A stretch of DNA of 64,000 nt from Acidobacteriota bacterium (GTDB taxonomy: Bacteria; Acidobacteriota; Blastocatellia; Pyrinomonadales; Pyrinomonadaceae), in the NCBI GenBank assembly GCA_018269005.1, contig JAFDVK010000052.1, positions 62,001 through 126,000 on the forward strand, read 5' to 3'. Under the pieces are notes generated by a model. That model saw only the letters and a list, made by a program, of their open reading frames with translations. It ran no database searches and had not been told where the DNA came from. Positions 1 to 64,000 of the stretch are shown one piece after another. Each line of letters begins with the position of its first letter. Positions within the stretch are counted from its first letter, which is position 1. Both the position numbers and the translations under genes were made by a program.

Positions 1-482
1 AGTGCGGGAAGGGAAGCGGGGTCCATCGCCAGGGCCTTTGAATACTCACGGTCCGCTTCAAGTCCGAGCTTAGCGGCGAAATACAGATCGCCGAGATGGA
101 GGCGATTCCACACGTCCTCCGGCTTGTTCTGTATAGCGTAAAGAAAGTCTGCACGCGCCTTCGTGAAATGTTTGGAATCGCCGGTGCTGGTGTAGAGAGC
201 GAAATGCGCGCGGCCTCGGATTAGCTGAATGCCGCCGTGAGCTTCCGGCGCGTATGCCAGAAATTTGTTCGCCTCCTCGATCGCCTTTTCATAATTTCCG
301 GCGTCGAACTCGGCGGAAACTTTCTTCCCGATCGGATCAATAAACGCACTGCCCCAAAGCCTCTGCGCCGCCGCACCGGCCTCAGCATCCATTTCCTGAT
401 ATGTCTGAGCCAATAACCCTGCGGGTACGAAAAGTAGAAATGCAACGATGAAGAGAACCGATAAATGTTTGGGGAAATCCAT
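1..482 (-). CDS. Secreted TPR-like protein, 3' end cut by the window edge
   Basis: Reading the minus strand from the ATG at 482 gives an uninterrupted frame of about 160 residues that runs off the left edge, so the C-terminus is missing. The first 26 residues form a signal peptide (a hydrophobic stretch ending in LLAQ). The rest is helical with alternating small and aromatic residues typical of TPR units: a block around 'AGNYEKAIEEANKFL', a second with 'ARADFLYAIQNKPED', and a third with 'ADREYSKALAMDP'. TPR proteins of this sort are exported scaffolds, but no specific partner can be named. The downstream gene context lies outside the window. Confidence 0.8.
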   Translation of the reverse strand, partial: MDFPKHLSVLFIVAFLLFVPAGLLAQTYQEMDAEAGAAAQRLWGSAFIDPIGKKVSAEFDAGNYEKAIEEANKFLAYAPEAHGGIQLIRGRAHFALYTSTGDSKHFTKARADFLYAIQNKPEDVWNRLHLGDLYFAAKLGLEADREYSKALAMDPASLPA

Positions 483-609
483 GCCTTGTTAGTCGCAGCT
501 TTAAGCCTGCTCCGAATATTGTGAAGTATGCCGCTCAGTTCTTGCAAGCATGACGGTAATGCGTTTGGACATCGCCAAGCTCAGGCCACGGACTTCCGGT
601 CTTTTCCCC

Positions 610-765
610 GGCTCTGCCGCAATGCAAGGCGGTCAGGCTTGCTTCACCTTCAGTCTTGAACATCCAATGGCGGCTTGCCGCAAACCAGTGCGGTCGGGCT
701 TGCTTCGTCTTCAGTCTTGAACATCCAATGGCGGCTTGCCGCAATGCACGGCGGTCGGGCTTGCC
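610..765. repeat. 61-bp tandem repeat, about 2.5 copies
   Basis: The segment containing 'catccaatggcggcttgccg' recurs exactly 61 bases apart (661 and 722), each time preceded by 'ttcagtcttgaa' and followed by 'cggtcgggcttgc'. A partial earlier unit starts near 610. The units are degenerate at a few positions. It lies in the 483-926 gap, where no credible gene is seen; the short frames here only reflect the repeat. Confidence 0.8.
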
Positions 766-794
766 CGACCGTAGCAGGCCACCAAAAAAACATA

Positions 795-906
795 GCCCGC
801 TTCAGCGGGCGAAAGAGTTTCTGTCGGAGGCACAGCCTGCTTCTGAAGTTTTGGGGTAAGTCGCACGGTCAGGCAAGCCTGACCGCACTGCCCCTGGGCA
901 AAGCCC
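795..906. repeat. Dispersed hairpin-rich intergenic repeat, copy 1
   Basis: It contains the inverted repeat gcccgcttcagcgggc (795-810), then 'gtcggaggcacagcctgc', then 'ggtcaggcaagcctgacc' (868-885), which is a near-perfect palindrome, and 'gcactgc'. The same ordered modules recur at 6598-6703. Both copies lie just downstream of the stop codon of a minus-strand gene. It resembles REP/BIME-like elements and no coding function is seen. Confidence 0.75.
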
Positions 907-926
907 ATGAGATCTGGTGGTTATTG

Positions 927-1637
927 CTACTTGGTTTTTGCTTTTGGCTGCCAGCCCGCACCGTCTCCGGTCCATGTCTGTTTGTCAGCGGGAATGTGGC
1001 CGGTGTCGCTGAACGCGGCGACGCGTGTCGATCCATCGGCGCGTACGGCGATGACGGTAATGGATGCGTTGGCTATCGTCATACCGCGCCACAGCTTGCC
1101 GCTGCCTGAAAGCGACCGGCTTACGAACCAGCGAATAACGTTGCCGTGGCAGACGAGAACGTCGTGCAGATCGCCGCCGGGCGATGCCTGCACATACTTT
1201 GCCCAGGCCTCGTCGAGTCTTTGGTCGCAACCGGCGGTGTCGTCCTCTGCCGGCTCTTTTTTATCTGAAGCCGAAGCAGGTGTGCACTCGTTCAACAACG
1301 GATCTCTTGTCGGCGTGAGCTTAAGGGACTTGCCGATGTCATCTGCGGTCTCGCGTGCTCGCGTGTACTCGCTGCTGACGAATGTGTCGAATTTCAACCG
1401 AAGCTTCTTTAGCCGCTTCCCCATGAATCCCGCCTGTTTGTGCCCGAGTTCTACGAGATGTTTACCGGTCTTTGAGTCGGCCTTGTCTTCGTGGTCGTAT
1501 TCACCGTGTCGGATCAGATAAAGATATCGGACACCTTTCTCGACCTTCGGTGTGTTTTGGCTAAAGCCGTGAACCGGCATAAACGCCAAACAGGCTGCAA
1601 TGAGTATTAAAACGTAAGTGAATCTGCGGTTCGTCAT
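927..1637 (-). CDS. Secreted histidine phosphatase of the PGAM5-like branch
   Basis: A 236-residue protein with an N-terminal signal peptide (cleavage likely after the GFSQ near residue 27). The histidine phosphatase core is complete: the catalytic RHG is at residues 43-45 and the second histidine is at about 164 in 'VCHGNVIR'. The order of motifs (LGHKQAGF, SSEYTRARET, VCHGNVIRWFV, then DTGHIPAD near the end) is closer to mitochondrial PGAM5-type protein Ser/Thr/His phosphatases than to glycolytic mutases. It probably removes phosphate from a protein or small molecule in the periplasm; the substrate is unknown. It stands alone between a repeat and a 250-bp gap. Confidence 0.88.
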   Translation of the reverse strand: MTNRRFTYVLILIAACLAFMPVHGFSQNTPKVEKGVRYLYLIRHGEYDHEDKADSKTGKHLVELGHKQAGFMGKRLKKLRLKFDTFVSSEYTRARETADDIGKSLKLTPTRDPLLNECTPASASDKKEPAEDDTAGCDQRLDEAWAKYVQASPGGDLHDVLVCHGNVIRWFVSRSLSGSGKLWRGMTIANASITVIAVRADGSTRVAAFSDTGHIPADKQTWTGDGAGWQPKAKTK

Positions 1638-1891
1638 AAAAGTTTCACGATCAGAGCCGAATATGAATCCGGTTAGTAAATATCAAAAGCCGGGTCTTTC
1701 CTCGCGGATCAAAGGGACGTTAACGCCCGGAGTCGCTTCTAGTGCGCTGATCAATGTAGGTGCCTCGCTCATCGGTTTCTCTGAATTCTCTCCGACCTTT
1801 GACGCCTTGCTCCATGGTAACGCGGTCAGCTTCGTTCTTACCGGATCAAATAAATTCTAGCTCAGCTGCCCTCCCCGGATTGGGGCATGTG

Positions 1892-2653
1892 CTAGGGCTT
1901 GAAATCGAATGAAATCCATCCAGAAACCTTCGTCGGAACGCCGGACAATGAGGTAGGTGGAAATTTAAGTTTTCTGACCGCATCGAGGGCGGCGTTATGA
2001 AAGTCGGTCGGTCCGCGAGAGACATATGCGGATATAACATTGCCGTCTGCATCCGTCATGATCCTTACCTCAACTCTAGCCGCAGGTCTCGGCTTCTTGA
2101 TGGCTGACGGATAAAGCGGGTTCTGGAAATTGGTAGCTCGGCTATTCATCCAACCAGCAATAATCACCTTCTCTTTCTGCGGAGCATTTACATGTGAGAG
2201 AGAGTAGCCGCCGTTAAAGAATTCAGCTATGTCCGCTTCGGTTTTCTCTAACCCTCCCGTTCGCGAGCAGCAGCATCTCGTCGAATATGTGACCTTATCC
2301 GGATTCAGATAGCCGTACACAAGATACTTATCCCCGACTTTCCAGCCTTGGATACAACCATTAACGTAATATTTGATCGTTACGACCGAATCAACATTCC
2401 TTTTCCAAGCACGATTGACAGCTATCTTTACCGTTTCGTAATAGCGCTGTTTGTTGTCCAGTTCCGACTTTTGGATATCCATGATTTCGCCGGTGAAGAC
2501 AAGGTCTGCATCCTTGAATTCTTCGATCGCCGTAATATTCCGCTTGGCGCATGCACATTGGGCACTAGCTGTTTCGCAACATAGAAAGGAGAGCGCGAGA
2601 ATTGTGACCAGTGCAAAGATGAACCTGCTAGTAAGATTCGTTAACTTAATCAT
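1892..2653 (-). CDS. Secreted NTR/TIMP-like plus TonB-C domain protein, paralog B
   Basis: 253 residues. A signal peptide ends in TASAQ, and the mature protein begins with CAC, as in netrin/TIMP-type OB-fold domains (CACAKRN ... DADLVFTGEI). A cysteine cluster, RCCCSRTG, follows mid-protein. The last 80 residues are a TonB-C-type domain ending in GWISFDF. A paralog sharing most of its sequence lies at 6702-7448. Its start codon overlaps the end of a broken mqnE 3' fragment (2650-2762), so it sits where its paralog sits relative to intact mqnE. The NTR fold suggests protein binding or inhibition; that function is inferred. Confidence 0.85.
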   Translation of the reverse strand: MIKLTNLTSRFIFALVTILALSFLCCETASAQCACAKRNITAIEEFKDADLVFTGEIMDIQKSELDNKQRYYETVKIAVNRAWKRNVDSVVTIKYYVNGCIQGWKVGDKYLVYGYLNPDKVTYSTRCCCSRTGGLEKTEADIAEFFNGGYSLSHVNAPQKEKVIIAGWMNSRATNFQNPLYPSAIKKPRPAARVEVRIMTDADGNVISAYVSRGPTDFHNAALDAVRKLKFPPTSLSGVPTKVSGWISFDFKP

Positions 2654-2762
2654 GTTGCAATTCCTTCCACACGATTATACACCGTATCGCGTTCGACGGG
2701 TTCGAATCCTGCGTGGGCGATCCGGGAGATGAGTTCGGCTTTGGTTATTTTGGATTCGCCGC
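2650..2762 (-). pseudogene. Remnant of the mqnE 3' end, copy B
   Basis: Read on the minus strand, this stretch encodes about 36 residues aligning with the last residues of the intact mqnE at 7456-8562: '...[18 protein letters not shown]' against '...[18 protein letters not shown]'. The DNA also aligns directly. It begins abruptly at the amidase stop codon (2768-2770) and ends in a TGA overlapping the ATG of the NTR/TonB gene. There is no start codon and no radical SAM core, so it cannot be functional. It marks a duplication or insertion junction. Confidence 0.85.
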
Positions 2763-2767
2763 CTTAC

Positions 2768-4234
2768 CTAAAGCGAAGGGCGGCGTTTTTCCCACCCGGT
2801 AATCTTCTGGTATGCAGCGGCGAGTGCGAGCAAGCGCCCCTCGGACAACGGCGGCCCGCCGATCATGAGACCAATTGGGAGGCCTGTTTTCGAAAACCCG
2901 CAAGGCACTGAGATTGCAGGCAGGCCGCCGAGGCTGAATGCGAACGTGCACGCATTCAGTGCGAATGGTTCGGCGGCATCGGCGATCCGTATCGGCAGGC
3001 CCGGAAGCGTTGGACACAGAACGACGTCAATATCCGTAAATGCCGTGCCGATGGTGCGCCGATGTTCCGCAAGCTGTTTCAGCGACCTTGTGTATTCGGT
3101 CGATGAGACCTTTTTGCCTTCAAGAATATTTTCTCGCGTCCTCGGATCGTAAAGTTCGGGCGATCTGGACAAGTAAGGTTCGTGAAATGCATACTCTTCG
3201 GCGCCTATGATGTCGTCAAACTCCGGCATAGGCAGATCGGCGTCCCGTACGTTCGCAACCAATGATCGGATAACATTTACCGCGTCCATGAATACCGCCT
3301 CGACCTCCTGCTCGACCGGAGCATCACAGATCGGGACCGCCGCCTTCAAAAGCCCGACACGGAAATCTGAAACTGGAGGCGGTGAGAGCGGATCGAACGC
3401 CTTCGCCGCCGCCTTGTCCGTCATCGCCCGAAACATCAAAGCGGTGTCGGCTACCGTACGGCATATCGGGCCGATGTGGTCGAAGGATCGGGAAACGTAA
3501 ACCAGCCCTTTTGTGCTGACAACGTCGTATGTCGGTTTAAGCCCCACAACACCGCAGCTCGCCGCGGGAATGCGGATCGAGCCGCCCGTATCCGTTCCAA
3601 CCGATCCGAAGCATAGCCCTGCGGCTACCGCTGCTCCGTTACCGCCTGAAGAACCGCCCGCAACGTAGTCGAGGTTCCACGGATTATGCACAGTGCCGAA
3701 TTTGCTGATCGCCGAAGTTGTTCCGCCGGCGAATTCATGCATGTTCAGCTTGCCTAAAAAGATCGCGCCGGCAGCTTTGAGTTTCTTCACGACCTCGGCA
3801 TCTTCTGCCGGTACGCGTTCGGCAAAGACGCTGCTCGCGGCGGTCGTTCGGACGCCGGCCGTGTCGATATTGTCCTTGATAGCGATCGGAATTCCGTGAA
3901 GCGGCCCGCGTAGGCGGCCATTCGCGATCTCGTGCTCAGCTGTGCGGGCCTCTTCAATCGCCTGCTCACGTGTAACCGTAATGAAAGAATTCAACCGCTG
4001 ATCCAGCCGGTCGATTCGTTCGAGACAGGCCTTTGTCAGTTCGACAGGTGAGATCTCTCGTCGCGCAACCGACGACGCGGCCTCGCTCAGGTCGAGCCGC
4101 GTGACGTCACCGGGAAGGGCAGAGTTGGAAGGGCCTTGACGACCGCAATTTAAAATGAGAGTCCCAACCCCGGCAGAAAGCCCGGCGATGAGGGTTCTAC
4201 GATCAATATTCCCGCCAATAGCCCCGTAGTTCAT
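2768..4234 (-). CDS. Exported amidase, amidase-signature family
   Basis: 488 residues with the amidase-signature core. The triad is visible as Lys120 (AIKDN), cis-Ser195 (GGSSGGNG) and nucleophile Ser219 (TDTGGSIR). The N-terminus has paired arginines before a hydrophobic stretch and Cys30 (DRRTLIAG ... LILNC), which looks like a Tat signal with a possible lipobox. That points to an exported enzyme, unlike the cytoplasmic GatA of tRNA amidation, and no gatB or gatC is nearby. It would hydrolyse an amide to acid plus ammonia; the substrate is unknown. It lies between the mqnE remnant and an agmatine deiminase-like gene, so a joint role in scavenging nitrogen compounds is possible but inferred. 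Confidence 0.9.
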   Translation of the reverse strand: MNYGAIGGNIDRRTLIAGLSAGVGTLILNCGRQGPSNSALPGDVTRLDLSEAASSVARREISPVELTKACLERIDRLDQRLNSFITVTREQAIEEARTAEHEIANGRLRGPLHGIPIAIKDNIDTAGVRTTAASSVFAERVPAEDAEVVKKLKAAGAIFLGKLNMHEFAGGTTSAISKFGTVHNPWNLDYVAGGSSGGNGAAVAAGLCFGSVGTDTGGSIRIPAASCGVVGLKPTYDVVSTKGLVYVSRSFDHIGPICRTVADTALMFRAMTDKAAAKAFDPLSPPPVSDFRVGLLKAAVPICDAPVEQEVEAVFMDAVNVIRSLVANVRDADLPMPEFDDIIGAEEYAFHEPYLSRSPELYDPRTRENILEGKKVSSTEYTRSLKQLAEHRRTIGTAFTDIDVVLCPTLPGLPIRIADAAEPFALNACTFAFSLGGLPAISVPCGFSKTGLPIGLMIGGPPLSEGRLLALAAAYQKITGWEKRRPSL

Positions 4235-4344
4235 TGAACGCGCAACTAGTCAAATTGCTCCTTAGTTCATTTTTTCATTTACGGATAAATATCTCACAAG
4301 GCACCGTCGCTTGGCGATAGACAATATGTCTACTTTCCACAGCC

Positions 4345-5598
4345 TCAAAGCGGGCGCGGTGAATCAGAAGGCAGCTGATTCGTGGCGCAGTGGATGCCGC
4401 CGCCGCCGCGGTTGATTCCAAGCGTGAATATTTGTATGACCTGCCGACCGGGAAACAATCGAGTAAAGGTTTTACGAGTCTCTTCGTCTTTTTGCTTTTG
4501 CGATTCCGGCATTCCTTCTTTCCAGTATTTTGGAATAAGAACGACCTTATTACTCACAAAAAAATTCGCATAGCTGGCTGCCGGCACGCGATAAACTGTT
4601 TCTCCTTTTTTGAATCCGTTCCGCTGATAGGTTCGGAGGTTTGTGTCGTCGACGGTTAGGGTGAATTTCAGCTGTTCCGCTTCCGGCATTGGAATTCGAA
4701 CGACCCTAATTTTCTTGCCATCAGCCGTTGTTGCATTTTGCAGGATCTTTAGATTGGCTTCGAGCATCGGATAGTTGAGCTTATCAACAGGGCTTTTTTC
4801 ACTTTCTGCCCGGTCGATGTACGGTAAGACCACCGTTCGTTCATCGACAAACCTCGCCAGTTCATCAACGTGCATATTTGCCCCGCCGCCATAATAATTG
4901 GCGACAAACGGTGCCCCATTTGGAAAAAGCTTATCCTCAGCCAAGCCTTTCTCCAGCCAGATGATCTTTCGCGCTCCAAGCGTCCTTTTGAGTTCGCCTT
5001 CTATTTCGACCAACGACCGGCCCGGATTTCGCTGGATCGCCATATCTTTTATGACGAGCAAAGTTCCGTGTCCGTTCGACTCAATACCGCCACCTTCGAA
5101 ATAATAATCGCTCTTTATGATCGGCAGCTTCAATTGTTGCGATAGTGTTTCTTCCCAAACGCCAAACTTCATCTCCTCTTCAGGCATCGGCTTGCCCGTC
5201 AGCTGCGGAAACCGGCCGTATGCGGAATAAGCAAAATCGACGATCTGCACTACTCCTTTCGAATCTTTGACGAACATTGCATAGTCACGAACAAAAAAAT
5301 CAACATATGGGTCGATCACAAATTCGAGCTTTGACGTGTCGACATTCCGCTCGGCCATATATTTGATCGCACTTTGCTTCATGCCATCGGACGCAACATT
5401 CACGGTAAGTTTGACGCTCGGCAAAAGGGCTTTGACAATGTCGCACGAAACAGCATCGCGCCTTTCCTGCCCAAACCACGTCAGCCAAACTTTCTGGTGA
5501 GGTTCCCATTCGGCGGGTAATCTGAGATCGTTTCCAAAGGTGCTGGCTCCGATCAAAAGGGTGAACAAAAGGAGAATTGCCGTTTGCCTAAAAGTCAT
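4345..5598 (-). CDS. Secreted agmatine deiminase / bacterial peptidyl-arginine deiminase family
   Basis: 417 residues. A signal peptide spans residues 1-22, followed at once by the family opening 'LPAEWEPHQKVWLTW'. Other family marks are 'FEGGGIESNGHGT', 'EKGL', 'DELARFVD' and the C-terminal nucleophile Cys404 in GGIHCATNQ. These enzymes turn a guanidinium group into a ureido group with release of ammonia. The signal peptide favours a periplasmic enzyme acting on agmatine-like or peptidyl-arginine substrates, rather than the cytoplasmic AguA of polyamine synthesis. The amidase lies downstream on the same strand, 110 bp away. Confidence 0.9.
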   Translation of the reverse strand: MTFRQTAILLLFTLLIGASTFGNDLRLPAEWEPHQKVWLTWFGQERRDAVSCDIVKALLPSVKLTVNVASDGMKQSAIKYMAERNVDTSKLEFVIDPYVDFFVRDYAMFVKDSKGVVQIVDFAYSAYGRFPQLTGKPMPEEEMKFGVWEETLSQQLKLPIIKSDYYFEGGGIESNGHGTLLVIKDMAIQRNPGRSLVEIEGELKRTLGARKIIWLEKGLAEDKLFPNGAPFVANYYGGGANMHVDELARFVDERTVVLPYIDRAESEKSPVDKLNYPMLEANLKILQNATTADGKKIRVVRIPMPEAEQLKFTLTVDDTNLRTYQRNGFKKGETVYRVPAASYANFFVSNKVVLIPKYWKEGMPESQKQKDEETRKTFTRLFPGRQVIQIFTLGINRGGGGIHCATNQLPSDSPRPL

Positions 5599-5641
5599 TC
5601 ACTAACCTCCCGCGCCGCTCGACGCATCAAAGCAATTTTGC

Positions 5642-5805
5642 TCAAACGCGCGTATATACGGTATTCCGTTCGACGGCTTCGAAGCCGGCGCGGTGGATCA
5701 TTTCGATGATCTCCTGTTTGGTCATTTTGGATTCGCAGCCCGATCCGACCTCAGTAGCTCACGGGTGAGTTCGCCGCCGTCGGTGAGGCGACATTCAAGG
5801 TCGCG
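5642..5805 (-). pseudogene. Remnant of the mqnE 3' end, copy C
   Basis: On the minus strand the last 30 codons read '...[20 protein letters not shown]' followed by NTVYTRV and a stop. This is nearly the end of the intact mqnE. Upstream, the segment matching 'TDGGELT' is present but out of frame with this tail because of small insertions, and homology is lost near 5805. There is no start codon. It is a decayed partial copy and lies upstream of the agmatine deiminase-like gene. Confidence 0.85.
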
Positions 5806-5868
5806 CGAGTCAGAACCGGAATTGATCGCGACTGAGTTCCGACCCGACTGCTCGCTCAACACGATGTT

Positions 5869-6084
5869 CTACGCAGCCAGAATCTCAACATAATCACTCT
5901 TCGACATCGGCGAGGGAATTTGAGCACCGGATTCGGTAAGATCTTCCAGATGAAACTCGATCGCCTCCTGGATAAGCTGTTTCACCTCTGCCTCGGTTTC
6001 GCCAACGGCGACGCATCCGGGAAGGTCGGGAACGTATGCTCCCCAACTGGTTTCACCCTTTTCTATAACGACCATATATCGCAT
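5869..6084 (-). CDS. HicB-like antitoxin domain protein without a partner toxin
   Basis: A protein of about 71 residues starting MRYMVVIEK, followed by the HicB-core pattern 'WGAYVPDLPGCVAVGETEAE' and the helix 'LIQEAIEFHLEDL'. HicB proteins bind and neutralise the small HicA RNase and usually carry a C-terminal DNA-binding part, which is absent here. No HicA-like frame (short, with a conserved His) is visible on either side. An upstream ATG at 6126 would add 14 poorly conserved residues; the start at 6084 fits the family better. It may be an orphan antitoxin left after loss of hicA. Confidence 0.78.
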   Translation of the reverse strand: MRYMVVIEKGETSWGAYVPDLPGCVAVGETEAEVKQLIQEAIEFHLEDLTESGAQIPSPMSKSDYVEILAA

Positions 6085-6136
6085 AATCACTTTTTCGCTC
6101 TCGCTGCTTTCGAGGGGTCGTTCCAATATCTGCGAT

Positions 6137-6586
6137 TCAATTTTCCAAGGATTTTAACTTGGGCGAGTGCTTCACAGTGATCTCGAATACAATTTTTTCT
6201 TTTCCATCCATACATTCGGCCCCGGAATAACCACATGGCTCGGTGGCATGAGGAGAAAGACCAAATAGAACGAAATCTTGATTAAACTTGCCGAGAGTAG
6301 ACGCCACAACAAAGTATTCTTCGATCTTCAAGGTGACAAATCCTGCATTAGAGACATCGATCGCATAAACGCCCGGATCAAGGCTCAACGAATATGAGCC
6401 GTTCGAATCAGTTTTAGCGACACGAACTTTCCCCGATGCGGCTTTCGCATTCACCCCGGCTCCAACAATCACGGCTCCGTTTCGATCAAAAATAACTCCG
6501 GACAAAAGCGTCGCCTGTCCAAATGACGCCGACGCCAACAAAAAAAGGAAGACATAAAGAAGGACGATCTTCATATTCGTATCCAT
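6137..6586 (-). CDS. Secreted carboxypeptidase-regulatory-like domain protein
   Basis: 149 residues. A signal peptide ends around SFGQ, and one CarboxypepD_reg beta-sandwich follows (LSGVIFDRNGAVIVGAGV ... TDSNGSYSLSLDPGVYAIDV). The C-terminal 50 residues have two cysteines (CGYSGAEC). Such domains are common as stand-alone exported proteins in acidobacteria and bacteroidetes and are usually taken as binding or structural modules. A second in-frame ATG at 6574 is an alternative start. It lies between HicB and the dispersed repeat copy 2; nothing ties it to a pathway. Confidence 0.78.
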   Translation of the reverse strand: MDTNMKIVLLYVFLFLLASASFGQATLLSGVIFDRNGAVIVGAGVNAKAASGKVRVAKTDSNGSYSLSLDPGVYAIDVSNAGFVTLKIEEYFVVASTLGKFNQDFVLFGLSPHATEPCGYSGAECMDGKEKIVFEITVKHSPKLKSLEN

Positions 6587-6597
6587 CTGAAAAGAAA

Positions 6598-6703
6598 GCC
6601 CCCTTTAGCGGGCGAAACAATGTCGGAGGCCCAGCCTCCTCCGAGAAAATTGGTTGCGTCTCACGGTCAGCAAGCCAGACCGCACTGCGACGGAGCAAGC
6701 CTT
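6598..6703. repeat. Dispersed hairpin-rich intergenic repeat, copy 2
   Basis: It has the same module order as 795-906: a 'ctttagcgggcgaaa' block, 'gtcggaggcccagcctcc', 'cacggtcagcaagccagacc' and 'gcactgc'. It fills the gap between the 6137-6586 and 6702-7448 genes and abuts the stop codon of the latter. Confidence 0.72.
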
Positions 6704-7448
6704 AGTGCTTAAAGTCAAAAGAAACCCATCCGGAAACCTTGGTTGGAACACCTGACAAAGTTGTGGGTGGAAATTTAAGTTCCCTTGCTGCTTCGAGCGC
6801 CGCGTCATGGAATCTAACAGGCCCGCGAATGATATCTGCATTAACTACGTTACCGTCAACATCAGTTGTGATCTTCACGTCGACTCGAGCAGTCTGCTTC
6901 GGTTTTATATCGGGCGGGTATTGTGGTTGCTTAAAGCTAATTGCTCGACGATTCATCCAACCCGCTGAAATAATCTTTTCGTTCCGAGGAGTATTTACAT
7001 TTAACCGACCATAACCCGCTTCAAAGAATTCGGATATGTCCTTTGCTGTTTCATCTAGTCTTCCTGTTCGCGAACAACAACATCTGGTTGAGTAAGTAGT
7101 CTTATCATCGTTGACGTAGGCGTAAATCAGATACTTATCGCCTATTTCCCATCCCTGCACACAGCCATAGATGTAGTTCTTAATCGTTACAATCGAATCA
7201 ATATTCCGTTTCCACACATGATCGACCGTTATCTTCACGGTTTCATAATATCGATTTTGTTGATCAGGCTTGGACTTATGAATATCGAGAATTTCGCCTG
7301 TAAAGACAACAGTTGCGTCCTTATATTCTTCAAGCGCAGTTATATTGGGTTTCGCACACGCACACTGCGCGGTCGCCATTTCTGGTAATGAAATGGAAAC
7401 GAAACCAACTGCGAGAATAAAAAAAATGAATTTGGTCATAAACTTCAT
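6702..7448 (-). CDS. Secreted NTR/TIMP-like plus TonB-C domain protein, paralog A
   Basis: About 248 residues from the ATG at 7448; an in-frame ATG at 7466 would overlap mqnE and lacks a signal-peptide shape. Architecture matches the 1892-2653 protein: signal peptide ending ATAQ, CACAKPN at the mature N-terminus, the NTR-like 'ATVVFTGEI', the cysteine cluster RCCCSRTG, and a TonB-C-type C-terminal domain ending GWVSFDF. The two proteins share long identical runs and are clearly duplicates. It starts 8 bases after the mqnE stop, so it is probably co-transcribed with mqnE, although a role in menaquinone synthesis is unlikely for an exported protein. Confidence 0.85.
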   Translation of the reverse strand: MKFMTKFIFFILAVGFVSISLPEMATAQCACAKPNITALEEYKDATVVFTGEILDIHKSKPDQQNRYYETVKITVDHVWKRNIDSIVTIKNYIYGCVQGWEIGDKYLIYAYVNDDKTTYSTRCCCSRTGRLDETAKDISEFFEAGYGRLNVNTPRNEKIISAGWMNRRAISFKQPQYPPDIKPKQTARVDVKITTDVDGNVVNADIIRGPVRFHDAALEAARELKFPPTTLSGVPTKVSGWVSFDFKH

Positions 7449-7455
7449 TTGCCGA

Positions 7456-8562
7456 TTACACGGCAACTCGTTCTACTCGATTATAGACGGTGTCGCGTTC
7501 AACAGCTTCAAATCCAGCGCGGTAGATGAGTTCGATGATTTCTTGTTTGGTCATTTCGACTTCGCCGCCGGATTCGACGGAGTAGCTGTGGGTGAGTTCG
7601 CCGCCGTCGGTGATGGTGCCGTCGAGGTCGTTGGCGCCGAAGTGGAGGGCGGTTTGGGCGGTGGCTTTGCCGAGCATCACCCAATAGGCTTTGATGTGGT
7701 CGAAGTTGTCGAGCATCAGACGTGAGACGGCGATGGTTTTTAGATTGTCGATCGCGTCGGGGCCTGGACACGATGCGAGAGCGGTGCCGGGCGGATAAAA
7801 AGCGAGCGGGATAAAGCATTGAAAGCCGCCGGTCTTGTCCTGTTGTTCTCTTAAACGGACGAGGTGGTCGATGCGGTCTTCGGTAGATTCGATATGTCCG
7901 TAAAGCATCGTGGCGTTGGTCTTGAGGCCGGCTTTGTGGACCTTGCCGGCAAGTTCGAGCCAACGGTCGCCGTCGCATTTGTGGTCGCAGATACGCGAAC
8001 GTGTCGGCTCGGCGAAGATCTCGGCACCGCCGCCGGGGCACGAATCCATCCCGGCCGCGTGGAGCTTTTCGATCACTTCTTCGTCGCTCATCTTGTAAAA
8101 CCGCGCAAAGAAATCGAGCTCGACCATCGTCAGCGCTTTCAGATGCAGCTTCGGAAACTCACGTTTGAGCGACGAGAAAAGATCGGTGTAGTACTCGAAC
8201 GGAAGTTTCGAGTTCAGTCCGCCGACGATGTGCAGTTCGGTCGCTCCTTCGGCGACGGCGGCGCGTGCGATCTCGATGCCTTCTTCGACAGAATGTGTAT
8301 ATGCGCCTTCCTGACGTGCACGTTTATAAAACCCGCAAAACTTGCAATCCGCAACGCAGATGTTCGTGTGGTTAAAATGCCGGTTGACGTTGTAATACGT
8401 CGTCAGGCCGTGCTTGCGGCGGCGAACTGTGTCGGCCAGCTTGCCGAGAGCGTTCAGGTCGCTCGTCTCGTAAAGCGCAACGCCTTCGTCGAACGTCAGA
8501 CGCTCGCCATCCTCGACCTTGAAGGCGATCTCGCGAAGTTTTGAATCAAATGAGAACTGCAT
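7456..8562 (-). CDS. mqnE: Aminofutalosine synthase MqnE
   Basis: 368 residues. The radical SAM cluster motif CxxxCxxC is at Cys69, Cys73 and Cys76 ([10 protein letters not shown]). Family-specific runs include '[19 protein letters not shown]', 'PGGGAEIF', 'NATMLYGH', '[15 protein letters not shown]' and '[10 protein letters not shown]'. These separate MqnE from the cyclase MqnC. It joins 3-[(1-carboxyvinyl)oxy]benzoate and SAM-derived adenosyl to make aminodeoxyfutalosine in the cytoplasm, a step of the futalosine route to menaquinone. AAGGA before the ATG supports the start. An MqnP-type prenyltransferase lies at 12835-13701. Broken copies of its 3' end lie at 5642-5805 and 2650-2762. Confidence 0.95.
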
Positions 8563-8655
8563 AATTCCTTAATGCAATTCTATCAAAATGGCGATTTCCG
8601 AACCATCTTGAGGCGAGACTCGAAGCCGGAGATGACAGCTTCCGGGGACCGCCGT

Positions 8656-9903
8656 CTAATCGTGTTCAGGTTCTGGCAGGTCGAAGAATTCTCCTTTTGT
8701 CCTGTCCAGAGACGCGGAAATGAGCCGAAAGTTCTCAACCGTCGGTTTGAGGCCGATGAATTTATCGACGATCCGCCTTTGTCTGAAGATGATGAAGGTA
8801 TTTTCGACCAGCGGGTCGATCTTGTTCAAATCGGCATCCGTGTCGGTGTCGGCGAAGGACGGCACGAATGTGAGGGCAACATTCCTCACGTTAAGTTCGG
8901 TACCGAGTTGGTCGAGCTGTTTTCGCCGAGTTTCTTCGCTGTAGTCTTTGGCATTCCAGTAAACAAAATAGACCTTCAAGAATTTTCCGCGCCGGACGCT
9001 TTCTTGTTCGAGAAAGGCGATCCAGGCACGAATCTCGATCCAGTTAGGTTTGTTGCCGACAAAATACAGCACGCCCTGGAATCGACCATATCGGCAGACG
9101 GGACACGCTGTCGTGCCTTTGTCCGGCCCGAATGCGTGATATGGCCCGAACGAGGGCTGGTTGTCGCCGATATCTAGTCCTGAACGAAGGCCCGCTGGCT
9201 GTTCCTTAGGATAATTCGGGATGTTTAGCCCAAGGATAATATCGTGCTCGGCGATCTGCATGTCGCCTTTGATCAGAGGGAACAGGGTTCCGCTGCCGCC
9301 GCGTGGTGCATCTGCAGGATGCTTTTTCCTGAACGGGATCAGTCGCTTGTCGTCGTCGAAAACAAGGTCGTCGAGCCAATATTCGTTCGCGATCTCAGGC
9401 TCCTTGACCATCAGATGAATGTGCGCCGGATCCTCGCGTCCGGGATATGGCCCCGGACGGTTCGTCCTTATCGTATATTTGCCGTTCGCGTCGGTCTTTA
9501 CCCAGCCGCGGATGTGGCCGTGGCGAGTTTGATTCTCCGGTTTGTCGGTACGAGGCGAGTAATAGCCGTCATTGTCGGTCTGGTGATAGTAGATGATCAC
9601 ATTCGGGGCGGGCGTTCTGCCGTCGATCTTGAAGACCGTCCCCGTAACGATCAGCTTTTGCCCTTTTTCGTTCCAGCCGGGACTTGTGTCTTCGGACTTC
9701 ATGTCCTCCGGCATTCCGAAATACATCAGCTCGCAGTAGCCTTCCTCGCATTCGCCGCCGACGCGAGGTGTTCTATCAGTCTGAACCCGCTGGGGTTGCG
9801 GCGTCCGTTTCGGAAGCGGCGTCTGCCCGTGACTATTGCAGGAAACGAGAAGAAGGCAAATTAAGACAGCAGGAGTGTGCAGAAATGTTGTTTGTGTTTT
9901 CAT
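8656..9903 (-). CDS. Lipoprotein fusing an intradiol dioxygenase-like domain to a thioredoxin-like domain
   Basis: About 415 residues. A lipobox (LLLVSC) predicts lipid anchoring. Residues about 70-220 are an intradiol ring-cleavage dioxygenase-type fold: TGTVFKIDGRTPAPNV, 'HTRGW'-like 'RHGHIRGWVKTDANGKY', then GPYPGREDPAHIHL, which supplies Tyr and two His in the positions of the iron ligands. After a linker, residues about 265-410 look like a redoxin: CPVCRYGRFQGVLYFV, then 'WIAFLEQE' and 'DKFIGL'. The two halves are fused without a frameshift. Intradiol enzymes split catechols; an exported version with a redox partner domain is unusual. The substrate is unknown and activity is inferred. 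The start at 9903 is preferred over 9921 for the signal-peptide shape. Confidence 0.82.
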   Translation of the reverse strand: MKTQTTFLHTPAVLICLLLVSCNSHGQTPLPKRTPQPQRVQTDRTPRVGGECEEGYCELMYFGMPEDMKSEDTSPGWNEKGQKLIVTGTVFKIDGRTPAPNVIIYYHQTDNDGYYSPRTDKPENQTRHGHIRGWVKTDANGKYTIRTNRPGPYPGREDPAHIHLMVKEPEIANEYWLDDLVFDDDKRLIPFRKKHPADAPRGGSGTLFPLIKGDMQIAEHDIILGLNIPNYPKEQPAGLRSGLDIGDNQPSFGPYHAFGPDKGTTACPVCRYGRFQGVLYFVGNKPNWIEIRAWIAFLEQESVRRGKFLKVYFVYWNAKDYSEETRRKQLDQLGTELNVRNVALTFVPSFADTDTDADLNKIDPLVENTFIIFRQRRIVDKFIGLKPTVENFRLISASLDRTKGEFFDLPEPEHD

Positions 9904-9959
9904 GCCGGTAGGATGGCACAAAAACAGCTGCTCGAAACGTCAAATGTTGTGAGATGAGT

Positions 9960-10796
9960 CTAAAGTGCGGTGTCCTGATTACAGGCAGCGAGTGTGCTCT
10001 TAAAGGCCGCCGCAAAGTTCCGACTGAGCCGTAGTTCAGAACCGTCGGAAATGATCACGTCGTAGTCGCCGTTACCCCTTGAACGGTAAGATCGGACGGC
10101 CGCAATGTTCACTATCGTAGATCTGTGAATACGAACGAAGGTCTCGCTGTTCAACATCGCGGACATCGACCGCAGAGTGCCGTTGTGCAGATATCTTTTT
10201 TTCAAATGGTGGATGTAGACATACGGCGAAGAGGCCGAAACGTACAGAATACCCTTGATCTCGATGACCGTACGCCTGCCGCCGTGGGCGACAACCATCG
10301 TGCTGCGCGAAGCCTCTTTCTTGGGAGTATCGGCCATTCCAGCGATCGGCATATTGTCCACAGGCTTTTCGACACCGCTCATCCTAAAGAGTACGAGTGC
10401 CACGGGATAGACGATCAGAAGAATAAAGCCATAACGCGTGAGTTCATACTCGAACGTCTGGCGGTATGGGAACGTGTGGCCGTAAAGGGTTGCGGATATG
10501 ACCTGGATAAGCAGCGGATAGCCGAACAAATGGACTAGTGCGGGTATGATCGCTATCAAGATCACCGAGAATTTACCGCGGAATCTGCCCGAAAAGTAGA
10601 ATTGTCCCAAGAGCAAAGGGACAAAAAGCCACCAGAAAGAGCTGAATAAGAACGACTCGGAAAAATAGAACGAAGAATGGCTCTGAAAAGAGGATTCCAG
10701 CAGGTCAAGAATGACGTTCAAGCCCACACAAACGGCAAGGCCGGCAGACAGAATCGCGAATTTGTTTGATCGTGCCGAATCTGATCTTGTGAACAT
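9960..10796 (-). CDS. Membrane-anchored LytTR-family DNA-binding regulator
   Basis: 278 residues. Four hydrophobic segments occupy roughly residues 13-135, with a short cytoplasmic linker to about 165. The C-terminal 100 residues form a LytTR domain: 'IEIKGILYVSASSPYVYIH', 'LNSETFVRIHRSTIVNI' and 'DGSELRLSRNFAAAFKSTL'. LytTR domains bind direct repeats in promoters. Here the usual receiver domain is replaced by a membrane module, so it may respond to a membrane signal directly. Its ATG follows the TAG of the upstream deaminase-fold gene with no spacing (10797/10796), so translation is likely coupled. Confidence 0.87.
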   Translation of the reverse strand: MFTRSDSARSNKFAILSAGLAVCVGLNVILDLLESSFQSHSSFYFSESFLFSSFWWLFVPLLLGQFYFSGRFRGKFSVILIAIIPALVHLFGYPLLIQVISATLYGHTFPYRQTFEYELTRYGFILLIVYPVALVLFRMSGVEKPVDNMPIAGMADTPKKEASRSTMVVAHGGRRTVIEIKGILYVSASSPYVYIHHLKKRYLHNGTLRSMSAMLNSETFVRIHRSTIVNIAAVRSYRSRGNGDYDVIISDGSELRLSRNFAAAFKSTLAACNQDTAL

Positions 10797-11282
10797 CTAC
10801 ACACCGTAAGCAGAACGCAGAATTTCCCCAGCCCGCCTTATTCGTTCCCCATTGTTTCCACGCCACGAATTGCTGTCGTAATAGTAATACCACGGTACGC
10901 CGGGATAGTAATGCCGAAGCATTGGTGCACACATCGCCACACACGGGACGCGTTCGCTGAAGATCTGGATCACCGTTAGGTCAGGCCGCGTGCGAAACCA
11001 CTCGGCAGCCAACCCTTCCGAATGAAGGCCGACTTCTGCGTCCGGTGTCGCCGCCGGGCCGTAAACTCGGGCGAGTTCGGCGATGGTCACATTGGGATTT
11101 ACTTGAATATTCTCCACACCGCGTCGATCGCGGTAAAGCCACGCGGTAACGTTTATTGCCCCGAGGGCTTGTGGCGTCGTCAGAACAGGGTTTGCCGTGC
11201 GCCGATAGCGAAGTGCCGCTTCCGGTAATCGCATGTCGCATTGCGGTGCATCAAAAGGCCGTGAGCTTGGTATCCGTGGCAT
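10797..11282 (-). CDS. Stand-alone deaminase-fold protein, polymorphic-toxin-like
   Basis: 161 residues with no signal peptide. A cytidine-deaminase-like signature is visible: His87-x-Glu89 (LHSEG) and, after a strand, PC114VAMC118, both preceded by the beta hairpin 'INVTAWLYRDRRGVENIQ' and followed by YYPGVPWYYYYD. This layout resembles the XOO_2897-type deaminases of secreted toxin systems (recalled, not searched). The two cysteines are one residue further apart than the usual PCxxC. GGAGG before the ATG supports the start. It lies directly upstream of, and abuts, a membrane LytTR regulator. No toxin-delivery domain or classic immunity gene is seen. Function could be toxin-like, base-editing or metabolic. 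Confidence 0.68.
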   Translation of the reverse strand: MPRIPSSRPFDAPQCDMRLPEAALRYRRTANPVLTTPQALGAINVTAWLYRDRRGVENIQVNPNVTIAELARVYGPAATPDAEVGLHSEGLAAEWFRTRPDLTVIQIFSERVPCVAMCAPMLRHYYPGVPWYYYYDSNSWRGNNGERIRRAGEILRSAYGV

Positions 11283-11364
11283 AAGCCGCCTCCGTTAAAT
11301 CTCTATATGCCGGGGACGATGTTTTCATCGATTTTAACAGAATATTGCCCTATCATATACAACT

Positions 11365-12255
11365 ATGAAATTTGGACAGGTTGAGAATCCCGGTGAGGTC
11401 GATTTCACGATCCCGGCGGATCATCCGGCGACCAAGGGCGTTATTGCGTCGGAGACGGGGACTGATATGGACATTCGGGTCGGCTGTGCTAAGTGGAACA
11501 GCAAGGACCTAAAAGGATTTTATCCGAAGGGTGTAAAGGCGAAGGACGAGCTGCGTTATTACTCGACGCAGTTCAACTGCATCGAGCTGAACGCCACATT
11601 CTACAAGCGTTATTGGGAGAGCACCTACACGAATTGGCGCGAAGGTGTCGAGGATGATTTCAAGTTCTTCCCGAAATTCAATCAGGGCGTAACGCATTAC
11701 TCGCGTTTGCAGGACGTTGAGCAGCGGTGCGAGGAGTTCGCCGAGAACGTCGTCTTCCTAAAAGAGAAGCTCGGCGTGCCGCTCCTGCAGATGCACGATA
11801 ATTTCAGCTCGAAAGGTTTCGACCGCGTTGAGAATTTCATCGAGAACGTCTGGACGTTTGATATACCGATCGCGATGGAATTTCGCCGGAGCGAATGGCA
11901 CACGGACCCTGATATTTCCGAGCGGCTGTACGCCTTGATGGAGAAACACGCGATCACGAACGTGCTAGTCGATACGGCCGGTCGCCGCGACCTGATGCAT
12001 ATGCGTTTGACGACGCCGACGCCTTTTATACGCTGGGTCGGTGCGAATCACGAATCAGACTATTCGCGGCTGGATGATTGGGTCGAGCGGTTAGGTGAGT
12101 GGCAAAAACAAGGAATGCGGAAGCTGTATTTTTTTGTCCATCAGAACGTCGAGCAAGAGTCGCCGCTGCTTTCGCAATACTTCATCAAAAAACTGAATAA
12201 AAAACTTGGAACCGATCTTCACATTCCGCTCACGGCAAAGGACGTCGACAAGTAG
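11365..12255 (+). CDS. DUF72 (YecE-type) family protein
   Basis: 296 residues. The DUF72 TIM-barrel pattern is clear from about residue 36: RVGCAKWNSKDLKGFYP, YYSTQFNCIELNATFY, 'FPKFNQGVTH', 'PIAMEFRRSEWH', 'VDTAGRRD' and FFVHQN. The N-terminal 35 residues (with 'VDFTIPADHP') are typical of a subgroup found in Bacteroidetes and acidobacteria, so the ATG at 11365 is retained rather than 11470. The biochemical function of DUF72 is not established. It is transcribed alone, divergently from the deaminase gene. Confidence 0.92.
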   Translation: MKFGQVENPGEVDFTIPADHPATKGVIASETGTDMDIRVGCAKWNSKDLKGFYPKGVKAKDELRYYSTQFNCIELNATFYKRYWESTYTNWREGVEDDFKFFPKFNQGVTHYSRLQDVEQRCEEFAENVVFLKEKLGVPLLQMHDNFSSKGFDRVENFIENVWTFDIPIAMEFRRSEWHTDPDISERLYALMEKHAITNVLVDTAGRRDLMHMRLTTPTPFIRWVGANHESDYSRLDDWVERLGEWQKQGMRKLYFFVHQNVEQESPLLSQYFIKKLNKKLGTDLHIPLTAKDVDK

Positions 12256-12285
12256 CCCGATCCCGACAGTTTCATGACTAGGTTG

Positions 12286-12816
12286 CTAGTCTTCGACCGG
12301 TCCTTTCGCTGCACGCTCGGCCTGTCGACAGGCCTTTATCGCATCGATCATCGCTGATTCACATTTGAGGTTCTCGTTCAGTTCGATCAGTTCACCTGAA
12401 TTTTTCCTGATCGCGACAAGAGTTCCGCGGCTGTCTGCAAGCGCATTCGAGACGGAGATCGTGGTGGTGTTGCTCCTACCAGTTAAAAAAGTGAGAGACC
12501 GCATATCTTGCCATAGACATGTCTTGACCTTGCCCCTTCTTTTGTAGGTAAACCCGTTTTGAAAGATGCGAAGTTCTTCGCGGCTCAGAGAGAATTGAAA
12601 CCAGACGAGCCAAAAACACGGCAGCGAAAATGCGACGCAAACGAAGCCGGTCAGATAGGCTGATTCGGACATCAGGCCAATGCCGACTGCGAGTAATATA
12701 AAGGCGAAGAACGTGAAAAGGACGATGAGCAGCCAGTTCGGTTTAGCTCGCCGCGAAGAAACTAAGTTTCCTAAGGCAGGATCGAGGACAGGTTGCTCAT
12801 GCAAGTCTTCAGTCAT
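12286..12816 (-). CDS. Small membrane protein with a PH-like cytoplasmic domain
   Basis: 176 residues. Two adjacent transmembrane segments (about residues 28-50 and 55-72) are followed by a soluble region with beta-rich spacing: 'LRIFQNGFTYKRRGK', 'CLWQDMRSLTF', 'NSGELIELNENLKC'. This pattern resembles bacterial PH-like or DUF6585-type membrane proteins, but I do not recognise the family with certainty. The gene starts 18 bases after the stop of the prenyltransferase gene on the same strand and may be co-transcribed with it. A small inverted repeat (gactag...ctagtc, 12276-12291) lies at its stop and may act as a weak bidirectional terminator. Confidence 0.72.
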   Translation of the reverse strand: MTEDLHEQPVLDPALGNLVSSRRAKPNWLLIVLFTFFAFILLAVGIGLMSESAYLTGFVCVAFSLPCFWLVWFQFSLSREELRIFQNGFTYKRRGKVKTCLWQDMRSLTFLTGRSNTTTISVSNALADSRGTLVAIRKNSGELIELNENLKCESAMIDAIKACRQAERAAKGPVED

Positions 12817-12834
12817 ATGGATCGCATCTAGTTC

Positions 12835-13701
12835 TTACTGCAAAAAGACCGCACCGCCGAACGTTGCGAGCAGGATCACGCTCACAAAGGCGTTCGTCGT
12901 AAAAAAGGCGGCGTTCATCCGCGAAAGGTCGTTCGCTTTTACAAGCGTATGTTGATAAAAGAGCAGTACGCCGACCGCGATCACACCCGCAAGCGAGAGC
13001 CACGCCATTCCCGTAACGAGCCAAAGGAACACCAGAACTATGAACCCTTGAAAATGAAAGATGCGGGCCATCCAAAGCGCCCGTGCGACGCCGATCTTTG
13101 CTGGAACGGAATAGAGTCCGGCCTTTCGGTCGAAGTCGATGTCCTGGCAAGCATACAGAACGTCAAACCCGGCCGTCCAGACGAGTACGAAAAGCGATAA
13201 GAGGATCGGCACCTCGTCAAAAAGACTCCCGCGAACTGCGATCCAAGCCGCCGAAGGCGAGATGGCAAGAGCCGCTCCGAGAATGAAATGCGCGAGGGCG
13301 GTGAAGCGCTTTGCGTAGCTATAGCCGAGCACGAAAAGAAGGGCGACCGGCGAAAGCGCAAAGGTCAGCCAATTCAGCGAATATGCGGCAAGCAAAAAGA
13401 TCGCGATCGAAACATAGAGAAACGCCCACGCAAAGCCAACGCTCAACTTTCCGCTCGGGAGTTCGCGATTTGCCGTTCGCGGGTTTTGAGCATCGATATC
13501 GCGGTCAGCGATACGATTAAAGGTCATTGCAGCAGAACGGGCACCTACCATTGCGACCGTGATCCAAACGAACTGTTTAATCGTCGGCAAGCCACCTGCC
13601 GCAAGGATCGCTCCTAAGAATGCAAAGGGAAGAGCAAAAAGGGTATGCTCGAACTTGATCATTTCGAGCGTGGTCGTAAATCGCCGCCAAGTCGTGGTCA
13701 T
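12835..13701 (-). CDS. UbiA-family prenyltransferase, MqnP-type candidate
   Basis: 288 residues and about eight transmembrane segments. The first Asp-rich motif is NRIADRDIDAQNPRTANREL. The second lies in 'DVLYACQDIDFDRKAGLYS'. The N-terminal 'IKFEHTLFALPFAFLGA' is shared by UbiA and MqnP. Because mqnE is present 4 kb away and no ubiquinone gene is seen, prenylation of 1,4-dihydroxy-6-naphthoate in the futalosine pathway is the likeliest role; 4-hydroxybenzoate prenylation cannot be excluded from sequence alone. Confidence 0.88.
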   Translation of the reverse strand: MTTTWRRFTTTLEMIKFEHTLFALPFAFLGAILAAGGLPTIKQFVWITVAMVGARSAAMTFNRIADRDIDAQNPRTANRELPSGKLSVGFAWAFLYVSIAIFLLAAYSLNWLTFALSPVALLFVLGYSYAKRFTALAHFILGAALAISPSAAWIAVRGSLFDEVPILLSLFVLVWTAGFDVLYACQDIDFDRKAGLYSVPAKIGVARALWMARIFHFQGFIVLVFLWLVTGMAWLSLAGVIAVGVLLFYQHTLVKANDLSRMNAAFFTTNAFVSVILLATFGGAVFLQ

Positions 13702-13772
13702 TGCTTGAAAAAGCTAAAGTTTAGCACCTTAAGCCACTTAAGTCGTCTCACGAAACGAACCTCTGACCCCTA

Positions 13773-14306
13773 ATGCCCAGCGGCCGCACACACGATCTCA
13801 TTACTATTGGCCTTGCGATTCCTGCGGCTGCGGGTTCATTCGGTGTGACTGGAAGCTTCACGGCTGCGATGGTCTTTGCCGCGGCATTCATCTTCGGCGG
13901 CCTAATGTTCGGCCCCGATCTCGATACACGATCAAAACAATACTCGCGCTGGGGCCCATTTCGCGTCCTTTGGTATCCATACCGTAGATTTTTCAAGCAC
14001 AGGTCGCGGTTTTCGCACGGCTTGATCCTTGGTACGGCGATCCGCGTGATCTATTTTATGGGCGTCTTCTCGCTGATCGTGATCGCCGGTTCATGGATCT
14101 ACGCCGCGGCCGTTGGCGGAAAGGTTATCTCGATTGCGGAGTTCACCGCGTTTTGGCGTTCATTGGGCGAAACGGTGCGGAATACCGTCGGTGATCGGTT
14201 GCTTTTAACGGTCTTTCTATGGTGTTGGCTAGGTGCGGCGAGCCATACCTTTACGGATCTTGCCGGAACTTTCATCAAGACGGGACGGCGGACAAAACTC
14301 TTTTAG
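13773..14306 (+). CDS. DUF2227 membrane protein with putative metal-binding motifs
   Basis: 177 residues. The conserved polar motifs of the family are all present: SGRTHD at the N-terminus, FGPDLDTRSKQY, 'FFKHRSRFSHG' and 'GAASHTFTDL'. They resemble the His/Asp pattern of YdjM-type membrane metal-dependent hydrolases. Four hydrophobic segments lie around them. The function is unknown. Its stop codon overlaps the stop of the convergent 14303-15523 gene by four bases. Confidence 0.85.
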   Translation: MPSGRTHDLITIGLAIPAAAGSFGVTGSFTAAMVFAAAFIFGGLMFGPDLDTRSKQYSRWGPFRVLWYPYRRFFKHRSRFSHGLILGTAIRVIYFMGVFSLIVIAGSWIYAAAVGGKVISIAEFTAFWRSLGETVRNTVGDRLLLTVFLWCWLGAASHTFTDLAGTFIKTGRRTKLF

Positions 14307-15523
14307 CCCTTGCCGCCCGTACGAGCGGCTACGAGGCGAAGAGCGTGCTTGCGGACGGCTTCGGGTACGTTTCGGTCTTTCGTCAGGCCTTGAAGATCGC
14401 GTAGTTGGAGCCGGTTCATTATCGACATCGAGTTGCCGAGCGGTGTTCGCGGATTTCGCGCAAGGCTGAGCTGGATCATATAGCTGCGGCCCCACTGTTT
14501 GTTCATCGAGATCTGCCGCAGCACTTCTTCGGGAACGGTTCGCATCGTTGCGATCTTCTCGACTTCTTGCTCTGTGATCTTGGGGTTGTTGATAACGGCC
14601 GAGGAAACAAGCTTGTTCGGGTCGCGTATCAGGATGTTGCGTGCTTCGCGGTCACCTTTCATGCCGAGTTTGACGCGGTCCTTGACGCCCATACGCATTA
14701 TTCGATTGAGTACGGAGATGCGCTCGTTCGTAGCTTCGTCCTCGGAATGAAGTTCTCCGAGGATCTTCGCCATTATCGCCTGACGCTGTTCTTCGCTCTC
14801 CTCGTAGATCTCTTCGATGTACTCGAGGCTCAGCCAGGAATCGTCCGTCTCTTTATCGAGGACTTCGATGTGTTTGGCGATCAAGAGTGCATCTTCCTCG
14901 GACATCTCGTTCTCTTCGAGGTCTTCGGCAAACTCAGCTTGTTCCAGAAACTCGGCCGCGGCCTCATTGCCTTGTGCGCGAAGTTCACTGGCGATCTGAG
15001 CGGCACCGCGTTCTTTCTCGAAGAATTCGCGTTTTGTTTCTGAGGCACGGCGTTCGGCTTCGGGCGAGCGATTAGGGTTTTCAAGGATCGCGTCGATTAT
15101 CGCCGCGTGACGGATAAGGAGCTGCTGGTTAAGTGCGATGCGTTCGAGCAGCCCGCCGTCTGATGTCGACCGGGCAAGGGTTTCAATCGATTCCGGAGGT
15201 GTCGTCGGGTTTGAAACGACCGCGGTGTATATCTCGACCGGCATTGAGGCCGAACTAGCAAAATGTGCTAGAACCGGCGGCGCAGCTTTTTCAGAACGCA
15301 GCTGCATTTCGAGCGAATCGATCGCTTGGCTGCCGAGAGTCTCATGAGCATTCGCCGAGAGTTCCACATCATCGCCGTTAGCAAGCCCGACAAGCAGTTC
15401 GAGCAGATCTTCGCCCGGCAGCGGAAGAAGGCCGCGAGAGGCCGCAAGTTGGGCGGGACGAGGCGCCGCACCGGTCAAAACGGCTGAAACGGCAGGATTT
15501 GCTGAATAGATCTCGACGGACAT
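14303..15523 (-). CDS. Helical-repeat protein (HEAT/leucine-rich-variant-like), function unknown
   Basis: 406 residues with no signal peptide or membrane segment. The N- and C-terminal thirds carry repeated helical units with the spacing 'P.....LA.......P.....A' (for example 'SNPTTPPESIETLARS', 'NNPKITEQEVEKIATM', 'RNPRTPLGNSMSIMNRL'), like the variant leucine-rich or HEAT-type repeats of DUF2336-related proteins. The middle third (about 150-270) is strongly acidic and probably coiled-coil. This suggests a cytoplasmic protein-protein scaffold. I cannot name the family with confidence. Confidence 0.72.
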   Translation of the reverse strand: MSVEIYSANPAVSAVLTGAAPRPAQLAASRGLLPLPGEDLLELLVGLANGDDVELSANAHETLGSQAIDSLEMQLRSEKAAPPVLAHFASSASMPVEIYTAVVSNPTTPPESIETLARSTSDGGLLERIALNQQLLIRHAAIIDAILENPNRSPEAERRASETKREFFEKERGAAQIASELRAQGNEAAAEFLEQAEFAEDLEENEMSEEDALLIAKHIEVLDKETDDSWLSLEYIEEIYEESEEQRQAIMAKILGELHSEDEATNERISVLNRIMRMGVKDRVKLGMKGDREARNILIRDPNKLVSSAVINNPKITEQEVEKIATMRTVPEEVLRQISMNKQWGRSYMIQLSLARNPRTPLGNSMSIMNRLQLRDLQGLTKDRNVPEAVRKHALRLVAARTGGKG

Positions 15524-15706
15524 AGCGAAGTGCCCAGAAAAACAGAGGCAGGCAAGCTAATTTTAGCAAAAAGGGAGGCGTTCAGTCTTCATTGCGGAGG
15601 TCTTTTGGCATGTGTCACGAACAATTCTCGAAAGTTTGAAGGATTTTTCTCAAAAATGCGCTAAATTCCGTATTTCCTGTAAAATAGATATTTTCCGAAC
15701 CTTACA

Positions 15707-17044
15707 ATGATCAAAGAACAATTAGAGAAACTTATCGCCGACAGACAGGCAAAGATCGGCGTGATCGGCCTTGGATACGTCGGATTACCGCTGATCGTCG
15801 AGTTCGCACTTAAAGGCTTTTCGACGATCGGCTTCGAAGTCGATGAAAAGAAGGTCGAGCAACTCACCGCCGGCACTTCCTACATCGTTGATGTTCCGGA
15901 CGCGAACGTTGCCAAATGCGTTGGCGAAGGGAAACTCATCGCTACTACGGATTTCAGCCGTCTCGGCGAATGTGACGCGATCATCATCTGCGTCCCTACG
16001 CCTCTGCGAAAGACTAAGGATCCGGATATGAGTTTTATCCTTTCGGCGGGCGAAAAGATACAGGACAGCCTTCGCCGCGGCCAGCTCATCATTCTTGAAT
16101 CCACGACCTATCCCGGAACCACGGATGAGGTGCTCGAACCGATGTTCGAAGAGAAGGGCTTCAACGTGGACGAGGACTTCTTGCTCGCATTTTCCCCGGA
16201 AAGGGTCGATCCCGGAAATCCTCAGTTCCAGACGCACAACATCCCGAAGGTCGTCGGAGGCGTTTCAGACGATTCGACCGACGTCGCCGCGATGCTTTAC
16301 GGGCAGATCGTAAACGAGGTTCATCCTGTGTCGAGTGCACGCGTGGCAGAGGCCGCCAAATTGTGGGAGAACACTTTCAGGGCGATCAATATCGGAATGG
16401 CGAACGAGATGGCAAAGCTTTGCAACGCCCTCGGCATCGATACTTGGGAGGTCGTAAGGGCCGCGGCGACGAAACCTTTCGGCTTTATGCCGTTCTTTCC
16501 GGGGCCCGGCATCGGTGGGCACTGCATCCCGCTCGATCCGCACTATCTTTCGTGGAAGGCACGCCAACACGGCTTTGATTCGAAATTCATTTCTCTTGCG
16601 GAACAGGTGAATTCGACGATGCCGAACTACGTCTTTGATCTCGTTTCAGCTGCTCTAAATCAACAAAAAAAGGCCGTCAACGGATCGAAGGTGCTGATCT
16701 TGGGCGTCGCATACAAGAAAGATATCGACGATATGCGCGAATCGCCCGCTCTTTCGATCATAGACCTTCTGCGTGCGGACGGAGCCGACGTCGTATATCA
16801 CGACCCGTTCGTCGAGGAAGTGACATTCGACCACGCATACACGATCGGACACGGCGAGCCGCTCTATAATCAGGAACTTACGGACGAGCTTATTTCGGGA
16901 GCTGACTGCGTCGTGATCTGTACGGAACACTCGACGGTGGACTACAACCGCCTCTGCGAACTCGCCGGCGTCGTTGTCGATACCCGCAACGCTCTTTCAC
17001 CGGAGATCAGAAAGGGCTGCCATGCACGGATCGTGCGGTTGTAG
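15707..17044 (+). CDS. wbpA: UDP-N-acetyl-D-glucosamine 6-dehydrogenase, WbpA type
   Basis: 445 residues. The N-terminal Rossmann motif is GVIGLGYVGLPL. Other marks are CVPTPL, 'ESTTYPGTT', 'FSPERVDPGNP', 'ATKPFGFMPFFPGPGIGGHC' with the catalytic cysteine, and the C-terminal 'GVAYKKDIDDMRESP'. The match in order and spacing is to WbpA-type enzymes that oxidise UDP-GlcNAc to the uronic acid with two NAD+. It is followed after five bases by wecB. Together they would make UDP-HexNAcA sugars for capsule, O-antigen or exopolysaccharide. A 183-bp upstream gap holds the promoter, not clearly visible. Confidence 0.93.
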   Translation: MIKEQLEKLIADRQAKIGVIGLGYVGLPLIVEFALKGFSTIGFEVDEKKVEQLTAGTSYIVDVPDANVAKCVGEGKLIATTDFSRLGECDAIIICVPTPLRKTKDPDMSFILSAGEKIQDSLRRGQLIILESTTYPGTTDEVLEPMFEEKGFNVDEDFLLAFSPERVDPGNPQFQTHNIPKVVGGVSDDSTDVAAMLYGQIVNEVHPVSSARVAEAAKLWENTFRAINIGMANEMAKLCNALGIDTWEVVRAAATKPFGFMPFFPGPGIGGHCIPLDPHYLSWKARQHGFDSKFISLAEQVNSTMPNYVFDLVSAALNQQKKAVNGSKVLILGVAYKKDIDDMRESPALSIIDLLRADGADVVYHDPFVEEVTFDHAYTIGHGEPLYNQELTDELISGADCVVICTEHSTVDYNRLCELAGVVVDTRNALSPEIRKGCHARIVRL

Positions 17045-17049
17045 TTTCG

Positions 17050-18153
17050 GTGGACATGCAAAAAATTCTCCTAATAGCGGGTGCACGGCCGAATTTTATG
17101 AAGGTCGCGCCGATTTACGCCGAGATGAAGCGGCGAGGCGATGCTTTCGCGCCCATGATAGTGCATACCGGCCAGCATTACGATAAAGCGATGTCGGACG
17201 CGTTCTTCAGCGATCTTGGGATGCCGGAGCCTGACATCAATCTTGGCGTCGGCTCAGCGTCCCACGCGCAGCAGACGGCAAAGATCATGACGCTCTTCGA
17301 ACCGGTCGTAGAAAAGGAAAGGCCGGACTGGATCGTTGTTGTCGGTGATGTAAATTCAACGATCGCCTGTGCTCTTGTCGCGGCGAAGATGGGCGTCAAG
17401 GTCGCACATGTCGAGGCGGGTTTGCGGTCCAAAGACCGCACAATGCCTGAGGAGATAAATCGTGTGCTCACGGACTCGATCTCCGATCTTCTGCTTACGC
17501 CTTCGCCAGACGCGGATGAAACTCTCCGTAGTGAAGGCGTCGATGAGAGCAAGATCTGCTTCGTCGGGAACGTGATGATCGATTCGCTGCTTGATCATTT
17601 GAAGGTCGCGGAGCGATCGAATATCCGCGAGGAGCTTGCCGTAAGCGAGGGCGAATATGCCGTCACGACTCTTCACCGCCCGTCGAATGTAGATGATCGA
17701 GCGACGCTTGAAGGCATCGTCCATGCGTTGGTCGAAATATCAAAACGGCTACCGATAATCTTTCCTGTTCACCCGCGTACGCGGCAAAAGCTTACAGAAT
17801 TTGGCTTCGATGCGCTGATCGCCGATTCTCAAGTTCGGCTGATCGAACCGCTCGGGTATCTCGATTTCCTGCGGCTTTACAGCGGAGCAAAACTTGTCCT
17901 TACCGATTCGGGAGGACTGCAGGAAGAAACGACCGTGCTCGGCATCCCTTGCCTGACCTTGCGTGAAAATACCGAACGTCCGATCACGATCGAGATGGGT
18001 TCGAACGTGCTCGTTGGCGTTGATCCTGAGACGATCGTTGCCGAGGCTATCACATCGCTCGACGGGCGAAGCAAGGAACTCAAAATACCGCCGCTTTGGG
18101 ATGGCAAAGCGTCCGGTCGGATCTGTGATGTACTGGAAAGACCCGCTGCATAG
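17050..18153 (+). CDS. wecB: UDP-N-acetylglucosamine 2-epimerase (non-hydrolysing)
   Basis: 367 residues, starting at GTG (17050) or ATG (17056). Family motifs: 'AGARPNFMKVAPI', 'HTGQHYD', 'VVVGDVNSTIAC', 'VAHVEAGLRSKDRTMPEE', 'TLHRPSNVD', 'PVHPRTR' and 'TDSGGLQEET'. It interconverts UDP-GlcNAc and UDP-ManNAc in the cytoplasm. The stop lies inside a terminator hairpin shared with the convergent rhodanese gene. The two-gene unit with wbpA supplies acidic aminosugars for surface glycans. Confidence 0.95.
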   Translation: MDMQKILLIAGARPNFMKVAPIYAEMKRRGDAFAPMIVHTGQHYDKAMSDAFFSDLGMPEPDINLGVGSASHAQQTAKIMTLFEPVVEKERPDWIVVVGDVNSTIACALVAAKMGVKVAHVEAGLRSKDRTMPEEINRVLTDSISDLLLTPSPDADETLRSEGVDESKICFVGNVMIDSLLDHLKVAERSNIREELAVSEGEYAVTTLHRPSNVDDRATLEGIVHALVEISKRLPIIFPVHPRTRQKLTEFGFDALIADSQVRLIEPLGYLDFLRLYSGAKLVLTDSGGLQEETTVLGIPCLTLRENTERPITIEMGSNVLVGVDPETIVAEAITSLDGRSKELKIPPLWDGKASGRICDVLERPAA

Positions 18154-18187
18154 TAGAGAAATGCAGCGGGCCTTGGTCTTTTTGAAA
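18142..18187. terminator. Bidirectional intrinsic terminator candidate after wecB
   Basis: A 10-bp perfect inverted repeat, cccgctgcat (18142-18151) and atgcagcggg (18161-18170), with a 9-base loop, is followed by ccttggtcttttt on the plus strand. It overlaps the wecB stop and separates two converging genes. Confidence 0.75.
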
Positions 18188-18195
18188 GAGAGTTC

Positions 18196-18681
18196 CTACT
18201 TCTTCTTTTCCATCGGGTAGCCTGCTTGTTTCCAAGCCTCTGTACCACCCTTCATTGCAAAAACGTCTTTGTAACCTTTTTCGATAAGTTTGACTGCCAG
18301 ACCGGCACTCGTATGTTCGTTCGGTCAGGAACAGTAGATTATTATCTTTTTGCCTTTCGGGATCTTGCTGTACTCCGCCTCGGGGGCAAGCATCGGTATG
18401 TTGATCGCACCCGCGACGTGTTCGACATCGAATGCCGACTGGCTGCGGGAATCTATAAAGACCGCCTCTTTCGCATCAAACGCCTTTTTTGCATCTTCGA
18501 GGGTGATACGAGGGGCATTCGCCATCGCCTCTTCGTGCGGATCGGGCGTCGGTGTCGTTACAGCGATCTTTTTCGCGGACGAGTTGCCGTTGTCCTTTGA
18601 GATCGCGATCGGTGCCGCCGATTGGCAACCCGCAATCACCGCGAGACTAAGAATTGCGGAAAGTATTATTAGATTTTTCAC
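18196..18681 (-). CDS. Rhodanese-domain lipoprotein, probable selenoprotein with in-frame TGA
   Basis: Read through the TGA at 18327-18325, this frame gives 161 residues ending at TAG 18198-18196. It has a GTG start, a lipobox (VIAGC19) and a rhodanese domain from about residue 58: FIDSR, 'HVAGAINIP', and the active loop YC117-S118-(TGA)119-PNEHTSA. Family members commonly have YCSCPNE here, so TGA replaces the second Cys of a CxC motif. After it come 43 in-frame codons including 'KGGTEAWKQAGYP', the normal rhodanese ending. A hairpin with a GGTCT loop starts 14 bases after the TGA. Selenocysteine is therefore preferred over a nonsense mutation. GTG overlaps the bcp stop (GTGA), which indicates co-translation with the peroxiredoxin. 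Confidence 0.8.
18292..18310 (-). promoter_or_regulatory. SECIS-like stem-loop downstream of the TGA
   Basis: On the minus strand the RNA reads GAGUGCC-GGUCU-GGCAGUC. Four base pairs (UGCC/GGCA) close the loop, then a G-G mismatch and two more pairs (GA/UC). The GGUCU loop equals that of the E. coli fdhF SECIS, and the loop begins 22 bases after the TGA, in the usual bacterial range. The bulged U of the E. coli element is not present; the mismatch occupies that region. Confidence 0.65.
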
Positions 18682-19142
18682 TTTTCTCCGAATGCCGCGA
18701 GAACCTCGTCGGCGTGTTTTGAAACATCGACCTTGTCGAAGATCTTCACGATCTTGCCTTGTTCATCTATAAGGAACGTCTTTCGGAACGTACCCATATA
18801 TTTACGGCCGTACATCGATTTCTCGCCCCAGACGCCGTAATCGTTGACGATCTTCTTGTCGGTATCGGCAAGAAGGTCAAAGGGGAGCTGGAATTTCGAG
18901 ATGAATTTCTGATGCGACTTCTCATCATCGGTCGAAACGCCCAGAACCTTGATGCCCTTGCTGTTAAAAACGGCGTCGGCATCGCGAAAAGAGCAAGCCT
19001 CTTTCGTGCAGCCTGGCGTATCGTCCTTTGGATAAAAATAGAGAGCGAGCCGCTTTCCCTTGAAGTCAGAGAGCTTAACGGTCTTGCCGTCCTGATCCTT
19101 GGATAAGAAATTTGGTGCCTTATCGCCTTCTTTTAGCATCAT
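18678..19142 (-). CDS. bcp: Thioredoxin-dependent peroxiredoxin, Bcp/PrxQ type
   Basis: About 154 residues from the ATG at 19142; an in-frame ATG at 19175 would add a non-conserved tail. The peroxidatic cysteine is in TPGCTKEACSFRD, with the resolving cysteine five residues later as in alpha-helix-2 type PrxQ. 'SKDQDGKTVKLSDFKGK' and 'FDLLADTDKKIVNDYGVWGEK' complete the fold. It reduces hydroperoxides in the cytoplasm. It is translationally coupled to the rhodanese/selenoprotein gene, which suggests a joint thiol or selenol redox role. Confidence 0.93.
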   Translation of the reverse strand: MMLKEGDKAPNFLSKDQDGKTVKLSDFKGKRLALYFYPKDDTPGCTKEACSFRDADAVFNSKGIKVLGVSTDDEKSHQKFISKFQLPFDLLADTDKKIVNDYGVWGEKSMYGRKYMGTFRKTFLIDEQGKIVKIFDKVDVSKHADEVLAAFGEK

Positions 19143-19184
19143 CACTATTGTGATGTATTTCGCGTCGCGCCGCAACGCGGAAAG

Positions 19185-20192
19185 CTACTTGGCCTTCCCG
19201 AAGTTCCACTTTAGGCCGGTCGTAAAAAGGAAATCGTTCTTTTCCGTATTCAGCGGAGGGTCGTTATTAAAGCGATTCCCGATCGTAAAGAACACGCCGA
19301 CGCGCTTCGTTACATCGACAGAAACGGTCGAATCGCTGATAAAGCGGAACTCCTGCTTATCGGTAATGTTTTGATAAAAGGTAAGAGTTCCAAGGATCTT
19401 AAGGCGGCCATTGAACCTGTGCTTGAACACGGTGCCCGCGAGCCCTTCGGGCGTGTCGGTCTTCGCGTCATCCTGCCAGGTTCGGTTCCAGGCTATTCCA
19501 CCGAGGAGATCAAGTTCGGTTCGATCATTCTTGATCGTGTGATGCCCAAGGCCTGCACCTACGATCGAACGGAAGATCAGTTTCTTTGGCCGATCACGCT
19601 CGAAGTCGTACGAGACGAAACCGAACCGCTTTTTGTCGATGTTGCGGTCGTAGCGTGCGCCGCCCCAAAACGCATTTGAGGTCGTGATCGCGGTGCCGGA
19701 TCCTCGGCTCGAAAACCACAGACTTCTGGCATAAACGGTCAACTTGTCTTTGTGCCCATCTTTGACCGCCCGGAGACTTGTGGTCAAAGTTGCTGTCTCC
19801 GAGTTGCCAGAGGCATAGTTATAGCCGATCGCAGCGTTGCCGGTCCAACCGCTGAAAAAACCGAAAGCCCGTCCTTTGCCGAAAAGCCTAGGTTGCGCTT
19901 CCTTTTTTGGAGCCTCCGACACCTTCGCTTGTGCTTTCTCGGTGTCTATTGGAGTCTTCGCTTCCGGCTTTGCTTCGGCGACCGGTTCCGGAGATATTTT
20001 TTCGACCATCGAGGCGGCTATCTTGATCACGCCCGCATATGTCGTCTCCACCTCGATCGCTTCATCGGACCGGTTCACGATCGTGCCGGTTATGCGATCG
20101 CCATTCTTCAAGGTAATGTGGTCATCAACAGCGAATGTCGTGGATGCGAACAAGATACAGGAGAACATTAAAGCTGAGATCGTCTTTGTCAT
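19185..20192 (-). CDS. DUF481-family outer-membrane beta-barrel protein
   Basis: About 335 residues from the ATG at 20192, which starts a clean signal peptide; the frame extends upstream to 20525 but that part is not conserved in character. After a short beta domain ('ITLKNGDRITGTIVNRSDEA') and an Ala/Glu/Lys linker, alternating aromatic strands form a DUF481 barrel: GWTGNAAIGYNYASGNSE, 'DRPKKLIFRSIVGAGLGHH', 'TIGNRFNNDPP' and a C-terminal strand ending near WNFGKAK. DUF481 proteins are outer-membrane proteins of unsettled function. It is divergent from the YkgJ-type gene. Confidence 0.85.
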   Translation of the reverse strand: MTKTISALMFSCILFASTTFAVDDHITLKNGDRITGTIVNRSDEAIEVETTYAGVIKIAASMVEKISPEPVAEAKPEAKTPIDTEKAQAKVSEAPKKEAQPRLFGKGRAFGFFSGWTGNAAIGYNYASGNSETATLTTSLRAVKDGHKDKLTVYARSLWFSSRGSGTAITTSNAFWGGARYDRNIDKKRFGFVSYDFERDRPKKLIFRSIVGAGLGHHTIKNDRTELDLLGGIAWNRTWQDDAKTDTPEGLAGTVFKHRFNGRLKILGTLTFYQNITDKQEFRFISDSTVSVDVTKRVGVFFTIGNRFNNDPPLNTEKNDFLFTTGLKWNFGKAK

Positions 20193-20300
20193 TTCTTTAC
20201 TGCCGGGAGGAATTGCCCAAGGAGACAAGAATTGAAATAATCCTAACATTCTGAGGGCTCGATGTGAACGCGTGGCCGCCCGATGCATTGTAGGCAGGAA

Positions 20301-20825
20301 ATGAGATTCATTGGTGAGAAAACAGCCCTCGAACGGCTTGCGGACATTCGAAGCCGGTTTGCCGAAGGTATTCGGCGCGATTTCGAGCATGCGGCAAAGG
20401 ACTGTCTTACTTGTGAGACCAAAGGAGTTTGCTGCCTCGACGCACATTTTGTAAATGTTCGCATCACGCGGCTTGAAGCGGTCGCGATAGTGCGGGAGAT
20501 CGAACGACTGCCTGCCGAAAGCCAAGCTTCCATTCGCCGGAAGATATTAGATACGGTAGAAAGATTCGGGCTGGAAAATGCTGCCGAGGATAATCAGCAA
20601 ACATACGCATGTCCGCTATTTGAACGTGACACGGGCTGTTTGGTGCATCACACGGCGAAGCCTCTTCCGTGCATTGCTCACGCATGTTATGAGCGGAAGG
20701 AGGACCTCCCGCCCGATGAACTGCTGCAGGAGCGGGAAGTGCGTGTTTTTGAGCTATCGAGAAGAACTTATGGTTCGGACGGTTTGCCTAAACCTTTGCC
20801 CGTCGCGCTTAAGCATCTGCTCTAA
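20301..20825 (+). CDS. Cysteine-cluster protein resembling the YkgJ family
   Basis: About 174 residues. Cysteines fall in three groups: CLTCETKGVCC, 'CPLFERDTGCLVH' and 'PLPCIAHACYE', a pattern like the YkgJ-type zinc or iron-sulfur proteins. The spacing of the first group (CxxCxxxxxCC) is longer than the usual CxxCxxxCC. The cysteines probably bind metal; the function is unknown. An upstream ATG at 20283 is possible; the later ATG has a better AGGCAGG context. It lies between the DUF481 gene (divergent) and sppA (convergent). Confidence 0.78.
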   Translation: MRFIGEKTALERLADIRSRFAEGIRRDFEHAAKDCLTCETKGVCCLDAHFVNVRITRLEAVAIVREIERLPAESQASIRRKILDTVERFGLENAAEDNQQTYACPLFERDTGCLVHHTAKPLPCIAHACYERKEDLPPDELLQEREVRVFELSRRTYGSDGLPKPLPVALKHLL

Positions 20826-20837
20826 GCCGAATTCCGG

Positions 20838-22631
20838 CTACTTGACGGTCAGCTCGAACGGCATCAACGCCATTGCCTCGCCATTCTTCATTCGATCGAG
20901 CATAGCCGCATAACGGAAAGCTCGGCGGACGTCTGCCGGCATTTGAGAAAGCAGCTGTTCCTGAGCTTTCTTTGCCTTTGCATCTTGATCTTGACTTCCG
21001 CCGAACCACGATTCGAGCCATGGAGTGCCGACCGGATAAAGCACGCGGCGAACATCCTTGTCGGCCGGAAGCTGCGCAAGTTCCTTCGCGACGGAGATCG
21101 CCTTTTCAAGGCCGCCAAAATCATCCACGAGGCCATTTTCCTTTGCCTGCGTGCCGGTCCAAACGCGGCCCTGAGCGAGAGCATTGATCGCTTCAGGCGT
21201 TTTATTCCGGCCCTGTGCGACCTTTGGAACAAAGCTGTCGTAATAGATCGCATTTGCCTGTTCGACCATCTTTGCACGTTCTTCCGGCGTCCACTTGACC
21301 GTCTCACGGAAAATACCGGCGTTCTTGCCGCGCATCACGTACTCGTTCGATACACCGAGCCAGTCATATAAGCCTTTGACGACCGGTTTACCCATAAAAA
21401 GCCCGATCGAACCCGTGATCGTCGTCGGTTCTGCAATGATCTTGTTTGCGTTGCACGACACGTAGTATCCGCCCGAAGCCGCTACATCTCCCATCGAGAC
21501 AACGACGGGCTTCTTCGTTTTCGCATTTTCGATGGCCTTCCACATCAGATCAGACGCGAGTGCCGAGCCGCCGGGCGAATCCACGCGGAGAACGATCGCC
21601 TTGATCGAGTCATCCTTGGCGGCATCGTTGACGGCCTTTACGATCGTATCTGAACCCACCATATCGCCATTCAGCAGGCCGCTCGAAGAGCTCCCTGTAT
21701 TTATCGCTCCCGAGATGAACACTACCGCGACCTTTTCGCCGTTGCTAAGCCCGACCGAGTCTGTCGGAATTTCGCGATACCTCGAGCCGCTGATCGTTTT
21801 CAACTCCGTCTCGGCCGCGTAGCCGAGCCTTGCTTTCAGTGCATCATCGACCTCGTTGCGGTAAAGTGCATCGTCGATAAGGCCCAGCGATTTCGCTTGG
21901 GTGGGCGTGTATGGCGCGTTGTCGATAAGAGCCTTCACGTCTTCGACGGACTTCGAGCGTGCTTGCGCTACAGCGCTGGTGTAGCGGCCGTAGTATTCGT
22001 CAAGGATCGCGTCGATCACCTCACGCTGGCCGTCGCCCATTTGGGTTTTTGTATATTGGTCGGGCGCGTTTTTATACTTCGGCCCGATCTGAATGACGTC
22101 GGCCTCGACGCCAAGTTTATCGAGCGAGCCCTTGTAGAACATCGCCTCGGCGGCAAAGCCGTTGATGAGAAGATCGCCCGGCGGCGGCACAAAGATCTTG
22201 TCGGCGGCGGTCGCGATGTAATATTCCTTGTTCGAGCCAAGCTCCAGATACGCGAAGACAGGCTTGCCGCCCGACTTGTAGTCAGCGATCGCATCACGCA
22301 GCTCTTGGGCCTTGCCCCAGCCGATTCCGGGAAAATTGATATCAAGCAGCACGGCGCCGATGCGTCCGTCAACTTTTGCCTTTCGAAGCTGCGTGAGTAG
22401 AGTTGTGAAAGATTGCTCCTGCTGGATACCGAGCGCGCGTTCAAACGGTTGGTCCGGGACATAATCCGGCAGAGAACCGCTTACGTTCAGGACCAGAACG
22501 CTATTCTGCGGCACACTCGGCCGGCTAAGGGACTCAAAGAGCAGAGCGATGACGATAATGCCGATAAGGCATACGATGAGAACGCCCGCGATAATGCCGA
22601 AAGCGACCTTTGCTGATTTCGAAAGAGCCAT
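20838..22631 (-). CDS. sppA: Signal peptide peptidase SppA, 67K type (protease IV)
   Basis: About 597 residues from the ATG at 22631, with AGGAAA upstream. One N-terminal transmembrane helix (about residues 8-30) is followed by two S49 domains. The catalytic Lys lies in the first half (TAADKIFVPP) and the nucleophilic Ser in the second (SPGGSALASD), as in the tetrameric E. coli enzyme. It degrades cleaved signal peptides at the membrane. The full length and both active-site halves are present. Confidence 0.95.
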   Translation of the reverse strand: MALSKSAKVAFGIIAGVLIVCLIGIIVIALLFESLSRPSVPQNSVLVLNVSGSLPDYVPDQPFERALGIQQEQSFTTLLTQLRKAKVDGRIGAVLLDINFPGIGWGKAQELRDAIADYKSGGKPVFAYLELGSNKEYYIATAADKIFVPPPGDLLINGFAAEAMFYKGSLDKLGVEADVIQIGPKYKNAPDQYTKTQMGDGQREVIDAILDEYYGRYTSAVAQARSKSVEDVKALIDNAPYTPTQAKSLGLIDDALYRNEVDDALKARLGYAAETELKTISGSRYREIPTDSVGLSNGEKVAVVFISGAINTGSSSSGLLNGDMVGSDTIVKAVNDAAKDDSIKAIVLRVDSPGGSALASDLMWKAIENAKTKKPVVVSMGDVAASGGYYVSCNANKIIAEPTTITGSIGLFMGKPVVKGLYDWLGVSNEYVMRGKNAGIFRETVKWTPEERAKMVEQANAIYYDSFVPKVAQGRNKTPEAINALAQGRVWTGTQAKENGLVDDFGGLEKAISVAKELAQLPADKDVRRVLYPVGTPWLESWFGGSQDQDAKAKKAQEQLLSQMPADVRRAFRYAAMLDRMKNGEAMALMPFELTVK

Positions 22632-22794
22632 AAGAAAATTTTCCTGAACTTGACCGTCGAGCCAATGCCGCGGTTCATACAAAGTTTAGAGTATATTACG
22701 GCATCCAACTCGTTAAAGTTTGGCGACACGAATTCGCCCCATATCGATCTTGTGAAATAGACGCTTTCGGCAACCAATTGTATAGTCAGAACTT

Positions 22795-24207
22795 ATGGCA
22801 AAGAAAGGGAATATCCTTATCTGCGATGACGAAGAAATAATGCGGGACGTATTGGAGACGATTCTCTCCGGTGCGGGCTACAAGGTCGATCTTGCCAAAA
22901 CGGGTGAGGAAGCCCTCGAAGCATACTCTCAGAAGACCTACGACACGGTCCTGATGGATGTGTCGATGCCGGGCATCGGCGGATTGACGGCCCTCGAACG
23001 GCTTATCGCGATGGATCCTGAAGCGATCGTGCTGATGATCACAGCGTATGCGACGTTCGATACGGCGATCTCTGCGTGGGAGAAAGGCGCCGCCGGCGTT
23101 ATTCGTAAGCCTTTTCAGAATGAACAGATCCTTGCCTTTGTCGCTCGCGGAATTCGCGACCGGCGAAATCAGGAAGAGCGCCGCCACCTTCGCCAGGCGA
23201 TGGTCAAGAGTGTCGAACGCGACGGTTTTATCGGGCGTTCCGACCTTATGGAGGATATCTTTCGCCTTGTCGAACGTGTCGCTCAGGCGCGCTCGACCGT
23301 ACTTATCACGGGTGAGAGCGGAACGGGAAAAGAACTTGTCGCAAAAGCCATCCACGCTTCAAGCCCGCGTGCCGATGCTCCGTTCATCATCGTAAATTGT
23401 TCGAATATTCCTGCAGAACTGCTCGAATCCGAACTCTTTGGCCATACGAAAGGCGCGTTCACCGGTGCGGTTAGTTCGAAGAAAGGGTTGTTCGAGGCGG
23501 CCGATACCGGATCGATATTTTTGGATGAGATCGGCGATTTGCGACCTGAGATACAGGTTCGTCTGCTGCGTGTCATCCAGGAGCGGGAATTCACGCCGCT
23601 TGGCGATGTTGTGCCGACAAAGGTGGACGTACGCATCATTGCGGCAACGAACGTCGATCTGAAAGAAGCGGTCAAAAGCGGGACGTTCAGGGAAGATCTT
23701 TATTATCGGCTTTCGGTCGTGCCGATCGAACTCCCGCCGCTTCGAGACCGCCGCGAAGATATTCTACCGCTTGCTCAGCATTTTATCCGCAAGTATGCGG
23801 AAGAGAATGGCCGCGAGATGAGCGATACGGTTTCGCCCGAAGTCCTTGCGCTTCTTGAAGCATATCCATTTCCGGGCAATGTTCGCGAACTTGAGAACAT
23901 CATCGAACGAGCGGTCGTCATCGCACCGGGCGATGAGATCACCGTTGATTGCTTGAGGCCCGAGGTCATAGACCCGCAGCTTGCCGTTGAAATGATGCAA
24001 AAATCGGAAGGCACTTCGGATGAGATCGATATTTCAAATGGTGTCGATTTCTATGATGAGGTCAAAAAGTTCGAGGTTGATCTCATCCGCCGGGCGCTTG
24101 AGCGAACCGGCGGGCATCAATCCAGAGCCGCGCGCCTTTTGGGGCTTAATGCGACAACCTTAAATTCGAAGATCAAGAATCATCATATTCCGACGAAACA
24201 CGGCTAA
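22795..24207 (+). CDS. NtrC-family sigma-54 response regulator
   Basis: 470 residues. The receiver domain (1-120) has the acidic pair CDDEE and phosphoacceptor Asp55 (MDVSMPG). The AAA+ domain (about 145-380) has Walker A GESGTGKE, the sigma-54 contact loop GAFTGA, and 'GSIFLDEIGD'. The C-terminal Fis-type helix-turn-helix ends with 'ERTGGHQSRAARLLGLNATT'. It activates sigma-54 promoters when phosphorylated. No histidine kinase is adjacent, so it is an orphan regulator here. It lies directly upstream of the membrane-protein operon beginning at 24254, 46 bp away. Confidence 0.94.
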   Translation: MAKKGNILICDDEEIMRDVLETILSGAGYKVDLAKTGEEALEAYSQKTYDTVLMDVSMPGIGGLTALERLIAMDPEAIVLMITAYATFDTAISAWEKGAAGVIRKPFQNEQILAFVARGIRDRRNQEERRHLRQAMVKSVERDGFIGRSDLMEDIFRLVERVAQARSTVLITGESGTGKELVAKAIHASSPRADAPFIIVNCSNIPAELLESELFGHTKGAFTGAVSSKKGLFEAADTGSIFLDEIGDLRPEIQVRLLRVIQEREFTPLGDVVPTKVDVRIIAATNVDLKEAVKSGTFREDLYYRLSVVPIELPPLRDRREDILPLAQHFIRKYAEENGREMSDTVSPEVLALLEAYPFPGNVRELENIIERAVVIAPGDEITVDCLRPEVIDPQLAVEMMQKSEGTSDEIDISNGVDFYDEVKKFEVDLIRRALERTGGHQSRAARLLGLNATTLNSKIKNHHIPTKHG

Positions 24208-24253
24208 GTCATCGAGGATGCTTCAGATATAATGCCGTTGCTCCTTAAATTCT

Positions 24254-25354
24254 ATGCCCTTTTCCTCAACAGCATCAGGACAGACGGTCAAATCGCTCGG
24301 CGCAGGCGATCTGATCGACCGGACGATCCGGCTTTATCGCCGGAATTTCGTTGTGTTTATGCTGATAGCTGCGCCGCCTGTGGTTGTCGGCACGCTTCTC
24401 GCCCTCGGTTGGTCGCTGCTCACGCGAACTGTCATCTTTCCCGATGCTGCAGTTGCCTCGTCGGACACTGCGACCTACTACGTCACGCTCGTTGCCGGAA
24501 CCGTAAATGTTTGGTTCGTTGAGATCGTCGCAACCCTAATTGTAATGGGCGGGGCTTCGCGAAACTTCGTCCGGAATCTGCTTTTTGATGAACCGATATC
24601 GTTTCGACAAACTTACGCAAACTGTACGTCGCGGATCTGGAGCCTTTTGACCGCTTCGGTGCTGATCACGATAAGTGTTGTCATTGTTGGCGTTATCTCG
24701 CTTTATGTCGGATTGTTCGCCGTGTCTATTCCGGTCTTCCTTTTAGGCTATTTGCTCTCGGGAATCCCGCCGCTTGCCGTGGCCGTCTGTGTTGTTGTGG
24801 GCCTTGCGATCATTTATGGAATCCTTTGGCTGACGCTGCTTATCGTCTCGCGCGTGGCATTCGTTCCGCAGGCGATACTGGTCGAAGGGCTTGGCGTAGG
24901 GGCGGCGTTCGGCCGCAGCTCTTCCTTTTCGACCTGGAGCGTTCGGCGATTGATGGCGTTGCTCGTCTTTACTACGGTCGTTACCATTGCCGCTCTTGCG
25001 ATCCTCTATGTGCCGATCGCATGGTTTGCCTGGGCGAATGGCGTGGAACTCACCGATGGTGCGATCCTGCCGCTTTGGGTTTCGGTCCTTTATTCGCTGA
25101 TCGGCCAGCTTTGCTTTATGCTCCTTTCCCCGATCTGGATGATCGGCCTTTCGCTGCTTTACGTCGATACGCGGATCCAGAGCGAAGCATACGATATAGA
25201 ACTCCTCGCGACCAGGCGGCTTGGCGAGATCCCTGATCTGCCGCCGGACTATTTCAATCCGCTTCAGCCGGCGCTCGGACACACGAAGAATCGGACCACT
25301 GCTTTGGTGCAACCCGACAATGCCGCATCGCACTCAATGCTTGGACTCGAATGA
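24254..25354 (+). CDS. Polytopic membrane protein, first gene of the DUF4129-MoxR operon
   Basis: 366 residues with about six transmembrane helices between residues 30 and 300 and a hydrophilic tail. The opening 'LGAGDLIDRTIRLYRRNF' is the usual start of YciC/glycerophosphodiesterase-membrane-domain-like proteins, which often sit beside DUF4129 genes. The function is unknown. Its TGA overlaps the ATG of the next gene (ATGA), so translation is coupled. Confidence 0.82.
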   Translation: MPFSSTASGQTVKSLGAGDLIDRTIRLYRRNFVVFMLIAAPPVVVGTLLALGWSLLTRTVIFPDAAVASSDTATYYVTLVAGTVNVWFVEIVATLIVMGGASRNFVRNLLFDEPISFRQTYANCTSRIWSLLTASVLITISVVIVGVISLYVGLFAVSIPVFLLGYLLSGIPPLAVAVCVVVGLAIIYGILWLTLLIVSRVAFVPQAILVEGLGVGAAFGRSSSFSTWSVRRLMALLVFTTVVTIAALAILYVPIAWFAWANGVELTDGAILPLWVSVLYSLIGQLCFMLLSPIWMIGLSLLYVDTRIQSEAYDIELLATRRLGEIPDLPPDYFNPLQPALGHTKNRTTALVQPDNAASHSMLGLE

Positions 25355-26391
25355 GATATAGGACGCTCATCTTTTCGATACTGCTTTCGATCTGCTTTGT
25401 TGCCGGTGCTTCAGCGGCCACACTCAGCGACTATGCGGATAGAGTTCGCCTTGCGCGCTCTGCGGCAGGCGATTTGCAAAAAGCTCTCGCATCCGGGCCG
25501 GTCACGGGCGAGGTGGAAGGCCGGCTTCTTGGCATGATCGAAAACGCCCTTCCCCTGACGGAAAAGATCGAGATGGGCGGCACGACGGTCCAGACGGATT
25601 ATAAATGGCTTCACACCGACATCCAACGGTATCGCGATGAAACGGATGCGGAGCACCGACGCAAAATTGTGGATTCAATTTCCGCCCGGCTGCAGGCCAT
25701 CGAAGACAGCGTTTCGGAACTCGTTGGCGCTAATCAGTCCGACCCTACGAAAGATCTTGACAAGGACGCGCTCGGAAAGATCCTGCAACGTGAAGAGTAC
25801 AAGATCGCCGAACCGCAGGAATCGCCGCTGACGAGGCTTTTTCAGCGGATTCTCGACTGGCTTTTCAGAGAATATCCGCGGGCCGCACCGCAGCCGATCG
25901 AATTGACCGGAATGCCGAATCTTGCGACGCTTCTGCAGATCATCTTGTTTCTTTTGATCGCGGCCGGACTTGGATTCATCGGCTACAAACTTGTTCCGCA
26001 CTTTATACCAAAGTTCAGAAAAGAAAGTTCACGAAGGCGAGAGCGGATCGTTCTTGGTGAGGTCATCGACTCCGAAACGACCTCGCACGATCTTTTTTCC
26101 GATGCGCAAGAACTTGCTCGCTCCGGCCAGCTGACGCTTGCCATCCGAAAGGCATACATCGCCGTTCTCTGCGGCCTCGAGGACCGGCGGCTTCTAAAGC
26201 TCGTAAAGCATAAGACAAATCGGGATTATCTGTTCGAACTGCGAAAACGCGAGGATATCGTCAGGGAGATGAGCAGCATCACCCGCGAATTCGAAACTCA
26301 TTGGTACGGAGCGAAAGAATCGACCCCGGAGGACTGGGAACACGTTGCGTCCCTTTATCAACAAACTCTCGCAAAGGCAGAGCGGTCATAG
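25351..26391 (+). CDS. DUF4129-domain membrane protein
   Basis: 346 residues. A signal peptide (ending ASAA) is followed by a helical extracytoplasmic region to about residue 180, one transmembrane helix (about 192-212) and a cytoplasmic DUF4129 tail: LARSGQLTLAIRKAYIAVL, 'RLLKLVKHKTNRDYLFELR', 'FETHWYGAKESTPEDWEH'. DUF4129 proteins occur with MoxR ATPases, DUF58 and DUF4350 genes. The role is unknown but probably belongs to envelope assembly or stress. The stop directly abuts the next start (TAG/ATG). Confidence 0.88.
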   Translation: MRYRTLIFSILLSICFVAGASAATLSDYADRVRLARSAAGDLQKALASGPVTGEVEGRLLGMIENALPLTEKIEMGGTTVQTDYKWLHTDIQRYRDETDAEHRRKIVDSISARLQAIEDSVSELVGANQSDPTKDLDKDALGKILQREEYKIAEPQESPLTRLFQRILDWLFREYPRAAPQPIELTGMPNLATLLQIILFLLIAAGLGFIGYKLVPHFIPKFRKESSRRRERIVLGEVIDSETTSHDLFSDAQELARSGQLTLAIRKAYIAVLCGLEDRRLLKLVKHKTNRDYLFELRKREDIVREMSSITREFETHWYGAKESTPEDWEHVASLYQQTLAKAERS

Positions 26392-27750
26392 ATGAAACAA
26401 AAGGTCATCCTCATTCTAGGTTTCGTTCTTATGCTCGGGCTGCTCGTGGCTCTGAATGCCTTGTCCGTTCAGCAAAAGACGGATGTCCGGGACAGTGAGT
26501 TGAACCCGAACCGCACGACGTTCAATACAGATTCGACAGGATTCCATGCATTTTATACCTTGCTTGCAGAAACTGGGCGAAAGCCGAGCCGCTGGCAGCA
26601 AAAGACCAGCGCGCTCGATGCACGCGGCGGCCCGACGACGTTTGTGATTGTCGGCCCGTTGAAAAAGGAGATGACCGAGTCCGAACGCCGTGAGATCCTT
26701 CGTTGGGTATCGAACGGCGGGAAACTCGTAGTCATAGACCGGAATCCGAATTCCGTATTCTTGACAAGCGACGGCGGTACTGCGATCGAGATCGATCCGC
26801 TTCGGCCCGGCTTTCCGATCTTCGATGAAAAGGCTTTCAAGGAACCTACCAAGGACATCGCGCCCGGCGTTCCGGTCCAGCCGACGGTCTATACTGCCGG
26901 TGTCGGGGCCGTACAGGCTTCGCGGTTCGGCAGCTATGTCGATTGGCCGGCACCAAAGTCGGAGAAGACCGAGGATGATTCAACTCGGATCGAGGGCGGG
27001 CCGCAGGCCGAACCAACGCCGATCTCACAGATAGACACAAGCGACTACGGGGTGTACTCGGGCGAACCGGTCGCGGACATTAAGACAGACGGCAAAGCGA
27101 TCGTCGTAAGCCGAGCTTACGGCAGCGGCAGGATCGTGATCCTTACGGATCCTTTCGTGCTTTCGAACACCGGGATCTCATTGCTCGACAACGCCCAGCT
27201 TGGAATAAATTTGGTGGCTGCCGGGCCTAACGGCACCATCGCCTTTGACGAGTATCATCACGGCTTCGGAGCGAACGAGAATCGGGTGGCGGAGTATTTC
27301 AAGGGAACGCCCGTTGTCGCGATCTTCTTTCAGTCGATCCTGATAGTCGGTGTGATCTTGTTCTCCCAAAGCTGCAGGTTTGCACGTCCTGTGCCGATAA
27401 AAGAGCCGGATCGCCTGACCAAGCTCGAGTATCTCTCGGCAATGGCAGAACTTCAGCGGCGAACCGGTTCTTATGATCTTGCCGTCGAGAACATATACCG
27501 CGAATTCCGGCGCCGTGCCGCACGTCTTGTCGGTGTCGATCCTAAGTCGGTGTCCAACGCAGAACTTGCACGCCTTATCGCCGCACGAGCGGGAAAACAT
27601 CCGGCCGCGGTCGAAGATACGCTCTTGACGGCCGAAGATGTGATGCACGACCTTCATCCGAATCGTGCTGACGCAATGCGGGTCGTCACGGAGATACGCG
27701 AGTTAGAGGCGGCCTTGAATCTCACACGAAGGAAGGCCACCGCAAAATGA
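26392..27750 (+). CDS. DUF4350-domain membrane protein
   Basis: 452 residues. N-terminal membrane helix (6-25), then the DUF4350 opening 'NTDSTGFHAFYTLLAETGR' with 'PLKKEMTESERREILRWVSNGGKLVVIDR'. A second transmembrane helix is at about 310-330, followed by a cytoplasmic helical tail. The fold resembles ABC-type_uncharacterised/GldG-like extracytoplasmic domains. It is the usual partner of DUF4129 and MoxR proteins. ATGA overlap with the following gene. Confidence 0.88.
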   Translation: MKQKVILILGFVLMLGLLVALNALSVQQKTDVRDSELNPNRTTFNTDSTGFHAFYTLLAETGRKPSRWQQKTSALDARGGPTTFVIVGPLKKEMTESERREILRWVSNGGKLVVIDRNPNSVFLTSDGGTAIEIDPLRPGFPIFDEKAFKEPTKDIAPGVPVQPTVYTAGVGAVQASRFGSYVDWPAPKSEKTEDDSTRIEGGPQAEPTPISQIDTSDYGVYSGEPVADIKTDGKAIVVSRAYGSGRIVILTDPFVLSNTGISLLDNAQLGINLVAAGPNGTIAFDEYHHGFGANENRVAEYFKGTPVVAIFFQSILIVGVILFSQSCRFARPVPIKEPDRLTKLEYLSAMAELQRRTGSYDLAVENIYREFRRRAARLVGVDPKSVSNAELARLIAARAGKHPAAVEDTLLTAEDVMHDLHPNRADAMRVVTEIRELEAALNLTRRKATAK

Positions 27751-28499
27751 ATATCGCGGAATTCGCCGTCCTCCTGGTCATTTTTTTGGCTACCAGCATT
27801 GTCGGTGTCGTTACGGGAAGCAACTCGCTTATTACCGTGCCGGCAATGTTCCAATTCCATATCGAACCGCGCGTTGCGGTCGCGACAAATATGTTCGGCC
27901 TCGTCTTTATGACCGCGGGCAGCACGATACCGTTCATACGGCAGAAGACGGTCGACCTCAAAAAGGTCTCGCCGCTATTGATCATTACGGCCATCAGTTC
28001 GGCTCTTGGAGCGATGCTCGTCGGCCGAATTTCCGCCGATGGAATAAAGACTTTGGTGTCCGTTTCGATGATCGCGGTCGCGATATTCATCGTCGTTAAT
28101 CCCGGGAAAGGAACCACGGCCGAAGAAAGGCCGGCAAGCCCCGGCGTCATCGCATACGGCCTTATATTTGCCCTCGGCATTTACGGCGGTCTGTTCAGCG
28201 GCGGTTATGTAACGATCCTCACGGTCGTCCTTGTCGCATTCTTCGGTATGCGATTCTCAGAATCGATCGCAGCCACTAAGCTCGTAAACCTTGTTTCCTC
28301 GGCAATCGCTAGTGTTCTATTTATGTGGCAGGGTTTGGTAGACTACACGCTTGGTATTTGGCTTGCGGCCGCAATGTTCGTTGGCGGTTATGTAGGAGCT
28401 CATTATGCGGCTAGAATGAACGACGTTTGGCTAAAGCGTATCTTTCTCACGGCAGTTTTCCTGCTTGCACTAAAAATAATTTTCGACCTGGTCTTTTGA
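27747..28499 (+). CDS. TauE/SafE-family transporter (putative anion/sulfur exporter)
   Basis: 250 residues with about eight transmembrane helices. The family's repeated glycine-rich motif is present twice: '[15 protein letters not shown]' near the N-terminus and [15 protein letters not shown] in the middle. Members move sulfite, sulfoacetate or other organic anions. Its place inside a DUF4350/MoxR operon is unusual; the overlap with the preceding gene and a 4-bp gap to the next show that it is part of the transcription unit. Confidence 0.9.
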
Positions 28500-28503
28500 A
28501 CAA

Positions 28504-29457
28504 ATGCTAAATGTAACTCCTCAATTCGTTGCGCATATTCGCCGCGAACTCTCAAAAACGGTCGTCGGCCAGTACGCTGTGATCGAGCAAATACTCATTG
28601 CCATGCTCGCCGAAGGCCACGCTCTTCTCGAAGGCGTTCCGGGCACGGCGAAAACGCTCACGATCAAGACGCTTGCACAGATCCTCGGGTCACAGTATTC
28701 GCGTATTCAATTCACGCCCGATCTGATGCCTTCCGACATCACGGGCACGAACGTGTTCAATATGCGGACGTCGGAATTCAACCTGCGACGCGGGCCGATC
28801 TTTACGGATATTCTCCTTGCGGACGAGGTGAACCGCACGCCGCCGAAAACACAGGCCGCTTTGCTTGAAGCGATGGAGGAACGCCAGACGACCATCGATG
28901 GCGAGCCGTATAAACTCTCGCCGATATTTACCGTTCTTGCGACGGAGAATCCGATCGAGTATGAGGGAACTTATCCATTGCCCGAGGCGCAGCTCGATCG
29001 CTTTTTGATAAAGATCCTGATCGACTATCCTGCTGAAACCGAAGAACAGGAGATCGTCGCACGCTGGGATGCCGGCTTTAACTCGCGTCGGCTCGAAGCC
29101 GTCGATATCGTGCCGCTCGAGGATCCGTCCGCTCTTCAGCAGTGCCGATTCGAGGTTAGAAATATGCGGGCCGAGGCAGGCGTCCAAAAATATATCGTCG
29201 ATATGACCCGCAGAACGCGAAACCACCCGGCAGTCCTTTACGGAGCAAGTCCGAGAGCGTCGATCGCATTGCTGCTTTGCTCGAAAGCGTTGGCCGCGAT
29301 CAGAGAACGCGATTTTCCGACGCCTGATGATGTTCGAGACGTTGCGCTGCCCGTCTTAAGGCACAGGCTTTCTCTGCGTGCGGAAGCCGAACTTGACGGT
29401 GCGACGACCGACAGCGTGATCTCGGATATCCTAACCACGCTCGAAGTGCCACGCTAG
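28504..29457 (+). CDS. MoxR-family AAA+ ATPase
   Basis: 317 residues. Walker A is in EGVPGTAKT, Walker B in '[24 protein letters not shown]', and sensor motifs follow ('[24 protein letters not shown]'). A C-terminal lid domain carries 'SPRASIALL'. MoxR ATPases act as chaperones for metal or protein-complex assembly, normally with a DUF58/VWA partner encoded just downstream. Here the next gene is on the opposite strand, so the DUF58 partner is missing from this site. Confidence 0.95.
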
Positions 29458-29469
29458 GCGGCGCGCAAA

Positions 29470-30939
29470 TTATTCTTCCTCAGTTTTTCCTTTCTTCGCA
29501 GGTTTTGCGGCCGGTGTCTTTTTAGGATCCGCCGCTGAGGCCGCGGGCTTGTCGGTCGCCTTCTCCGGAGGAGCGGTTGCTTTTGGCGTACCGGCAGCAC
29601 CTGCAGGATTCTTCACGGCGGTATTTGCCGCTCCGGTCTTTGGTGTGGGCGTCGCGTCGGGTTCCTGATTCTTTGGAACAGGAACGAGGATGACCCCGCC
29701 CTCGCTCGGCATAAAAACGCTGCCGCCGGGCTGGACGGTAACTCTTTGTCCGGGCGGTGCGATCGCTTCCGGCGGAAGGCCGTTGTTTTGATTAGCTTGC
29801 GGAAACTGCGAACCTGCGAGAGGGCCGGCGGTCGTTCCGCCGAGCGGAGCACCCGCGGGAGGCATCACACCATTGGACCACGCATTGTAACCATCGCCGC
29901 CAGGCGTTGCTCCATTCAAGTAGGGATCTTGAAGGGCATTTGGATCGCCGATCGGCGAGTTCTTGAGCAAGGCTTCTTCTTGTGCGCCTGTGGCAGGATT
30001 TATCGGCTGCACGGGCAGGCTGCCTTCATCGGCTTTCGCCGTTACCGTCGGATCGCTACCTTTCGAATAAGTTGCGTAGATCAGCACGCCGGCAAGCACG
30101 ACGATGCCGCACAATGCGATGAACGCCGTCTGCCAGATATTGTGCTTCTTCGGTGCGGTTGGGATCGAGGCAACACCACCGGATTCAAGGTAAAGTCGGT
30201 CGAGATCTTCGCGGAATGCAGAGGCGGACGCATAGCGTAATTCCGGATCGCGGGCCATGGCCGTTTCGATCACCGGAACGAGTTCCTTATGAGCGTTGTC
30301 GGGCAAAGTGTCTGCGAGGCCATCGGCTACGCCCGGACCGGCAAGCATACGTTTTAGGATCGCCCCAAGAGCGTAAATGTCAGATCTTTTGTCCGCGATC
30401 GGGTATTCATTGCTTTGCTCAGGAGCGAGAAACTCTGAGGAGCGGTCGCGGGGAGCATCGAACGAATCGCCGCCGAAGCCATAGACCTTCGGTGTCGAAG
30501 CGTCGTCAAGAAATACCTTGATCGGCGACAGTTGTCCGTGGATAACACCGCGTTCGTGTGCCGCCTCGACCGCGCGGGCGATACCTCGCGCAACGTCGAG
30601 AGCCCGATCTTGCGGCAGCGGTTGTGCAAGCAGCGAACTCAAAAGCGTCGATTCCGCCGCTTCGTAACCGGCATAAACATTACCGCGTGAATCTTCGCCA
30701 TAATCTTCAAGGCGAAGCACGTTCGGGTGTGAAATGCCGCTCGCGGCCCGAGCACGGTCAAGAAATTTCTTTGTCCAACGGCTATCTACTGAAAATGCGC
30801 GTGGAAGGACCTCGAGTATCAATGGTGTCTCGCGGGATTCGTGCACAGCCCGAAAGATATCCCCCGAATCATTCTCCAGAATGAGCGAATCAATACGATA
30901 CTTATCTGCTACGATCTTTCCGATCAGGTCGCTGGTCAT
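29470..30939 (-). CDS. Membrane pseudokinase of the bacterial Ser/Thr kinase family
   Basis: 489 residues. Residues about 10-255 keep the Hanks-kinase fold ('KYRIDSLI', 'ISHPNVLRLEDYG', LAPEQ at 171-175, 'DKRSDIYALGAILKRML'), but the catalytic residues are gone. The VAIK lysine is Glu43 (LILEVL), HRDLKPxN reads HGQLSPIK (134-141), and DFG reads GFG (154-156). One transmembrane helix (about 270-290) leads to a Pro/Ala/Lys-rich extracytoplasmic tail with glycine-rich 'PPGQRVTVQPGGSVFMP'. It probably binds partners or nucleotides without phosphorylating. It lies downstream of atpE on the same strand; no active kinase is adjacent. Confidence 0.88.
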   Translation of the reverse strand: MTSDLIGKIVADKYRIDSLILENDSGDIFRAVHESRETPLILEVLPRAFSVDSRWTKKFLDRARAASGISHPNVLRLEDYGEDSRGNVYAGYEAAESTLLSSLLAQPLPQDRALDVARGIARAVEAAHERGVIHGQLSPIKVFLDDASTPKVYGFGGDSFDAPRDRSSEFLAPEQSNEYPIADKRSDIYALGAILKRMLAGPGVADGLADTLPDNAHKELVPVIETAMARDPELRYASASAFREDLDRLYLESGGVASIPTAPKKHNIWQTAFIALCGIVVLAGVLIYATYSKGSDPTVTAKADEGSLPVQPINPATGAQEEALLKNSPIGDPNALQDPYLNGATPGGDGYNAWSNGVMPPAGAPLGGTTAGPLAGSQFPQANQNNGLPPEAIAPPGQRVTVQPGGSVFMPSEGGVILVPVPKNQEPDATPTPKTGAANTAVKNPAGAAGTPKATAPPEKATDKPAASAADPKKTPAAKPAKKGKTEEE

Positions 30940-31010
30940 CTTTAATTAGAACGCATTCAAACGTCCCAAGTTGCAAGTAAACACCAAAAACGGTGTGTTT
31001 GCCACAAAAT

Positions 31011-31060
31011 AACACGGCGGCAACCCGTTTGAGATGTCTCTCGGTCGGATGCCGCCGTTC
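31011..31060 (-). terminator. Hairpin downstream of atpE, possible terminator
   Basis: The arms acggcggca and tgccgccgt flank a 30-base loop in the 30940-31098 gap. On the minus strand the 3' arm is followed by 'gttattttg', which is weakly U-rich. It would end the atp transcript before the pseudokinase gene; the large loop makes this uncertain. Confidence 0.4.
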
Positions 31061-31085
31061 TTTGAATTTCGAGCAATACTCGATC

Positions 31086-31111
31086 CGTTAAGCTCTTTTT
31101 AGAGCTTAACG
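31086..31111 (-). promoter_or_regulatory. Perfect 11-bp inverted repeat across the atpE stop codon
   Basis: cgttaagctct (31086-31096), loop tttt, agagcttaacg (31101-31111). The atpE TAA (31101-31099) lies in the loop and arm. With no U-tract following, it may protect the mRNA 3' end or slow ribosomes rather than act as a terminator. Confidence 0.6.
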
Positions 31112-31416
31112 AAGACGACGAGCAGTGCGAAAAGCACGAGTGACTCGATCATGGCGAGGCCGATGATCATAAGCGTCATTACCGAACCCGAAGCACCGGG
31201 ATTACGTGCAGCTCCTTCGGCGGCACGCGAACCGACCAAACCCTGGCCGATACCGGCGAGACCGGCAACGAGGCCGAAACCGAGTCCGGCACCGAGAGCC
31301 TTAGCTGCGGAAACGGTCGATTCGTTGTCGGCGGCACCTGCACCCTGGGCCATTGCTGCCATGCTGAAAAGCGCGATGGCCAGCGTCGCGAAAACAATGT
31401 ATTTAAAGTTCTTCAT
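31099..31416 (-). CDS. atpE: ATP synthase F0 subunit c with N-terminal leader
   Basis: 105 residues, longer than the usual 70-90 because an N-terminal signal-like segment (1-24, ending MAQG) precedes the two-helix hairpin. Helix 1 is glycine-rich (ALGAGLGFGLVAGLAGIGQG), the loop carries AARNPG, and the ion-carrying Glu91 is in helix 2 (AMIESLVLFALL). It forms the rotating ring of the ATP synthase membrane sector. Gln58 and the Ser after Glu91 resemble sodium-type rings, but the Thr and Tyr of that signature are missing, so proton use is more likely. A 250-bp gap separates it from atpB. Confidence 0.95.
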   Translation of the reverse strand: MKNFKYIVFATLAIALFSMAAMAQGAGAADNESTVSAAKALGAGLGFGLVAGLAGIGQGLVGSRAAEGAARNPGASGSVMTLMIIGLAMIESLVLFALLVVFVKL

Positions 31417-31666
31417 TTTTATCTCCTATTTTATGATCCGAAGATATTCGCTATCGGTTCCCGCCGTTCGTTGACAATGTGCAGGGCGTTATTATTTCGC
31501 CTCGCTTCCGGTATGCACTTGATTTTATACTCCTTAGAGTCAAGGCTCCTGTTGCGTGCGGGCATATCATGCTATAAAACGCACATCATTCGCGATCAAG
31601 GGAACGGGTCGCTGTATCTTCAAATATCGAGTGCCCGTCATTTCGAGGGGCAAAACCTAAAAAAAC

Positions 31667-32557
31667 CTACGCGTGAGCTGCCGCCGGCTCCGCATGTTCC
31701 GCATCGTGCTCATGGTCGTCATGCGGTGGATGCGAAACCTCGCCGATATAGATCATCGAGAGCAGAGTGAATACCAGCGTCTGCACGAATGCAACGAAGA
31801 CTCCCAAACCGGTCAAAACCAGCGGCAGGACAAAATGCGTGTACGGCGGGAAGATATTCGTTATCTCCATGTAAACCTTCTCGTCCGAAAACATATTGGC
31901 GAACAATCGAACGCCAAGAGTGAACGGCCGGAAAAAGTTGCTTATCAGTTCTATGCAGAAGATCAGGACCGTGATGACCACAAGGAACCACGGGAGCCTC
32001 GGCCCCGCCAGGTGAGCGATGTGCCGGCCGACGCCGTTCTCCTTTATGCCGACGTAGTTGTAATAAATGAACGACGAAAGGCCGAGAGCGTAAGTTACGT
32101 TCACCGAGGCGGTCGGTGACATAAATAGGGGGAACTGACCCATCAGATTCGAGATCAGGATCAGAACCGCGAATGTCGCAACGACCGGGAAGTATTTCTG
32201 GCCGTGGCTGCCGACGACATTCTCGAGCAGGTCGCGAACGGCAAGATAGCCGGCCTCGAGCGTCAACTGGCCGCCGCCCGGATCATCTTCAGAGAGCTTG
32301 CCCCTGAGCAGATAGATCACGATGACCGAGAGGATACAGGCGATCACGAACATCACCGTGTACCACGGAATGGCCGTTTCGGGGCTATATGGTGCATTGA
32401 AGACCACTTCAGGCGAAGTGCCAAAATGGGCAAAAAACTTGTCCCAGAGCGGTTTCGTGTATGCGATCTGGAATCTGTAGACCGGTTCGCCCAGATAGTG
32501 GTTTATGAAATCTACGATCAGCGGAGTGTGTTCACCGCCTTCTGCTAAAAGAAACAT
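31667..32557 (-). CDS. atpB: ATP synthase F0 subunit a
   Basis: 296 residues with about six transmembrane helices. The essential arginine is in FTLGVRLFANM, and the preceding 'LGLSSFIYYNYVGIKENGVG' and 'IELISNFFRPF' are typical of subunit a. The C-terminus is rich in His, Glu and Asp (HPPHDDHEHD), a basic-acidic tail of unknown purpose. It forms the proton half-channels beside the c-ring. The gene order atpZ-atpI-atpB-atpE is kept, while F1, b and delta genes are elsewhere. The 250 bp between its stop and atpE (31417-31666) hold no gene and may carry an atpE promoter. Confidence 0.95.
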   Translation of the reverse strand: MFLLAEGGEHTPLIVDFINHYLGEPVYRFQIAYTKPLWDKFFAHFGTSPEVVFNAPYSPETAIPWYTVMFVIACILSVIVIYLLRGKLSEDDPGGGQLTLEAGYLAVRDLLENVVGSHGQKYFPVVATFAVLILISNLMGQFPLFMSPTASVNVTYALGLSSFIYYNYVGIKENGVGRHIAHLAGPRLPWFLVVITVLIFCIELISNFFRPFTLGVRLFANMFSDEKVYMEITNIFPPYTHFVLPLVLTGLGVFVAFVQTLVFTLLSMIYIGEVSHPPHDDHEHDAEHAEPAAAHA

Positions 32558-32559
32558 CG

Positions 32560-32961
32560 CTATTTTCGGCTCTTAAAAATACTAAAAATTCCGTCTATCA
32601 TAACGGCGACAGCAAAGGCTGCCAGCCCGATCAACACCGCTGCGATCGGTAACGCACCTAGGGCGTAAATTCCCAATAGGAAAAGCCCTAACGCAAGATA
32701 CCGCAAGATGAAACGCGCGGCCGGAAATACAGACTTCCTGCCCTCGGCCCAGTCGGCAAAAAGGCCTTTTGTCGAACTTTCGAGCCAAACAAAGTTCACG
32801 ACAGACAAAAGCCCGCCGATCACAATGCCAATGCAGAAGCGCACATTTCCAAATATCAATCCCGCGATCGCAGCTATCGCTACGGCAACTGCCATCAGCC
32901 CGTAGATCCTTGTCCGCGAATACTCGCGAATATCACTCTCTGGATCCGTTTGGACGTCCAT
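32560..32961 (-). CDS. atpI: ATP synthase subunit I-like protein
   Basis: 133 residues and four transmembrane helices, without soluble domains. The 'GNVRFCIGIVIGGLLSVVNFVWLESSTKG' helix pair matches the ATP synthase I family placed just upstream of atpB in many genomes. AtpI helps assemble the c-ring. Its stop is 2 bp from the atpB start, so the two are co-transcribed. Confidence 0.85.
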   Translation of the reverse strand: MDVQTDPESDIREYSRTRIYGLMAVAVAIAAIAGLIFGNVRFCIGIVIGGLLSVVNFVWLESSTKGLFADWAEGRKSVFPAARFILRYLALGLFLLGIYALGALPIAAVLIGLAAFAVAVMIDGIFSIFKSRK

Positions 32962-32999
32962 CGCGAAACGGACATTCTAACCCGAAATCATGGGCAAAA

Positions 33000-33476
33000 T
33001 CAAAGACGAAAGGCGTTGTCTTGCGAATCTTGCTGGTCGTACGAGGAAAGGAGCGGATTGACCTTCGGAGAAGTTTTGTTTGGGAAGATGCGGGATGAGA
33101 TGTGAAATAGCTCAAAAAAGCCGATCGCGGCACCGAGAATCACGCCCGCAACAATGCCCCACGGCCTCGTACCCATCAAGAGATCGACGAGCCAACCGAC
33201 AAAAACCATGAACGCGATCGCTCCGGAAAATGCGATTCCGGCCGACCATCCGAGACCGACTCGCCGCACTTCCTCGTCGAGTGACGGCGGCGTAAACGAT
33301 TGTAAAATAAAGGGTTCTTCCGTCGTTTTTGTTTCAGGCTCAAAGAGCGAGAGGGATGTCTCGGGTTCTTGATCGGATGCAGCTTCGGGCCCGATGATCT
33401 GAGTCTGCTCGGCGGATGGGTCTTGCTGGTGCGGTTCTGCGTCCTCTGCGTATGGGTCTTGCCAATTTTCGCTCAT
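33000..33476 (-). CDS. atpZ: AtpZ/AtpI-family protein with acidic N-terminal extension
   Basis: 158 residues. The first 75 are acidic and Gln/Glu/Pro-rich with no clear fold. The second half has two transmembrane helices in the AtpZ pattern: RVGLGWSAGIAFSGAIAFM, 'VGWLVDLLMGTRPWG' and a following helix with GAAIGFFELF. AtpZ with AtpI forms a small magnesium/calcium-linked complex in some bacteria. The ATGA overlap with the upstream GT2 gene couples its translation to a glycosyltransferase. Confidence 0.85.
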   Translation of the reverse strand: MSENWQDPYAEDAEPHQQDPSAEQTQIIGPEAASDQEPETSLSLFEPETKTTEEPFILQSFTPPSLDEEVRRVGLGWSAGIAFSGAIAFMVFVGWLVDLLMGTRPWGIVAGVILGAAIGFFELFHISSRIFPNKTSPKVNPLLSSYDQQDSQDNAFRL

Positions 33477-34684
33477 CGCTTTTCGCGTATGATGACAGTT
33501 TCGCTCGGTGATTTCAATTCATATATGGTTCCGCGCCAGCGGATACGCCGCGAGAATAGGGCGAGAATCGTGTTAACGAGGAAGATCGCGGGTGTGACGA
33601 AAGCAAAGATGCATTGAGGAACGACCTGTTTTGCCAGAAGCTTTTCGTGATCCGAGAGGGCAAAGCGAACGGCGCGCAGACGAACAAAAGCCTTTGCAAG
33701 AGTGAACACGGTCACCAACATGAGAGTTGACACCGCTGCGATCATCGCAAGGCTGCCAAGTTCGCTCGTTTGCAGAATTCCTATGCTGGCGATCATCACG
33801 CTGCAGAAAAGGGTCGACCCGAACATTGAAAGGAGCCACAAACCCGGCGAATAGACGCGCGTGATCTTCATTTGCCGCGTCGTGAATTCGAGCATTTCAG
33901 CGAGAGTTTGATGTTCAAAACTCGCACAAAAAGCTCGCGGGACGAACTCCAGTTCAAGGCCGGTATCCTGCACGGCCTTTGTTACGGCAAAATCATCGCT
34001 CAGAACGCCTTTCCAGCAGCTTTTTATGTCAAGCCGCTTGAACATCTCACGTCTGAGTGCCATCGAGCCGCCCCAGCAAAAATTCGACCTTGTGTTGGGC
34101 CCAAGTGCGGATGCGACCGAGCCATTCCAGACGGACGAAAGCTCCGAACCGAGCTTGCCGTTCTCCGAAATAAGCCAGCGGTATCCCGTCGCCGCTCCCA
34201 CATTTGGTTTTAAGGCCGTAGTCGAAAGGGAAGCGAGCCAGTCAGAATTGGTGCAGGCATCAGAATCGACAAAGGCGAACACCTCGCTGCGTTCGTCGGC
34301 GGTTGGTATCGCAAAGAGAAGGTTCTCGATCTTCTGACTGGATCCCGTAGCTTTCTGTGCGACGAGAAGGCGTGCACTGACCTTGTCAGATGAATGAACC
34401 AAGATCGCCTCTTCGATCTCCTTAACGGCCGCATCTTCTTTGTCGTCAACGATAAAAAGGATCTCGTAGCTCGGATATCGCTGGGCAAAGAGTCTTCGCA
34501 GATTTTCTTTGAACTCGCGATCAGCGCCGCGGCAAGGTGCGAAGATGGTCGCGAAAGGCAGGTCGGGTCGAGTCTCGAGCGAGAACCCATCGCGAATGAA
34601 TCTCTCGTAGATGATGCCGCCGCGATATGACCGACAGCTCAGCCAGATCAGCACAACCGCAAAAAAGTAGAATACGTAGATCAA
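33473..34684 (-). CDS. Membrane GT2 glycosyltransferase resembling ceramide glucosyltransferase / HpnI
   Basis: 403 residues. One N-terminal helix, a GT2 catalytic domain (about 40-270) and three C-terminal helices. Motifs: 'IFAPCRGADREFKENLR', 'VDSDACTNSDWL' (DxD), 'WKGVLSDDFAVTKA' and the EFTTRQMKITR segment in the (Q/R)xxRW position. This order matches ceramide glucosyltransferase-type proteins, which in bacteria glycosylate lipids such as hopanoids or sphingolipids. The substrate is not known. It sits between waaA and atpZ, overlapping the latter by four bases. Confidence 0.85.
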   Translation of the reverse strand: MIYVFYFFAVVLIWLSCRSYRGGIIYERFIRDGFSLETRPDLPFATIFAPCRGADREFKENLRRLFAQRYPSYEILFIVDDKEDAAVKEIEEAILVHSSDKVSARLLVAQKATGSSQKIENLLFAIPTADERSEVFAFVDSDACTNSDWLASLSTTALKPNVGAATGYRWLISENGKLGSELSSVWNGSVASALGPNTRSNFCWGGSMALRREMFKRLDIKSCWKGVLSDDFAVTKAVQDTGLELEFVPRAFCASFEHQTLAEMLEFTTRQMKITRVYSPGLWLLSMFGSTLFCSVMIASIGILQTSELGSLAMIAAVSTLMLVTVFTLAKAFVRLRAVRFALSDHEKLLAKQVVPQCIFAFVTPAIFLVNTILALFSRRIRWRGTIYELKSPSETVIIREKR

Positions 34685-34693
34685 GGCGATTTC

Positions 34694-36022
34694 TTAGTGA
34701 GAGCCCTCGCTCGATGAACGCAGGATAAGCGGCTTCAGCTGCTCAAAGGTCCGGTCGATGGCGCCGCGATTATTGTTCATTGCCGCTTTTGCACGTTCCC
34801 CAAGGGCCTTGCGTTTTTCGGGACGGTCGAGCAACGCGAGAAACTCCTTGGCAAGAGCGGCGGAAGCATCATCTAACGATTCTTTTGGTATCTGTATCAA
34901 CGCCTCGCGTTCAAGGAACTCTTCGACGATGGCCTTGAAATTATGCGTGTATGGCCCTGCAATGATCGCTTTACCCTCGGCAGCCGGTTCGAGGACGCTT
35001 TGGCCGCCGTGTTCGATCAGGCTTCCGCCGACGAACACAATCTCAGCAAGCGGAAAGGCCGCCCGCAGTTCGCCGATCGAATCGAGCAATATCACGTCTG
35101 CGGACACGTCGGCATCACCCGCGGCATCGGAACGGCGCGTCCATTTGAAGCCCGAGTTTGCGATAAGCTGAGCGACCTCATCGAATCGCTCCGGATGCCG
35201 CGGTGCGATCAAAAGACGAGGCGACCCTTCGCGTGTTGCCTCCGAGGTCTTGCGAAAGGCGTCGAGCGCCCAAGATTCTTCAGGGGCGTGTGTGCTTGCG
35301 GCGATGATCAACGGCGCATTTTCAGCGAGGCCGAAACGGGTACGGAACTCTTCCGTCAGAGCTTCTTCGCCTTCCGTGATCGAATGGTCGAATTTTAGAT
35401 TTCCCGTAACCTTTACCTTGCTCGCACGCATTCCAAGGGCCATAAAGCGGTTCGCGTCCGCACCGGTTTGGATCAGAGCTCGGTCGAAATAGCCGAATAG
35501 CCGCTTCATCGTCTTTTTGAACGCGTTGTAACGCTTGTACGAGCGTTCGGACATTCGGCCATTCACGAGAGCGACGCGGACGTGCGATCTGCAGGATTCG
35601 CGAATGAGGTTGAGCCACAATTCGGTCTCCATTATCACTAGCAGAGCCGGTCGAAAATGCCGCAGTACGCGCCTTACCGTCCAGCGCCAATCGAACGGCA
35701 CGTAGAAGACGGCTTCTGCTTGCGTGAAAAGCTCTTTTGCGAGCTTTTGGCCCGTGCGCGTAGTTGTTGAGACGATCAGCCGGACGTCGGGGAATTCAGT
35801 ATGGAGACGATCGACGAGCAGCCTTGCGGCGTTAGCTTCGCCGACCGAAACACAATGCAGCCAGATGACTTTGCGTTCGTCGGGTGTGAATTTGGGCAAG
35901 GAGAAACTCAGCCTTTGGAAGAATCCGGCCGCACGCTTTCCCCTTACGATGCCGCTCAACGCAAAAACGGGCAGCATCGCAAGAAAAGCGAGCGAATAGA
36001 CAAGACTGTAAAGGACGAACAT
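34694..36022 (-). CDS. waaA: 3-deoxy-D-manno-octulosonic acid (Kdo) transferase
   Basis: About 442 residues from the ATG at 36022, which has GGGGAG five bases upstream; the frame continues to 36061. An N-terminal membrane anchor is followed by the GT30 domain: 'IWLHCVSVGEANAARLLVD', 'YVPFDWRWTVRRVLRHFRP', 'METELWLN', 'LVNGRMSERSY', and in the second half 'AASTHAPEE', 'APRHPERFDEV', 'GGSLIEHGGQSVLEPA'. It adds Kdo to lipid A precursors, which shows that the organism makes LPS. Upstream of it lies efp and a short repeat block. Confidence 0.93.
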   Translation of the reverse strand: MFVLYSLVYSLAFLAMLPVFALSGIVRGKRAAGFFQRLSFSLPKFTPDERKVIWLHCVSVGEANAARLLVDRLHTEFPDVRLIVSTTTRTGQKLAKELFTQAEAVFYVPFDWRWTVRRVLRHFRPALLVIMETELWLNLIRESCRSHVRVALVNGRMSERSYKRYNAFKKTMKRLFGYFDRALIQTGADANRFMALGMRASKVKVTGNLKFDHSITEGEEALTEEFRTRFGLAENAPLIIAASTHAPEESWALDAFRKTSEATREGSPRLLIAPRHPERFDEVAQLIANSGFKWTRRSDAAGDADVSADVILLDSIGELRAAFPLAEIVFVGGSLIEHGGQSVLEPAAEGKAIIAGPYTHNFKAIVEEFLEREALIQIPKESLDDASAALAKEFLALLDRPEKRKALGERAKAAMNNNRGAIDRTFEQLKPLILRSSSEGSH

Positions 36023-36042
36023 TGCAACTCCCCGAAAGAGAT

Positions 36043-36073
36043 AAAGTCGCAAAAAGCGCAAAGTTGCAAAAAC
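36043..36073. repeat. Short-period repeat between efp and waaA
   Basis: Units near 8-9 bp built on (a)aagtYgcaaa occur as 'aagtcgcaaaaagcgca' and 'aagttgcaaaaacag'. The same unit type builds the larger array at 60706-60835. Confidence 0.55.
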
Positions 36074-36081
36074 AGGCGGTT

Positions 36082-36645
36082 CTACTTCACCCGCTCGATA
36101 TAGCGGGATTCCGCCGGATTGACGCGGATCTTCTCGCCTTCGACGATGAACGGCGGCACCTGAAGCGTCACGCCATTTTCGAGTGTCGCGGGCTTGTTCG
36201 AGTTCGAAGCGGTCGCACCTTTCAGGACAGGCTCGGTCGTCGAGACGGTCAATTCCATCGAAGCCGGAAGCGTGATGCCGATGGGCGAGCCGTTATAAAA
36301 CTCGACCTCGATCGTCAGGTTCGGCATCAGCCATTGGGCCGAATCGCCAAGATCTTCTTCGGTCAGGGCGACCTGCTCATAGCTCTCATTGTTCATAAAA
36401 TGATGATGCGAGCCGTCCGAGTAAAGATAATCCATCTTGTGCTGTTCGAGCACGATCCTTTCGAGCGTGTCATTCGAGCGAAAGCGGTATTCGAACGAGT
36501 TTCCGGTCAACAAGTTGCGAAGCCTTGCCTGGACCATCGCCCTCAAGTTGCCCGGCGTGTGGTGGTGAAACTCCATCACCTTGACCGGCGCGCCTTCGTG
36601 AAGGATCACCATTCCTTTTCTGATATCGTTAGCTGAAATTGCCAT
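36082..36645 (-). CDS. efp: Elongation factor P with an Asn at the modification site
   Basis: 187 residues with the three beta-barrel domains of EF-P ('SANDIRKGMVILHEGAPVKV', 'LLTGNSFEYRFRSNDTLER', 'YSDGSHHHFMNNESYEQV', 'PPFIVEGEKIRV'). It relieves ribosome stalling at polyproline. The loop that reaches the peptidyl-transfer centre reads HTPGNLRA: Asn33 stands where other EF-Ps have the lysine modified by EpmA or deoxyhypusine-like paths, or the rhamnosylated arginine. No epmA, epmB or earP gene is seen here. Many Pro-rich proteins in the window make polyproline rescue relevant. Confidence 0.95.
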   Translation of the reverse strand: MAISANDIRKGMVILHEGAPVKVMEFHHHTPGNLRAMVQARLRNLLTGNSFEYRFRSNDTLERIVLEQHKMDYLYSDGSHHHFMNNESYEQVALTEEDLGDSAQWLMPNLTIEVEFYNGSPIGITLPASMELTVSTTEPVLKGATASNSNKPATLENGVTLQVPPFIVEGEKIRVNPAESRYIERVK

Positions 36646-36733
36646 ATACTAAAAAAACTCCCGTGTTCTCGGCATCTATGGTAAAGATGCGAAAAACAAA
36701 GGAGTAAGTTTATGGTTCGCGCCCGCTTCTTGT

Positions 36734-37132
36734 CTAGCGGACAGTTACAAGAAATTTGAACGTGCCCTTCCAGGGGTCGGCCTTAGTGCACTCGACGACG
36801 GTGATCACATAATCACCTGCGGCGGTCGGTGTGACCTCATTTCTGTCGTGGCAGTCGGCGGCCATATCCTGATCGTAATGCGAGCCTTTTGGCGGCTTTA
36901 TCGAGATCGTAATGGCGTTATCTCCTGTACTTTCAGTAGTTAAGGTCTGGCCCTTTCGAACGCGGATGACAAACGTGCGTGCCGACCGATAGCTCGAAAG
37001 CGTGCCCGTGACGGTCTTTTCGGTAGCGCCGCGTGCAAATTTTATTCTCGTCGGGTGCTTCTGGGCGTATGTCTCGGTGACAGATCCAAAAGCCATCAAG
37101 GCTAGGACCGCGATCGTAAATACGTTCTTCAT
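36734..37132 (-). CDS. Small secreted protein of unknown function
   Basis: 132 residues. Signal peptide (1-23, ending ETYAQ), then a beta-rich domain with one cysteine pair (CHDR and CTKA). The segments 'TVTGTLSSYRSARTFVIRVRKGQTLT' and 'TAAGDYVITVVECTKA' resemble the pre-peptidase-C-terminal or Ig-like sandwich type seen in inhibitors and carbohydrate binders, but no family is recognised with confidence. The ATG overlaps the stop of the upstream TPR lipoprotein gene (37129-37132). Confidence 0.75.
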   Translation of the reverse strand: MKNVFTIAVLALMAFGSVTETYAQKHPTRIKFARGATEKTVTGTLSSYRSARTFVIRVRKGQTLTTESTGDNAITISIKPPKGSHYDQDMAADCHDRNEVTPTAAGDYVITVVECTKADPWKGTFKFLVTVR

Positions 37133-37665
37133 TTTTCTTTTTCTTTGTCGCCGAAGGGAAGCGGCGGCGGTTCTTCACCCGGTTTTGGGGCCTCTCGATT
37201 CATACTCGAATAGATCCCCATTATCTGATCTATCCATTGCTTCGCCTCTGCCATCTCAGGTTCGACCGCGAGGGCCTTTCGATAATCGCCGAGAGCCGAA
37301 GGATATTGGCGGGCATCCGTCAGGGCCATTCCGCGGTCGAAATACGCCTTGGCGAGAGCCTTCTTGGCGTCGGCATTCTTAGGAGCCTTTTTCGCCGCCG
37401 CTTCACCTGCCTTTATCGCCTCGTCAAACTTCGTCGTGTCGATCGGCGTACCGCTTTGCGTCCATTTCGATTTCGGCTTGGAAGGATCGACAGAAGGAAC
37501 CGGGCCCGGGCCTGGCGGTTCGTTCGAGTGGGCTATTACGGATTGCTCCGGAAGTTTTGCGTTGCTCGACGGCGCGGTGTTGTCCGAAACGCGGACGGCA
37601 TTCGTGCCGCACGCAGCGAACGCGACGCTAAAGATAAAAACAATGAGTTTGCCGATATTCTTCAT
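37129..37665 (-). CDS. TPR lipoprotein
   Basis: About 178 residues from the ATG at 37665, chosen because it begins a lipoprotein signal (VAFAACG). After a Pro/Ser-rich linker, three TPR-like helices follow: 'EAIKAGEAAAKKAPKNADAKKALAKAYF', 'ARQYPSALGDYRKALAVEPEMAEAKQWID'. It is probably an outer- or inner-membrane-anchored scaffold. ATGA overlap with the upstream PEP-synthase-like gene and 4-bp overlap with the downstream secreted protein place the three genes in one unit. Confidence 0.82.
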   Translation of the reverse strand: MKNIGKLIVFIFSVAFAACGTNAVRVSDNTAPSSNAKLPEQSVIAHSNEPPGPGPVPSVDPSKPKSKWTQSGTPIDTTKFDEAIKAGEAAAKKAPKNADAKKALAKAYFDRGMALTDARQYPSALGDYRKALAVEPEMAEAKQWIDQIMGIYSSMNREAPKPGEEPPPLPFGDKEKEK

Positions 37666-39614
37666 TTTTTGTCTATGTATGGCCTGGATTGAACGATAAA
37701 TATCTTTCTGTCTATTATGCCCCACTCGATATCCTGCGCAACCGAACCGCCAAATGCCTTTTTGATCGCAAGTGCCGCTTTTGCAAGCGCACGAGCTTCT
37801 GCATTTGTCAGAACTCGCTGATCGGGCCCGGCACAGGTCTCGCGTGTGGGCCGAAGGTCGCCTTTTTCATCAAATTCGAGAGCACTCTGCTGCTGTGAGA
37901 GGGTTTTTACGGTAACGGAGTTTGCCGCCGCGCTGTAAAGAAGCTGTTCCGGAATGCCGGCGTTGTCAACGACCTTTGAATTGTGCCCGCAAACCGCGGA
38001 AATATAGACGACATTGCGGGCTCGCGTGTTGAAAGGATCTTTCGTGATCATTACGCCGCCCTTTTTCATATTGATGCCGATCTGCACCAAGGCCGACATA
38101 TAGACGTCCGTCTGGCTCACATAATTCCGTACGCGCGCCTCGTAGGCGTCGAAGTTCCAGAGCGACGCCCAAACTTTCTTCACGGCCGTGACGAGAGATT
38201 CATCGTCGATGACGTTTGCAACGCTTGAATAAAGCCCCGCACCGCTGAAGTTCGGCAGGTCCTCGCTGTTCGAAGAACTTCTGACAAACACGGGTTTTCC
38301 GCCAAGCTGCGTGTGCCACCGTTCGAGGATCTCTTTCTTCAACGCCTCATCGAATTTGCCGGCGATGATCGTCTGGCGGAACTCTGCCAGCTTTTGCCTT
38401 CGGACGCGCGGATTGTGGACGAAATCGTTGTTGTCGGTGAGCTTGAGAATGACGTCGTCAAACCCATTGTCCTGCATGAACTTGTCATACCAATGAAACG
38501 GGATACCAAAACCGTCGGGAATTGTGACGCCCGGCACTTTTTTGTTCAGCATCTCACCGAGGTTTGCGGCCTTTGATCCGTAAGAAATGCTGTCACGCTT
38601 TCGCATCGCAGCGAGCGGAGCAAGCTTCGTCGTCGTCAGATTCACCGGCGGCACCTGATCGTCCGGCGGATTCGGAATATCTTCCGAACTCGTCACGCGT
38701 TCGAGGGTGTAATCGCTCGATCTTGCGTCAAGCTTCATCCAGTAAGTGTTGAGGCCGCGAAAAAGCTTGTCGGCGTCTTTGATGTAAATATTCGGAATGC
38801 CCCATCCATGAGCCAGGATATTGACGTGCGAAAGCGGAGACGAAGGCTTGGCGACGATAATGCCCCGGACCGGCGGCAGCGACTGCGGCAGTTCGCGCAG
38901 GATAAGTATCTCGTTGTCTCCGATCTCGACCGTGTCGTCGAGTTTGTCGATGATGTGAATCCTCCCGACGGCACTGCCTGTATTTAGGGCAAGATAGACT
39001 TGATTGCGATTGAGTTCATCCTGAGACACACGTTCGATACCGAGATCGGCCGACGCAGAAGTTTGCCGCTCCGAGTTCGGCTTGAAGCTTACGTGCGTGT
39101 AGAACGCCGCATTTATGGTGTCATCAGCAAGTTTGATCAACTCGCTCGTTGCCATATCACCTTCCCAGAGTTCCCAAGTGAATTTTTGGACAGGTTCCTG
39201 CCATGCTATCGTCCCGACCATAAATCGGCGGCCTTTGTCGATATAGATCGGCTGGAAAATATCAGCACCGCGGGGCACGAGATATGTCGCGAGAAGGAAA
39301 TCCTTGTGAAAGCGATATCGCTGCGAATTAATGAAGTAGATCTTATTTTTCGCAAGACGATCGATCACGAACATCACGTGCGGCAATGCGTACGGAGTGC
39401 CTTGCTGATAGACGCGTGCGAGCGAATCGAACGCCGCTCTCGATGGGATCGATCTCAGAGAATCGTCCTTCGACGCCGTTATCTTCGGCCTTGGCTTTGT
39501 CGGGGCATCGGATCTGGTGCGCTCGCCCGGAGCCTGGCCAAAAGAAAGGGCCGCAAATGCTGCGATAAAGAGAAACGCCGCAAGAGAACGGGGATAAAGG
39601 TATTTACTTCTCAT
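37662..39614 (-). CDS. Exported PEP-synthase-like protein (phosphohistidine swivel plus PPDK ATP-grasp)
   Basis: 650 residues with a signal peptide (1-27, ending SFGQA). Residues about 235-300 form a swivel domain with the phosphorylatable His in KPSSPLSHVNILAHGWGIP. Residues about 340-650 form the PEP synthase/PPDK N-terminal ATP-binding domain: 'YGSKAANLGEML', 'FVRSSSNSEDLPNFSGAGLY', 'GGVMITKDPF', 'QDIEWGIIDRKIFIVQSRPY'. The order is swivel first, and the C-terminal PEP-binding TIM barrel is absent. An ATP-dependent phosphoryl enzyme with an export signal is odd, since ATP is scarce in the periplasm. The substrate is unknown. It heads the operon containing the TPR lipoprotein and the small secreted protein. 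Confidence 0.85.
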   Translation of the reverse strand: MRSKYLYPRSLAAFLFIAAFAALSFGQAPGERTRSDAPTKPRPKITASKDDSLRSIPSRAAFDSLARVYQQGTPYALPHVMFVIDRLAKNKIYFINSQRYRFHKDFLLATYLVPRGADIFQPIYIDKGRRFMVGTIAWQEPVQKFTWELWEGDMATSELIKLADDTINAAFYTHVSFKPNSERQTSASADLGIERVSQDELNRNQVYLALNTGSAVGRIHIIDKLDDTVEIGDNEILILRELPQSLPPVRGIIVAKPSSPLSHVNILAHGWGIPNIYIKDADKLFRGLNTYWMKLDARSSDYTLERVTSSEDIPNPPDDQVPPVNLTTTKLAPLAAMRKRDSISYGSKAANLGEMLNKKVPGVTIPDGFGIPFHWYDKFMQDNGFDDVILKLTDNNDFVHNPRVRRQKLAEFRQTIIAGKFDEALKKEILERWHTQLGGKPVFVRSSSNSEDLPNFSGAGLYSSVANVIDDESLVTAVKKVWASLWNFDAYEARVRNYVSQTDVYMSALVQIGINMKKGGVMITKDPFNTRARNVVYISAVCGHNSKVVDNAGIPEQLLYSAAANSVTVKTLSQQQSALEFDEKGDLRPTRETCAGPDQRVLTNAEARALAKAALAIKKAFGGSVAQDIEWGIIDRKIFIVQSRPYIDKK

Positions 39615-39629
39615 TCAAAAAACTTTGAT

Positions 39630-40292
39630 CTACGCAGCCGTCCTCATATTGAGGTCCTTCTTCTTAAGGAAACGCTCACGAAACTCCTGTGCGTCGTCCG
39701 GGCCTTGCTGAACAAAGCCGAGGTCGTGGATGATCCCATCACGAAGGCCGTAGATCCAGCCGTGGACGATCAACTTCTGGCCGCGCGCCCAAGCATCGGT
39801 AACTACGGTCGTGTCGGCCGCGTTAATTACCTGACGCGCGACGTTGAGCTCGCACAAACGATCGACGCGTTCTTCGCCTTCGAGGTTGTCCAACTCGTCT
39901 GAATATAGATACGCGGTCTCGCGTATAAGCTGGAGCCAATTATCGATCAATCCGTGCCCGATCGATTCAAGGGCGGCCCGAACACCGCCGCAGCCGTAGT
40001 GCCCGCAGACGATGACGTGCTCGACCTTTAGAACTTCAACGGCAAACTGCAAGACGGAAAGACAGTTCAGGTCGCCGTGCGCCACTATATTCGAGATATT
40101 GCGATGGACGAACACGTCGCCGGGCGTCAGACCGGTGATCTGATTCGCCGGCACGCGGCTGTCAGAGCATCCGATCCAAAGGTATTCAGGAGCCTGGAGA
40201 GCGGCAAGGTTTGCAAAAAACTCCGGCTCTCGGTCGAGCTGTTCTGCGGCCCATTCTTTATTGTTCTTGAGAAGTCGCGTTATGCGTTCCAT
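39630..40292 (-). CDS. can: Beta-class carbonic anhydrase
   Basis: 220 residues, cytoplasmic. Zinc ligands Cys42, His98 and Cys101 (GCSDSR, CGHYGCGGV) and the Asp44/Arg46 dyad are present. 'PEFFANLAALQAPEYLWI' and 'FVHRNISNIV' are family typical. It hydrates carbon dioxide to bicarbonate, supplying carboxylation and pH control. It stands alone on this strand between the PEP-synthase-like gene and a small membrane protein. Confidence 0.96.
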   Translation of the reverse strand: MERITRLLKNNKEWAAEQLDREPEFFANLAALQAPEYLWIGCSDSRVPANQITGLTPGDVFVHRNISNIVAHGDLNCLSVLQFAVEVLKVEHVIVCGHYGCGGVRAALESIGHGLIDNWLQLIRETAYLYSDELDNLEGEERVDRLCELNVARQVINAADTTVVTDAWARGQKLIVHGWIYGLRDGIIHDLGFVQQGPDDAQEFRERFLKKKDLNMRTAA

Positions 40293-40338
40293 AAGACCAT
40301 TCTATCCGTCCGGACAGGTCGGGCAAAGCAGAGGTGTT

Positions 40339-40566
40339 TCATGTGTGCTGTGGTTCGTCAGGGGGATCGGAACGTTCTTTTGGCTTCGGACGGGCGTTTA
40401 TCCTCGCTTTTAGCCGACATCGATAGCCCAGAAAAAACATCGAACAAGCGAGAATGAACGTTGAAAATGTCCAGTCAGGATCATCTGAGCGATAGAAATA
40501 TACGAACGCTGCGGCTAGAAGCAGGCCCGCGAGATAGAAGATGAATTCGAGGCGGCGGTAAGACAT
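40339..40566 (-). CDS. Small two-helix membrane protein
   Basis: 75 residues with two hydrophobic helices (about 8-24 and 32-48) and a basic, proline-rich tail. No family is recognised. It is directly preceded by the DUF4126 gene with no gap on the same strand, so co-expression is likely. Confidence 0.65.
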   Translation of the reverse strand: MSYRRLEFIFYLAGLLLAAAFVYFYRSDDPDWTFSTFILACSMFFLGYRCRLKARINARPKPKERSDPPDEPQHT

Positions 40567-41184
40567 TTACCTCGCCGCCTGGTCGAATCCTTTGCCGGAA
40601 AGATAAGCCGAAACCGCCCGCAGCATTCGCGCTAAACGCCTAATGATCTTTGGCAGGAACCATAAGAAACCGATAAGGAAGAGCACGAGGATGACCGCGA
40701 CCAAGATCGGAGCAAAGACCGCGAGCAGCGTCCCGACAAAGGCGATAATGTCCTCAACGATGGAAAGCGTCCAATTCGATATAGGTTCGGGCGAAAGATT
40801 CGCTGTCACGCGAGCCGCGGCCTTCGTGCCGTGCGAGGCCAATGCCAATCCGCCGCCAAGAAGCGCAGCCGAGATCGTAACGGTCGGGTCGAGCTGGCTA
40901 GTTGCGGCATAAGCAACCACGGCTCCCGCAGGCACACGAATGAATGTGTGAATTACGTCCCAAACGCTGTCAACGTAAGGTATCTTATCCGCAGCAAATT
41001 CGACGATATAAAGTCCGCCCGCGATGCCGATGATCCACCAATTGTCGAGAGCCTCAAGACCGCCCGGCAACTTCACGCCACCGAATTTCTGTAGCAGGCC
41101 AAGCACCGATACCGTCGCGTAGAGATTGATCCCGCTCGTCCACGCTGAGCCGAGAGCAAGAGACAATGTTGATAACCATTCCAT
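40567..41184 (-). CDS. DUF4126 membrane protein
   Basis: 205 residues and about five transmembrane helices. The family opening 'LALGSAWTSGINLYATVSVLGL' and the mid-region 'AADKIPYVDSVWDVIHTFIRVPAGA' are clear. The function of DUF4126 is unknown. Its stop adjoins the start of the next small membrane gene. The 100 bases upstream carry the inverted repeat block at 41204-41322. Confidence 0.87.
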   Translation of the reverse strand: MEWLSTLSLALGSAWTSGINLYATVSVLGLLQKFGGVKLPGGLEALDNWWIIGIAGGLYIVEFAADKIPYVDSVWDVIHTFIRVPAGAVVAYAATSQLDPTVTISAALLGGGLALASHGTKAAARVTANLSPEPISNWTLSIVEDIIAFVGTLLAVFAPILVAVILVLFLIGFLWFLPKIIRRLARMLRAVSAYLSGKGFDQAAR

Positions 41185-41203
41185 AAGAATCCTCCCGGAT
41201 CCA

Positions 41204-41322
41204 GGGGCGAGCGGCGAGGGACAAGGGACGAAAGTATCGTTACGTGCTCACCGACTTAGCTAGTAAGGCACGGCGATCGCTCATCACCTAACTCTCGTCC
41301 CTTGCCGCTTGTCCCTCGTCAC
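41204..41322. repeat. Inverted short-period repeat at the 3' end of the NtrC-type gene
   Basis: The left arm 'gcgagcggcgagggacaag' and the right arm, reverse-complement 'gacgagggacaagcggcaag', share GAGGGACAAG-type units around a 60-bp spacer. The right arm lies inside the last codons of the response-regulator gene. Confidence 0.7.
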
Positions 41323-42652
41323 TATCATCCTTTTTGAACCCGAATTTCTCGAGCCGATACTGCAATGTACGAAATGTCAGGCCGAGGAGTTTGGCCGATC
41401 TTGTTATGTTGTTATCGGTTCGCTCCATTGCCTGCATAATGAGGCTGCGTTCGATCTCCTCGAAATTTATCCCGTCGGCCGGCAGCTTGAAATCCGTGCT
41501 CGCATCAATGGCCGCCGGACGTACGGCATTCGTCATCTCGGGCGGCAGATCGTCGAAAGTAACTGTGTCGTTCTCGCAAAGCAGGATCGACCGCTCGATC
41601 GCCGATTCTAGCTGCCGAACGTTGCCCGGATATGCATATTCGTCGAGGACCTTGCGTGCCGCAGCGTCGATCTTGATCTTGTGGTCTGTGCCGCGAGTAT
41701 GTTTCTTTACAAAGTAATCGATCAGCACCGGAATATCAGTGCGTCGTTCGCGAAGCGGAGGCAGTTCGATCGAGAGAACGTTCAGCCGGTAGTAAAGATC
41801 TTCGCGAAAGCGTTTTTCTTCGACCATGTGGAGCAGGTCGCGGTTCGTCGCGGCAACCACACGCACATCGACGTCGATCTCTTTTACGCCGCCGACACGC
41901 CGTATCTGCTTTTCCTGCAAGGCACGCAGTATCTTTGCCTGGAGTGCGATGTCGAGCTCGCCGATCTCATCCAGGAAAAGCGTGCCGCCGTGTGCGATCT
42001 CGAACAATCCCTTCTTATCCGAGACCGCTCCCGTGAACGAGCCTTTCTCGTGGCCGAACAGCTCGGATTCAAGCAGATTTTCATTTATCGCGGCGCAGTT
42101 CACGGCCTGAAATGTCTCGTTCGCACGCAGGCTGTTCGCGTGGATCGAACGTGCGATCAGCTCTTTTCCCGTTCCGCTTTCGCCGCGTATAAGGACGGTC
42201 GAGTTGGATTTGGCGATCTTCAGGATGAGCTTTTTGACCTTGTCCATCTCGGGCGAAACGGAGACGATCTCGGCGTCGAGCGTCGAAAGCTTTTTCAACG
42301 CTCGCGACACCGTTTCGAGCAGATTCGCGCTGTCGTACGGCTTCTGCAGATACTCGAACGCGCCCAGACGCATCGCATCTACCGCCGAATCGACCGAGCC
42401 GTGTGCCGTCAGCAAAATAACGATGATCGACTTGTCAAAATCGGTAAGGGATTTGAGCAGGTCGAGGCCGCTCATTCCCGTCATCTTCAGGTCGGTGAGA
42501 ACGAGGTCAAAATGCCGATCCGCGACGAACTTCATCGCGGCCTCGCCCGAACTCGCACTCGTTACGTCATAGCCCTCGGCGGATAAGATCTCGTCGAGTA
42601 TCTCTCTTTGATTTTTCTCGTCATCAACGACGAGGATGGATTTTCGAGCCAT
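41288..42652 (-). CDS. NtrC-family response regulator, partner of the adjacent kinase
   Basis: 454 residues. Receiver with phosphoacceptor Asp54 (LTDLKMTG); AAA+ domain with GESGTGKE, contact loop GSFTGA (Ser replacing the usual Ala) and 'GTLFLDEIGE'; Fis-type C-terminal helix-turn-helix 'ERTDNNITRSAKLLGLTFRTLQYRLEKFG'. Sigma-54-dependent activator. The last ten residues (SDEGQAARDES) are translated from the short-period repeat at 41293-41322 and extend beyond where related proteins end. It follows the kinase gene by 56 bp on the same strand, forming a two-component pair. Confidence 0.95.
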   Translation of the reverse strand: MARKSILVVDDEKNQREILDEILSAEGYDVTSASSGEAAMKFVADRHFDLVLTDLKMTGMSGLDLLKSLTDFDKSIIVILLTAHGSVDSAVDAMRLGAFEYLQKPYDSANLLETVSRALKKLSTLDAEIVSVSPEMDKVKKLILKIAKSNSTVLIRGESGTGKELIARSIHANSLRANETFQAVNCAAINENLLESELFGHEKGSFTGAVSDKKGLFEIAHGGTLFLDEIGELDIALQAKILRALQEKQIRRVGGVKEIDVDVRVVAATNRDLLHMVEEKRFREDLYYRLNVLSIELPPLRERRTDIPVLIDYFVKKHTRGTDHKIKIDAAARKVLDEYAYPGNVRQLESAIERSILLCENDTVTFDDLPPEMTNAVRPAAIDASTDFKLPADGINFEEIERSLIMQAMERTDNNITRSAKLLGLTFRTLQYRLEKFGFKKDDSDEGQAARDES

Positions 42653-42708
42653 AGTAAAAAGTTAGTTAAATTCGGAGAAAAATGCGAATTTGGCTGCGTC
42701 GAGCGATC

Positions 42709-44205
42709 TCAATCTTCTCTCGAAGCCGGTATCAGGATCGTAAATGTCGTTCCCTTTTCCAACGTCGATCGGACGTTGATCTCGCCGCCGTGGATGTCCA
42801 CGATCTTTTTGACGATCGCGAGGCCGAGGCCCGTGCCCGTTTCCTTTGTTGAGAAATACGGCTCGAAGATCGCCTCGAGATTTTCCTGCGGAATGCCGCG
42901 GCCCGTATCCGCGATCTCGAAATCAACGGATTTTGCGTCTTCGGACGGCGAGATCCGAATGTTCAGCTTGCCGCCAGTTGCTTCCATCGCCTGCACGGCG
43001 TTGATGAAAAGGTTGTTAAAGACCGACCGAAGGAATTGCGGGTCGCCAATGATCTGCGGTACATTTTCGAGCTCGGAGACCGACACGACAATGCCTTTTT
43101 CCTCGGCTTGGCCTTCGATTATCCGAAGCGAGTCCTCGACAACTTGTCGTGCATCGATCGGCCGCAGGTCCGCGGTGGCCGGCCGTGAATAATTCAAAAA
43201 GTCCGTGATCTGGCGGTTGATCCTCGCAACTTCCTCTTTGAGTTGAAGCGTGAGCTTGTCGAATTTCGCTTTCTTCTCATCTTCCGGCGGGGCGAACTTG
43301 CTTCGCAGATGGTCGAGCGTGAGATTGATGTAATTCAGCGGATTGCGTATCTCGTGGGCGATGGCCGAACCGAGCCGACCGACGACGGCGGACTTTTCGG
43401 CCTGCTGAAGTTTTGCTTCGAGCTCGGTCTTCTTTTCGAGTTCGGCGGTCATCTCGTTGAAATTCGACGCCAGTCGTCCAAGTTCGTCCGTCCGCGTTTC
43501 ATCGACGCGAACACTCAGGTTGCCGTCCGCAACCTCACGGGCGGCGTGCGAAAGATCCGCGATCGGCCGCGTGAATTGAAATACGAGGAGGATCGTGATC
43601 AGCGATGAGATCATCAGAATGCCGAGCGTGTATAAAAGCGGTTGTGCGGCGCGTTCGGTGGCGGCGGTCTTGTCGTTGTAAAGCAGCACCATCACGTACC
43701 AGCGGCCTTTGCTCGTTTCGATCGGAATAGCGTGCGCCTCGCCGTCGTGGCCTGCGTCGCCTGCAGCGGGCCGATTGGGGAATTTCGATATATCGGTGCC
43801 GAGCCGCGTGCCTTCGAGCAGAGGCGGTAAGTCCTTAAGATCGCTTAATTTCCGGTAGATCGTCTCGCCGTTCGGCCCGGCCGTGGGAAGGTTCTCGGGC
43901 GCGAGGCAATCGAAGATTCGCCATTCATTATCAACAACGATGATGTCCTGAATACGGCGTCTTGATTCTTCGTCGAGAAGGGTCTGTCCCGGAAGCTCGA
44001 TCAGGTCGCGAATTCGGTCGGGACTCGTTACGCTGCTGATGCCGACGGCAAATCCTGCAACTATCGCCCTTTCCTGCCGTTCGCGAAGGGAATAATTCTC
44101 CTGCTGAGTGCGCAGATTCAATAGATACTGAACGCCGAGAGTTGTAACCAGCAGGAGGGCGAGGATGATAACAAGGCGTCCGCGAAATGTACTTAGAAAG
44201 GGCAT
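42709..44205 (-). CDS. Membrane sensor histidine kinase (NtrB-like output)
   Basis: 498 residues. Two transmembrane helices (about 8-28 and 190-212) bracket a periplasmic sensor of about 160 residues with no recognised ligand motif. HAMP (about 213-265), HisKA with the phosphorylated His in 'AIAHEIRNPLNYINL', and an HATPase domain with N box (LFINAVQAM), 'DTGRGIP' and 'KETGTGLGLAIVKKIV'. It should phosphorylate the NtrC-type regulator encoded downstream. The signal is unknown. Confidence 0.95.
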   Translation of the reverse strand: MPFLSTFRGRLVIILALLLVTTLGVQYLLNLRTQQENYSLRERQERAIVAGFAVGISSVTSPDRIRDLIELPGQTLLDEESRRRIQDIIVVDNEWRIFDCLAPENLPTAGPNGETIYRKLSDLKDLPPLLEGTRLGTDISKFPNRPAAGDAGHDGEAHAIPIETSKGRWYVMVLLYNDKTAATERAAQPLLYTLGILMISSLITILLVFQFTRPIADLSHAAREVADGNLSVRVDETRTDELGRLASNFNEMTAELEKKTELEAKLQQAEKSAVVGRLGSAIAHEIRNPLNYINLTLDHLRSKFAPPEDEKKAKFDKLTLQLKEEVARINRQITDFLNYSRPATADLRPIDARQVVEDSLRIIEGQAEEKGIVVSVSELENVPQIIGDPQFLRSVFNNLFINAVQAMEATGGKLNIRISPSEDAKSVDFEIADTGRGIPQENLEAIFEPYFSTKETGTGLGLAIVKKIVDIHGGEINVRSTLEKGTTFTILIPASRED

Positions 44206-44390
44206 ATCGAGCCTTAAATAGCCAGGATCCTTATAGCTGCGAGCAAAAGTACTTGCAAAGGAGAGTTTCTGAATGTTAAGCTATTGCTTAGTTTGTACGC
44301 AAACTTGGGTCGCCTCAAGGCGCGTTGGCAGACCCTCCCGAAACACACACAATTCTTTTTTCTCTCTTCGTATTCAAGGCTTTGAGGTTT

Positions 44391-46013
44391 ATGTCCCTAC
44401 GAAAAGTTGCTTTCCAGTCGCTAGTTAGTTGTCTTGCGGCCCTGGTTCTGTTTTCCGCTGCAGTGATGGCTCAGAAGAAGCCAAAGGCTTCGTCCAAGCC
44501 CAAGGCAACTGCGGCAAAGTCATCGAAGACCACGTCGAAGTCTTCGCATACCAGCAAGAAGGACTCGAAAGCTTCAAAACAGAAGGCGACCGCAAAGAAG
44601 GACGACAAGAAGAGCAAGAACAAACACGACAAGGCTTCGGCCAAGCGTGATCGGGATGACGACAGAGCGTCGTCCAAGAAAGGTTCAAAAGCGGATCGAA
44701 AACGTGAATCGGCCGAGCGAAGACGTCGCGAGGCTGAGCGCCGTGCCGCAGAATTGGCAGAACGCCGCCGCCGCGAGGCCGCGGCCCGTGAGGCTCGCGA
44801 GAGGAAACTCGCCTTTGAACGCGGCCTCCGCACCGAGACCGTCGCGAACATCGCCGCGGACAATACCGATGGCGAAGACCTTAACGTCCGACGCATCGCC
44901 GTAAACGCACTCGGCGGGCATGCCGGTTCAGTGGTCGTGATGGAAGCCCAGACGGGCAAGGTCCTGACCATCGTAAATCAGGATTGGGCGGTTCGGTCGA
45001 GCATAAAGCCTTGCTCGACGATCAAACTCGTGACGGGCGTCGGCGGCGTGAATGAAGGGATCATCGACAAGACCGATGGCTCGATCGAGAACGTTACCAC
45101 CAGCCGCCAACTCGATGACGCGGTCGCATATTCTGACAACGGATATTTTCAACGTGTCGGCAAGATCCTCGGCAACGAGAAGATGATCGAGTATGCACGC
45201 GATCTCGGCCTCGGGCAGCTAACCGGCATCAATCTCGAGGGCGAGACGGCCGGCAGGCTTGCGATAGGCAACAACAACGCACGCATCTATTCGCACGGCG
45301 ATGATTTCGAAGTCAGCACAATTCAACTCGCCGTGATGGCATCTGCGATCACCAACGGCGGGCATCGCGTCCAGCCGCGCATTCCGCGAAACTCGACCGA
45401 GAAGGTGCGTTTCCAGCCGTTCTATAAGGCGAACGTCGATCTGCCGCAAACGAACGTCCGCCGCGTCATTCCCGGAATGATGGGGGCCGCCGAATACGGC
45501 ACTGCCCGCCGCGGAATGGATCAGGATCTCGGCGTTGCCGGTAAGACCGGTTCGTGCATCGATAAGGGTTCTTGGGTCGGCCTGTTTACGTCTGTCGCAC
45601 CGATCGAGCAGCCAAAATATGCGATCGCCGTCATAACTCGGGGCCAGAGCGAACGCGGCCGCTACGCCGCTGGCATCGCCGCTCAGATCTACCACGCTCT
45701 TGCCGGCACGATCACACGCACCGATCGTAACCTTGCCCAAACGGAATTTCATATCCTGCCGAAAAATGTGGCCGCTGCCAAGAAGGTCGTCATTAACGAC
45801 GATGATTCTGACGACAGCGACAGCGTCGATACGATGCAGACACAGCCGGATGGCCGAAATGTGATCATTGTCGGTAACGCCGAACGCGAATCGGCCAAGC
45901 CTGAAAAGCTCGTCAAGCGCACCGGCGACTCCAAGCCGCTCTTTGCACCCGTTATAATCACTCCTGAAGAGGCTGCAAAGCAGAAGCGCGAGCGTCTCGC
46001 CAACCCGCAATAA
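44391..46013 (+). CDS. Penicillin-binding transpeptidase with a basic, Lys-rich linker
   Basis: About 540 residues from the ATG at 44391; the frame opens at 44325. Signal or anchor segment (1-28), then about 120 residues made mostly of Lys, Ser, Arg, Ala and Glu. The transpeptidase domain follows with SxxK (STIK), SxN (SDN in 'VAYSDNGYF') and KTG (AGKTGSC), so the active site is intact. It would crosslink peptidoglycan or act as a D,D-peptidase. It lacks the PBP dimerisation and transglycosylase domains. The C-terminal 80 residues are acidic then mixed. It stands alone, divergent from the sensor kinase. Confidence 0.87.
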   Translation: MSLRKVAFQSLVSCLAALVLFSAAVMAQKKPKASSKPKATAAKSSKTTSKSSHTSKKDSKASKQKATAKKDDKKSKNKHDKASAKRDRDDDRASSKKGSKADRKRESAERRRREAERRAAELAERRRREAAAREARERKLAFERGLRTETVANIAADNTDGEDLNVRRIAVNALGGHAGSVVVMEAQTGKVLTIVNQDWAVRSSIKPCSTIKLVTGVGGVNEGIIDKTDGSIENVTTSRQLDDAVAYSDNGYFQRVGKILGNEKMIEYARDLGLGQLTGINLEGETAGRLAIGNNNARIYSHGDDFEVSTIQLAVMASAITNGGHRVQPRIPRNSTEKVRFQPFYKANVDLPQTNVRRVIPGMMGAAEYGTARRGMDQDLGVAGKTGSCIDKGSWVGLFTSVAPIEQPKYAIAVITRGQSERGRYAAGIAAQIYHALAGTITRTDRNLAQTEFHILPKNVAAAKKVVINDDDSDDSDSVDTMQTQPDGRNVIIVGNAERESAKPEKLVKRTGDSKPLFAPVIITPEEAAKQKRERLANPQ

Positions 46014-46382
46014 AGACTGAGCCCCGACGGCTCGCGGCTTTGCGGGAGCGAATTTCATCGTCGGTTCTCGGATCCGAAATTTCAAATTTCAAATCTCAGA
46101 TCTCAGATCTCAGATCTCACATCCCAGATCTCGGTTCCCCGCTCACGAACCCAGTCGCTATCGCTCCCGGTTCTGACAGATCGTGCATTCCGTGCAGATC
46201 GTGCAAATCGTGCAAATCGTGCACTTTGATACATTTTGTGCGGTTTGATACGTTTTGTGCGGAATGTGCTTCTAATGGATGTGGCGTTTGGCTATGATGA
46301 GAACACGGTCGAGCCGGCCGTTGGTTCTTTGAAATGATGTTGATGGTTGATGACTGACGGTTGACGGCAGTTAGCTATTGGC

Positions 46383-46445
46383 GGAGCTAAAGCTCCCCTC
46401 CTTACGAAGGAGGGGTGGCAGCCGCCTCGGCTGACGGGGTGGTTC
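46383..46445. repeat. GGAGGGG-hairpin intergenic repeat
   Basis: Cctcctt-acg-aaggagg forms a strong hairpin, followed by 'ggcagccgcctcggctgacgggg'. A related arrangement occurs, inverted, at 47350-47400 ('cccctcctcgggcaggagggg' with a 'ggccttcggcc' hairpin). Such elements are common between genes in several phyla; their mobility is unknown. Confidence 0.65.
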
Positions 46446-46804
46446 TCTTTTTCGAAAATTGCGTCCTTCACGGCTACACCAAAGAGAAAACGCAAAGGCC
46501 GCAAAGCAAAACCCCGCAAAGGCCGCAAAGGCCGCAGAGAGCAGAGGTAAGACATTTCTAAATCTAAGATTCGAAATTTGAAGTGTGAGATTTCAGATTT
46601 CAGATTTCAGATTTGAGATTTGAGATTGATCAGGCTTTCCGATTCCTTTCTTCGTGGCTGCCTCTTCCCTTTGCGAACTTTGCATCTCCTTTGCGTTCTT
46701 TGCGTTTACGATCTTGTTTGAAAACGCAAAGGTCGCGAAGCGAAACCTCGCAAAGTCCGCAAAGGTTAGCATCTCGAATTTCAAATTTCAGATTTGAGCC
46801 TCTA

Positions 46805-47065
46805 GTTTGCCGCCGACGTAGGGGACGCGAGATCATAGCCCAGGGTAAGGCCGTCGCGGCCACCACCCTGGGTTATCGTGGGCAAAACAACCTCGGAGCG
46901 TGCGGAGCACGCGACAGAGACATGTCGGCGGCAAGCCGCCTCCGGGAATTCGTTTGCCGCCGTCACCCACGCCGTAAACGACGTGGCTAAGCGAAGCCAT
47001 TGGCGGCGAGCCGCCTCCGAGGTTGGTTTTGGGCCACGGTTCCACGGCATAAATGCCGTGGCAAC
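46805..47065. repeat. Modular array of six short hairpins
   Basis: Successive palindromes, each about 15-30 bp, are: ccagggtaaggccgtcgcgg with its far arm ccaccctgg; cgtgcggagcacg; ggcggcaagccgcc; the 'cacccacgccgtaaacgacgtgg' pair; ggcggcgagccgcc; and ccacggcataaatgccgtgg. Between them are short unpaired words. Frames through it read glycine/proline-rich peptides without starts. Confidence 0.72.
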
Positions 47066-47103
47066 CGGCGGGAAGTTGCGTTGAATGTTACGCCCTTACT
47101 AAC

Positions 47104-47126
47104 GTGCGGGTTTCTGCAATACTGAC
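47104..47126. repeat. 23-bp direct repeat, unit 1
   Basis: 'tgcgggtttctgcaatactg' followed by accg at 47104-47127 is repeated with two changes at 47326-47349 ('tgcgggcttctgcaatgctg' then accg). Each is followed within 100 bp by CGGTTCTGAC. This spacing suggests the two ends or two copies of one repeat element. Confidence 0.6.
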
Positions 47127-47326
47127 CGCCCGCTCACGCAGGCGGTTCTGACTGAGGCCTTTGTGGTCTTTGCGTCTTCTCTTTGCGTTCTTTGCGGTTT
47201 TCTCTTGTTGGATAAAAACGCAAAGGAAACAGGGAGTTACCTACAGCCATCAGCTATCAGCCATCAGCTGTCAGCTGAGAGCAATCAGCCGACACGACGT
47301 TTGAAAACCTAACGGTTGCGGGCTTC

Positions 47327-47349
47327 TGCAATGCTGACCGAGCGGCTGC
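47327..47349. repeat. 23-bp direct repeat, unit 2
   Basis: The second copy of the unit at 47104, followed by the inverted GGAGGGG hairpin block and CGGTTCTGAC at 47401. Confidence 0.6.
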
Positions 47350-47497
47350 TCCCTCCACCCCGGCCTTCGGCCACCCCTCCTCGGGCAGGAGGGGAACTGG
47401 CGGTTCTGACGTGATGCGGACTAGGGCGTCCGCCGCTCCGATGCCGGCGGTTCTGACAAGAGGCCATTGGGCGTGGTAAAACTAATCAGAGAGAGAA

Positions 47498-48745
47498 ATG
47501 CTTTACGTTTCACAGCTCGTCGGGCGTCCTGTCTTTGACAAGAGCAACGACAAGATCGCGGTCATACACGACATCATCGTCCGTTATGGCCGGGATGATT
47601 ATCCGCCGCTTGTCGGGTTGGTGGCGCGCTATCGCCGCAGGAATTTCTTCCTTCCGCGGCAGAATGTTGCCGAACTTTCTTCGCATGGAGCGAAGATGCG
47701 GCTTGCGGTGCTCGACCTTACGCCGTTCATCCGCCGGGAAGGCGAAGTGCTGCTGCGAAAGGATGTGCTTGATAATCAGCTGATCGATGTTGACGGCAAG
47801 CGTGTCGTTCGCGTGAATGATGTTCAGTTGATCGAAACCGGCCACGTTTGGCGTGTTACGGGTGCGGACGTGACGTTTCAGGGATTTGTGCGGCGGCTGA
47901 TGCCGCAGGGATTCTTCGGCAGCGACAGGCCGGTCGAGGTGATCGATTGGGCGGACGTCGGGTATCTCGCGACCGACACGACGACCGTCACAGTACAGCT
48001 GAAGTCATCGAAAGACAAACTTTCGCGGCTTCATCCGGTCGAGATCGCACAGCTTGCCGAGACGCTTTCGCCGATCCACCGAACTGAGGTCGTTGAGAGC
48101 CTTGATGACGAGATCGCCGCCGACACGCTCGAGGAAATGTCCACCGAGGCACAGGCACGCATTCTCGAAGACCTCGACGAAGAGCGTGCCGCGGACATTC
48201 TCGAAGAGATGTCGCCTGACGATGCCGTTGACGTTCTCGACGAGATGGACGACGAGAAGAGCGAGCAGCTTTTCGCCTTGATGGAAGAGGACGAAAAGGC
48301 CGACGTCGCCGAGTTGATGGCGTTCGAACACGATACGGCCGGCGGATTGATGACGACGGAATTCGTGCATCTGGCCCGTGACCTGACGGTCGCCGAGGCG
48401 ATAGTTTCGCTTCGCGGAATGGCCGAGACGCCGAATATGATCTATTACCTCTACGTCGTCGAATCGGCGGACAGCTGGAAGATCTGCGGCTTGATCAGCC
48501 TGCGTTCACTGATCCTTGCCGATCCGACGAAGAAGCTTTCGGAGGTTATGCGAACCGATTTTCGGAGCGCTCACCCGTCGGATTCTGCGCTCGATGCCGC
48601 GCAGATGATCGCCGAATACAACCTTCTTGCACTTCCTGTCGTCGATGATGAAGGCGACATCGCGGGCATCATCACGGTCGATGATGCGATGGAGATACTT
48701 TTGCCGCGTAACCTCGAAAGCCGCTTGCCGCGTTTGTTCGGATAG
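47498..48745 (+). CDS. MgtE-N plus CBS-pair protein with PRC-barrel-like N-terminus, no channel domain
   Basis: 415 residues. Residues 1-160 resemble one or two PRC-barrel units ('YVSQLVGRPVFDKSNDKIAVI', 'DNQLIDVDGKRVVRVNDVQL'). Residues about 175-290 form an MgtE N-terminal superhelix with repeats 'DEERAADILEEMSPDDAVDVL'. A CBS pair follows (about 295-410: 'TTEFVHLARDLTVAEAI', 'SEVMRTDFRSAHPSDSALDAAQMI'). The transmembrane magnesium channel of MgtE is absent, so this is probably a soluble sensor of magnesium, adenosine nucleotides or membrane charge. GAGAGAG precedes the ATG. It forms a unit with the TlpA-like gene 11 bp downstream. Confidence 0.88.
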   Translation: MLYVSQLVGRPVFDKSNDKIAVIHDIIVRYGRDDYPPLVGLVARYRRRNFFLPRQNVAELSSHGAKMRLAVLDLTPFIRREGEVLLRKDVLDNQLIDVDGKRVVRVNDVQLIETGHVWRVTGADVTFQGFVRRLMPQGFFGSDRPVEVIDWADVGYLATDTTTVTVQLKSSKDKLSRLHPVEIAQLAETLSPIHRTEVVESLDDEIAADTLEEMSTEAQARILEDLDEERAADILEEMSPDDAVDVLDEMDDEKSEQLFALMEEDEKADVAELMAFEHDTAGGLMTTEFVHLARDLTVAEAIVSLRGMAETPNMIYYLYVVESADSWKICGLISLRSLILADPTKKLSEVMRTDFRSAHPSDSALDAAQMIAEYNLLALPVVDDEGDIAGIITVDDAMEILLPRNLESRLPRLFG

Positions 48746-48756
48746 TGTTTTTTAGA

Positions 48757-49638
48757 ATGAGATCGAACCGTTTTTTATTGATATTGGCTCTGGTTATCTT
48801 CGCTGCCGGTGCGTTCGCACAAGGGAATGTCCCAGTAAAACGCGTCGGCCCGAAGGTCTTGAAGATCGATGCTGCGGGCCTGAAACGGATCATGCGTCCG
48901 ACGAATCGCCCAATGGTAATAAATTTTTGGGCGACGTGGTGCGACCCCTGCCGCGATGAATTTCCGGAACTCGTCAAGCTCCATCAAAAGTATCGTGCAG
49001 ACGTTGATTTCATAACGGTCTCGCTCGACTATCTTTCCGAGATCGACCGCGACGTTCCAAAATTCCTTGCTGAAATGCACTCAGAGATGCCGGCGTATCT
49101 GCTAAAGACAAAGGATGAGGCCGAGGACAACGAAGCCTACAGAAGCGTCAGCGACAAGTGGGCGGGCAATCTGCCGCTTACGATCCTAAAGGACGTACGA
49201 GGATTTACGCTTTACGAGCGGAATGGCCGATTTCGGACCGAGACGCTCGAGGCGGAGATAAAGAAGGCGATCGACCTTGCGCAGGCACCGGTCTACACCG
49301 TTATCGAATTCGTGAAATTTAAGAACGGCAATACGAAGCAGGCAGAGTATTTTTACGAGAACAATTGGAAGCTGTATCGCGAGGAAGCGAAAAAGCGGAA
49401 TGTTATCGCGTCGTTCGATATGCTGCCGGCGGACCCTGAAGCTGAGGGGAAATTCGACCTGATGCTGATAACCCGTTATCGAGGGAAAGAGCAGTTCGAT
49501 AATTCGGAGAAAGGGTTCGAACCGATCTTGAAGACCTTGCGCCCGAACGGCCCCGCGTTGCTCGATGCCGTAAAACCGGACGAGTTTCGCGAGACCGTCT
49601 TTATTTATCGGGGACGGGAATTGCCGGCGGTCAAATGA
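48757..49638 (+). CDS. Secreted TlpA-like thioredoxin with extra C-terminal domain
   Basis: About 293 residues from the ATG at 48757; a GTG at 48745 overlapping the previous stop is the alternative. Signal peptide (1-21). The thioredoxin domain (about 40-165) has CxxC at Cys62 and Cys65 (WATWCDPCRDEFPEL). The C-terminal 110 residues ('APVYTVIEFVKFKNGNTKQA ... YFYENNWKLYREEAKKRN') look like a NIPSNAP/EthD-type ferredoxin-like barrel domain. TlpA-type proteins reduce disulfides in the periplasm. The combination with such a domain is uncommon. Confidence 0.85.
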   Translation: MRSNRFLLILALVIFAAGAFAQGNVPVKRVGPKVLKIDAAGLKRIMRPTNRPMVINFWATWCDPCRDEFPELVKLHQKYRADVDFITVSLDYLSEIDRDVPKFLAEMHSEMPAYLLKTKDEAEDNEAYRSVSDKWAGNLPLTILKDVRGFTLYERNGRFRTETLEAEIKKAIDLAQAPVYTVIEFVKFKNGNTKQAEYFYENNWKLYREEAKKRNVIASFDMLPADPEAEGKFDLMLITRYRGKEQFDNSEKGFEPILKTLRPNGPALLDAVKPDEFRETVFIYRGRELPAVK

Positions 49639-49650
49639 CGCTGCCGTCGG

Positions 49651-50016
49651 CTATTCGAGTTCCAGGATCACACCCGTGTTCTCAAAATTATAGACCTCGA
49701 GCTTTGCCTTTGCTCCGGCCTTTTCGAACTCATAGAAGTGTGAAGTGTCGCGGAGATCGGGTTGAGCCGATAGCTTCCAGCCGTTCTTTTCGAGAGCCTT
49801 GACGAATGCCTCGCCAACGGCCATTTTGTCAGCCTTGAGAGCGACCTTGAGCTTCGTTGCGGAGCTTTCCCAGACAATTGCGTTGTCCTTTACAGGCAGA
49901 TCCATTTTGTCCCAAGGCGCTGTGATCGGGACGGCCGTAACACTTGGGTTCCAACAAGCAGAGACCGTGAGAGCGATCATCGCGAGAGTGATGACCATAA
50001 CAAAAGGTTTTTTCAT
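49651..50016 (-). CDS. Small lipoprotein of unknown function
   Basis: About 121 residues from the ATG at 50016, with GGAGG a few bases upstream. The lipobox is LTVSAC. The mature part has an alpha/beta pattern with 'GEAFVKALEKNGWKL' and 'FYEFEKAGAKAKLEV'. No family is recognised. It converges on the TlpA-like gene and is divergent from purL. Confidence 0.77.
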   Translation of the reverse strand: MKKPFVMVITLAMIALTVSACWNPSVTAVPITAPWDKMDLPVKDNAIVWESSATKLKVALKADKMAVGEAFVKALEKNGWKLSAQPDLRDTSHFYEFEKAGAKAKLEVYNFENTGVILELE

Positions 50017-50222
50017 CCATTCCTCCAAATTGTTGTGATGTAAGGCGTTTATGCCTATTCGGTCGTTAGGAGCGAAGTGTAGCAAAAGTTTGGTGCAGCA
50101 CAAAGCGGGGCGGCCGCCGCGTCGCCGGTGCTCGATATATCGCACCTGAGCGGATCGACATTCGATACCTGAACGCGTTAAAGTATCTGTTTTATTTTTA
50201 ACCGCGGAAGCAGGCCTAATAG

Positions 50223-52526
50223 ATGAGCGAACAAACGATCACGTCCGAAACCATCAAGCAGCACAATTTGACGCAAGATGAATACGCAAAGATCTGCGAA
50301 CTTTTAGGACGCGAACCGAATTTGACCGAACTCGGAGTTTTTTCGGTGATGTGGTCGGAGCATTGCTCTTATAAGTCATCGCGCGTGCATTTGAAACGCC
50401 TTCCGACGCGCGGCCCGCGCGTGATCGTGCCGCCGGGCGAGAACGCCGGCGTTGTCGATATCGGTGACGATTGGTGCGTCGCCTTCAAGGTCGAATCGCA
50501 CAATCATCCTTCGTTTATCGAGCCATTTCAGGGAGCGGCGACCGGAGTCGGCGGAATCCTGCGTGACGTCTTTACGATGGGAGCGCGTCCGATGGCCGCG
50601 ATGAATTCGCTCCGTTTCGGCCCGCTGGCAAGTGCGGAAGGCGGAACGCGGAATGCGGAATCCAAAGCCGAAAACTCCATCGCAAATAAGGTTCATAACC
50701 GCAATAAAGCCATCCTGAAGGGCTGCGTTTCGGGTATCGGCCATTACGGCAACTGCTTCGGCGTGCCGACGATCGGCGGCGAGGTCGTCTTTGACGAGTC
50801 CTACAGCCTGAATCCGCTCGTGAATGCCTTCGCTCTCGGCCTCGTCCGGCAAGATCAGATCTTTTTCGGCAAGGCGTCGGGCATCGGGAATCCCGTGATG
50901 TATGTCGGTGCAAAGACGGGCCGCGACGGCATTCACGGAGCGACGATGGCGTCGGCAGAGTTCGACGAAGAGGCCCTCGAAAAGCGTCCGACCGTCCAGG
51001 TCGGCGATCCTTTCCTCGAAAAACTCCTGCTCGAAGCGTGTCTCGAGGCGATGCGTTCCGGAGCGATCGAAGGCATACAGGATATGGGTGCCGCGGGCTT
51101 GACGAGTTCGTCGGTCGAGATGGCCGCTCGTGCGGGAACCGGGCTTGAGATCGACCTCACGCTTGTGCCGCAGCGTGAGGCCGGAATGACCGCCTACGAA
51201 ATGCTGCTTTCCGAATCTCAGGAGAGAATGCTCATTGTAGCGCGAAGCGGCCGTGAGAAAGAGGTCGTCGAGGTCTTCAATAAATGGGATCTTGACGCGG
51301 TCGTGATCGGCAAGGTTGTCGAAGGCGACCGTCTGAAGATCATTCATAACGGCAAGGTCGAAGCAGATCTTCCCGTACTTGCTTTGACGGATGAAGCGCC
51401 GAAGTACGAGCGCGAGATAGGTCCAAAACCCGAAGCAAACGCGTTGACCGATCGGCCGGACTTTGGACATTTGAACCTGGACTTTGGACAGGTGCTGCGG
51501 ACGCTGCTCGCTTCGCCGAACATCTGTTCGAAACATTGGGTTTACGAGCAATACGACTCGATGGTGAGGACGAACACCGCCGTTCTGCCGGGTGCGGATG
51601 CGGCCGTGATCCGTGTTAAGGAAACGCGCCGTGCGATCGCGATGTGCCTTGACGGCAACGGCCGATACGTCGGCGTCAACGCGTTCGAAGGCGCAAAACT
51701 CACCGTGGCCGAGGCCGCAAGAAACGTTGTCTGCGTCGGCGCAAAGCCGATCGCGGTTACGAACTGTTTGAATTTCGCTTCGCCGGAAAGACCGGAGGTG
51801 ATGCGTTCGTTCTCGGACGTCATCGACGGTTTGATCGAGACGTGCGAGACGTTCGAAACGCCGGTCGTTTCCGGCAACGTCTCGTTCTACAACGAGACGG
51901 ACGGCCGCGGCATTCTCCCTACGCCGGTGATCGGAATGGTCGGTGTCGTCGATGACGTACGCAAGCTCATCACTCAAGGATTTAAGGCCGAAGGCGACGT
52001 TATCGCACTCCTCGGTACGACCGGCGACGACCTCTCGGTAAGCGAATTCGCACAGACCGTCGCAGGCCTTTCTTTTGAAGAGATGGCCGCAAAAGGCCGC
52101 GTGCCGCAGCTTGATCTCACACTCGAAAAGCAAGTGCAGGACACGTGCCTCAAACTCGCAGACGAAGGCCTCGTCCGTTCTGCACACGATTGCTCGGACG
52201 GCGGCCTTGCCGTCGCACTCGCCGAAATGTGCTTCTCATCGCTCGGCCGCGAGGCCGTCGGCGCCGAGATCACGCTCGTGAGCAATGGTCTATCGAAAGA
52301 AGCCGTTCTCTTTGGCGAATCTCCGTCACGCATAATCATCAGCTTCTCGTCCGACAATCTCGAAAAGGTAAAGACGGTCGTTGGCGACTGTCCGTTCGAG
52401 GTGATCGGCAAGGTCGGCAAGGACGCATTGAGCATCAACGTTGACGGCAGTGAGGCCGTTTCGGTCAAGGTCGATGAGTTGGAAGGAAGCTGGAAGACCT
52501 CGCTCGAAACTTCGCTTTTGAGCTAA
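50223..52526 (+). CDS. purL: Phosphoribosylformylglycinamidine synthase, subunit PurL
   Basis: 767 residues, somewhat longer than the usual 720-750 of small-type PurL. Motifs: '[34 protein letters not shown]', '[13 protein letters not shown]', '[24 protein letters not shown]', '[15 protein letters not shown]', '[13 protein letters not shown]', '[12 protein letters not shown]', '[17 protein letters not shown]'. It catalyses the ATP- and glutamine-dependent fourth step of purine synthesis with PurQ and PurS, not seen nearby. The extra length comes largely from two insertions translated from short DNA repeats (50634-50661 and 51458-51490). Confidence 0.95.
50634..50661 (+). repeat. Four 7-bp units inside purL
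   Basis: gcggaag, gcggaac, gcggaat, gcggaat in direct succession. With flanks they encode the non-conserved stretch [16 protein letters not shown] between LRFGPL and the [10 protein letters not shown] motif. Confidence 0.8.
51458..51490 (+). repeat. 12-bp direct repeat inside purL, 21-bp period
   Basis: ggactttggaca at 51458-51469 and again at 51479-51490. It encodes [11 protein letters not shown] in a variable linker before the ASPNI motif. The 21-bp period keeps the frame. Confidence 0.75.
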
Positions 52527-52579
52527 CCTCTTGCATTGCCGCATTTATGATTCGATAGATTTTTTTTGCTCTTTTTTTA

Positions 52580-52634
52580 GGCAAGATTCGATGCACGTTT
52601 GCGTCTTGCCAGTTAGGACGGCCGAAAAAACGGC
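52580..52634 (+). promoter_or_regulatory. Two hairpins in the leader of the HExxH protein gene
   Basis: ggcaaga (52580-52586) pairs with tcttgcc (52604-52610); gccg (52621-52624) pairs with cggc (52631-52634) around six A residues. The ribosome site GGAGG follows at 52647-52651. The first hairpin could end the purL transcript only weakly; a structured leader is as likely. Confidence 0.45.
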
Positions 52635-52660
52635 ACGATCTCTACTGGAGGCAAAAAAGA

Positions 52661-53185
52661 ATGGCTATCACAGTTTCTGCAAGTCCGACCGCATTGAGTT
52701 GGACAAATTTTACTGTCTCCCCCAGCAAGATATTGGACCCGGCAGACGGAACGCTCGTCGATGCGTACACAAGCTTCGGCTACACGTTCCCAAACTCTGC
52801 ACCTGCAAGCACGGATGGGGTCTTTAGATTCCCCGATGTTTACACCATCACGATCAAGCCGAAAGCTTCGGTATGGAGCGGCATCTCGCAGACCGCGGCA
52901 TTGCTTTCGCACGAGCAATGGCACTACGACGTTGCGACGATCACCGGGCGAGCGTTATGCCGAGAACTCGCGAGGCTCCGCGCAGACAGCCTGTCCGAAC
53001 TGCGGACAAAAATGGATGAGGCTATTGAGCTTCATTTCCATACGCGAGCCGGGATCCTGCAAAAGCGTTACGACATCGATACGAGGCACGGCACTAACGG
53101 ACATTATCAAAAGATCTGGAAGGATCGGATGACCAAGACGCTTGCCGATCCAAAGGCAGATACGATGGGCGGATTTTGGCTTTAA
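52661..53185 (+). CDS. DUF922-like putative zinc protease
   Basis: 174 residues. A beta-rich N-terminal half ends at 'SQTAALLSHEQWHYDVATI', where His84-Glu85-x-x-His88 is an HExxH zinc motif. The helical C-terminal half contains 'HFHTRAGILQKRYDIDTRHGTNGHYQKIW', which offers further His/Asp/Glu ligands. The pattern matches DUF922-type predicted metallopeptidases. No signal peptide is evident, which is unusual since relatives tend to be exported. GGAGG nine bases upstream supports the start. Confidence 0.8.
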   Translation: MAITVSASPTALSWTNFTVSPSKILDPADGTLVDAYTSFGYTFPNSAPASTDGVFRFPDVYTITIKPKASVWSGISQTAALLSHEQWHYDVATITGRALCRELARLRADSLSELRTKMDEAIELHFHTRAGILQKRYDIDTRHGTNGHYQKIWKDRMTKTLADPKADTMGGFWL

Positions 53186-53212
53186 AAAGATCTCCCGGCC
53201 CGCTGAACAAGC

Positions 53213-53815
53213 TCACCATTTTGCGAATGGGACGAGGCCGGGCACTTTCTTCTTCCACGCGGCGAATTCCGCGCCGAAAGCGTCGCTTAGTAGGCGGTCT
53301 TCGCTTGCGGTGCGGATACGCGTGCCGAGGAGAAAGATGAATGCACCCGCAAGCAACGCTATCCAATGGCACATCACAAGGCCGGTCGCGAGCATCATTG
53401 CAAAGAACGCCGTATAGATCGGGTGACGCACGATCCCGTAAACGCCCGTTGTGATGAGTTCGTGACCCTCGATCAGTCTTGCCTGAAGTGCGAACTGCTT
53501 GCCGAGTTCTTTGACCGCTGAGCGTGCGAACCAGATCGAGCCGATCATCAGGAGCATCGCCGCGGAATCAAGCACGATATTTAATGCGAACTGCCCTTCA
53601 AAAAGCGGCGAGAGAAAAGGCGTTCGGTAAAAGATCCATACAACGGCGACCGCGACAGCTTGAAGAGCGATGCCGCCAAAAGATTGCGGCATCCGCTTCG
53701 CATCAGGAGCCGCAGCGGGCCTTCGGTTTACGACGAACACTCCCAAGAAGACGACCCACGAAATGATGAGTGCGAAATAGGCCGCGATCGAAAGGTATTG
53801 GGAAATTTCCTGCAT
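53213..53815 (-). CDS. Isoprenylcysteine carboxyl methyltransferase-like membrane protein
   Basis: About 200 residues from the ATG at 53815 (53827 is possible). Five transmembrane helices. The ICMT/PEMT-type C-terminal signature is present: 'LIEGHELITTGVYGIVRHPIYT', then 'RIRTASEDRLLSDAFGAEFAAWKKKVPGLVPF'. In bacteria such proteins methylate lipids or small hydrophobic molecules with SAM; the substrate is unknown. It converges on the HExxH gene. Confidence 0.87.
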   Translation of the reverse strand: MQEISQYLSIAAYFALIISWVVFLGVFVVNRRPAAAPDAKRMPQSFGGIALQAVAVAVVWIFYRTPFLSPLFEGQFALNIVLDSAAMLLMIGSIWFARSAVKELGKQFALQARLIEGHELITTGVYGIVRHPIYTAFFAMMLATGLVMCHWIALLAGAFIFLLGTRIRTASEDRLLSDAFGAEFAAWKKKVPGLVPFAKW

Positions 53816-53861
53816 TTTGAAATTCAAATATTCTAGATAGGCTGGTTAAGGGCACACTTTC

Positions 53862-54878
53862 TCAGCGTTTGCGGGCGTGCCGAGACGGGATCTTTCGAAG
53901 CGCTTGGTAGAACTTACTTTGACGCAGGTCCCATTTCATCTCTTTTCGTAGTTCACCCTTGGGATCGAACACATATGTATCGAAGATCTTCCACGCCCTA
54001 TCCTCCTCGCCGATAAAGAGCAGGTCGGCGGTTTGGGCGAGCGCGTTTCGTTGAACCAACGAATCTACTTCGGCCTTCTTAAGAGTGCCGTACTCATCCT
54101 TCTTTTCAGCCAGCCATTTCTCGGACCTTTTGATGCCAGCGACAACAAAATCCTCCACCACGCTCTCTGCGGGAAGGTAGCGACGTTTTGTCGGGTCATA
54201 CTTGAAATAGGCACGGGGCAGAGGCGAACAAGAACCGCAATCGCCAGCAAAATATCTGAAAGTTGCATCGAACTGAACAAGCTCATAAATACCGTCGCGA
54301 TCCGCGTCAAATATCTCCATCCCTTCGCGAAACCCACCGTACTTCTCACTTCTGAAAATAACCCTCGGCCGCTCCTCCGTAATGTCGATGATCCAGTAGT
54401 TAGTACAGCAGACCGCAGCTGTGTTCGGACTCAGTACGTAGATCTGTTTAGTATTTCGACCTAGCAATCTGGCCTCGCCAACCGAAATTGACGAGTAATC
54501 GTTCCACGCACTTTTTGTCAGAAATTTCAGCATCACACGTCCGTTCTTCTTCAGATCAATCGGCTTAAAATTTCGTGTCGTGATCGTGTAACCCGATATA
54601 TCAAAGGTGCGATGTGGCTTGTAAGTATCGTTTTCCCAAGATCCAATGTTCTTAGGGTCCGGCGGAAAGACCTCCGCTAGCTGCTTTCCCGGGTACTCGT
54701 TATCGGCAGGTGCTTCATCTTGTCCCTGTTCCGTTACGCTAACGGCATTAAAGTTGTACGAAATCGTCGGGCTTGGAAGTGCCGTGATGGTCGCATCGCT
54801 TTCATTAGGAGCCGGAGTACTTGTAGAGCACGAAGCAAGAAAGAGCGAAACTATGAGGATGAGAGAGAAGCGAAGCAT
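53862..54878 (-). CDS. Lipoprotein of unknown function with Asp-rich calcium-like loop
   Basis: About 338 residues from the ATG at 54878. The lipobox is LFLASCS, then a Ser/Thr/Pro linker. The mature protein has two cysteine pairs (CCTNYW and GDCGSCSPLP) and an Asp-rich segment 'FDADRDGIYELVQFDA' like the FG-GAP or calcium-loop repeats of integrin-type beta-propellers. The C-terminal 90 residues are helical and basic. No family is recognised with confidence. It is divergent from hemW. Confidence 0.75.
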   Translation of the reverse strand: MLRFSLILIVSLFLASCSTSTPAPNESDATITALPSPTISYNFNAVSVTEQGQDEAPADNEYPGKQLAEVFPPDPKNIGSWENDTYKPHRTFDISGYTITTRNFKPIDLKKNGRVMLKFLTKSAWNDYSSISVGEARLLGRNTKQIYVLSPNTAAVCCTNYWIIDITEERPRVIFRSEKYGGFREGMEIFDADRDGIYELVQFDATFRYFAGDCGSCSPLPRAYFKYDPTKRRYLPAESVVEDFVVAGIKRSEKWLAEKKDEYGTLKKAEVDSLVQRNALAQTADLLFIGEEDRAWKIFDTYVFDPKGELRKEMKWDLRQSKFYQALRKIPSRHARKR

Positions 54879-54958
54879 AACAGCCTCAAGCATATTCCCC
54901 TAACAAAGATCCCGCAATAGATTATTCCGCGGTTTTCACAGAAAATAATACGAACAAG

Positions 54959-56158
54959 ATGACGGCCGGAGTTTACCTTCACATTCCTTTCTGCAAGTCG
55001 CGTTGTTCGTACTGCGATTTTGCGACCGACGTTTATCGCGAGAGCGGTGCGGTCGAGCGGTACGTCGCGGCGTTGTGCCGCGAGATCCGACAATTTCTGC
55101 CGCAGAATGACGCAGATGACGCGAATCTGACAGGAGGCGTCGATCTGCGCGATCAGCGTTCATCCGCGGCGGTTTCTTTGCTGACGGTTGACACGATCTA
55201 TTTCGGCGGCGGTACGCCGTCGCTGCTCTCCGCAATACAGGTCGAGGCGATCTTGCAAGCTGTCCGCGAGCAATTCGAGGTCGTTTCTGACGCCGAGATC
55301 ACGCTGGAGATGAATCCCGCGACCGTTACGCCCGAAAGCCTCGCGGGGTATCTCGACGCGGGCGTAAACCGTGCGAGCTTTGGCGTCCAAACGTTCAACG
55401 ACCGCGATCTGAAACTGCTGGCTCGCGGGCACGATGCAAATGACGCCCGCAACACGTTCAAGATGCTGCGAGGTGCGGGGTTCTCGAACATTAGCTTCGA
55501 CCTCATCATCGGACTTCCGGGCCAGACGCTCGACGATTGGCAGCGGAACCTCGACGAAGCCCTAAAGCTCGATCCCGAGCACCTTTCGCTCTATATCCTC
55601 GAAATTCACGAAGCGACGCCGCTCGCCGAACAGGTACGCAGCGGCCGCCGTCCCGTGCCTGATGAAGAGATTGCGGCCGAAATGTACGAGCATCTTCTCG
55701 ACCGCATTCCGACGACGAGCTTCGAGCAATACGAGATCTCGAATTTCGCGAAACCCGGGCTTGCTTCGCGCCACAATACGAAGTATTGGCGTCTCGATCC
55801 GGTTTTCGGCTTTGGCGTGTCGGCACATTCTTTTGATGGGATGTCGCGATATTGGAACGTGCGGGATACGCAGGAATATGTTTCGGCTGTCGAAGCGGAC
55901 AAGACGCCGATCGCGGGCCGCGACATTCTCACGGACGAAAAGCTTGCGGGCGAGCGTGCTTTCCTCGGCATGCGGCTGACGGACGGAATTTCGGTCAATG
56001 ATTACGAGAGAGCGACAGGCATTGATCTTAAAGCGAAATATGCCGGCGAACTTGAAAGGCTCGCCGACGCAGGGTTGATCGAACTTGCGAGCGATCGGCT
56101 TAAACTCACGCGCCGCGGGATGCTGTTCTCGAACGAGGTCTTTGCCGTTTTCGCCTAA
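54959..56158 (+). CDS. hemW: HemW-type radical SAM protein
   Basis: 399 residues. The radical SAM motif CxxxCxxC is Cys12, Cys16 and Cys19 (PFCKSRCSYCDF). 'TIYFGGGTPSLL', 'EITLEMNPATV', 'ASFGVQTFNDRDLKLLARGHDAND', 'SFDLIIGLPGQTLDDW', 'YEISNFAKPGLASRHNTKYW' and a C-terminal HemN-type domain follow. The lack of the fourth cysteine typical of HemN and the short N-terminus favour HemW, a heme chaperone for respiratory enzymes, rather than coproporphyrinogen oxidase. The stop overlaps that of the convergent tryptophan dioxygenase gene. Confidence 0.92.
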   Translation: MTAGVYLHIPFCKSRCSYCDFATDVYRESGAVERYVAALCREIRQFLPQNDADDANLTGGVDLRDQRSSAAVSLLTVDTIYFGGGTPSLLSAIQVEAILQAVREQFEVVSDAEITLEMNPATVTPESLAGYLDAGVNRASFGVQTFNDRDLKLLARGHDANDARNTFKMLRGAGFSNISFDLIIGLPGQTLDDWQRNLDEALKLDPEHLSLYILEIHEATPLAEQVRSGRRPVPDEEIAAEMYEHLLDRIPTTSFEQYEISNFAKPGLASRHNTKYWRLDPVFGFGVSAHSFDGMSRYWNVRDTQEYVSAVEADKTPIAGRDILTDEKLAGERAFLGMRLTDGISVNDYERATGIDLKAKYAGELERLADAGLIELASDRLKLTRRGMLFSNEVFAVFA

Positions 56159-56958
56159 GCCGTTGCTCCGTTGGTTGAGACGGAAAGGTGCGTTCGCGCC
56201 TCCCAAAGCTCAGGGTAGAACTTCTTCGAAAGCGTAGTCCTTAAGTATCCGACGCCGTCCGAACCGCCCGTGCCGCGTTTCATTCCGAGCATCCGCTCGA
56301 CCATCAGAACGTGGTCGTAGCGCCAGCTTGAAATGAGCTCGTCGTGCTCTATGAGAAGGTCCTGGAGCAGATAAAGTTCGGCGTATTTTTCCGGGTGCGT
56401 CAGTATCTCGACGATCGAAGCGATACGCTCTTCGTGCGTTGCGACGGCGAACTCATTTCGCGAGAGAAGGCCCCAAAATGCATCTGCGACCGACGGCGAA
56501 TTAAAACGCTTTGAAAGCCTTTCGTATGCGAGTTCGTCGTGCTTGAAGGTCTCGAGGATCTTTTCGTCCTTTGCGCCCGAGGAGAATTCGAGTTCGCGAA
56601 ACTGCATCGATTGAAAACCGCTCGCGGGATTGAGCTTGTCGCGGAACTCGAGAAAACCGATCGGCGCCATCGATTCGAGGATGTGTATCTGCTTGACGAG
56701 TATCTTCTCGATCGCAATCACACCCCGCAGGCTGTGGTTCGCCCGGAAGATGCGGCCTTCATCGAGCCAGCCGAGGACGGCATCGACCTCATGCAGTATC
56801 TGCTTGAACCAAAGCTCGTACGTCTGATGGATGACGATAAAAAGCAGTTCGTCATGGCTCGTCGGTTCTGACAGCGTTTCCTGCAGCTTGATGAGCTCGT
56901 GGACTTTCAGATATTTGTTGTAGGAGAGCGGCGCATCGCCGCCGTAATTCTGGCTCAT
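56155..56958 (-). CDS. kynA: Tryptophan 2,3-dioxygenase
   Basis: 267 residues. Family motifs: 'SYNKYLKVHELIKLQ', 'DELLFIVIHQTYELWFKQILHE' with the distal-site His, 'PIGFLEFRDKLNPASGFQSMQFRELE', 'WRYDHVLMVERMLGMKRGTGGSDGVGYL' with the proximal heme His. It opens the indole ring of tryptophan to N-formylkynurenine. The kynurenine pathway may serve NAD synthesis or catabolism. No kynB or kynU is visible nearby. Confidence 0.96.
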   Translation of the reverse strand: MSQNYGGDAPLSYNKYLKVHELIKLQETLSEPTSHDELLFIVIHQTYELWFKQILHEVDAVLGWLDEGRIFRANHSLRGVIAIEKILVKQIHILESMAPIGFLEFRDKLNPASGFQSMQFRELEFSSGAKDEKILETFKHDELAYERLSKRFNSPSVADAFWGLLSRNEFAVATHEERIASIVEILTHPEKYAELYLLQDLLIEHDELISSWRYDHVLMVERMLGMKRGTGGSDGVGYLRTTLSKKFYPELWEARTHLSVSTNGATA

Positions 56959-57057
56959 ATTAGTTCACCTCGAAAACTAGTTTCGTTTTGCTAATCTTCG
57001 GCGAGCGCGGAGCTTAAGTCAATTTGACCGTTCCTGTCCCTTCAGTAAAAAAGCCTC

Positions 57058-57086
57058 TTGACAGCAGGTTTCAATTTCGATAAATT
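57058..57086 (+). promoter_or_regulatory. Sigma-70-like promoter of the cold-shock gene
   Basis: TTGACA (57058-57063), 17-bp spacer, TAAATT (57081-57086). The predicted transcript would start near 57093 and carry a leader of about 220 bases before the ATG, as expected of cold-shock genes. A second, weaker box TTGACC lies at 57024. No gene is seen in 56959-57312. Confidence 0.6.
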
Positions 57087-57312
57087 CCTTTGGTCAACCT
57101 AAAAACACGATCCGATCATCGCGAATCTTGCTGTTTAAGATTTGTGTGTTTTTAGAACGAATGAAGCAAGGTTCGCACGCCCTTCTCTCGCCAAAGAATC
57201 GACGTCGATCTGACAGCGTTTGCTTCTTCGGACGCGACAGCTCTATTTCGGGCGCCTTGGCGCCCACACCAGACAACAAGGATTTTGTTTTACTTCTAGG
57301 AGGAGTTTTTTG

Positions 57313-57534
57313 ATGTCAAGGACAGTTGGTAAGGTTAAGTGGTTCAACAATGCAAAGGGTTACGGATTCATCGAACAGCCAGGTGAACAGGACATCTTTG
57401 TTCACTATAGTGCGATCTCTGGCGACGGCTACAAGAGCCTTATTCAGGGCCAGGAAGTCGAATTCGAGGTGACCGACGGACCAAAAGGCCCCCAAGCCGA
57501 GAATGTTGCCGCGCTTGCGGCGGCCGCGGCCTAA
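57313..57534 (+). CDS. csp: Cold-shock protein, CspA family
   Basis: 73 residues. The two RNP motifs KGYGFIEQ and DIFVHYSAI lie on the five-stranded OB-fold beginning '[14 protein letters not shown]'; the end is '[15 protein letters not shown]', with an alanine-rich tail. It binds single-stranded RNA and prevents secondary structure. AGGAGGAG (57298-57305) is a strong ribosome site. The leader holds the palindrome gggcgccttggcgccc (57250-57265) and is probably temperature-responsive. Confidence 0.95.
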
Positions 57535-57586
57535 CTAAATTCACCCGAAACAATTTCCGGTTCAATTTTCCGGATCAGAAATTTGA

Positions 57587-57624
57587 AGCCGAATCGGAGC
57601 GATCAGTTCCGAACGGCTTTTTTT
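57587..57624 (+). terminator. Intrinsic terminator after the cold-shock gene
   Basis: agccg-aa-tcgga ... tccga-a-cggct followed by a run of seven T. Stem of ten pairs in two blocks with a 9-base loop. Confidence 0.85.
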
Positions 57625-57720
57625 ACTTGCGCTTCGATTCTGAGACATCATATTAACAACAATGTAAAACTTTTTTAAATCTTTTTTGGAATTGTGGCGG
57701 CGTTAGGTGTTTCTTTTCTA

Positions 57721-57797
57721 AAGGAGGCAATGGCTCACGCTCTTGCCGGCCGAAAGAAGCGAACGGGGATATCCAACAGCGGCCAACAACGCAAATA
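57721..57797 (+). promoter_or_regulatory. Structured leader upstream of the lytic transglycosylase
   Basis: ggcaa (57726-57730) pairs with ttgcc (57743-57747), and directly adjoining ggccg (57748-57752) pairs with cggcc (57780-57784); a further ggcc follows. It lies in the 57625-57848 gap, which has no gene. I do not recognise a known riboswitch. Confidence 0.4.
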
Positions 57798-57848
57798 GGC
57801 CGAATTTCCCGCTCAAAATCCTTTCCAACCTGACCAAAACTGAGAATA

Positions 57849-58712
57849 ATGAGAAGAAGCAACCTGCTTATTTTGGCGACGTGTCTTTTAGCCTGTGTCC
57901 CCGCATTTGCACAGGAAAGACCGCGATATTCACTCGATAATTTCGACACCGCAAAAGGCGTTCACGTAACGCCGAAACCGACACCTGAGGTCGCATTCAC
58001 GCGAAGCCGGCGTTCCAAAAAGAATTCAACGAACAAACTCGTCGAAAAGACAGGTTCGACGCGAACGGCCGCTGCTGACGGCATCGCTGACCGCGAGATC
58101 GCACGAACGCTGACCTCGCGGCAGCCTTCGAGCCGCCTTGTGATGGGCTCGGTCGTCGGCCTCAAAGGCTTTACGACGGGCGATACGGCGATCGACGCGT
58201 ACATCGTCGATTCAAGCCGCAGATACCGCATCGATCCGCTTCTGATCTACGCTCAGATGCACCAGGAATCGTCATTCAAGCTCCGAGCGCTCTCGAACAA
58301 GGGCGCGAGCGGCCTGATGCAGCTGATGCCGGGCACGGCACGCCGTATGGGCGTTACGAACATCTACGATCCGAAGCAGAATATCGAAGGCGGCGTGAAA
58401 TATATGCGTCTTCTGCTCGATCTCTTCGGCCAGGACGTAAATCTCGCACTTGCAGGCTATAACGCGGGCGAAGGCGCTGTTATGAAATACGGCAATTCGA
58501 TCCCGCCGTACAGCGAAACACGAGAATACGTCCGCCGTATCTCGACGCGTTATCTTTCGATCTCGGACGGCTCATATTCACGCAGCGTCCAGCGTGTCTC
58601 GAACAGCAAGGCAGTTAAGATGGAAGAGAAAAAGGCTCTCGACCTGGATTTTCAGCAAGATGCCGTCGTCATTCGCACCGCTGACGGGCGTATGCGACTC
58701 GTGAATCAATAA
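57849..58712 (+). CDS. Secreted lytic transglycosylase, SLT family
   Basis: 287 residues. Signal peptide (1-21). A low-complexity region to about residue 95, then the SLT domain (about 115-235): catalytic Glu in 'MHQESSFKLRALSNKGASGLMQLMPGTA', 'YDPKQNIEGGVKYMRLLL' and 'ALAGYNAGEGAVMKYG'. It cleaves the MurNAc-GlcNAc bond with formation of 1,6-anhydroMurNAc. The active site is complete, unlike the related domain at 60838-62529. Confidence 0.93.
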   Translation: MRRSNLLILATCLLACVPAFAQERPRYSLDNFDTAKGVHVTPKPTPEVAFTRSRRSKKNSTNKLVEKTGSTRTAAADGIADREIARTLTSRQPSSRLVMGSVVGLKGFTTGDTAIDAYIVDSSRRYRIDPLLIYAQMHQESSFKLRALSNKGASGLMQLMPGTARRMGVTNIYDPKQNIEGGVKYMRLLLDLFGQDVNLALAGYNAGEGAVMKYGNSIPPYSETREYVRRISTRYLSISDGSYSRSVQRVSNSKAVKMEEKKALDLDFQQDAVVIRTADGRMRLVNQ

Positions 58713-58761
58713 AGTTTCTACAAGTTTCCCACAGCTCTTCTCCATTGGTCCTTAGAAAAGA

Positions 58762-58797
58762 CGTGCGGCCGGATGCGTTGTCCGGCCGCGTTTTTTT
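58762..58797 (+). terminator. Intrinsic terminator after the lytic transglycosylase
   Basis: tgcggccgga and tccggccgcg form a nine- to ten-pair stem with a 7-base loop, followed by seven T. Confidence 0.88.
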
Positions 58798-58876
58798 GTA
58801 TGGACGTCGCCGGAGAGGCGTTTGGGAGCTGCCTGGTTGCCTCGAAACCGGTTCGGGCATAAAATCGTTCCTAAAT

Positions 58877-60244
58877 ATGAATTATCAAGACAACGTACTC
58901 GGGCTAATCGGCGATACGCCGTTGGTCCGGATCAATAAGCTCACAAAAGAAAGGAAGATCAAGGCGCAGGTGTTTGCAAAGATGGAGAGCCTGAATCCGG
59001 GATATTCGGTGAAGGATCGGATCGGCGTTTCGATGATCGATTGGGCCGAGGAGAAAGGCGTCCTGAAGAAAGGCGGAACGATCATTGAGGCAACGAGCGG
59101 CAATACGGGCATCGGACTTGCGGTCGTCGCGGCGGTCCGCGGATATAAGTGCATTTTCGTCCTGACGGAGAAGGTCTCGATCGAGAAGATGCGTTATCTG
59201 AAGGGCTTGGGCGCCGAGATCGTCGTTTGTCCGGCGGCGGCAAAGGCCGGAACGCCGGATCATTATCTAGTGACGGCAAAACGCATCGCTGACCAGACGC
59301 CGAATTCGTTCTATCCCGACCAATACAATCATCCGGCGAATCCTGCGGCCCATTACCGCACGACCGGCCCGGAGATCTGGCGTGACACCGACGGCAAGAT
59401 CACACATTTTGTCGCGGGCATCGGCACGGGCGGCACGATCAGCGGCACAGGACGCTATCTGAAAGAGCAGAACCCGAAGATCAAGGTGATCGGTGCCGAT
59501 CCGTATGGATCTATATTCAAATCGTACAAGGACACGGGCCACGTTCCCGAGGCGACGCCGTACCTCGTCGAAGGCATCGGGCAGTCGCTTCCGACCGGCA
59601 ATGCGGATATGAACACGATCGACGAGATCGTGAACATCACGGACCGCGAGTCATTCGATCTGGCGAGACAGCTGGCAAGGACCGAGGGTATATTTTGCGG
59701 CGGCTCGACGGGAACGAACCTTGCCGGCGCATTCAAGATCGCGAAGGATCTTGATGAATCTGCGGTCGTCGTATTTATCGTTGCGGATACAGGCGAGCAT
59801 TATCTGACGAAATTCCATTCGGATGAATGGATGAAGGAGAAACTGCTGCTCGAGCCGCAGCGTATAACCGCGAGCTTGATCGCCGACACGAAGAGCGAAA
59901 ACTCACCGACCGAGCTGATCTCGGTCGAGCCGGATGACATCGTTTCTGACGCTTTGACACGAATGACCGATGCCGGCATCACGCAGATGCCGGTGCTTCA
60001 GGATAACGTTCCGGTCGGCTCGTTCCACGAAAGCTCGATCCTTGCAAAGCTCCTCGGCGACAGGGAACTGTTCAATGCTAAGGTCTCGGACATTATGGAC
60101 AAGAGCTTTCCGGTGGTCGCGGTTGATACGAGCTTGAAGATAATTAAGGAAAAATTGCAAAAACATCCTGCCGTTCTCGTCGAGGATTTTAAGCGGATTA
60201 CGGGTATAATCACCCGGTCGGACGTTTTGGATATTCACGATTGA
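58877..60244 (+). CDS. Cystathionine beta-synthase with C-terminal CBS pair
   Basis: 455 residues from the ATG at 58877; the frame opens earlier but that part includes the terminator and is not coding in character. PLP Lys46 is in NPGYSVKDRIG; the phosphate loop is 'ATSGNTGIGLA'; 'GTGGTISGTGRYL' and 'GGSTGTNLAG' follow. Residues about 335-455 hold two CBS domains ('SDALTRMTDAGITQMPVL' and 'VSDIMDKSFPVVAVDTSLKI') that usually bind SAM or adenylates. It condenses homocysteine and serine in transsulfuration; O-acetylserine sulfhydrylase-like use cannot be excluded. A 17-bp gap leads to the next gene. Confidence 0.9.
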   Translation: MNYQDNVLGLIGDTPLVRINKLTKERKIKAQVFAKMESLNPGYSVKDRIGVSMIDWAEEKGVLKKGGTIIEATSGNTGIGLAVVAAVRGYKCIFVLTEKVSIEKMRYLKGLGAEIVVCPAAAKAGTPDHYLVTAKRIADQTPNSFYPDQYNHPANPAAHYRTTGPEIWRDTDGKITHFVAGIGTGGTISGTGRYLKEQNPKIKVIGADPYGSIFKSYKDTGHVPEATPYLVEGIGQSLPTGNADMNTIDEIVNITDRESFDLARQLARTEGIFCGGSTGTNLAGAFKIAKDLDESAVVVFIVADTGEHYLTKFHSDEWMKEKLLLEPQRITASLIADTKSENSPTELISVEPDDIVSDALTRMTDAGITQMPVLQDNVPVGSFHESSILAKLLGDRELFNAKVSDIMDKSFPVVAVDTSLKIIKEKLQKHPAVLVEDFKRITGIITRSDVLDIHD

Positions 60245-60260
60245 CCAAATTCGAACGCGG

Positions 60261-60701
60261 ATGAGCGATCCCTGGCAAATGCCCGAGCCTGTATTTCGCA
60301 CCTCAGAAGGCGAGATCGTTGAGGCGCGCCCGAGAAGCGAAGCGGCTCCGATCGAGAATGCGGCTCCAAGTGAAGACGCGGCCGCACTTGAGGCCCTCTA
60401 TGCTCCGCCGGATGAGATCAAGCCGGCGGACACCGGATCCGAACCCGAAGCAGTGCCCATCGCGGCTGCTCCGGCTGCACCCGCGGGAAAAGAAGCGGGC
60501 GGTGCGATCACCGATCAGCCATATGTCTCGGAGGAATATGACGTTGAGGAGATCAATGCGGCGGTCGTCGCCGCTACGCCGGCAAGAAAATCAAAAGGGA
60601 GCCTGATCTTCAAGCTGCTGGCCGCCGCCGTCGTGCTTGGCGCCTTGGCCGTCGCGGTCATCTTCCTCGCTTGGTTCTTGTTTATGCGGCCGACCGAATA
60701 G
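60261..60701 (+). CDS. Ala/Glu/Pro-rich protein with one C-terminal membrane helix
   Basis: 146 residues. Residues 1-110 are acidic and low in complexity, with repeated Ala-Pro and Glu runs. One transmembrane helix (about 117-140) is followed by FMRPTE, so it is tail-anchored with the acidic part in the cytoplasm. No family is recognised. It is 17 bp after cystathionine beta-synthase and upstream of two FHA proteins on the same strand, so it may be an adaptor for that membrane group; this is inference. Confidence 0.68.
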   Translation: MSDPWQMPEPVFRTSEGEIVEARPRSEAAPIENAAPSEDAAALEALYAPPDEIKPADTGSEPEAVPIAAAPAAPAGKEAGGAITDQPYVSEEYDVEEINAAVVAATPARKSKGSLIFKLLAAAVVLGALAVAVIFLAWFLFMRPTE

Positions 60702-60705
60702 AAAT

Positions 60706-60835
60706 AGTTGCAAAGCTGCAGAGTTACGGAGTTGCGAGGGTATCGAGCTGCAGGGGTCTGACCGCAAGCTCGGTTGGTTAGCGCATATTCATTCGAAACT
60801 CTGCAACTTTGTAACTCTGTAACTTCCTAACTTTT
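60706..60835. repeat. 8-bp repeat array in inverted arms before the first FHA gene
   Basis: The left arm has agttgcaa, agctgcag, agttacgg, agttgcga (60706-60737). The right arm, read on the other strand, is aagttagg, aagttaca, gagttaca, aagttgca (60797-60835). The right arm ends three bases before the ATG at 60838, so it replaces any ordinary ribosome site. Confidence 0.8.
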
Positions 60836-60837
60836 TC

Positions 60838-62529
60838 ATGCAGTTCGCAATTCTTAAAACCGAAGATGGTGAGGTCGAGCTATCGAAGCCCGTGACCTCG
60901 ATCGGACGCACGTCAGATAATGACGTCTCATTCTCGGGGGATTCGAACATCTCACGGTCGCATGCTGAGATCGAGCTGCGCGACGGCACCTACTATTTGA
61001 TCGATCCCGGCAGCAGCAACGGAACGACTCTCAATGACGAGACTGTGAAGGGCGAAGTTCGGCTCACAGACGGCGATAAGATCGTTTTTGGAGGCTCAGC
61101 CAAGGCAGAGTTCCTATTCGGGTCTGCGACGCCTCAAAACGCTTCTGAAGGGCAAGCGGAGGCGAATCCGCAAACGCCATCGTCGGACGCCTTCAGTTCG
61201 GGCCCAAACCCGCTTTCGGACGCGGGCGGCCAGATCGGTTATCAGGCCGACTATGCAATGAATCAGGGCCTTTACGATGCGGGAAGCGGGCTGCGGAACA
61301 ACATCGCAAGTTCGCTCGCCTCGGGCGGTTCTTCCGGAGCATCTAGTGCGGCGGCAAGTTCTGCCGGAACGGCCGGAGCAGCGGCGGCCGAAACGGCTGC
61401 GAGCGGCAGCGGTTCGACGGTCTTGGTCGCAGGTATCGTCGGCGGCCTTGCGGTCGTCGCGATGGTCGGAGCCGGTGCGTACTACTACACACGCGGGGCG
61501 TCATCTTGCTCGGCGACGGCGAAGATCACGAGCCCCGAACAGGGCGAAACGCTCGCAAAGCCGACCGATATCCAGCTTGATATCTCGGACGCGGATGGCT
61601 GCGTCGCACGGGCGGTTCTAATGGTCGATCAAAAGCCGGTCGCATCCGCAGAGCCTCCGAATTTTGACGCGAGGATCGATCCGGCAGAGCATCCGGAACT
61701 CGCTGACGGCGACGTTCACGATCTCTCCGTTGTGCTCTATGACAAGAACGGCGGAGAAGCGGTGCAGAACAGCACCGTTATGCTCGCGTTCGATTCGCGT
61801 TCGGTCGCAAAACCTGAAACGCAAAATACACCTCAAGCCGGAGTGACGCCGCCGCCGCAAAATCCGACAGCCGTGAAGGTCACGCTCCTCGATGTGCAAA
61901 AAATGTCGCAGGCGCTTGTCAAAGAGTTTACGGGCGGGTTGGCATACGACCTCTCGGACAAGCAGTTTATGCAGGAGATCCAGAAGCGAACGGCAGAATA
62001 TGCGGCTCCGGGCTACACGGAAAGAGCCGCGAAATACCGCGATGCGATCAACGTGTCATTCACGCACGAACAGAACTTGGACGCGCCGCTCGGCTTTATC
62101 CTCGCGATGAGCCGCAGCAAGTTCGATCCCGCGAAAAAGGGCGATCTTGCAGGTCTATGGCAGATGAGCGATGCCTTTGTCGCCGACAACAAATACAACG
62201 GAACATGCGGCACGGAGACCATTGCCGACCCGGCCCAGAATTGTGCCGCGAAGGCGTGTGCCTTGTATATGAAATTCCTTGTTTACAGCGTTTTTGATTC
62301 GGATCCGATATACGCGGCGGCCGCATTTGGGAAGTCGCCGGCGGACGCTGCGGCCTGGAAGGCCACTTTTACTGCTGACAGGTCAAAGATTTGGAGTAAT
62401 ATAAAGACAGCGCCCGAACGTGAGCAGCTCGTAAGATTCTTTGCCGCAGGGATAGTCGCCGAGAACCCCCAAAAATTTGGCCTTGCGAACGAGCGGCCGC
62501 TTTCGGAGCTCTATCGTGTAACGATGTAG
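60838..62529 (+). CDS. FHA-domain membrane protein with an inactive lytic-transglycosylase-like domain
   Basis: 563 residues. FHA domain (1-95) with the phosphothreonine-binding set: GR (23-24), SRSH (39-42), SSNGT (59-63). Gly/Ser/Ala-rich linker, one transmembrane helix (about 194-217), an Ig-like beta-sandwich (about 224-320, 'ITSPEQGETLAKPTDIQLDIS') and a C-terminal SLT-like domain (about 350-563). At the catalytic position the sequence is LAMSRSKFD, so Arg426 stands where the adjacent paralog has Glu332 and active enzymes have Glu. The domain should therefore bind but not cut glycan. An adjacent paralog begins 11 bp later. The phosphorylating kinase is not in the window. Confidence 0.85.
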   Translation: MQFAILKTEDGEVELSKPVTSIGRTSDNDVSFSGDSNISRSHAEIELRDGTYYLIDPGSSNGTTLNDETVKGEVRLTDGDKIVFGGSAKAEFLFGSATPQNASEGQAEANPQTPSSDAFSSGPNPLSDAGGQIGYQADYAMNQGLYDAGSGLRNNIASSLASGGSSGASSAAASSAGTAGAAAAETAASGSGSTVLVAGIVGGLAVVAMVGAGAYYYTRGASSCSATAKITSPEQGETLAKPTDIQLDISDADGCVARAVLMVDQKPVASAEPPNFDARIDPAEHPELADGDVHDLSVVLYDKNGGEAVQNSTVMLAFDSRSVAKPETQNTPQAGVTPPPQNPTAVKVTLLDVQKMSQALVKEFTGGLAYDLSDKQFMQEIQKRTAEYAAPGYTERAAKYRDAINVSFTHEQNLDAPLGFILAMSRSKFDPAKKGDLAGLWQMSDAFVADNKYNGTCGTETIADPAQNCAAKACALYMKFLVYSVFDSDPIYAAAAFGKSPADAAAWKATFTADRSKIWSNIKTAPEREQLVRFFAAGIVAENPQKFGLANERPLSELYRVTM

Positions 62530-62540
62530 GCCGAAAGAGA

Positions 62541-63998
62541 ATGAAGTTCCTTTTCGTACAAGAAGTTGACGGCGAGACACGTGAGATCGTGCTTGAGAAA
62601 GAGCACACGACGATCGGGCGTGCGACGGACGTTGACCTGCAGCTTGACGATCAGGGGCTTTCGCGGCTGAATTCGACGATCTATCTTGAAGCCGATACGG
62701 TGCGGATCGTCGATAACGGTTCGACGAACGGCACGCTCGTGAACGATGAGCCTGCGTCGGCGGACGGCACGATCCTCGATGACGGCGATGTCGTAAAAAT
62801 GGGCAGCTCTACCGTGTTGAAATTCAAGAAGGCCGCGGAAGAAGCACCGGCGAATGCCGATGTCCAGCCCGACGCTTCGGCCGCCGCTTTTGCTCCCGCC
62901 GCGGCACCCGTTGCTGCTCCACCGCCTGCACCGGCGCCAACGCCGCTGAATTATTTGCCTTTGGCGATCATCGTCGGGGCAATATTCGTGATCGGGATTT
63001 CTGCGGCAGTGATCGCGATGACGGCCTTCTCAGGGAAAGGTGAAGTTGCTTCGACAAATCCGTACACCGGAGACGACCCGACATCTGCGGGCGATCGTGA
63101 CGGCGACCCCGGTTCGACACCGACGAGTTCGCCGTCGATTCAAGGCAGTTCCCAAACGGATACGAACGCATCGACGAATTCTGATCTTCCGCTTGCGCAA
63201 TCCACGCCCGTAAAGCCAGACCTTCCCGCAAAGCAGTATTCCGCGATGACGGACGCGGAAAAGCGTGCATATATCGAAGACCGTGCGATGCGCGTTGCCC
63301 AGATAATCGGCAATTCGACGAGCGAAAAGATCCCGCCCGATGCCGTTACGCGGATAAAAGGTTTCGTTGACGCGTATGTTTCACGGACGAAGGTCAGGCC
63401 GCTTTCGGGCTGCCGTTTTGGCGACAACTTGCAGGCGACCTATACGCGCGCGAGCAAGAACGCGCCGTTCATCATTCGAGCGTTCAACGAAAAGGGAATG
63501 GATCCGCGCATCGGGCTTTACCTCGCGATGATCGAGTCCGAACATTGCACGTGTCTGCAGAGTCCGACGGGGCCGCTCGGAATGTTCCAATTTACGCAGG
63601 CTACGGGAAGGCTGCACGGGCTGAATATCATTCCGGGCGCGACGCCCGCTCATCCTGATGAACGGTGCGAACCGGAACCGGCGTCGCGTGCTGCGGCATC
63701 GTATATGAAGGCGTTGGCCGGACGCTACGGAACCGGGCCGTCGAGCATTCCGCTCGCGATCGGCAGTTACAACAGCGGCGAAGGCGGCCTCAGTTCGAAC
63801 CTCGAAAAGGCATTGTCATCCGGGAGCGGTTTGCCGCGCGAATTTTGGACGCTTATCGAGAAGAGCGATATGCTCTCAAAGCAGTTCCAATCGGAGAACT
63901 TCAAATACGTGCCTAAATTTTTCGCCGCAGCGATCATTGGCGAGAATCCGAGAGATTTTGGCCTCGACCTGAACCCGATCTCGACATATACGAAATAA
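62541..63998 (+). CDS. FHA-like membrane protein with an apparently active lytic-transglycosylase domain
   Basis: 485 residues. FHA-like domain (1-95) with GR (26-27), SR (41-42) and STNGT (61-65), but the phosphothreonine-contacting His of SRxH is Asn44. Ala/Pro linker, one transmembrane helix (about 138-162), a Ser/Thr/Asp-rich spacer and a C-terminal SLT-like domain (about 300-485) with catalytic Glu332 (LAMIESEHC), 'GMFQFTQATG' and 'GSYNSGEGG'. Cysteines CTC and CEPEP suggest disulfides. It should cut peptidoglycan in the periplasm while its N-terminus faces the cytoplasm. The reading frame ends at the TAA two bases before the window edge. Confidence 0.85.
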   Translation: MKFLFVQEVDGETREIVLEKEHTTIGRATDVDLQLDDQGLSRLNSTIYLEADTVRIVDNGSTNGTLVNDEPASADGTILDDGDVVKMGSSTVLKFKKAAEEAPANADVQPDASAAAFAPAAAPVAAPPPAPAPTPLNYLPLAIIVGAIFVIGISAAVIAMTAFSGKGEVASTNPYTGDDPTSAGDRDGDPGSTPTSSPSIQGSSQTDTNASTNSDLPLAQSTPVKPDLPAKQYSAMTDAEKRAYIEDRAMRVAQIIGNSTSEKIPPDAVTRIKGFVDAYVSRTKVRPLSGCRFGDNLQATYTRASKNAPFIIRAFNEKGMDPRIGLYLAMIESEHCTCLQSPTGPLGMFQFTQATGRLHGLNIIPGATPAHPDERCEPEPASRAAASYMKALAGRYGTGPSSIPLAIGSYNSGEGGLSSNLEKALSSGSGLPREFWTLIEKSDMLSKQFQSENFKYVPKFFAAAIIGENPRDFGLDLNPISTYTK

Positions 63999-64000
63999 CC

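Follow-up and report, generated by a model that had tools for sequence, protein, structure and literature searches.

The locus described here raises the question of why a kinase gene stays beside the F0 genes of the ATP synthase in a whole bacterial order, the Pyrinomonadales (Acidobacteriota). In the window, by which we mean the whole 64,000-nucleotide (nt) stretch of DNA that was analysed, atpZ-like, atpI, atpB and atpE genes lie upstream of the gene in question, P0001, and on the same strand:

29470..30939, minus strand: pseudokinase gene P0001, 489 amino acids (open reading frame [ORF]; Pfam Pkinase, 44.4 bits)
30940..31098, minus strand: 159-nt spacer after atpE with a terminator-like hairpin (our own hairpin search)
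31099..31416, minus strand: atpE, ATP synthase subunit c (Pfam PF00137)
31667..32557, minus strand: atpB, ATP synthase subunit a (Pfam PF00119)
32560..32961, minus strand: atpI (Pfam PF03899)
33000..33476, minus strand: atpZ-like, ATPase_gene1 (Pfam PF09527)

The ORF of P0001 runs from an ATG at position 30939 to a stop at position 29470 and encodes 489 residues; the first-pass annotation had given these limits exactly and left out the strand, which is minus. Pfam model PF00069 matched residues 25-202 above its cut-off of 31.7 bits, as a protein kinase fold should, and Pkinase and PK_Tyr_Ser-Thr were the sole Pfam models to reach an E value of 0.001. AlphaFold models had a mean pLDDT of 32.1 over the full length and 35.2 over the kinase domain, because the input was limited to five closely related sequences; neither was usable, and the fold assignment therefore rests on sequence homology. 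The protein is laid out as follows:

30190..30918, minus strand: kinase-like domain, about residues 8-250 (PDB alignment to PknA/PknB; MAFFT)
30811..30813, minus strand: Glu43 in place of the VAIK lysine (sequence, MAFFT and PknA alignment)
30532..30540, minus strand: His134-Gly135-Gln136 in place of HRD (sequence, MAFFT and PknA alignment)
30472..30480, minus strand: Gly154-Phe155-Gly156 in place of DFG (sequence, MAFFT and PknA alignment)
30073..30129, minus strand: single transmembrane (TM) segment, about residues 271-289 (Kyte-Doolittle scan; WxTAF...GI...IYxT is conserved in the family)
29473..30072, minus strand: Pro-rich tail, residues 290-489, presumed periplasmic (topology from a cytoplasmic kinase fold)
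29986..30015, minus strand: tail motif PVQPINPATG, residues 309-318 (common to the motif-intact orthologues)
29845..29904, minus strand: tail motif PGGDGYNAW...PPAGAP, residues 346-365 (consensus of 63 degenerate proteins)
29674..29757, minus strand: tail motif PPG...SVFMP..GGVILVPVP, residues 395-422 (consensus of 63 degenerate proteins)

The annotation had read all three catalytic residues of P0001 as replaced and the structural APEQ and DxxSDIYALG segments as retained. Both points were confirmed: Glu43, Gln136 and Gly154 occupy the sites that an active Ser/Thr kinase fills with the VAIK Lys, HRD Asp and DFG Asp, and the retained segments are APEQ at residues 172-175 and DKRSDIYALG at residues 183-192. 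In a phmmer alignment to PknA, the Lys of VAVK and the Asp residues of HRD and DFG stand opposite Glu, Gln and Gly with no shift, and the register stayed the same when MAFFT aligned the protein with 23 motif-intact orthologues and 16 further kinases; the two alignments rule out that the catalytic residues are present at shifted positions. On these alignments P0001 is a pseudokinase, that is, a protein of the kinase fold whose catalytic motif residues are replaced. The tail that follows the TM segment is 200 residues long and contains 16% Pro; it should be periplasmic, since the kinase fold is taken as cytoplasmic.

To place P0001 among its relatives, we surveyed 119 genomes at the family level; the order level also comprised 119, all in that family, and the genomes are partly fragmented. 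The degenerate form was found in 65 of them and a motif-intact form in 44, with no genome carrying both; the 10 genomes with neither are all assemblies of at least 350 contigs, and real absence is not implied. A first search with an E value cut-off of 1e-25 matched 89 of the 119 genomes in 90 rows: 65 held degenerate kinases, 23 held motif-intact kinases and the last 2 a different type of kinase. A second search with a motif-intact query raised the motif-intact set to 44. Where motif counts below are given for 43 motif-intact proteins, they combine 23 and 20 proteins; L175 was added (44) for the 109-protein alignment. The two kinases of the different type, L112 and L113 (910-919 amino acids), belong to neither class and served as the outgroup. 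Blastp gave no match between the query and L047 or L055; L053, the duplicate loci L002-L008 and L051 were left out, and L054, a piece of another match, was excluded from the trees. Named relatives share 77-94% identity and come from Pyrinomonadaceae and other Acidobacteria MAGs. The gene also occurs at 100% identity on JAFEGD010000050.1 (L146, 3093 bases), filed under a 'Spirochaetes' MAG, which is most likely a mis-binned Acidobacteria contig. Another locus of the window's own genome (L052, C27:161455-162084) reads VVVR and NFG for VAIK and DFG and keeps HRD, and may encode a further pseudokinase.

The two forms were compared residue by residue in one alignment of all 109 proteins, on which DFG was also counted. 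The motif-intact proteins have the HRD Asp, the catalytic-loop Lys, the loop Asn and the DFG Asp in 44/44 cases each and the VAIK Lys in 43/43 readable ones; we infer from these motifs that this form is active. The catalytic-loop Lys, by comparison, is found in 0/65 degenerate proteins, the VAIK Lys in 39, the loop Asn in 33 and the DFG Asp in 32. The HRD Asp persists in five: four have this residue only, and L075 has Lys, HRD Asp and DFG Asp and lacks the loop Lys, the loop Asn and the DFG glycine. The GTxxY of the P+1 loop was seen in 44/44 motif-intact versus 1/65 degenerate proteins, the median activation segment is 20 residues in the degenerate versus 28 in the motif-intact form, and the window's subclade and one further pair (8 proteins) have also lost as many as 16 residues from the stretch that joins helices F and I. 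The Pro and Glu of APE are present in all 65 degenerate proteins, and the Arg partner in 64/64 readable ones. With APE Glu and its Arg invariant and the catalytic residues variable, the fold has been kept and the active site has not.

A kinase tree was built with the trait columns removed; for comparison it included 20 of the nearest paralogues and 15 further kinases, of which 13 come from the window's genome and 2 from relatives. The degenerate proteins formed one clade (SH-aLRT 99), the motif-intact proteins another (SH-aLRT 94), and the two together a clade with no paralogue inside (SH-aLRT 97). These values come from quick, unbootstrapped searches, and some terminal branches are long. By parsimony, the HRD Asp changed 4 times, the VAIK Lys 6 times and the DFG Asp 13 times on the tree; for the HRD Asp, one loss and three regains would be the simplest reading. 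In an atpB tree of 116 rows, from which L223-L225 were excluded, the genomes bearing the degenerate form also formed one clade (support 98). The kinase tree, the atpB tree and the common locus together show a single loss of catalysis, in place and by descent. Horizontal replacement by an unrelated kinase was considered and rejected, as the atpB tree groups the same genomes and the locus and a tail motif are common to both forms.

The region beyond the kinase domain was compared in the same way, its consensus being drawn from 63 degenerate proteins after exclusion of L026 (internal stop) and L090 (cut contig). It reads WkTAF...GI...IYaT in the membrane, followed in the tail by PVQPinPATG, PGGDgyNpWa...PP.GAP, pPgGq and S.FMp..GvilvPvP. 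With patterns composed after viewing the sequences and the 20 paralogues as the control for the tail motif, PVQP..P.TG was found in 61/65 degenerate proteins, 34/43 motif-intact proteins and 0/20 nearest paralogues; being common to both forms and absent from the paralogues, it is older than the catalytic loss. The FM-type tail motif, present in 58/65 degenerate versus 0/23 motif-intact proteins, looks new in the degenerate lineage. An N-terminal CPxCG zinc-ribbon-like segment occurs in 34/43 motif-intact versus 0/65 degenerate proteins, the stretch from domain to TM segment has a median of 37.5 residues in the degenerate versus 87 in the motif-intact form, and the tail a median of 189 versus 141. 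A tail shared with another protein of the window's genome was ruled out, the tail segment matching itself alone.

Selection on the gene was estimated from the two pairs with unsaturated dS, which gave whole-gene dN/dS values of 0.096 and 0.084. The kinase domain yielded 0.097 and 0.112, with the N-lobe (0.014 and 0.071) tighter than the C-lobe (0.136 and 0.138); the tail at residues 295-430 yielded 0.019 and 0.041, and the juxtamembrane and TM region 0 and 0.018. The tail and the TM segment are thus the most constrained part of the gene, which bears out the importance that the first-pass annotation had attached to the Pro-rich tail, for which it proposed a possible interaction with the wall or outer membrane. 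These values, and the presence of the degenerate form in 65 of 119 genomes, also speak against a chance event. Its description of a membrane pseudokinase kept as a binding fold likewise gained support from the strong selection, under which the fold residues are invariant and the catalytic ones vary.

The degenerate gene thus descends, in place, from the gene of a motif-intact, single-pass membrane Ser/Thr kinase that is encoded after atpZ-I-B-E across the Pyrinomonadales. One lineage lost the catalytic loop and the P+1 loop once, and its later members lost the Lys and the DFG Asp piecemeal. This lineage lacks the zinc-ribbon-like N terminus and the cytoplasmic linker with its Thr motif, and its tail is longer and has new conserved motifs, strong purifying selection acting throughout. 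We consider it fairly probable that the protein now serves as a noncatalytic membrane scaffold through its TM segment and tail. The kinase fold would then be a cytoplasmic protein-binding module, and the TM segment and periplasmic tail may bear the most selection-guarded share of the function. The target likely lies in the energy-transducing membrane or the cell envelope.

A special case of the scaffold reading takes the neighbourhood at face value: the protein might bind subunit a or the c ring of F0, or else F0 assembly factors, and would formerly, as an active kinase, have phosphorylated them. The gene does have the conserved adjacency to F0 genes that would mark an ATP synthase accessory protein. 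In 59/65 cases the degenerate gene follows atpB, on its strand, at a distance of no more than 1.3 kb, and it adjoins atpE on the same strand in 59/59 readable pairs, with a median spacer of 153 nt. The motif-intact gene likewise follows atpB, on its strand and at up to 4 kb, in 37/44 cases, two genomes having no atpB match. The linkage, present in both forms, is specific to the order: of the 43 genomes of the class outside it, 33 were searched for atpB with 31/33 positive, and a kinase was found in 0/30 atpB flanks examined (G121 left out).

The same neighbourhood also holds the evidence against such an accessory role. Among the degenerate genes, those of G019 and G020 share a contig with atpB but lie far from it, that of G063 is on another contig, well inside the contigs, those of G058 and G002 are on other contigs near contig ends, and one genome has no atpB match; among the motif-intact genes on other contigs, those of G094, G026 and G117 are near contig ends and those of G106 and G108 are unlinked. 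Of the 37 linked motif-intact kinases, 11 match more than 1.3 kb from atpB. In the four of these more distant loci that were inspected (L092, L096, L101 and L109), other ORFs lie between kinase and atpE, and one such ORF bears ADTIYLRDGRxVRGTVxGF near its start. A terminator-like hairpin between atpE and the gene was found in 35/59 spacers versus a mean of 0.4 in shuffles, these being first-order Markov sequences, 20 per spacer, with the limits chosen after seeing the hairpins; a promoter/terminator scanner, which admits loops of at most 8, detected no promoter, nor any terminator within the spacer that follows atpE. The terminator-like site therefore disfavours simple cotranscription or read-through, and transcription of the pseudokinase gene is probably separate or depends on limited read-through. 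The locus also has conserved glycosyltransferase, kdtA-like and MoxR genes nearby, which makes position alone a weak argument. Taken together, gene position suggests a tie of the pseudokinase to the ATP synthase, and we regard the accessory role as possible though unlikely.

The ATP synthase genes of this genome are split, with those for a, c, I and the Z-like protein in the window and the others at 695.9-700.4 kb of contig C3 (L252); C3:695910-700400 holds two b-type genes by Pfam and delta, alpha and gamma genes read from ORFs. These remaining genes were rejected as support, since they are on another contig, where the nearby kinase gene belongs to a different type and runs on the opposite strand.

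If not by scaffolding, the protein might act as a nucleotide or metabolite sensor, its pocket binding ATP or another ligand and signalling across the membrane without phosphotransfer. The VAIK Lys and DFG Asp are kept without the HRD Asp in 28/65 degenerate members, so that some of the family may still bind ATP, and 59/65 retain the second Gly-loop glycine. However, 19/65, P0001 included, have lost the VAIK Lys, HRD Asp and DFG Asp alike, and the repeated changes of the VAIK Lys and DFG Asp on the tree would not be expected of a conserved ATP sensor, which makes this role decidedly doubtful.

An adaptor resembling MviN, which another, active kinase of the same cell would phosphorylate and to which an FHA protein would bind, has a precedent in MviN/FhaA (PMC12599244), and the window's genome has 18 PF00069 matches (P0001 among them) and 17 FHA matches. 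The linker Thr motif [DE][DE]xT[VMI][VI] might be an FHA docking site. It was found in 29/43 motif-intact but 2/65 degenerate proteins, a count for which the pattern was composed after viewing the sequences and the comparison of the two forms was the sole control. Moreover, no FHA gene is adjacent, and the strongest constraint falls in and beyond the membrane; we therefore rate such an adaptor as very unlikely. The earlier suggestion that the protein might be the partner of an FHA system is accordingly not supported, whereas the membrane pseudokinase with its binding fold and the importance of its tail, as described in the first-pass annotation, are. That annotation mentioned neither the adjoining ATP synthase genes nor the motif-intact orthologue that occupies this locus in other genomes. 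Three FHA-domain matches are clustered at the end of the window, at 60895-64000 and just beyond (C47:122895-126285).

The kinase fold can also house other chemistry, as in SelO, which catalyses AMPylation, and SidJ, which catalyses glutamylation. A new enzyme activity of this kind would agree with the retained fold and with the HRD histidine, which is kept in 64/65 degenerate members. Against it, the pocket residues vary widely even among close members, the HRD Asp column having an entropy rank of 0.92 among kinase-domain columns and thus being among the most variable, and informal inspection revealed no alternative invariant polar set, which leaves the idea highly improbable. A decaying pseudogene, as the lost and variable catalytic residues might suggest, can be dismissed given a dN/dS of about 0.09 and retention in 65 genomes, in 64 of which the matching stretch contains no in-frame stop.

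We also compared the presumed scaffold with known systems. The motif-intact orthologue (for example P0002 or L097) resembles P0001 in its site after atpE, its order of domain, TM segment and Pro-rich tail, its PVQP..P.TG motif and its position as sister clade, and differs in its intact catalytic motifs, its usual CPxCG segment and its longer linker with the Thr motif. The nearest solved kinase domains are of the PknA/PknB type (PknA, E value of 1.5e-16). PknB shares with P0001 the layout of kinase domain, TM segment and outside part, and PknB and PrkC carry extracytoplasmic PASTA repeats; P0001, in contrast, has no PASTA match (Pfam, E value of 0.001) and no catalytic residues.

Among bacterial pseudokinases, ActPs3/MviN of Actinobacteria is described as having lost all catalytic motifs and as having a short activation loop and a TM segment after the domain (PMC12599244), all of which P0001 shares. 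The motifs that Table 1 of that account lists for ActPs3 (VALT / Lsidhp / Y--) nevertheless differ from those of P0001 (LILE / HGQLSPIK / GFG), and MviN, a peptidoglycan-synthesis membrane protein, is absent from the best 60 PDB sequence matches of P0001. The GLW pseudokinases of Proteobacteria are, on the same text, membrane associated with a TM segment after the domain (PMC12599244), as in P0001, but their signature as given there (GLW for HRD, LLLL/W at beta-3) was not found, and 0/65 degenerate proteins carry GLW. EssB/YukC is presented there as a single-pass membrane pseudokinase with a scaffold role (PMC12599244); it is a type VII secretion component, whereas P0001 matches only Pkinase-type Pfam models. 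The available text of this 2025 account places bacterial pseudokinase families in Actinobacteria, Proteobacteria, Cyanobacteria and Firmicutes and does not contain the string 'Acidobacter' (PMC12599244), and we found no account of the degenerate Pyrinomonadales kinase family in the open-licence literature searched. We regard it as a lineage-specific membrane pseudokinase family, set apart from ActPs3 and GLW by their published motifs, with a motif-intact orthologue that persists in sister genera.

What the family offers is one locus that carries a motif-intact kinase or a dead one according to genus, with a clean tree and intermediate stages. Because these stages lie at one locus, the order in which catalysis was lost and the parts that were retained can be read directly. 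The analysis further points to the short, conserved motifs of the tail, on the far side of the membrane, as the part that probably does the work. In its boldest form, which we hold to be quite unlikely, the scaffold reading would make P0001 an F0-tied kinase turned structural envelope protein, whose fold docks and whose tail links the ATP synthase or its assembly factors to the envelope. If true, the Pyrinomonadales would provide a natural series from kinase to scaffold, in which the active ancestor survives, at this very locus, in sister genera.

Follow-up and report, generated by a model that had tools for sequence, protein, structure and literature searches.

FHA-bearing SLT-type proteins encoded alongside type VI secretion genes in Acidobacteriota: one candidate lytic transglycosylase and two predicted pseudoenzymes

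At one end of a 64,000-nucleotide stretch of Acidobacteriota DNA, two neighbouring genes, here called A and B, each join an FHA domain to an SLT-type ectodomain through a transmembrane (TM) helix, which raises the question of what a phosphothreonine-binding fold and a wall-cleaving fold do within one polypeptide. This stretch, hereafter the window, comprises positions 62001-126000 of contig C47 in the source assembly (G000:C47:62001-126000; assembly size 3.55 Mb). A sequence-only reading of the window had proposed that the two proteins are a receptor and an enzyme, each lacking what the other retains, in a heteromer through which kinase signals gate wall cleavage. We found that the type VI secretion system (T6SS) genes lying outside the window are more informative than this two-protein reading. 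We favour, with a probability of roughly 0.6, the explanation that A, B and a third paralog, C, constitute a dedicated accessory T6SS module of Pyrinomonadaceae and related Acidobacteriota, devoted to signal-tied wall opening.

Table 1. Features of the A-B locus, in window coordinates
Feature	Coordinates	Strand	Details or evidence
146-aa single-TM protein upstream of A	60261..60701	+	ORF and TM prediction
Gene A, FHA - TM - Ig-like - pseudo-SLT (predicted), 563 aa	60838..62529	+	
A, FHA domain, residues 20-85	60895..61092	+	Arg24, Ser39, His42 and Asn61 all present
A, transmembrane helix, about residues 195-213	61420..61476	+	
A, Ig-like beta domain, residues 227-318	61516..61791	+	Big_7, E 1e-4; AlphaFold model
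A, SLT-like ectodomain, residues 358-563, catalytic Glu replaced	61909..62526	+	Profile-profile comparison and structure
A, codon of Arg426, catalytic Glu position	62113..62115	+	
Gene B, FHA - TM - SLT, catalytic motifs intact, 485 aa	62541..63998	+	
B, FHA domain, residues 23-88	62607..62804	+	
B, codon of Asn44, FHA His position	62670..62672	+	Lineage-specific
B, transmembrane helix, about residues 141-159	62961..63017	+	
B, SLT domain, Pfam residues 311-423	63471..63809	+	
B, codon of catalytic Glu332	63534..63536	+	59/59 in relatives

ORF calls, FHA and SLT profiles and TM prediction bore out both the coordinates and the FHA-TM-SLT layout that had been read for the two genes (Table 1). 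The FHA matches are N-terminal in each protein (E = 3e-18 in A and 2e-13 in B), each protein has one TM helix, and the Ig-like domain (Big_7) was detected in 20 of 21 A proteins. The genes are separated by 11 bp, and the window ends two bases past B. A and B are indeed adjacent paralogs, as had been proposed, but they belong to a trio: C, a 398-aa protein of FHA-TM-ectodomain layout, starts 20 bp past B, just beyond the window, and is followed by genes for a CxxCxxCC protein, TssK and a zinc-ribbon/PH-domain protein. The CxxCxxCC (YkgJ-type) gene (L009 7272-8108, also just beyond the window) lies between C and tssK in most genomes of the genus, though not all. On the upstream side, homologues of the 146-aa protein occupy the same position in many relatives, diverge fast and are without a match to any Pfam or NCBIfam family. 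In most relatives the module is preceded by a gene for a cysteine synthase with CBS domains (window 58745-60244), which makes a handy locus marker. In several lineages, FGE-sulfatase-like, DUF4384 and trypsin-like genes occur repeatedly just upstream of FHA-SLT genes (L148 5924-8382; L158 1849-5913; L043 13056-16056; L199 and L204).

By profile and by its catalytic Glu, conserved in all relatives, gene B fits family 1 (SLT-type) lytic transglycosylases, scoring 48.9 bits against PF01464 (E = 5e-13; cut-off 21.3). A scores 14.6 bits against the same cut-off, and 22 C members gave no match to the SLT profile; with Arg in A and Lys or Arg in C at the Glu position, both fall outside family 1, A nevertheless having a related fold. 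Profile-profile comparisons of the ectodomains, made with the FHA and TM regions removed and with E-values that refer to single pairs, linked A to B (E = 4e-27) and B to C (E = 4e-9, probability 96%), and A to C more weakly (E = 2e-6, probability 79%). The A-B alignment places Arg426 of A opposite Glu332 of B. The loop bearing the conserved GMFQF motif is missing from C; counted from a shared Pro, the residue of C that corresponds to the Glu is Lys291. In the AlphaFold model of A (pLDDT about 85-95 across most of residues 350-560), residues 358-563 align with Pseudomonas aeruginosa MltD (PDB 8rhe) over 181 residues with a Z of 13.9, an rmsd of 3.7 and 16% identity; a Z of 13 can be reached by chance for helical folds, and for A the sequence relation agrees. 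The SLT-likeness on which the sequence-only reading depended was thus recovered in a structural model. The C ectodomain is modelled as confidently helical (pLDDT about 87-98). A Foldseek run against the PDB took the whole C model and returned FHA chains among the matches listed, and it is the profile comparison on which the B-C ectodomain relation rests.

To follow the catalytic position through relatives, we took a residue census of 48 A proteins, 59 B proteins (FHA-less relatives counted) and 45 C proteins readable at the Glu position. Arg stands at this position in 47 of the 48 A proteins, the sole exception being A of L158/L205, which has Glu there and a degenerate FHA site; in L204, another deep lineage, the residue is Gln. 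L205 and L204 are from two other Blastocatellia families, and because L158 has Glu and L204 Gln, the ancestral A plausibly had Glu. With L158 left out, 12 of the 214 ectodomain columns are invariant, that of Arg426 among them, yet this Arg is written with six codons (CGC, CGA, CGG, CGT, AGA and AGG). Near-fixation, invariance and codon variety together argue that this Arg has been kept by selection rather than drift. In B, the catalytic Glu, the Gln of GMFQF and the Tyr/Phe-Asn motif (YN/FN) were each found in 59 of 59 relatives. C carries Lys (36), Arg (5), Glu (3) or Gln (1), so that 41 of 45 have a basic residue, Lys or Arg. These residue states support the earlier view that the pair holds one apparently dead and one probably active SLT domain.

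The FHA domains present a different pattern. The phosphothreonine-binding residue signature (GR, S-x-x-H, NG) occurs in nearly all A and C proteins and in most B proteins: Arg and Ser were present in 46 of 46 A proteins and His in 44 of 46, while Arg, Ser and His were each present in 47 of 47 C proteins. Among 52 FHA-bearing B proteins, the His position is occupied by His in 42, by Asn in nine and by another residue in one, that of G037, where the whole FHA site is lost. The sequence-only reading had described this genome correctly, A having a complete FHA site with Arg426 for the catalytic Glu, and B keeping Glu332 with Asn44 for the FHA His. Its expectation of complementary residue states in other genomes held for the Arg of A and failed for the FHA His of B. 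In a tree of B, the Asn proteins comprise the lineage of the source genome (8 rows, support 98/95) and L113, which suggests one or two origins of the His-to-Asn change. Arg27, Ser41 and Asn63 are intact even in proteins with the substitution. In FHA domains the His is mainly structural, and Arg, Ser and Asn contact phosphate or peptide; for this reason the Asn form of the B domain may still bind its ligand.

What the trio might serve is indicated by its neighbours. The TssK encoded downstream of C and the CxxCxxCC gene matches PF05936 with E = 5e-129 and TIGR03353 with 392 bits (cut-off 100). The usual order in Pyrinomonadaceae (Acidobacteriota) is A-B-C-(CxxCxxCC)-tssK-tssL-tssM-tagJ-tssA-tssB-tssC, the genes after tssK belonging to the families DotU/TssL, IcmF/TssM, ImpE/TagJ, ImpA/TssA, TssB and TssC. 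G037, from another family, has a related trio at the same place, and L158/L205 have an A-B pair. In the source genome the T6SS genes are split: A-B-C-tssK stand at the locus, tssL-tssM-tagJ lie about 75 kb away (C47:43.9-49.0 kb), and tssA, tssB, tssC, tssE, tssF, hcp, a ClpV-like AAA gene and vgrG are on contig C9. Beside the ClpV-like gene, the VgrG carries a C-terminal M91 metallopeptidase-type effector domain (L093 13198-15945, G000:C9). The same contig encodes another FHA-TM protein, with a C-terminal DUF5715 match, about 20 kb from tssABC (L093 4650-6167).

Inheritance follows the same lines. We counted full-length FHA-bearing B and main-type TssK in 162 genomes of the class, leaving out seven genomes with a divergent TssK; 59 had both, one B only, five TssK only and 97 neither (Fisher p = 5e-37, a value that ignores genome kinship). 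Within the genus the corresponding counts were 30, 1, 0 and 10, and the lone B-only genome, a 600-contig assembly, still has TssC and TssL. Co-occurrence of the A-B pair across genomes, the check that the sequence-only reading called for, was near-constant. An even draw of 396 genomes from the phylum gave B-profile matches in this class only. In a few genomes (L199, L200/L201, L202 and L204), B is on a different contig from tssK. In the seven genomes set aside (G099, G111, G112, G133, G138, G150 and G151), the sole TssK-like protein is highly divergent (E about 1e-46 to 1e-39) and there is no FHA-bearing B; these genomes possibly possess a second type of contractile system. TssJ (PF12790) was not detected by sequence profile in any of 60 relatives, with a positive E. 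coli control, which by profile sets these systems apart from the canonical TssJ-containing T6SS. By synteny and co-occurrence, the trio is encoded and co-inherited with T6SS core genes, as expected of T6SS accessory genes; the conserved gene order and the co-occurrence of B with TssK therefore point to a T6SS module. An unrelated housekeeping wall operon was also considered and is made unlikely by the same two observations.

Phosphorylation would require a kinase, and none was found among the annotated genes of the T6SS clusters examined, nor was a phosphatase. The source genome has about 17 kinase matches elsewhere, including a weak one at C47:92331-92867, within the window. The class also encodes membrane-spanning Ser/Thr kinases, about 700 aa long, with an ectodomain homologous to the SLT domain of B (about 36% identity, Glu intact). 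The kinase genes usually run divergently from one that encodes a secreted protein with an SLT domain only (about 270 aa), and a gene for about 200 aa separates the two. This arrangement (L172 8633-10732 and 6838-7665; L167 8693-10774; similar architecture in L160-L174) occurs mostly in Blastocatellia without the T6SS trio. A Calditrichota genome encodes an FHA-TM-SLT protein with both sites intact (L184 247-1698); the next gene (L184 1770-3638) is for a PP2C phosphatase that has a single TM helix and matches TPR weakly, and the 3.7-kb contig holds no T6SS genes. Because kinases occur in the source genome and Blastocatellia kinases carry the same ectodomain family, a link between the trio and Ser/Thr phosphorylation is a reasonable supposition, and kinase-gated wall cleavage, as first proposed for the pair, remains plausible as a hypothesis.

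We propose the following scheme for the module. Each of the three proteins would present an FHA domain to the cytoplasm and, through its single membrane helix, an SLT-type domain to the periplasm. B would be a lytic transglycosylase tethered to the inner membrane, and would open the peptidoglycan of its own cell at the site where the T6SS membrane complex inserts. A and C, predicted to be pseudo-transglycosylases unable to cleave, would most likely grip or recognise peptidoglycan and would place B or keep it in check, the three probably forming a hetero-oligomer. The FHA domains would tie the trio to the phosphorylated machine by docking on a phosphothreonine of TssL, TssK, TssM or a partner, so that cutting would occur only where and when the machine assembles. 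Several points weigh against this explanation: no kinase or phosphatase was found among the annotated genes of the T6SS clusters, B may simply be a housekeeping enzyme whose gene sits in a convenient operon, and B sits away from tssK in a few genomes while five main-type TssK genomes have no detected FHA-bearing B. More tentatively, and short of an even chance, the TssJ-less T6SS of Acidobacteriota may have its own phospho-gated hetero-oligomer, of one FHA-tethered transglycosylase and two pseudoenzymes with Arg or Lys for Glu, that would couple Ser/Thr phosphorylation of the machine to local cleavage and also anchor the membrane complex.

Several other explanations bear weighing against wall opening by a T6SS module. 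The trio could instead act as a scaffold or anchor in the inner membrane, in the manner of SctD/YscD or GltG, which combine an FHA-like domain and a single TM helix with a part in the periplasm; on this view the SLT folds would only grip peptidoglycan and help to stabilise a membrane complex without TssJ, catalysis being incidental or absent. All three proteins also match Yop-YscD_cpl, the cytoplasmic domain of a T3SS inner-membrane component, two of the three are catalytically dead by residue, and TssJ was not detected in the 60 relatives. A pure anchor has no need of the whole active site that B retains in 59 of 59 relatives, though, and scores against the curated SctD, GltG and TagH families lie below their cut-offs, which makes this explanation unlikely. 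We give still less credence to a sensor, in which the SLT-type ectodomains would detect wall damage or muropeptides and signal from outside to inside, the FHA domains passing the message on so that T6SS assembly is controlled. TagQRST-PpkA-Fha1 of P. aeruginosa offers a model for it, the class has transmembrane Ser/Thr kinases with related ectodomains, dead SLT folds suit ligand binding, and the Arg of A is invariant; against it stand the fully conserved catalytic site of B and the nature of FHA domains as readers, for which an additional kinase would be needed that was not seen in the clusters examined.

The original two-protein heteromer, in which B would have lost FHA function and A catalysis, appears very improbable. 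It agrees with the residue states of this genome and its closest relatives, but most B proteins retain both FHA and catalytic residues, a third paralog exists, and homologs intact in both domains, which the sequence-only reading had itself named as counting against it, were found as far as the FHA half is concerned. Complementary loss as a general rule is ruled out by the census and by the one or two origins of Asn in the tree.

How a T6SS crosses its producer's own wall is an open question, and here a candidate transglycosylase, encoded near tssK, is fused to FHA, the kind of domain that elsewhere reads the T6SS phosphorylation switch; beside it, two apparently dead copies have been preserved under strong constraint. 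If the wall-opening explanation is true, wall opening, phospho-signalling and baseplate assembly converge in one small module, and the fixed Arg of A provides a clean handle on the role of a pseudo-transglycosylase. A literature search, whose coverage left most subscription journals outside, found no published fusion of FHA with an SLT or transglycosylase domain in a T6SS, and no paper pairing T6SS with Blastocatellia. FHA regulation and wall opening are both familiar T6SS themes; the locus combines them through a fusion and a three-paralog arrangement that we did not find described.

Of the T6SS families, TagH/Fha (TIGR03354), which also has an N-terminal FHA domain encoded in a T6SS cluster, is the one that the FHA parts of the trio match best, at 42.8, 32.8 and 53.9 bits for A, B and C, mainly over FHA and against a cut-off of 120.25; the trio differs in that a TM helix connects its FHA domain to an SLT-type domain predicted to lie in the periplasm. 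The PpkA/PppA phosphorylation signal is passed on by FHA proteins, in P. aeruginosa to TssK and in Agrobacterium to TssL (PMC10433429). SctD/YscD and GltG likewise place a cytoplasmic FHA-like domain in the context of a large machine; they differ from the trio, which has an SLT ectodomain and scores below the family cut-offs (B reaches 19.3 of 86 bits for SctD and 45.0 of 650 for GltG; GltG gives 22.8 for A and 40.1 for C). On the ectodomain side, P. aeruginosa MltD (PDB 8rhe, 8rhi and 8rhf) is the closest solved fold to A among the matches listed and is also among the profile matches of B, but the MltD entry has no FHA domain and A has its catalytic Glu replaced. TagX of Acinetobacter is, as the available text of the sources has it, a T6SS-encoded, membrane-bound peptidoglycan hydrolase of a T6SS without TssJ (PMC5061870; PMC10564176), an endopeptidase according to a review and a polytopic lytic transglycosylase according to PMC10564176; that text mentions neither an FHA domain nor pseudoenzyme partners for TagX, in which it differs from the trio. 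Dedicated transglycosylases are the exception in T6SS clusters according to a 2023 review (PMC10433429), and enteroaggregative E. coli (EAEC) recruits MltE to its T6SS through TssM (PMC10433429). MltE is a lytic transglycosylase with the role that is proposed here for B, making way through the peptidoglycan for the T6SS membrane complex (PMC10433429). It is, however, a housekeeping enzyme stimulated by TssM, whereas the candidate B is encoded with the T6SS and comes with an FHA domain of its own and two apparently dead paralogs.
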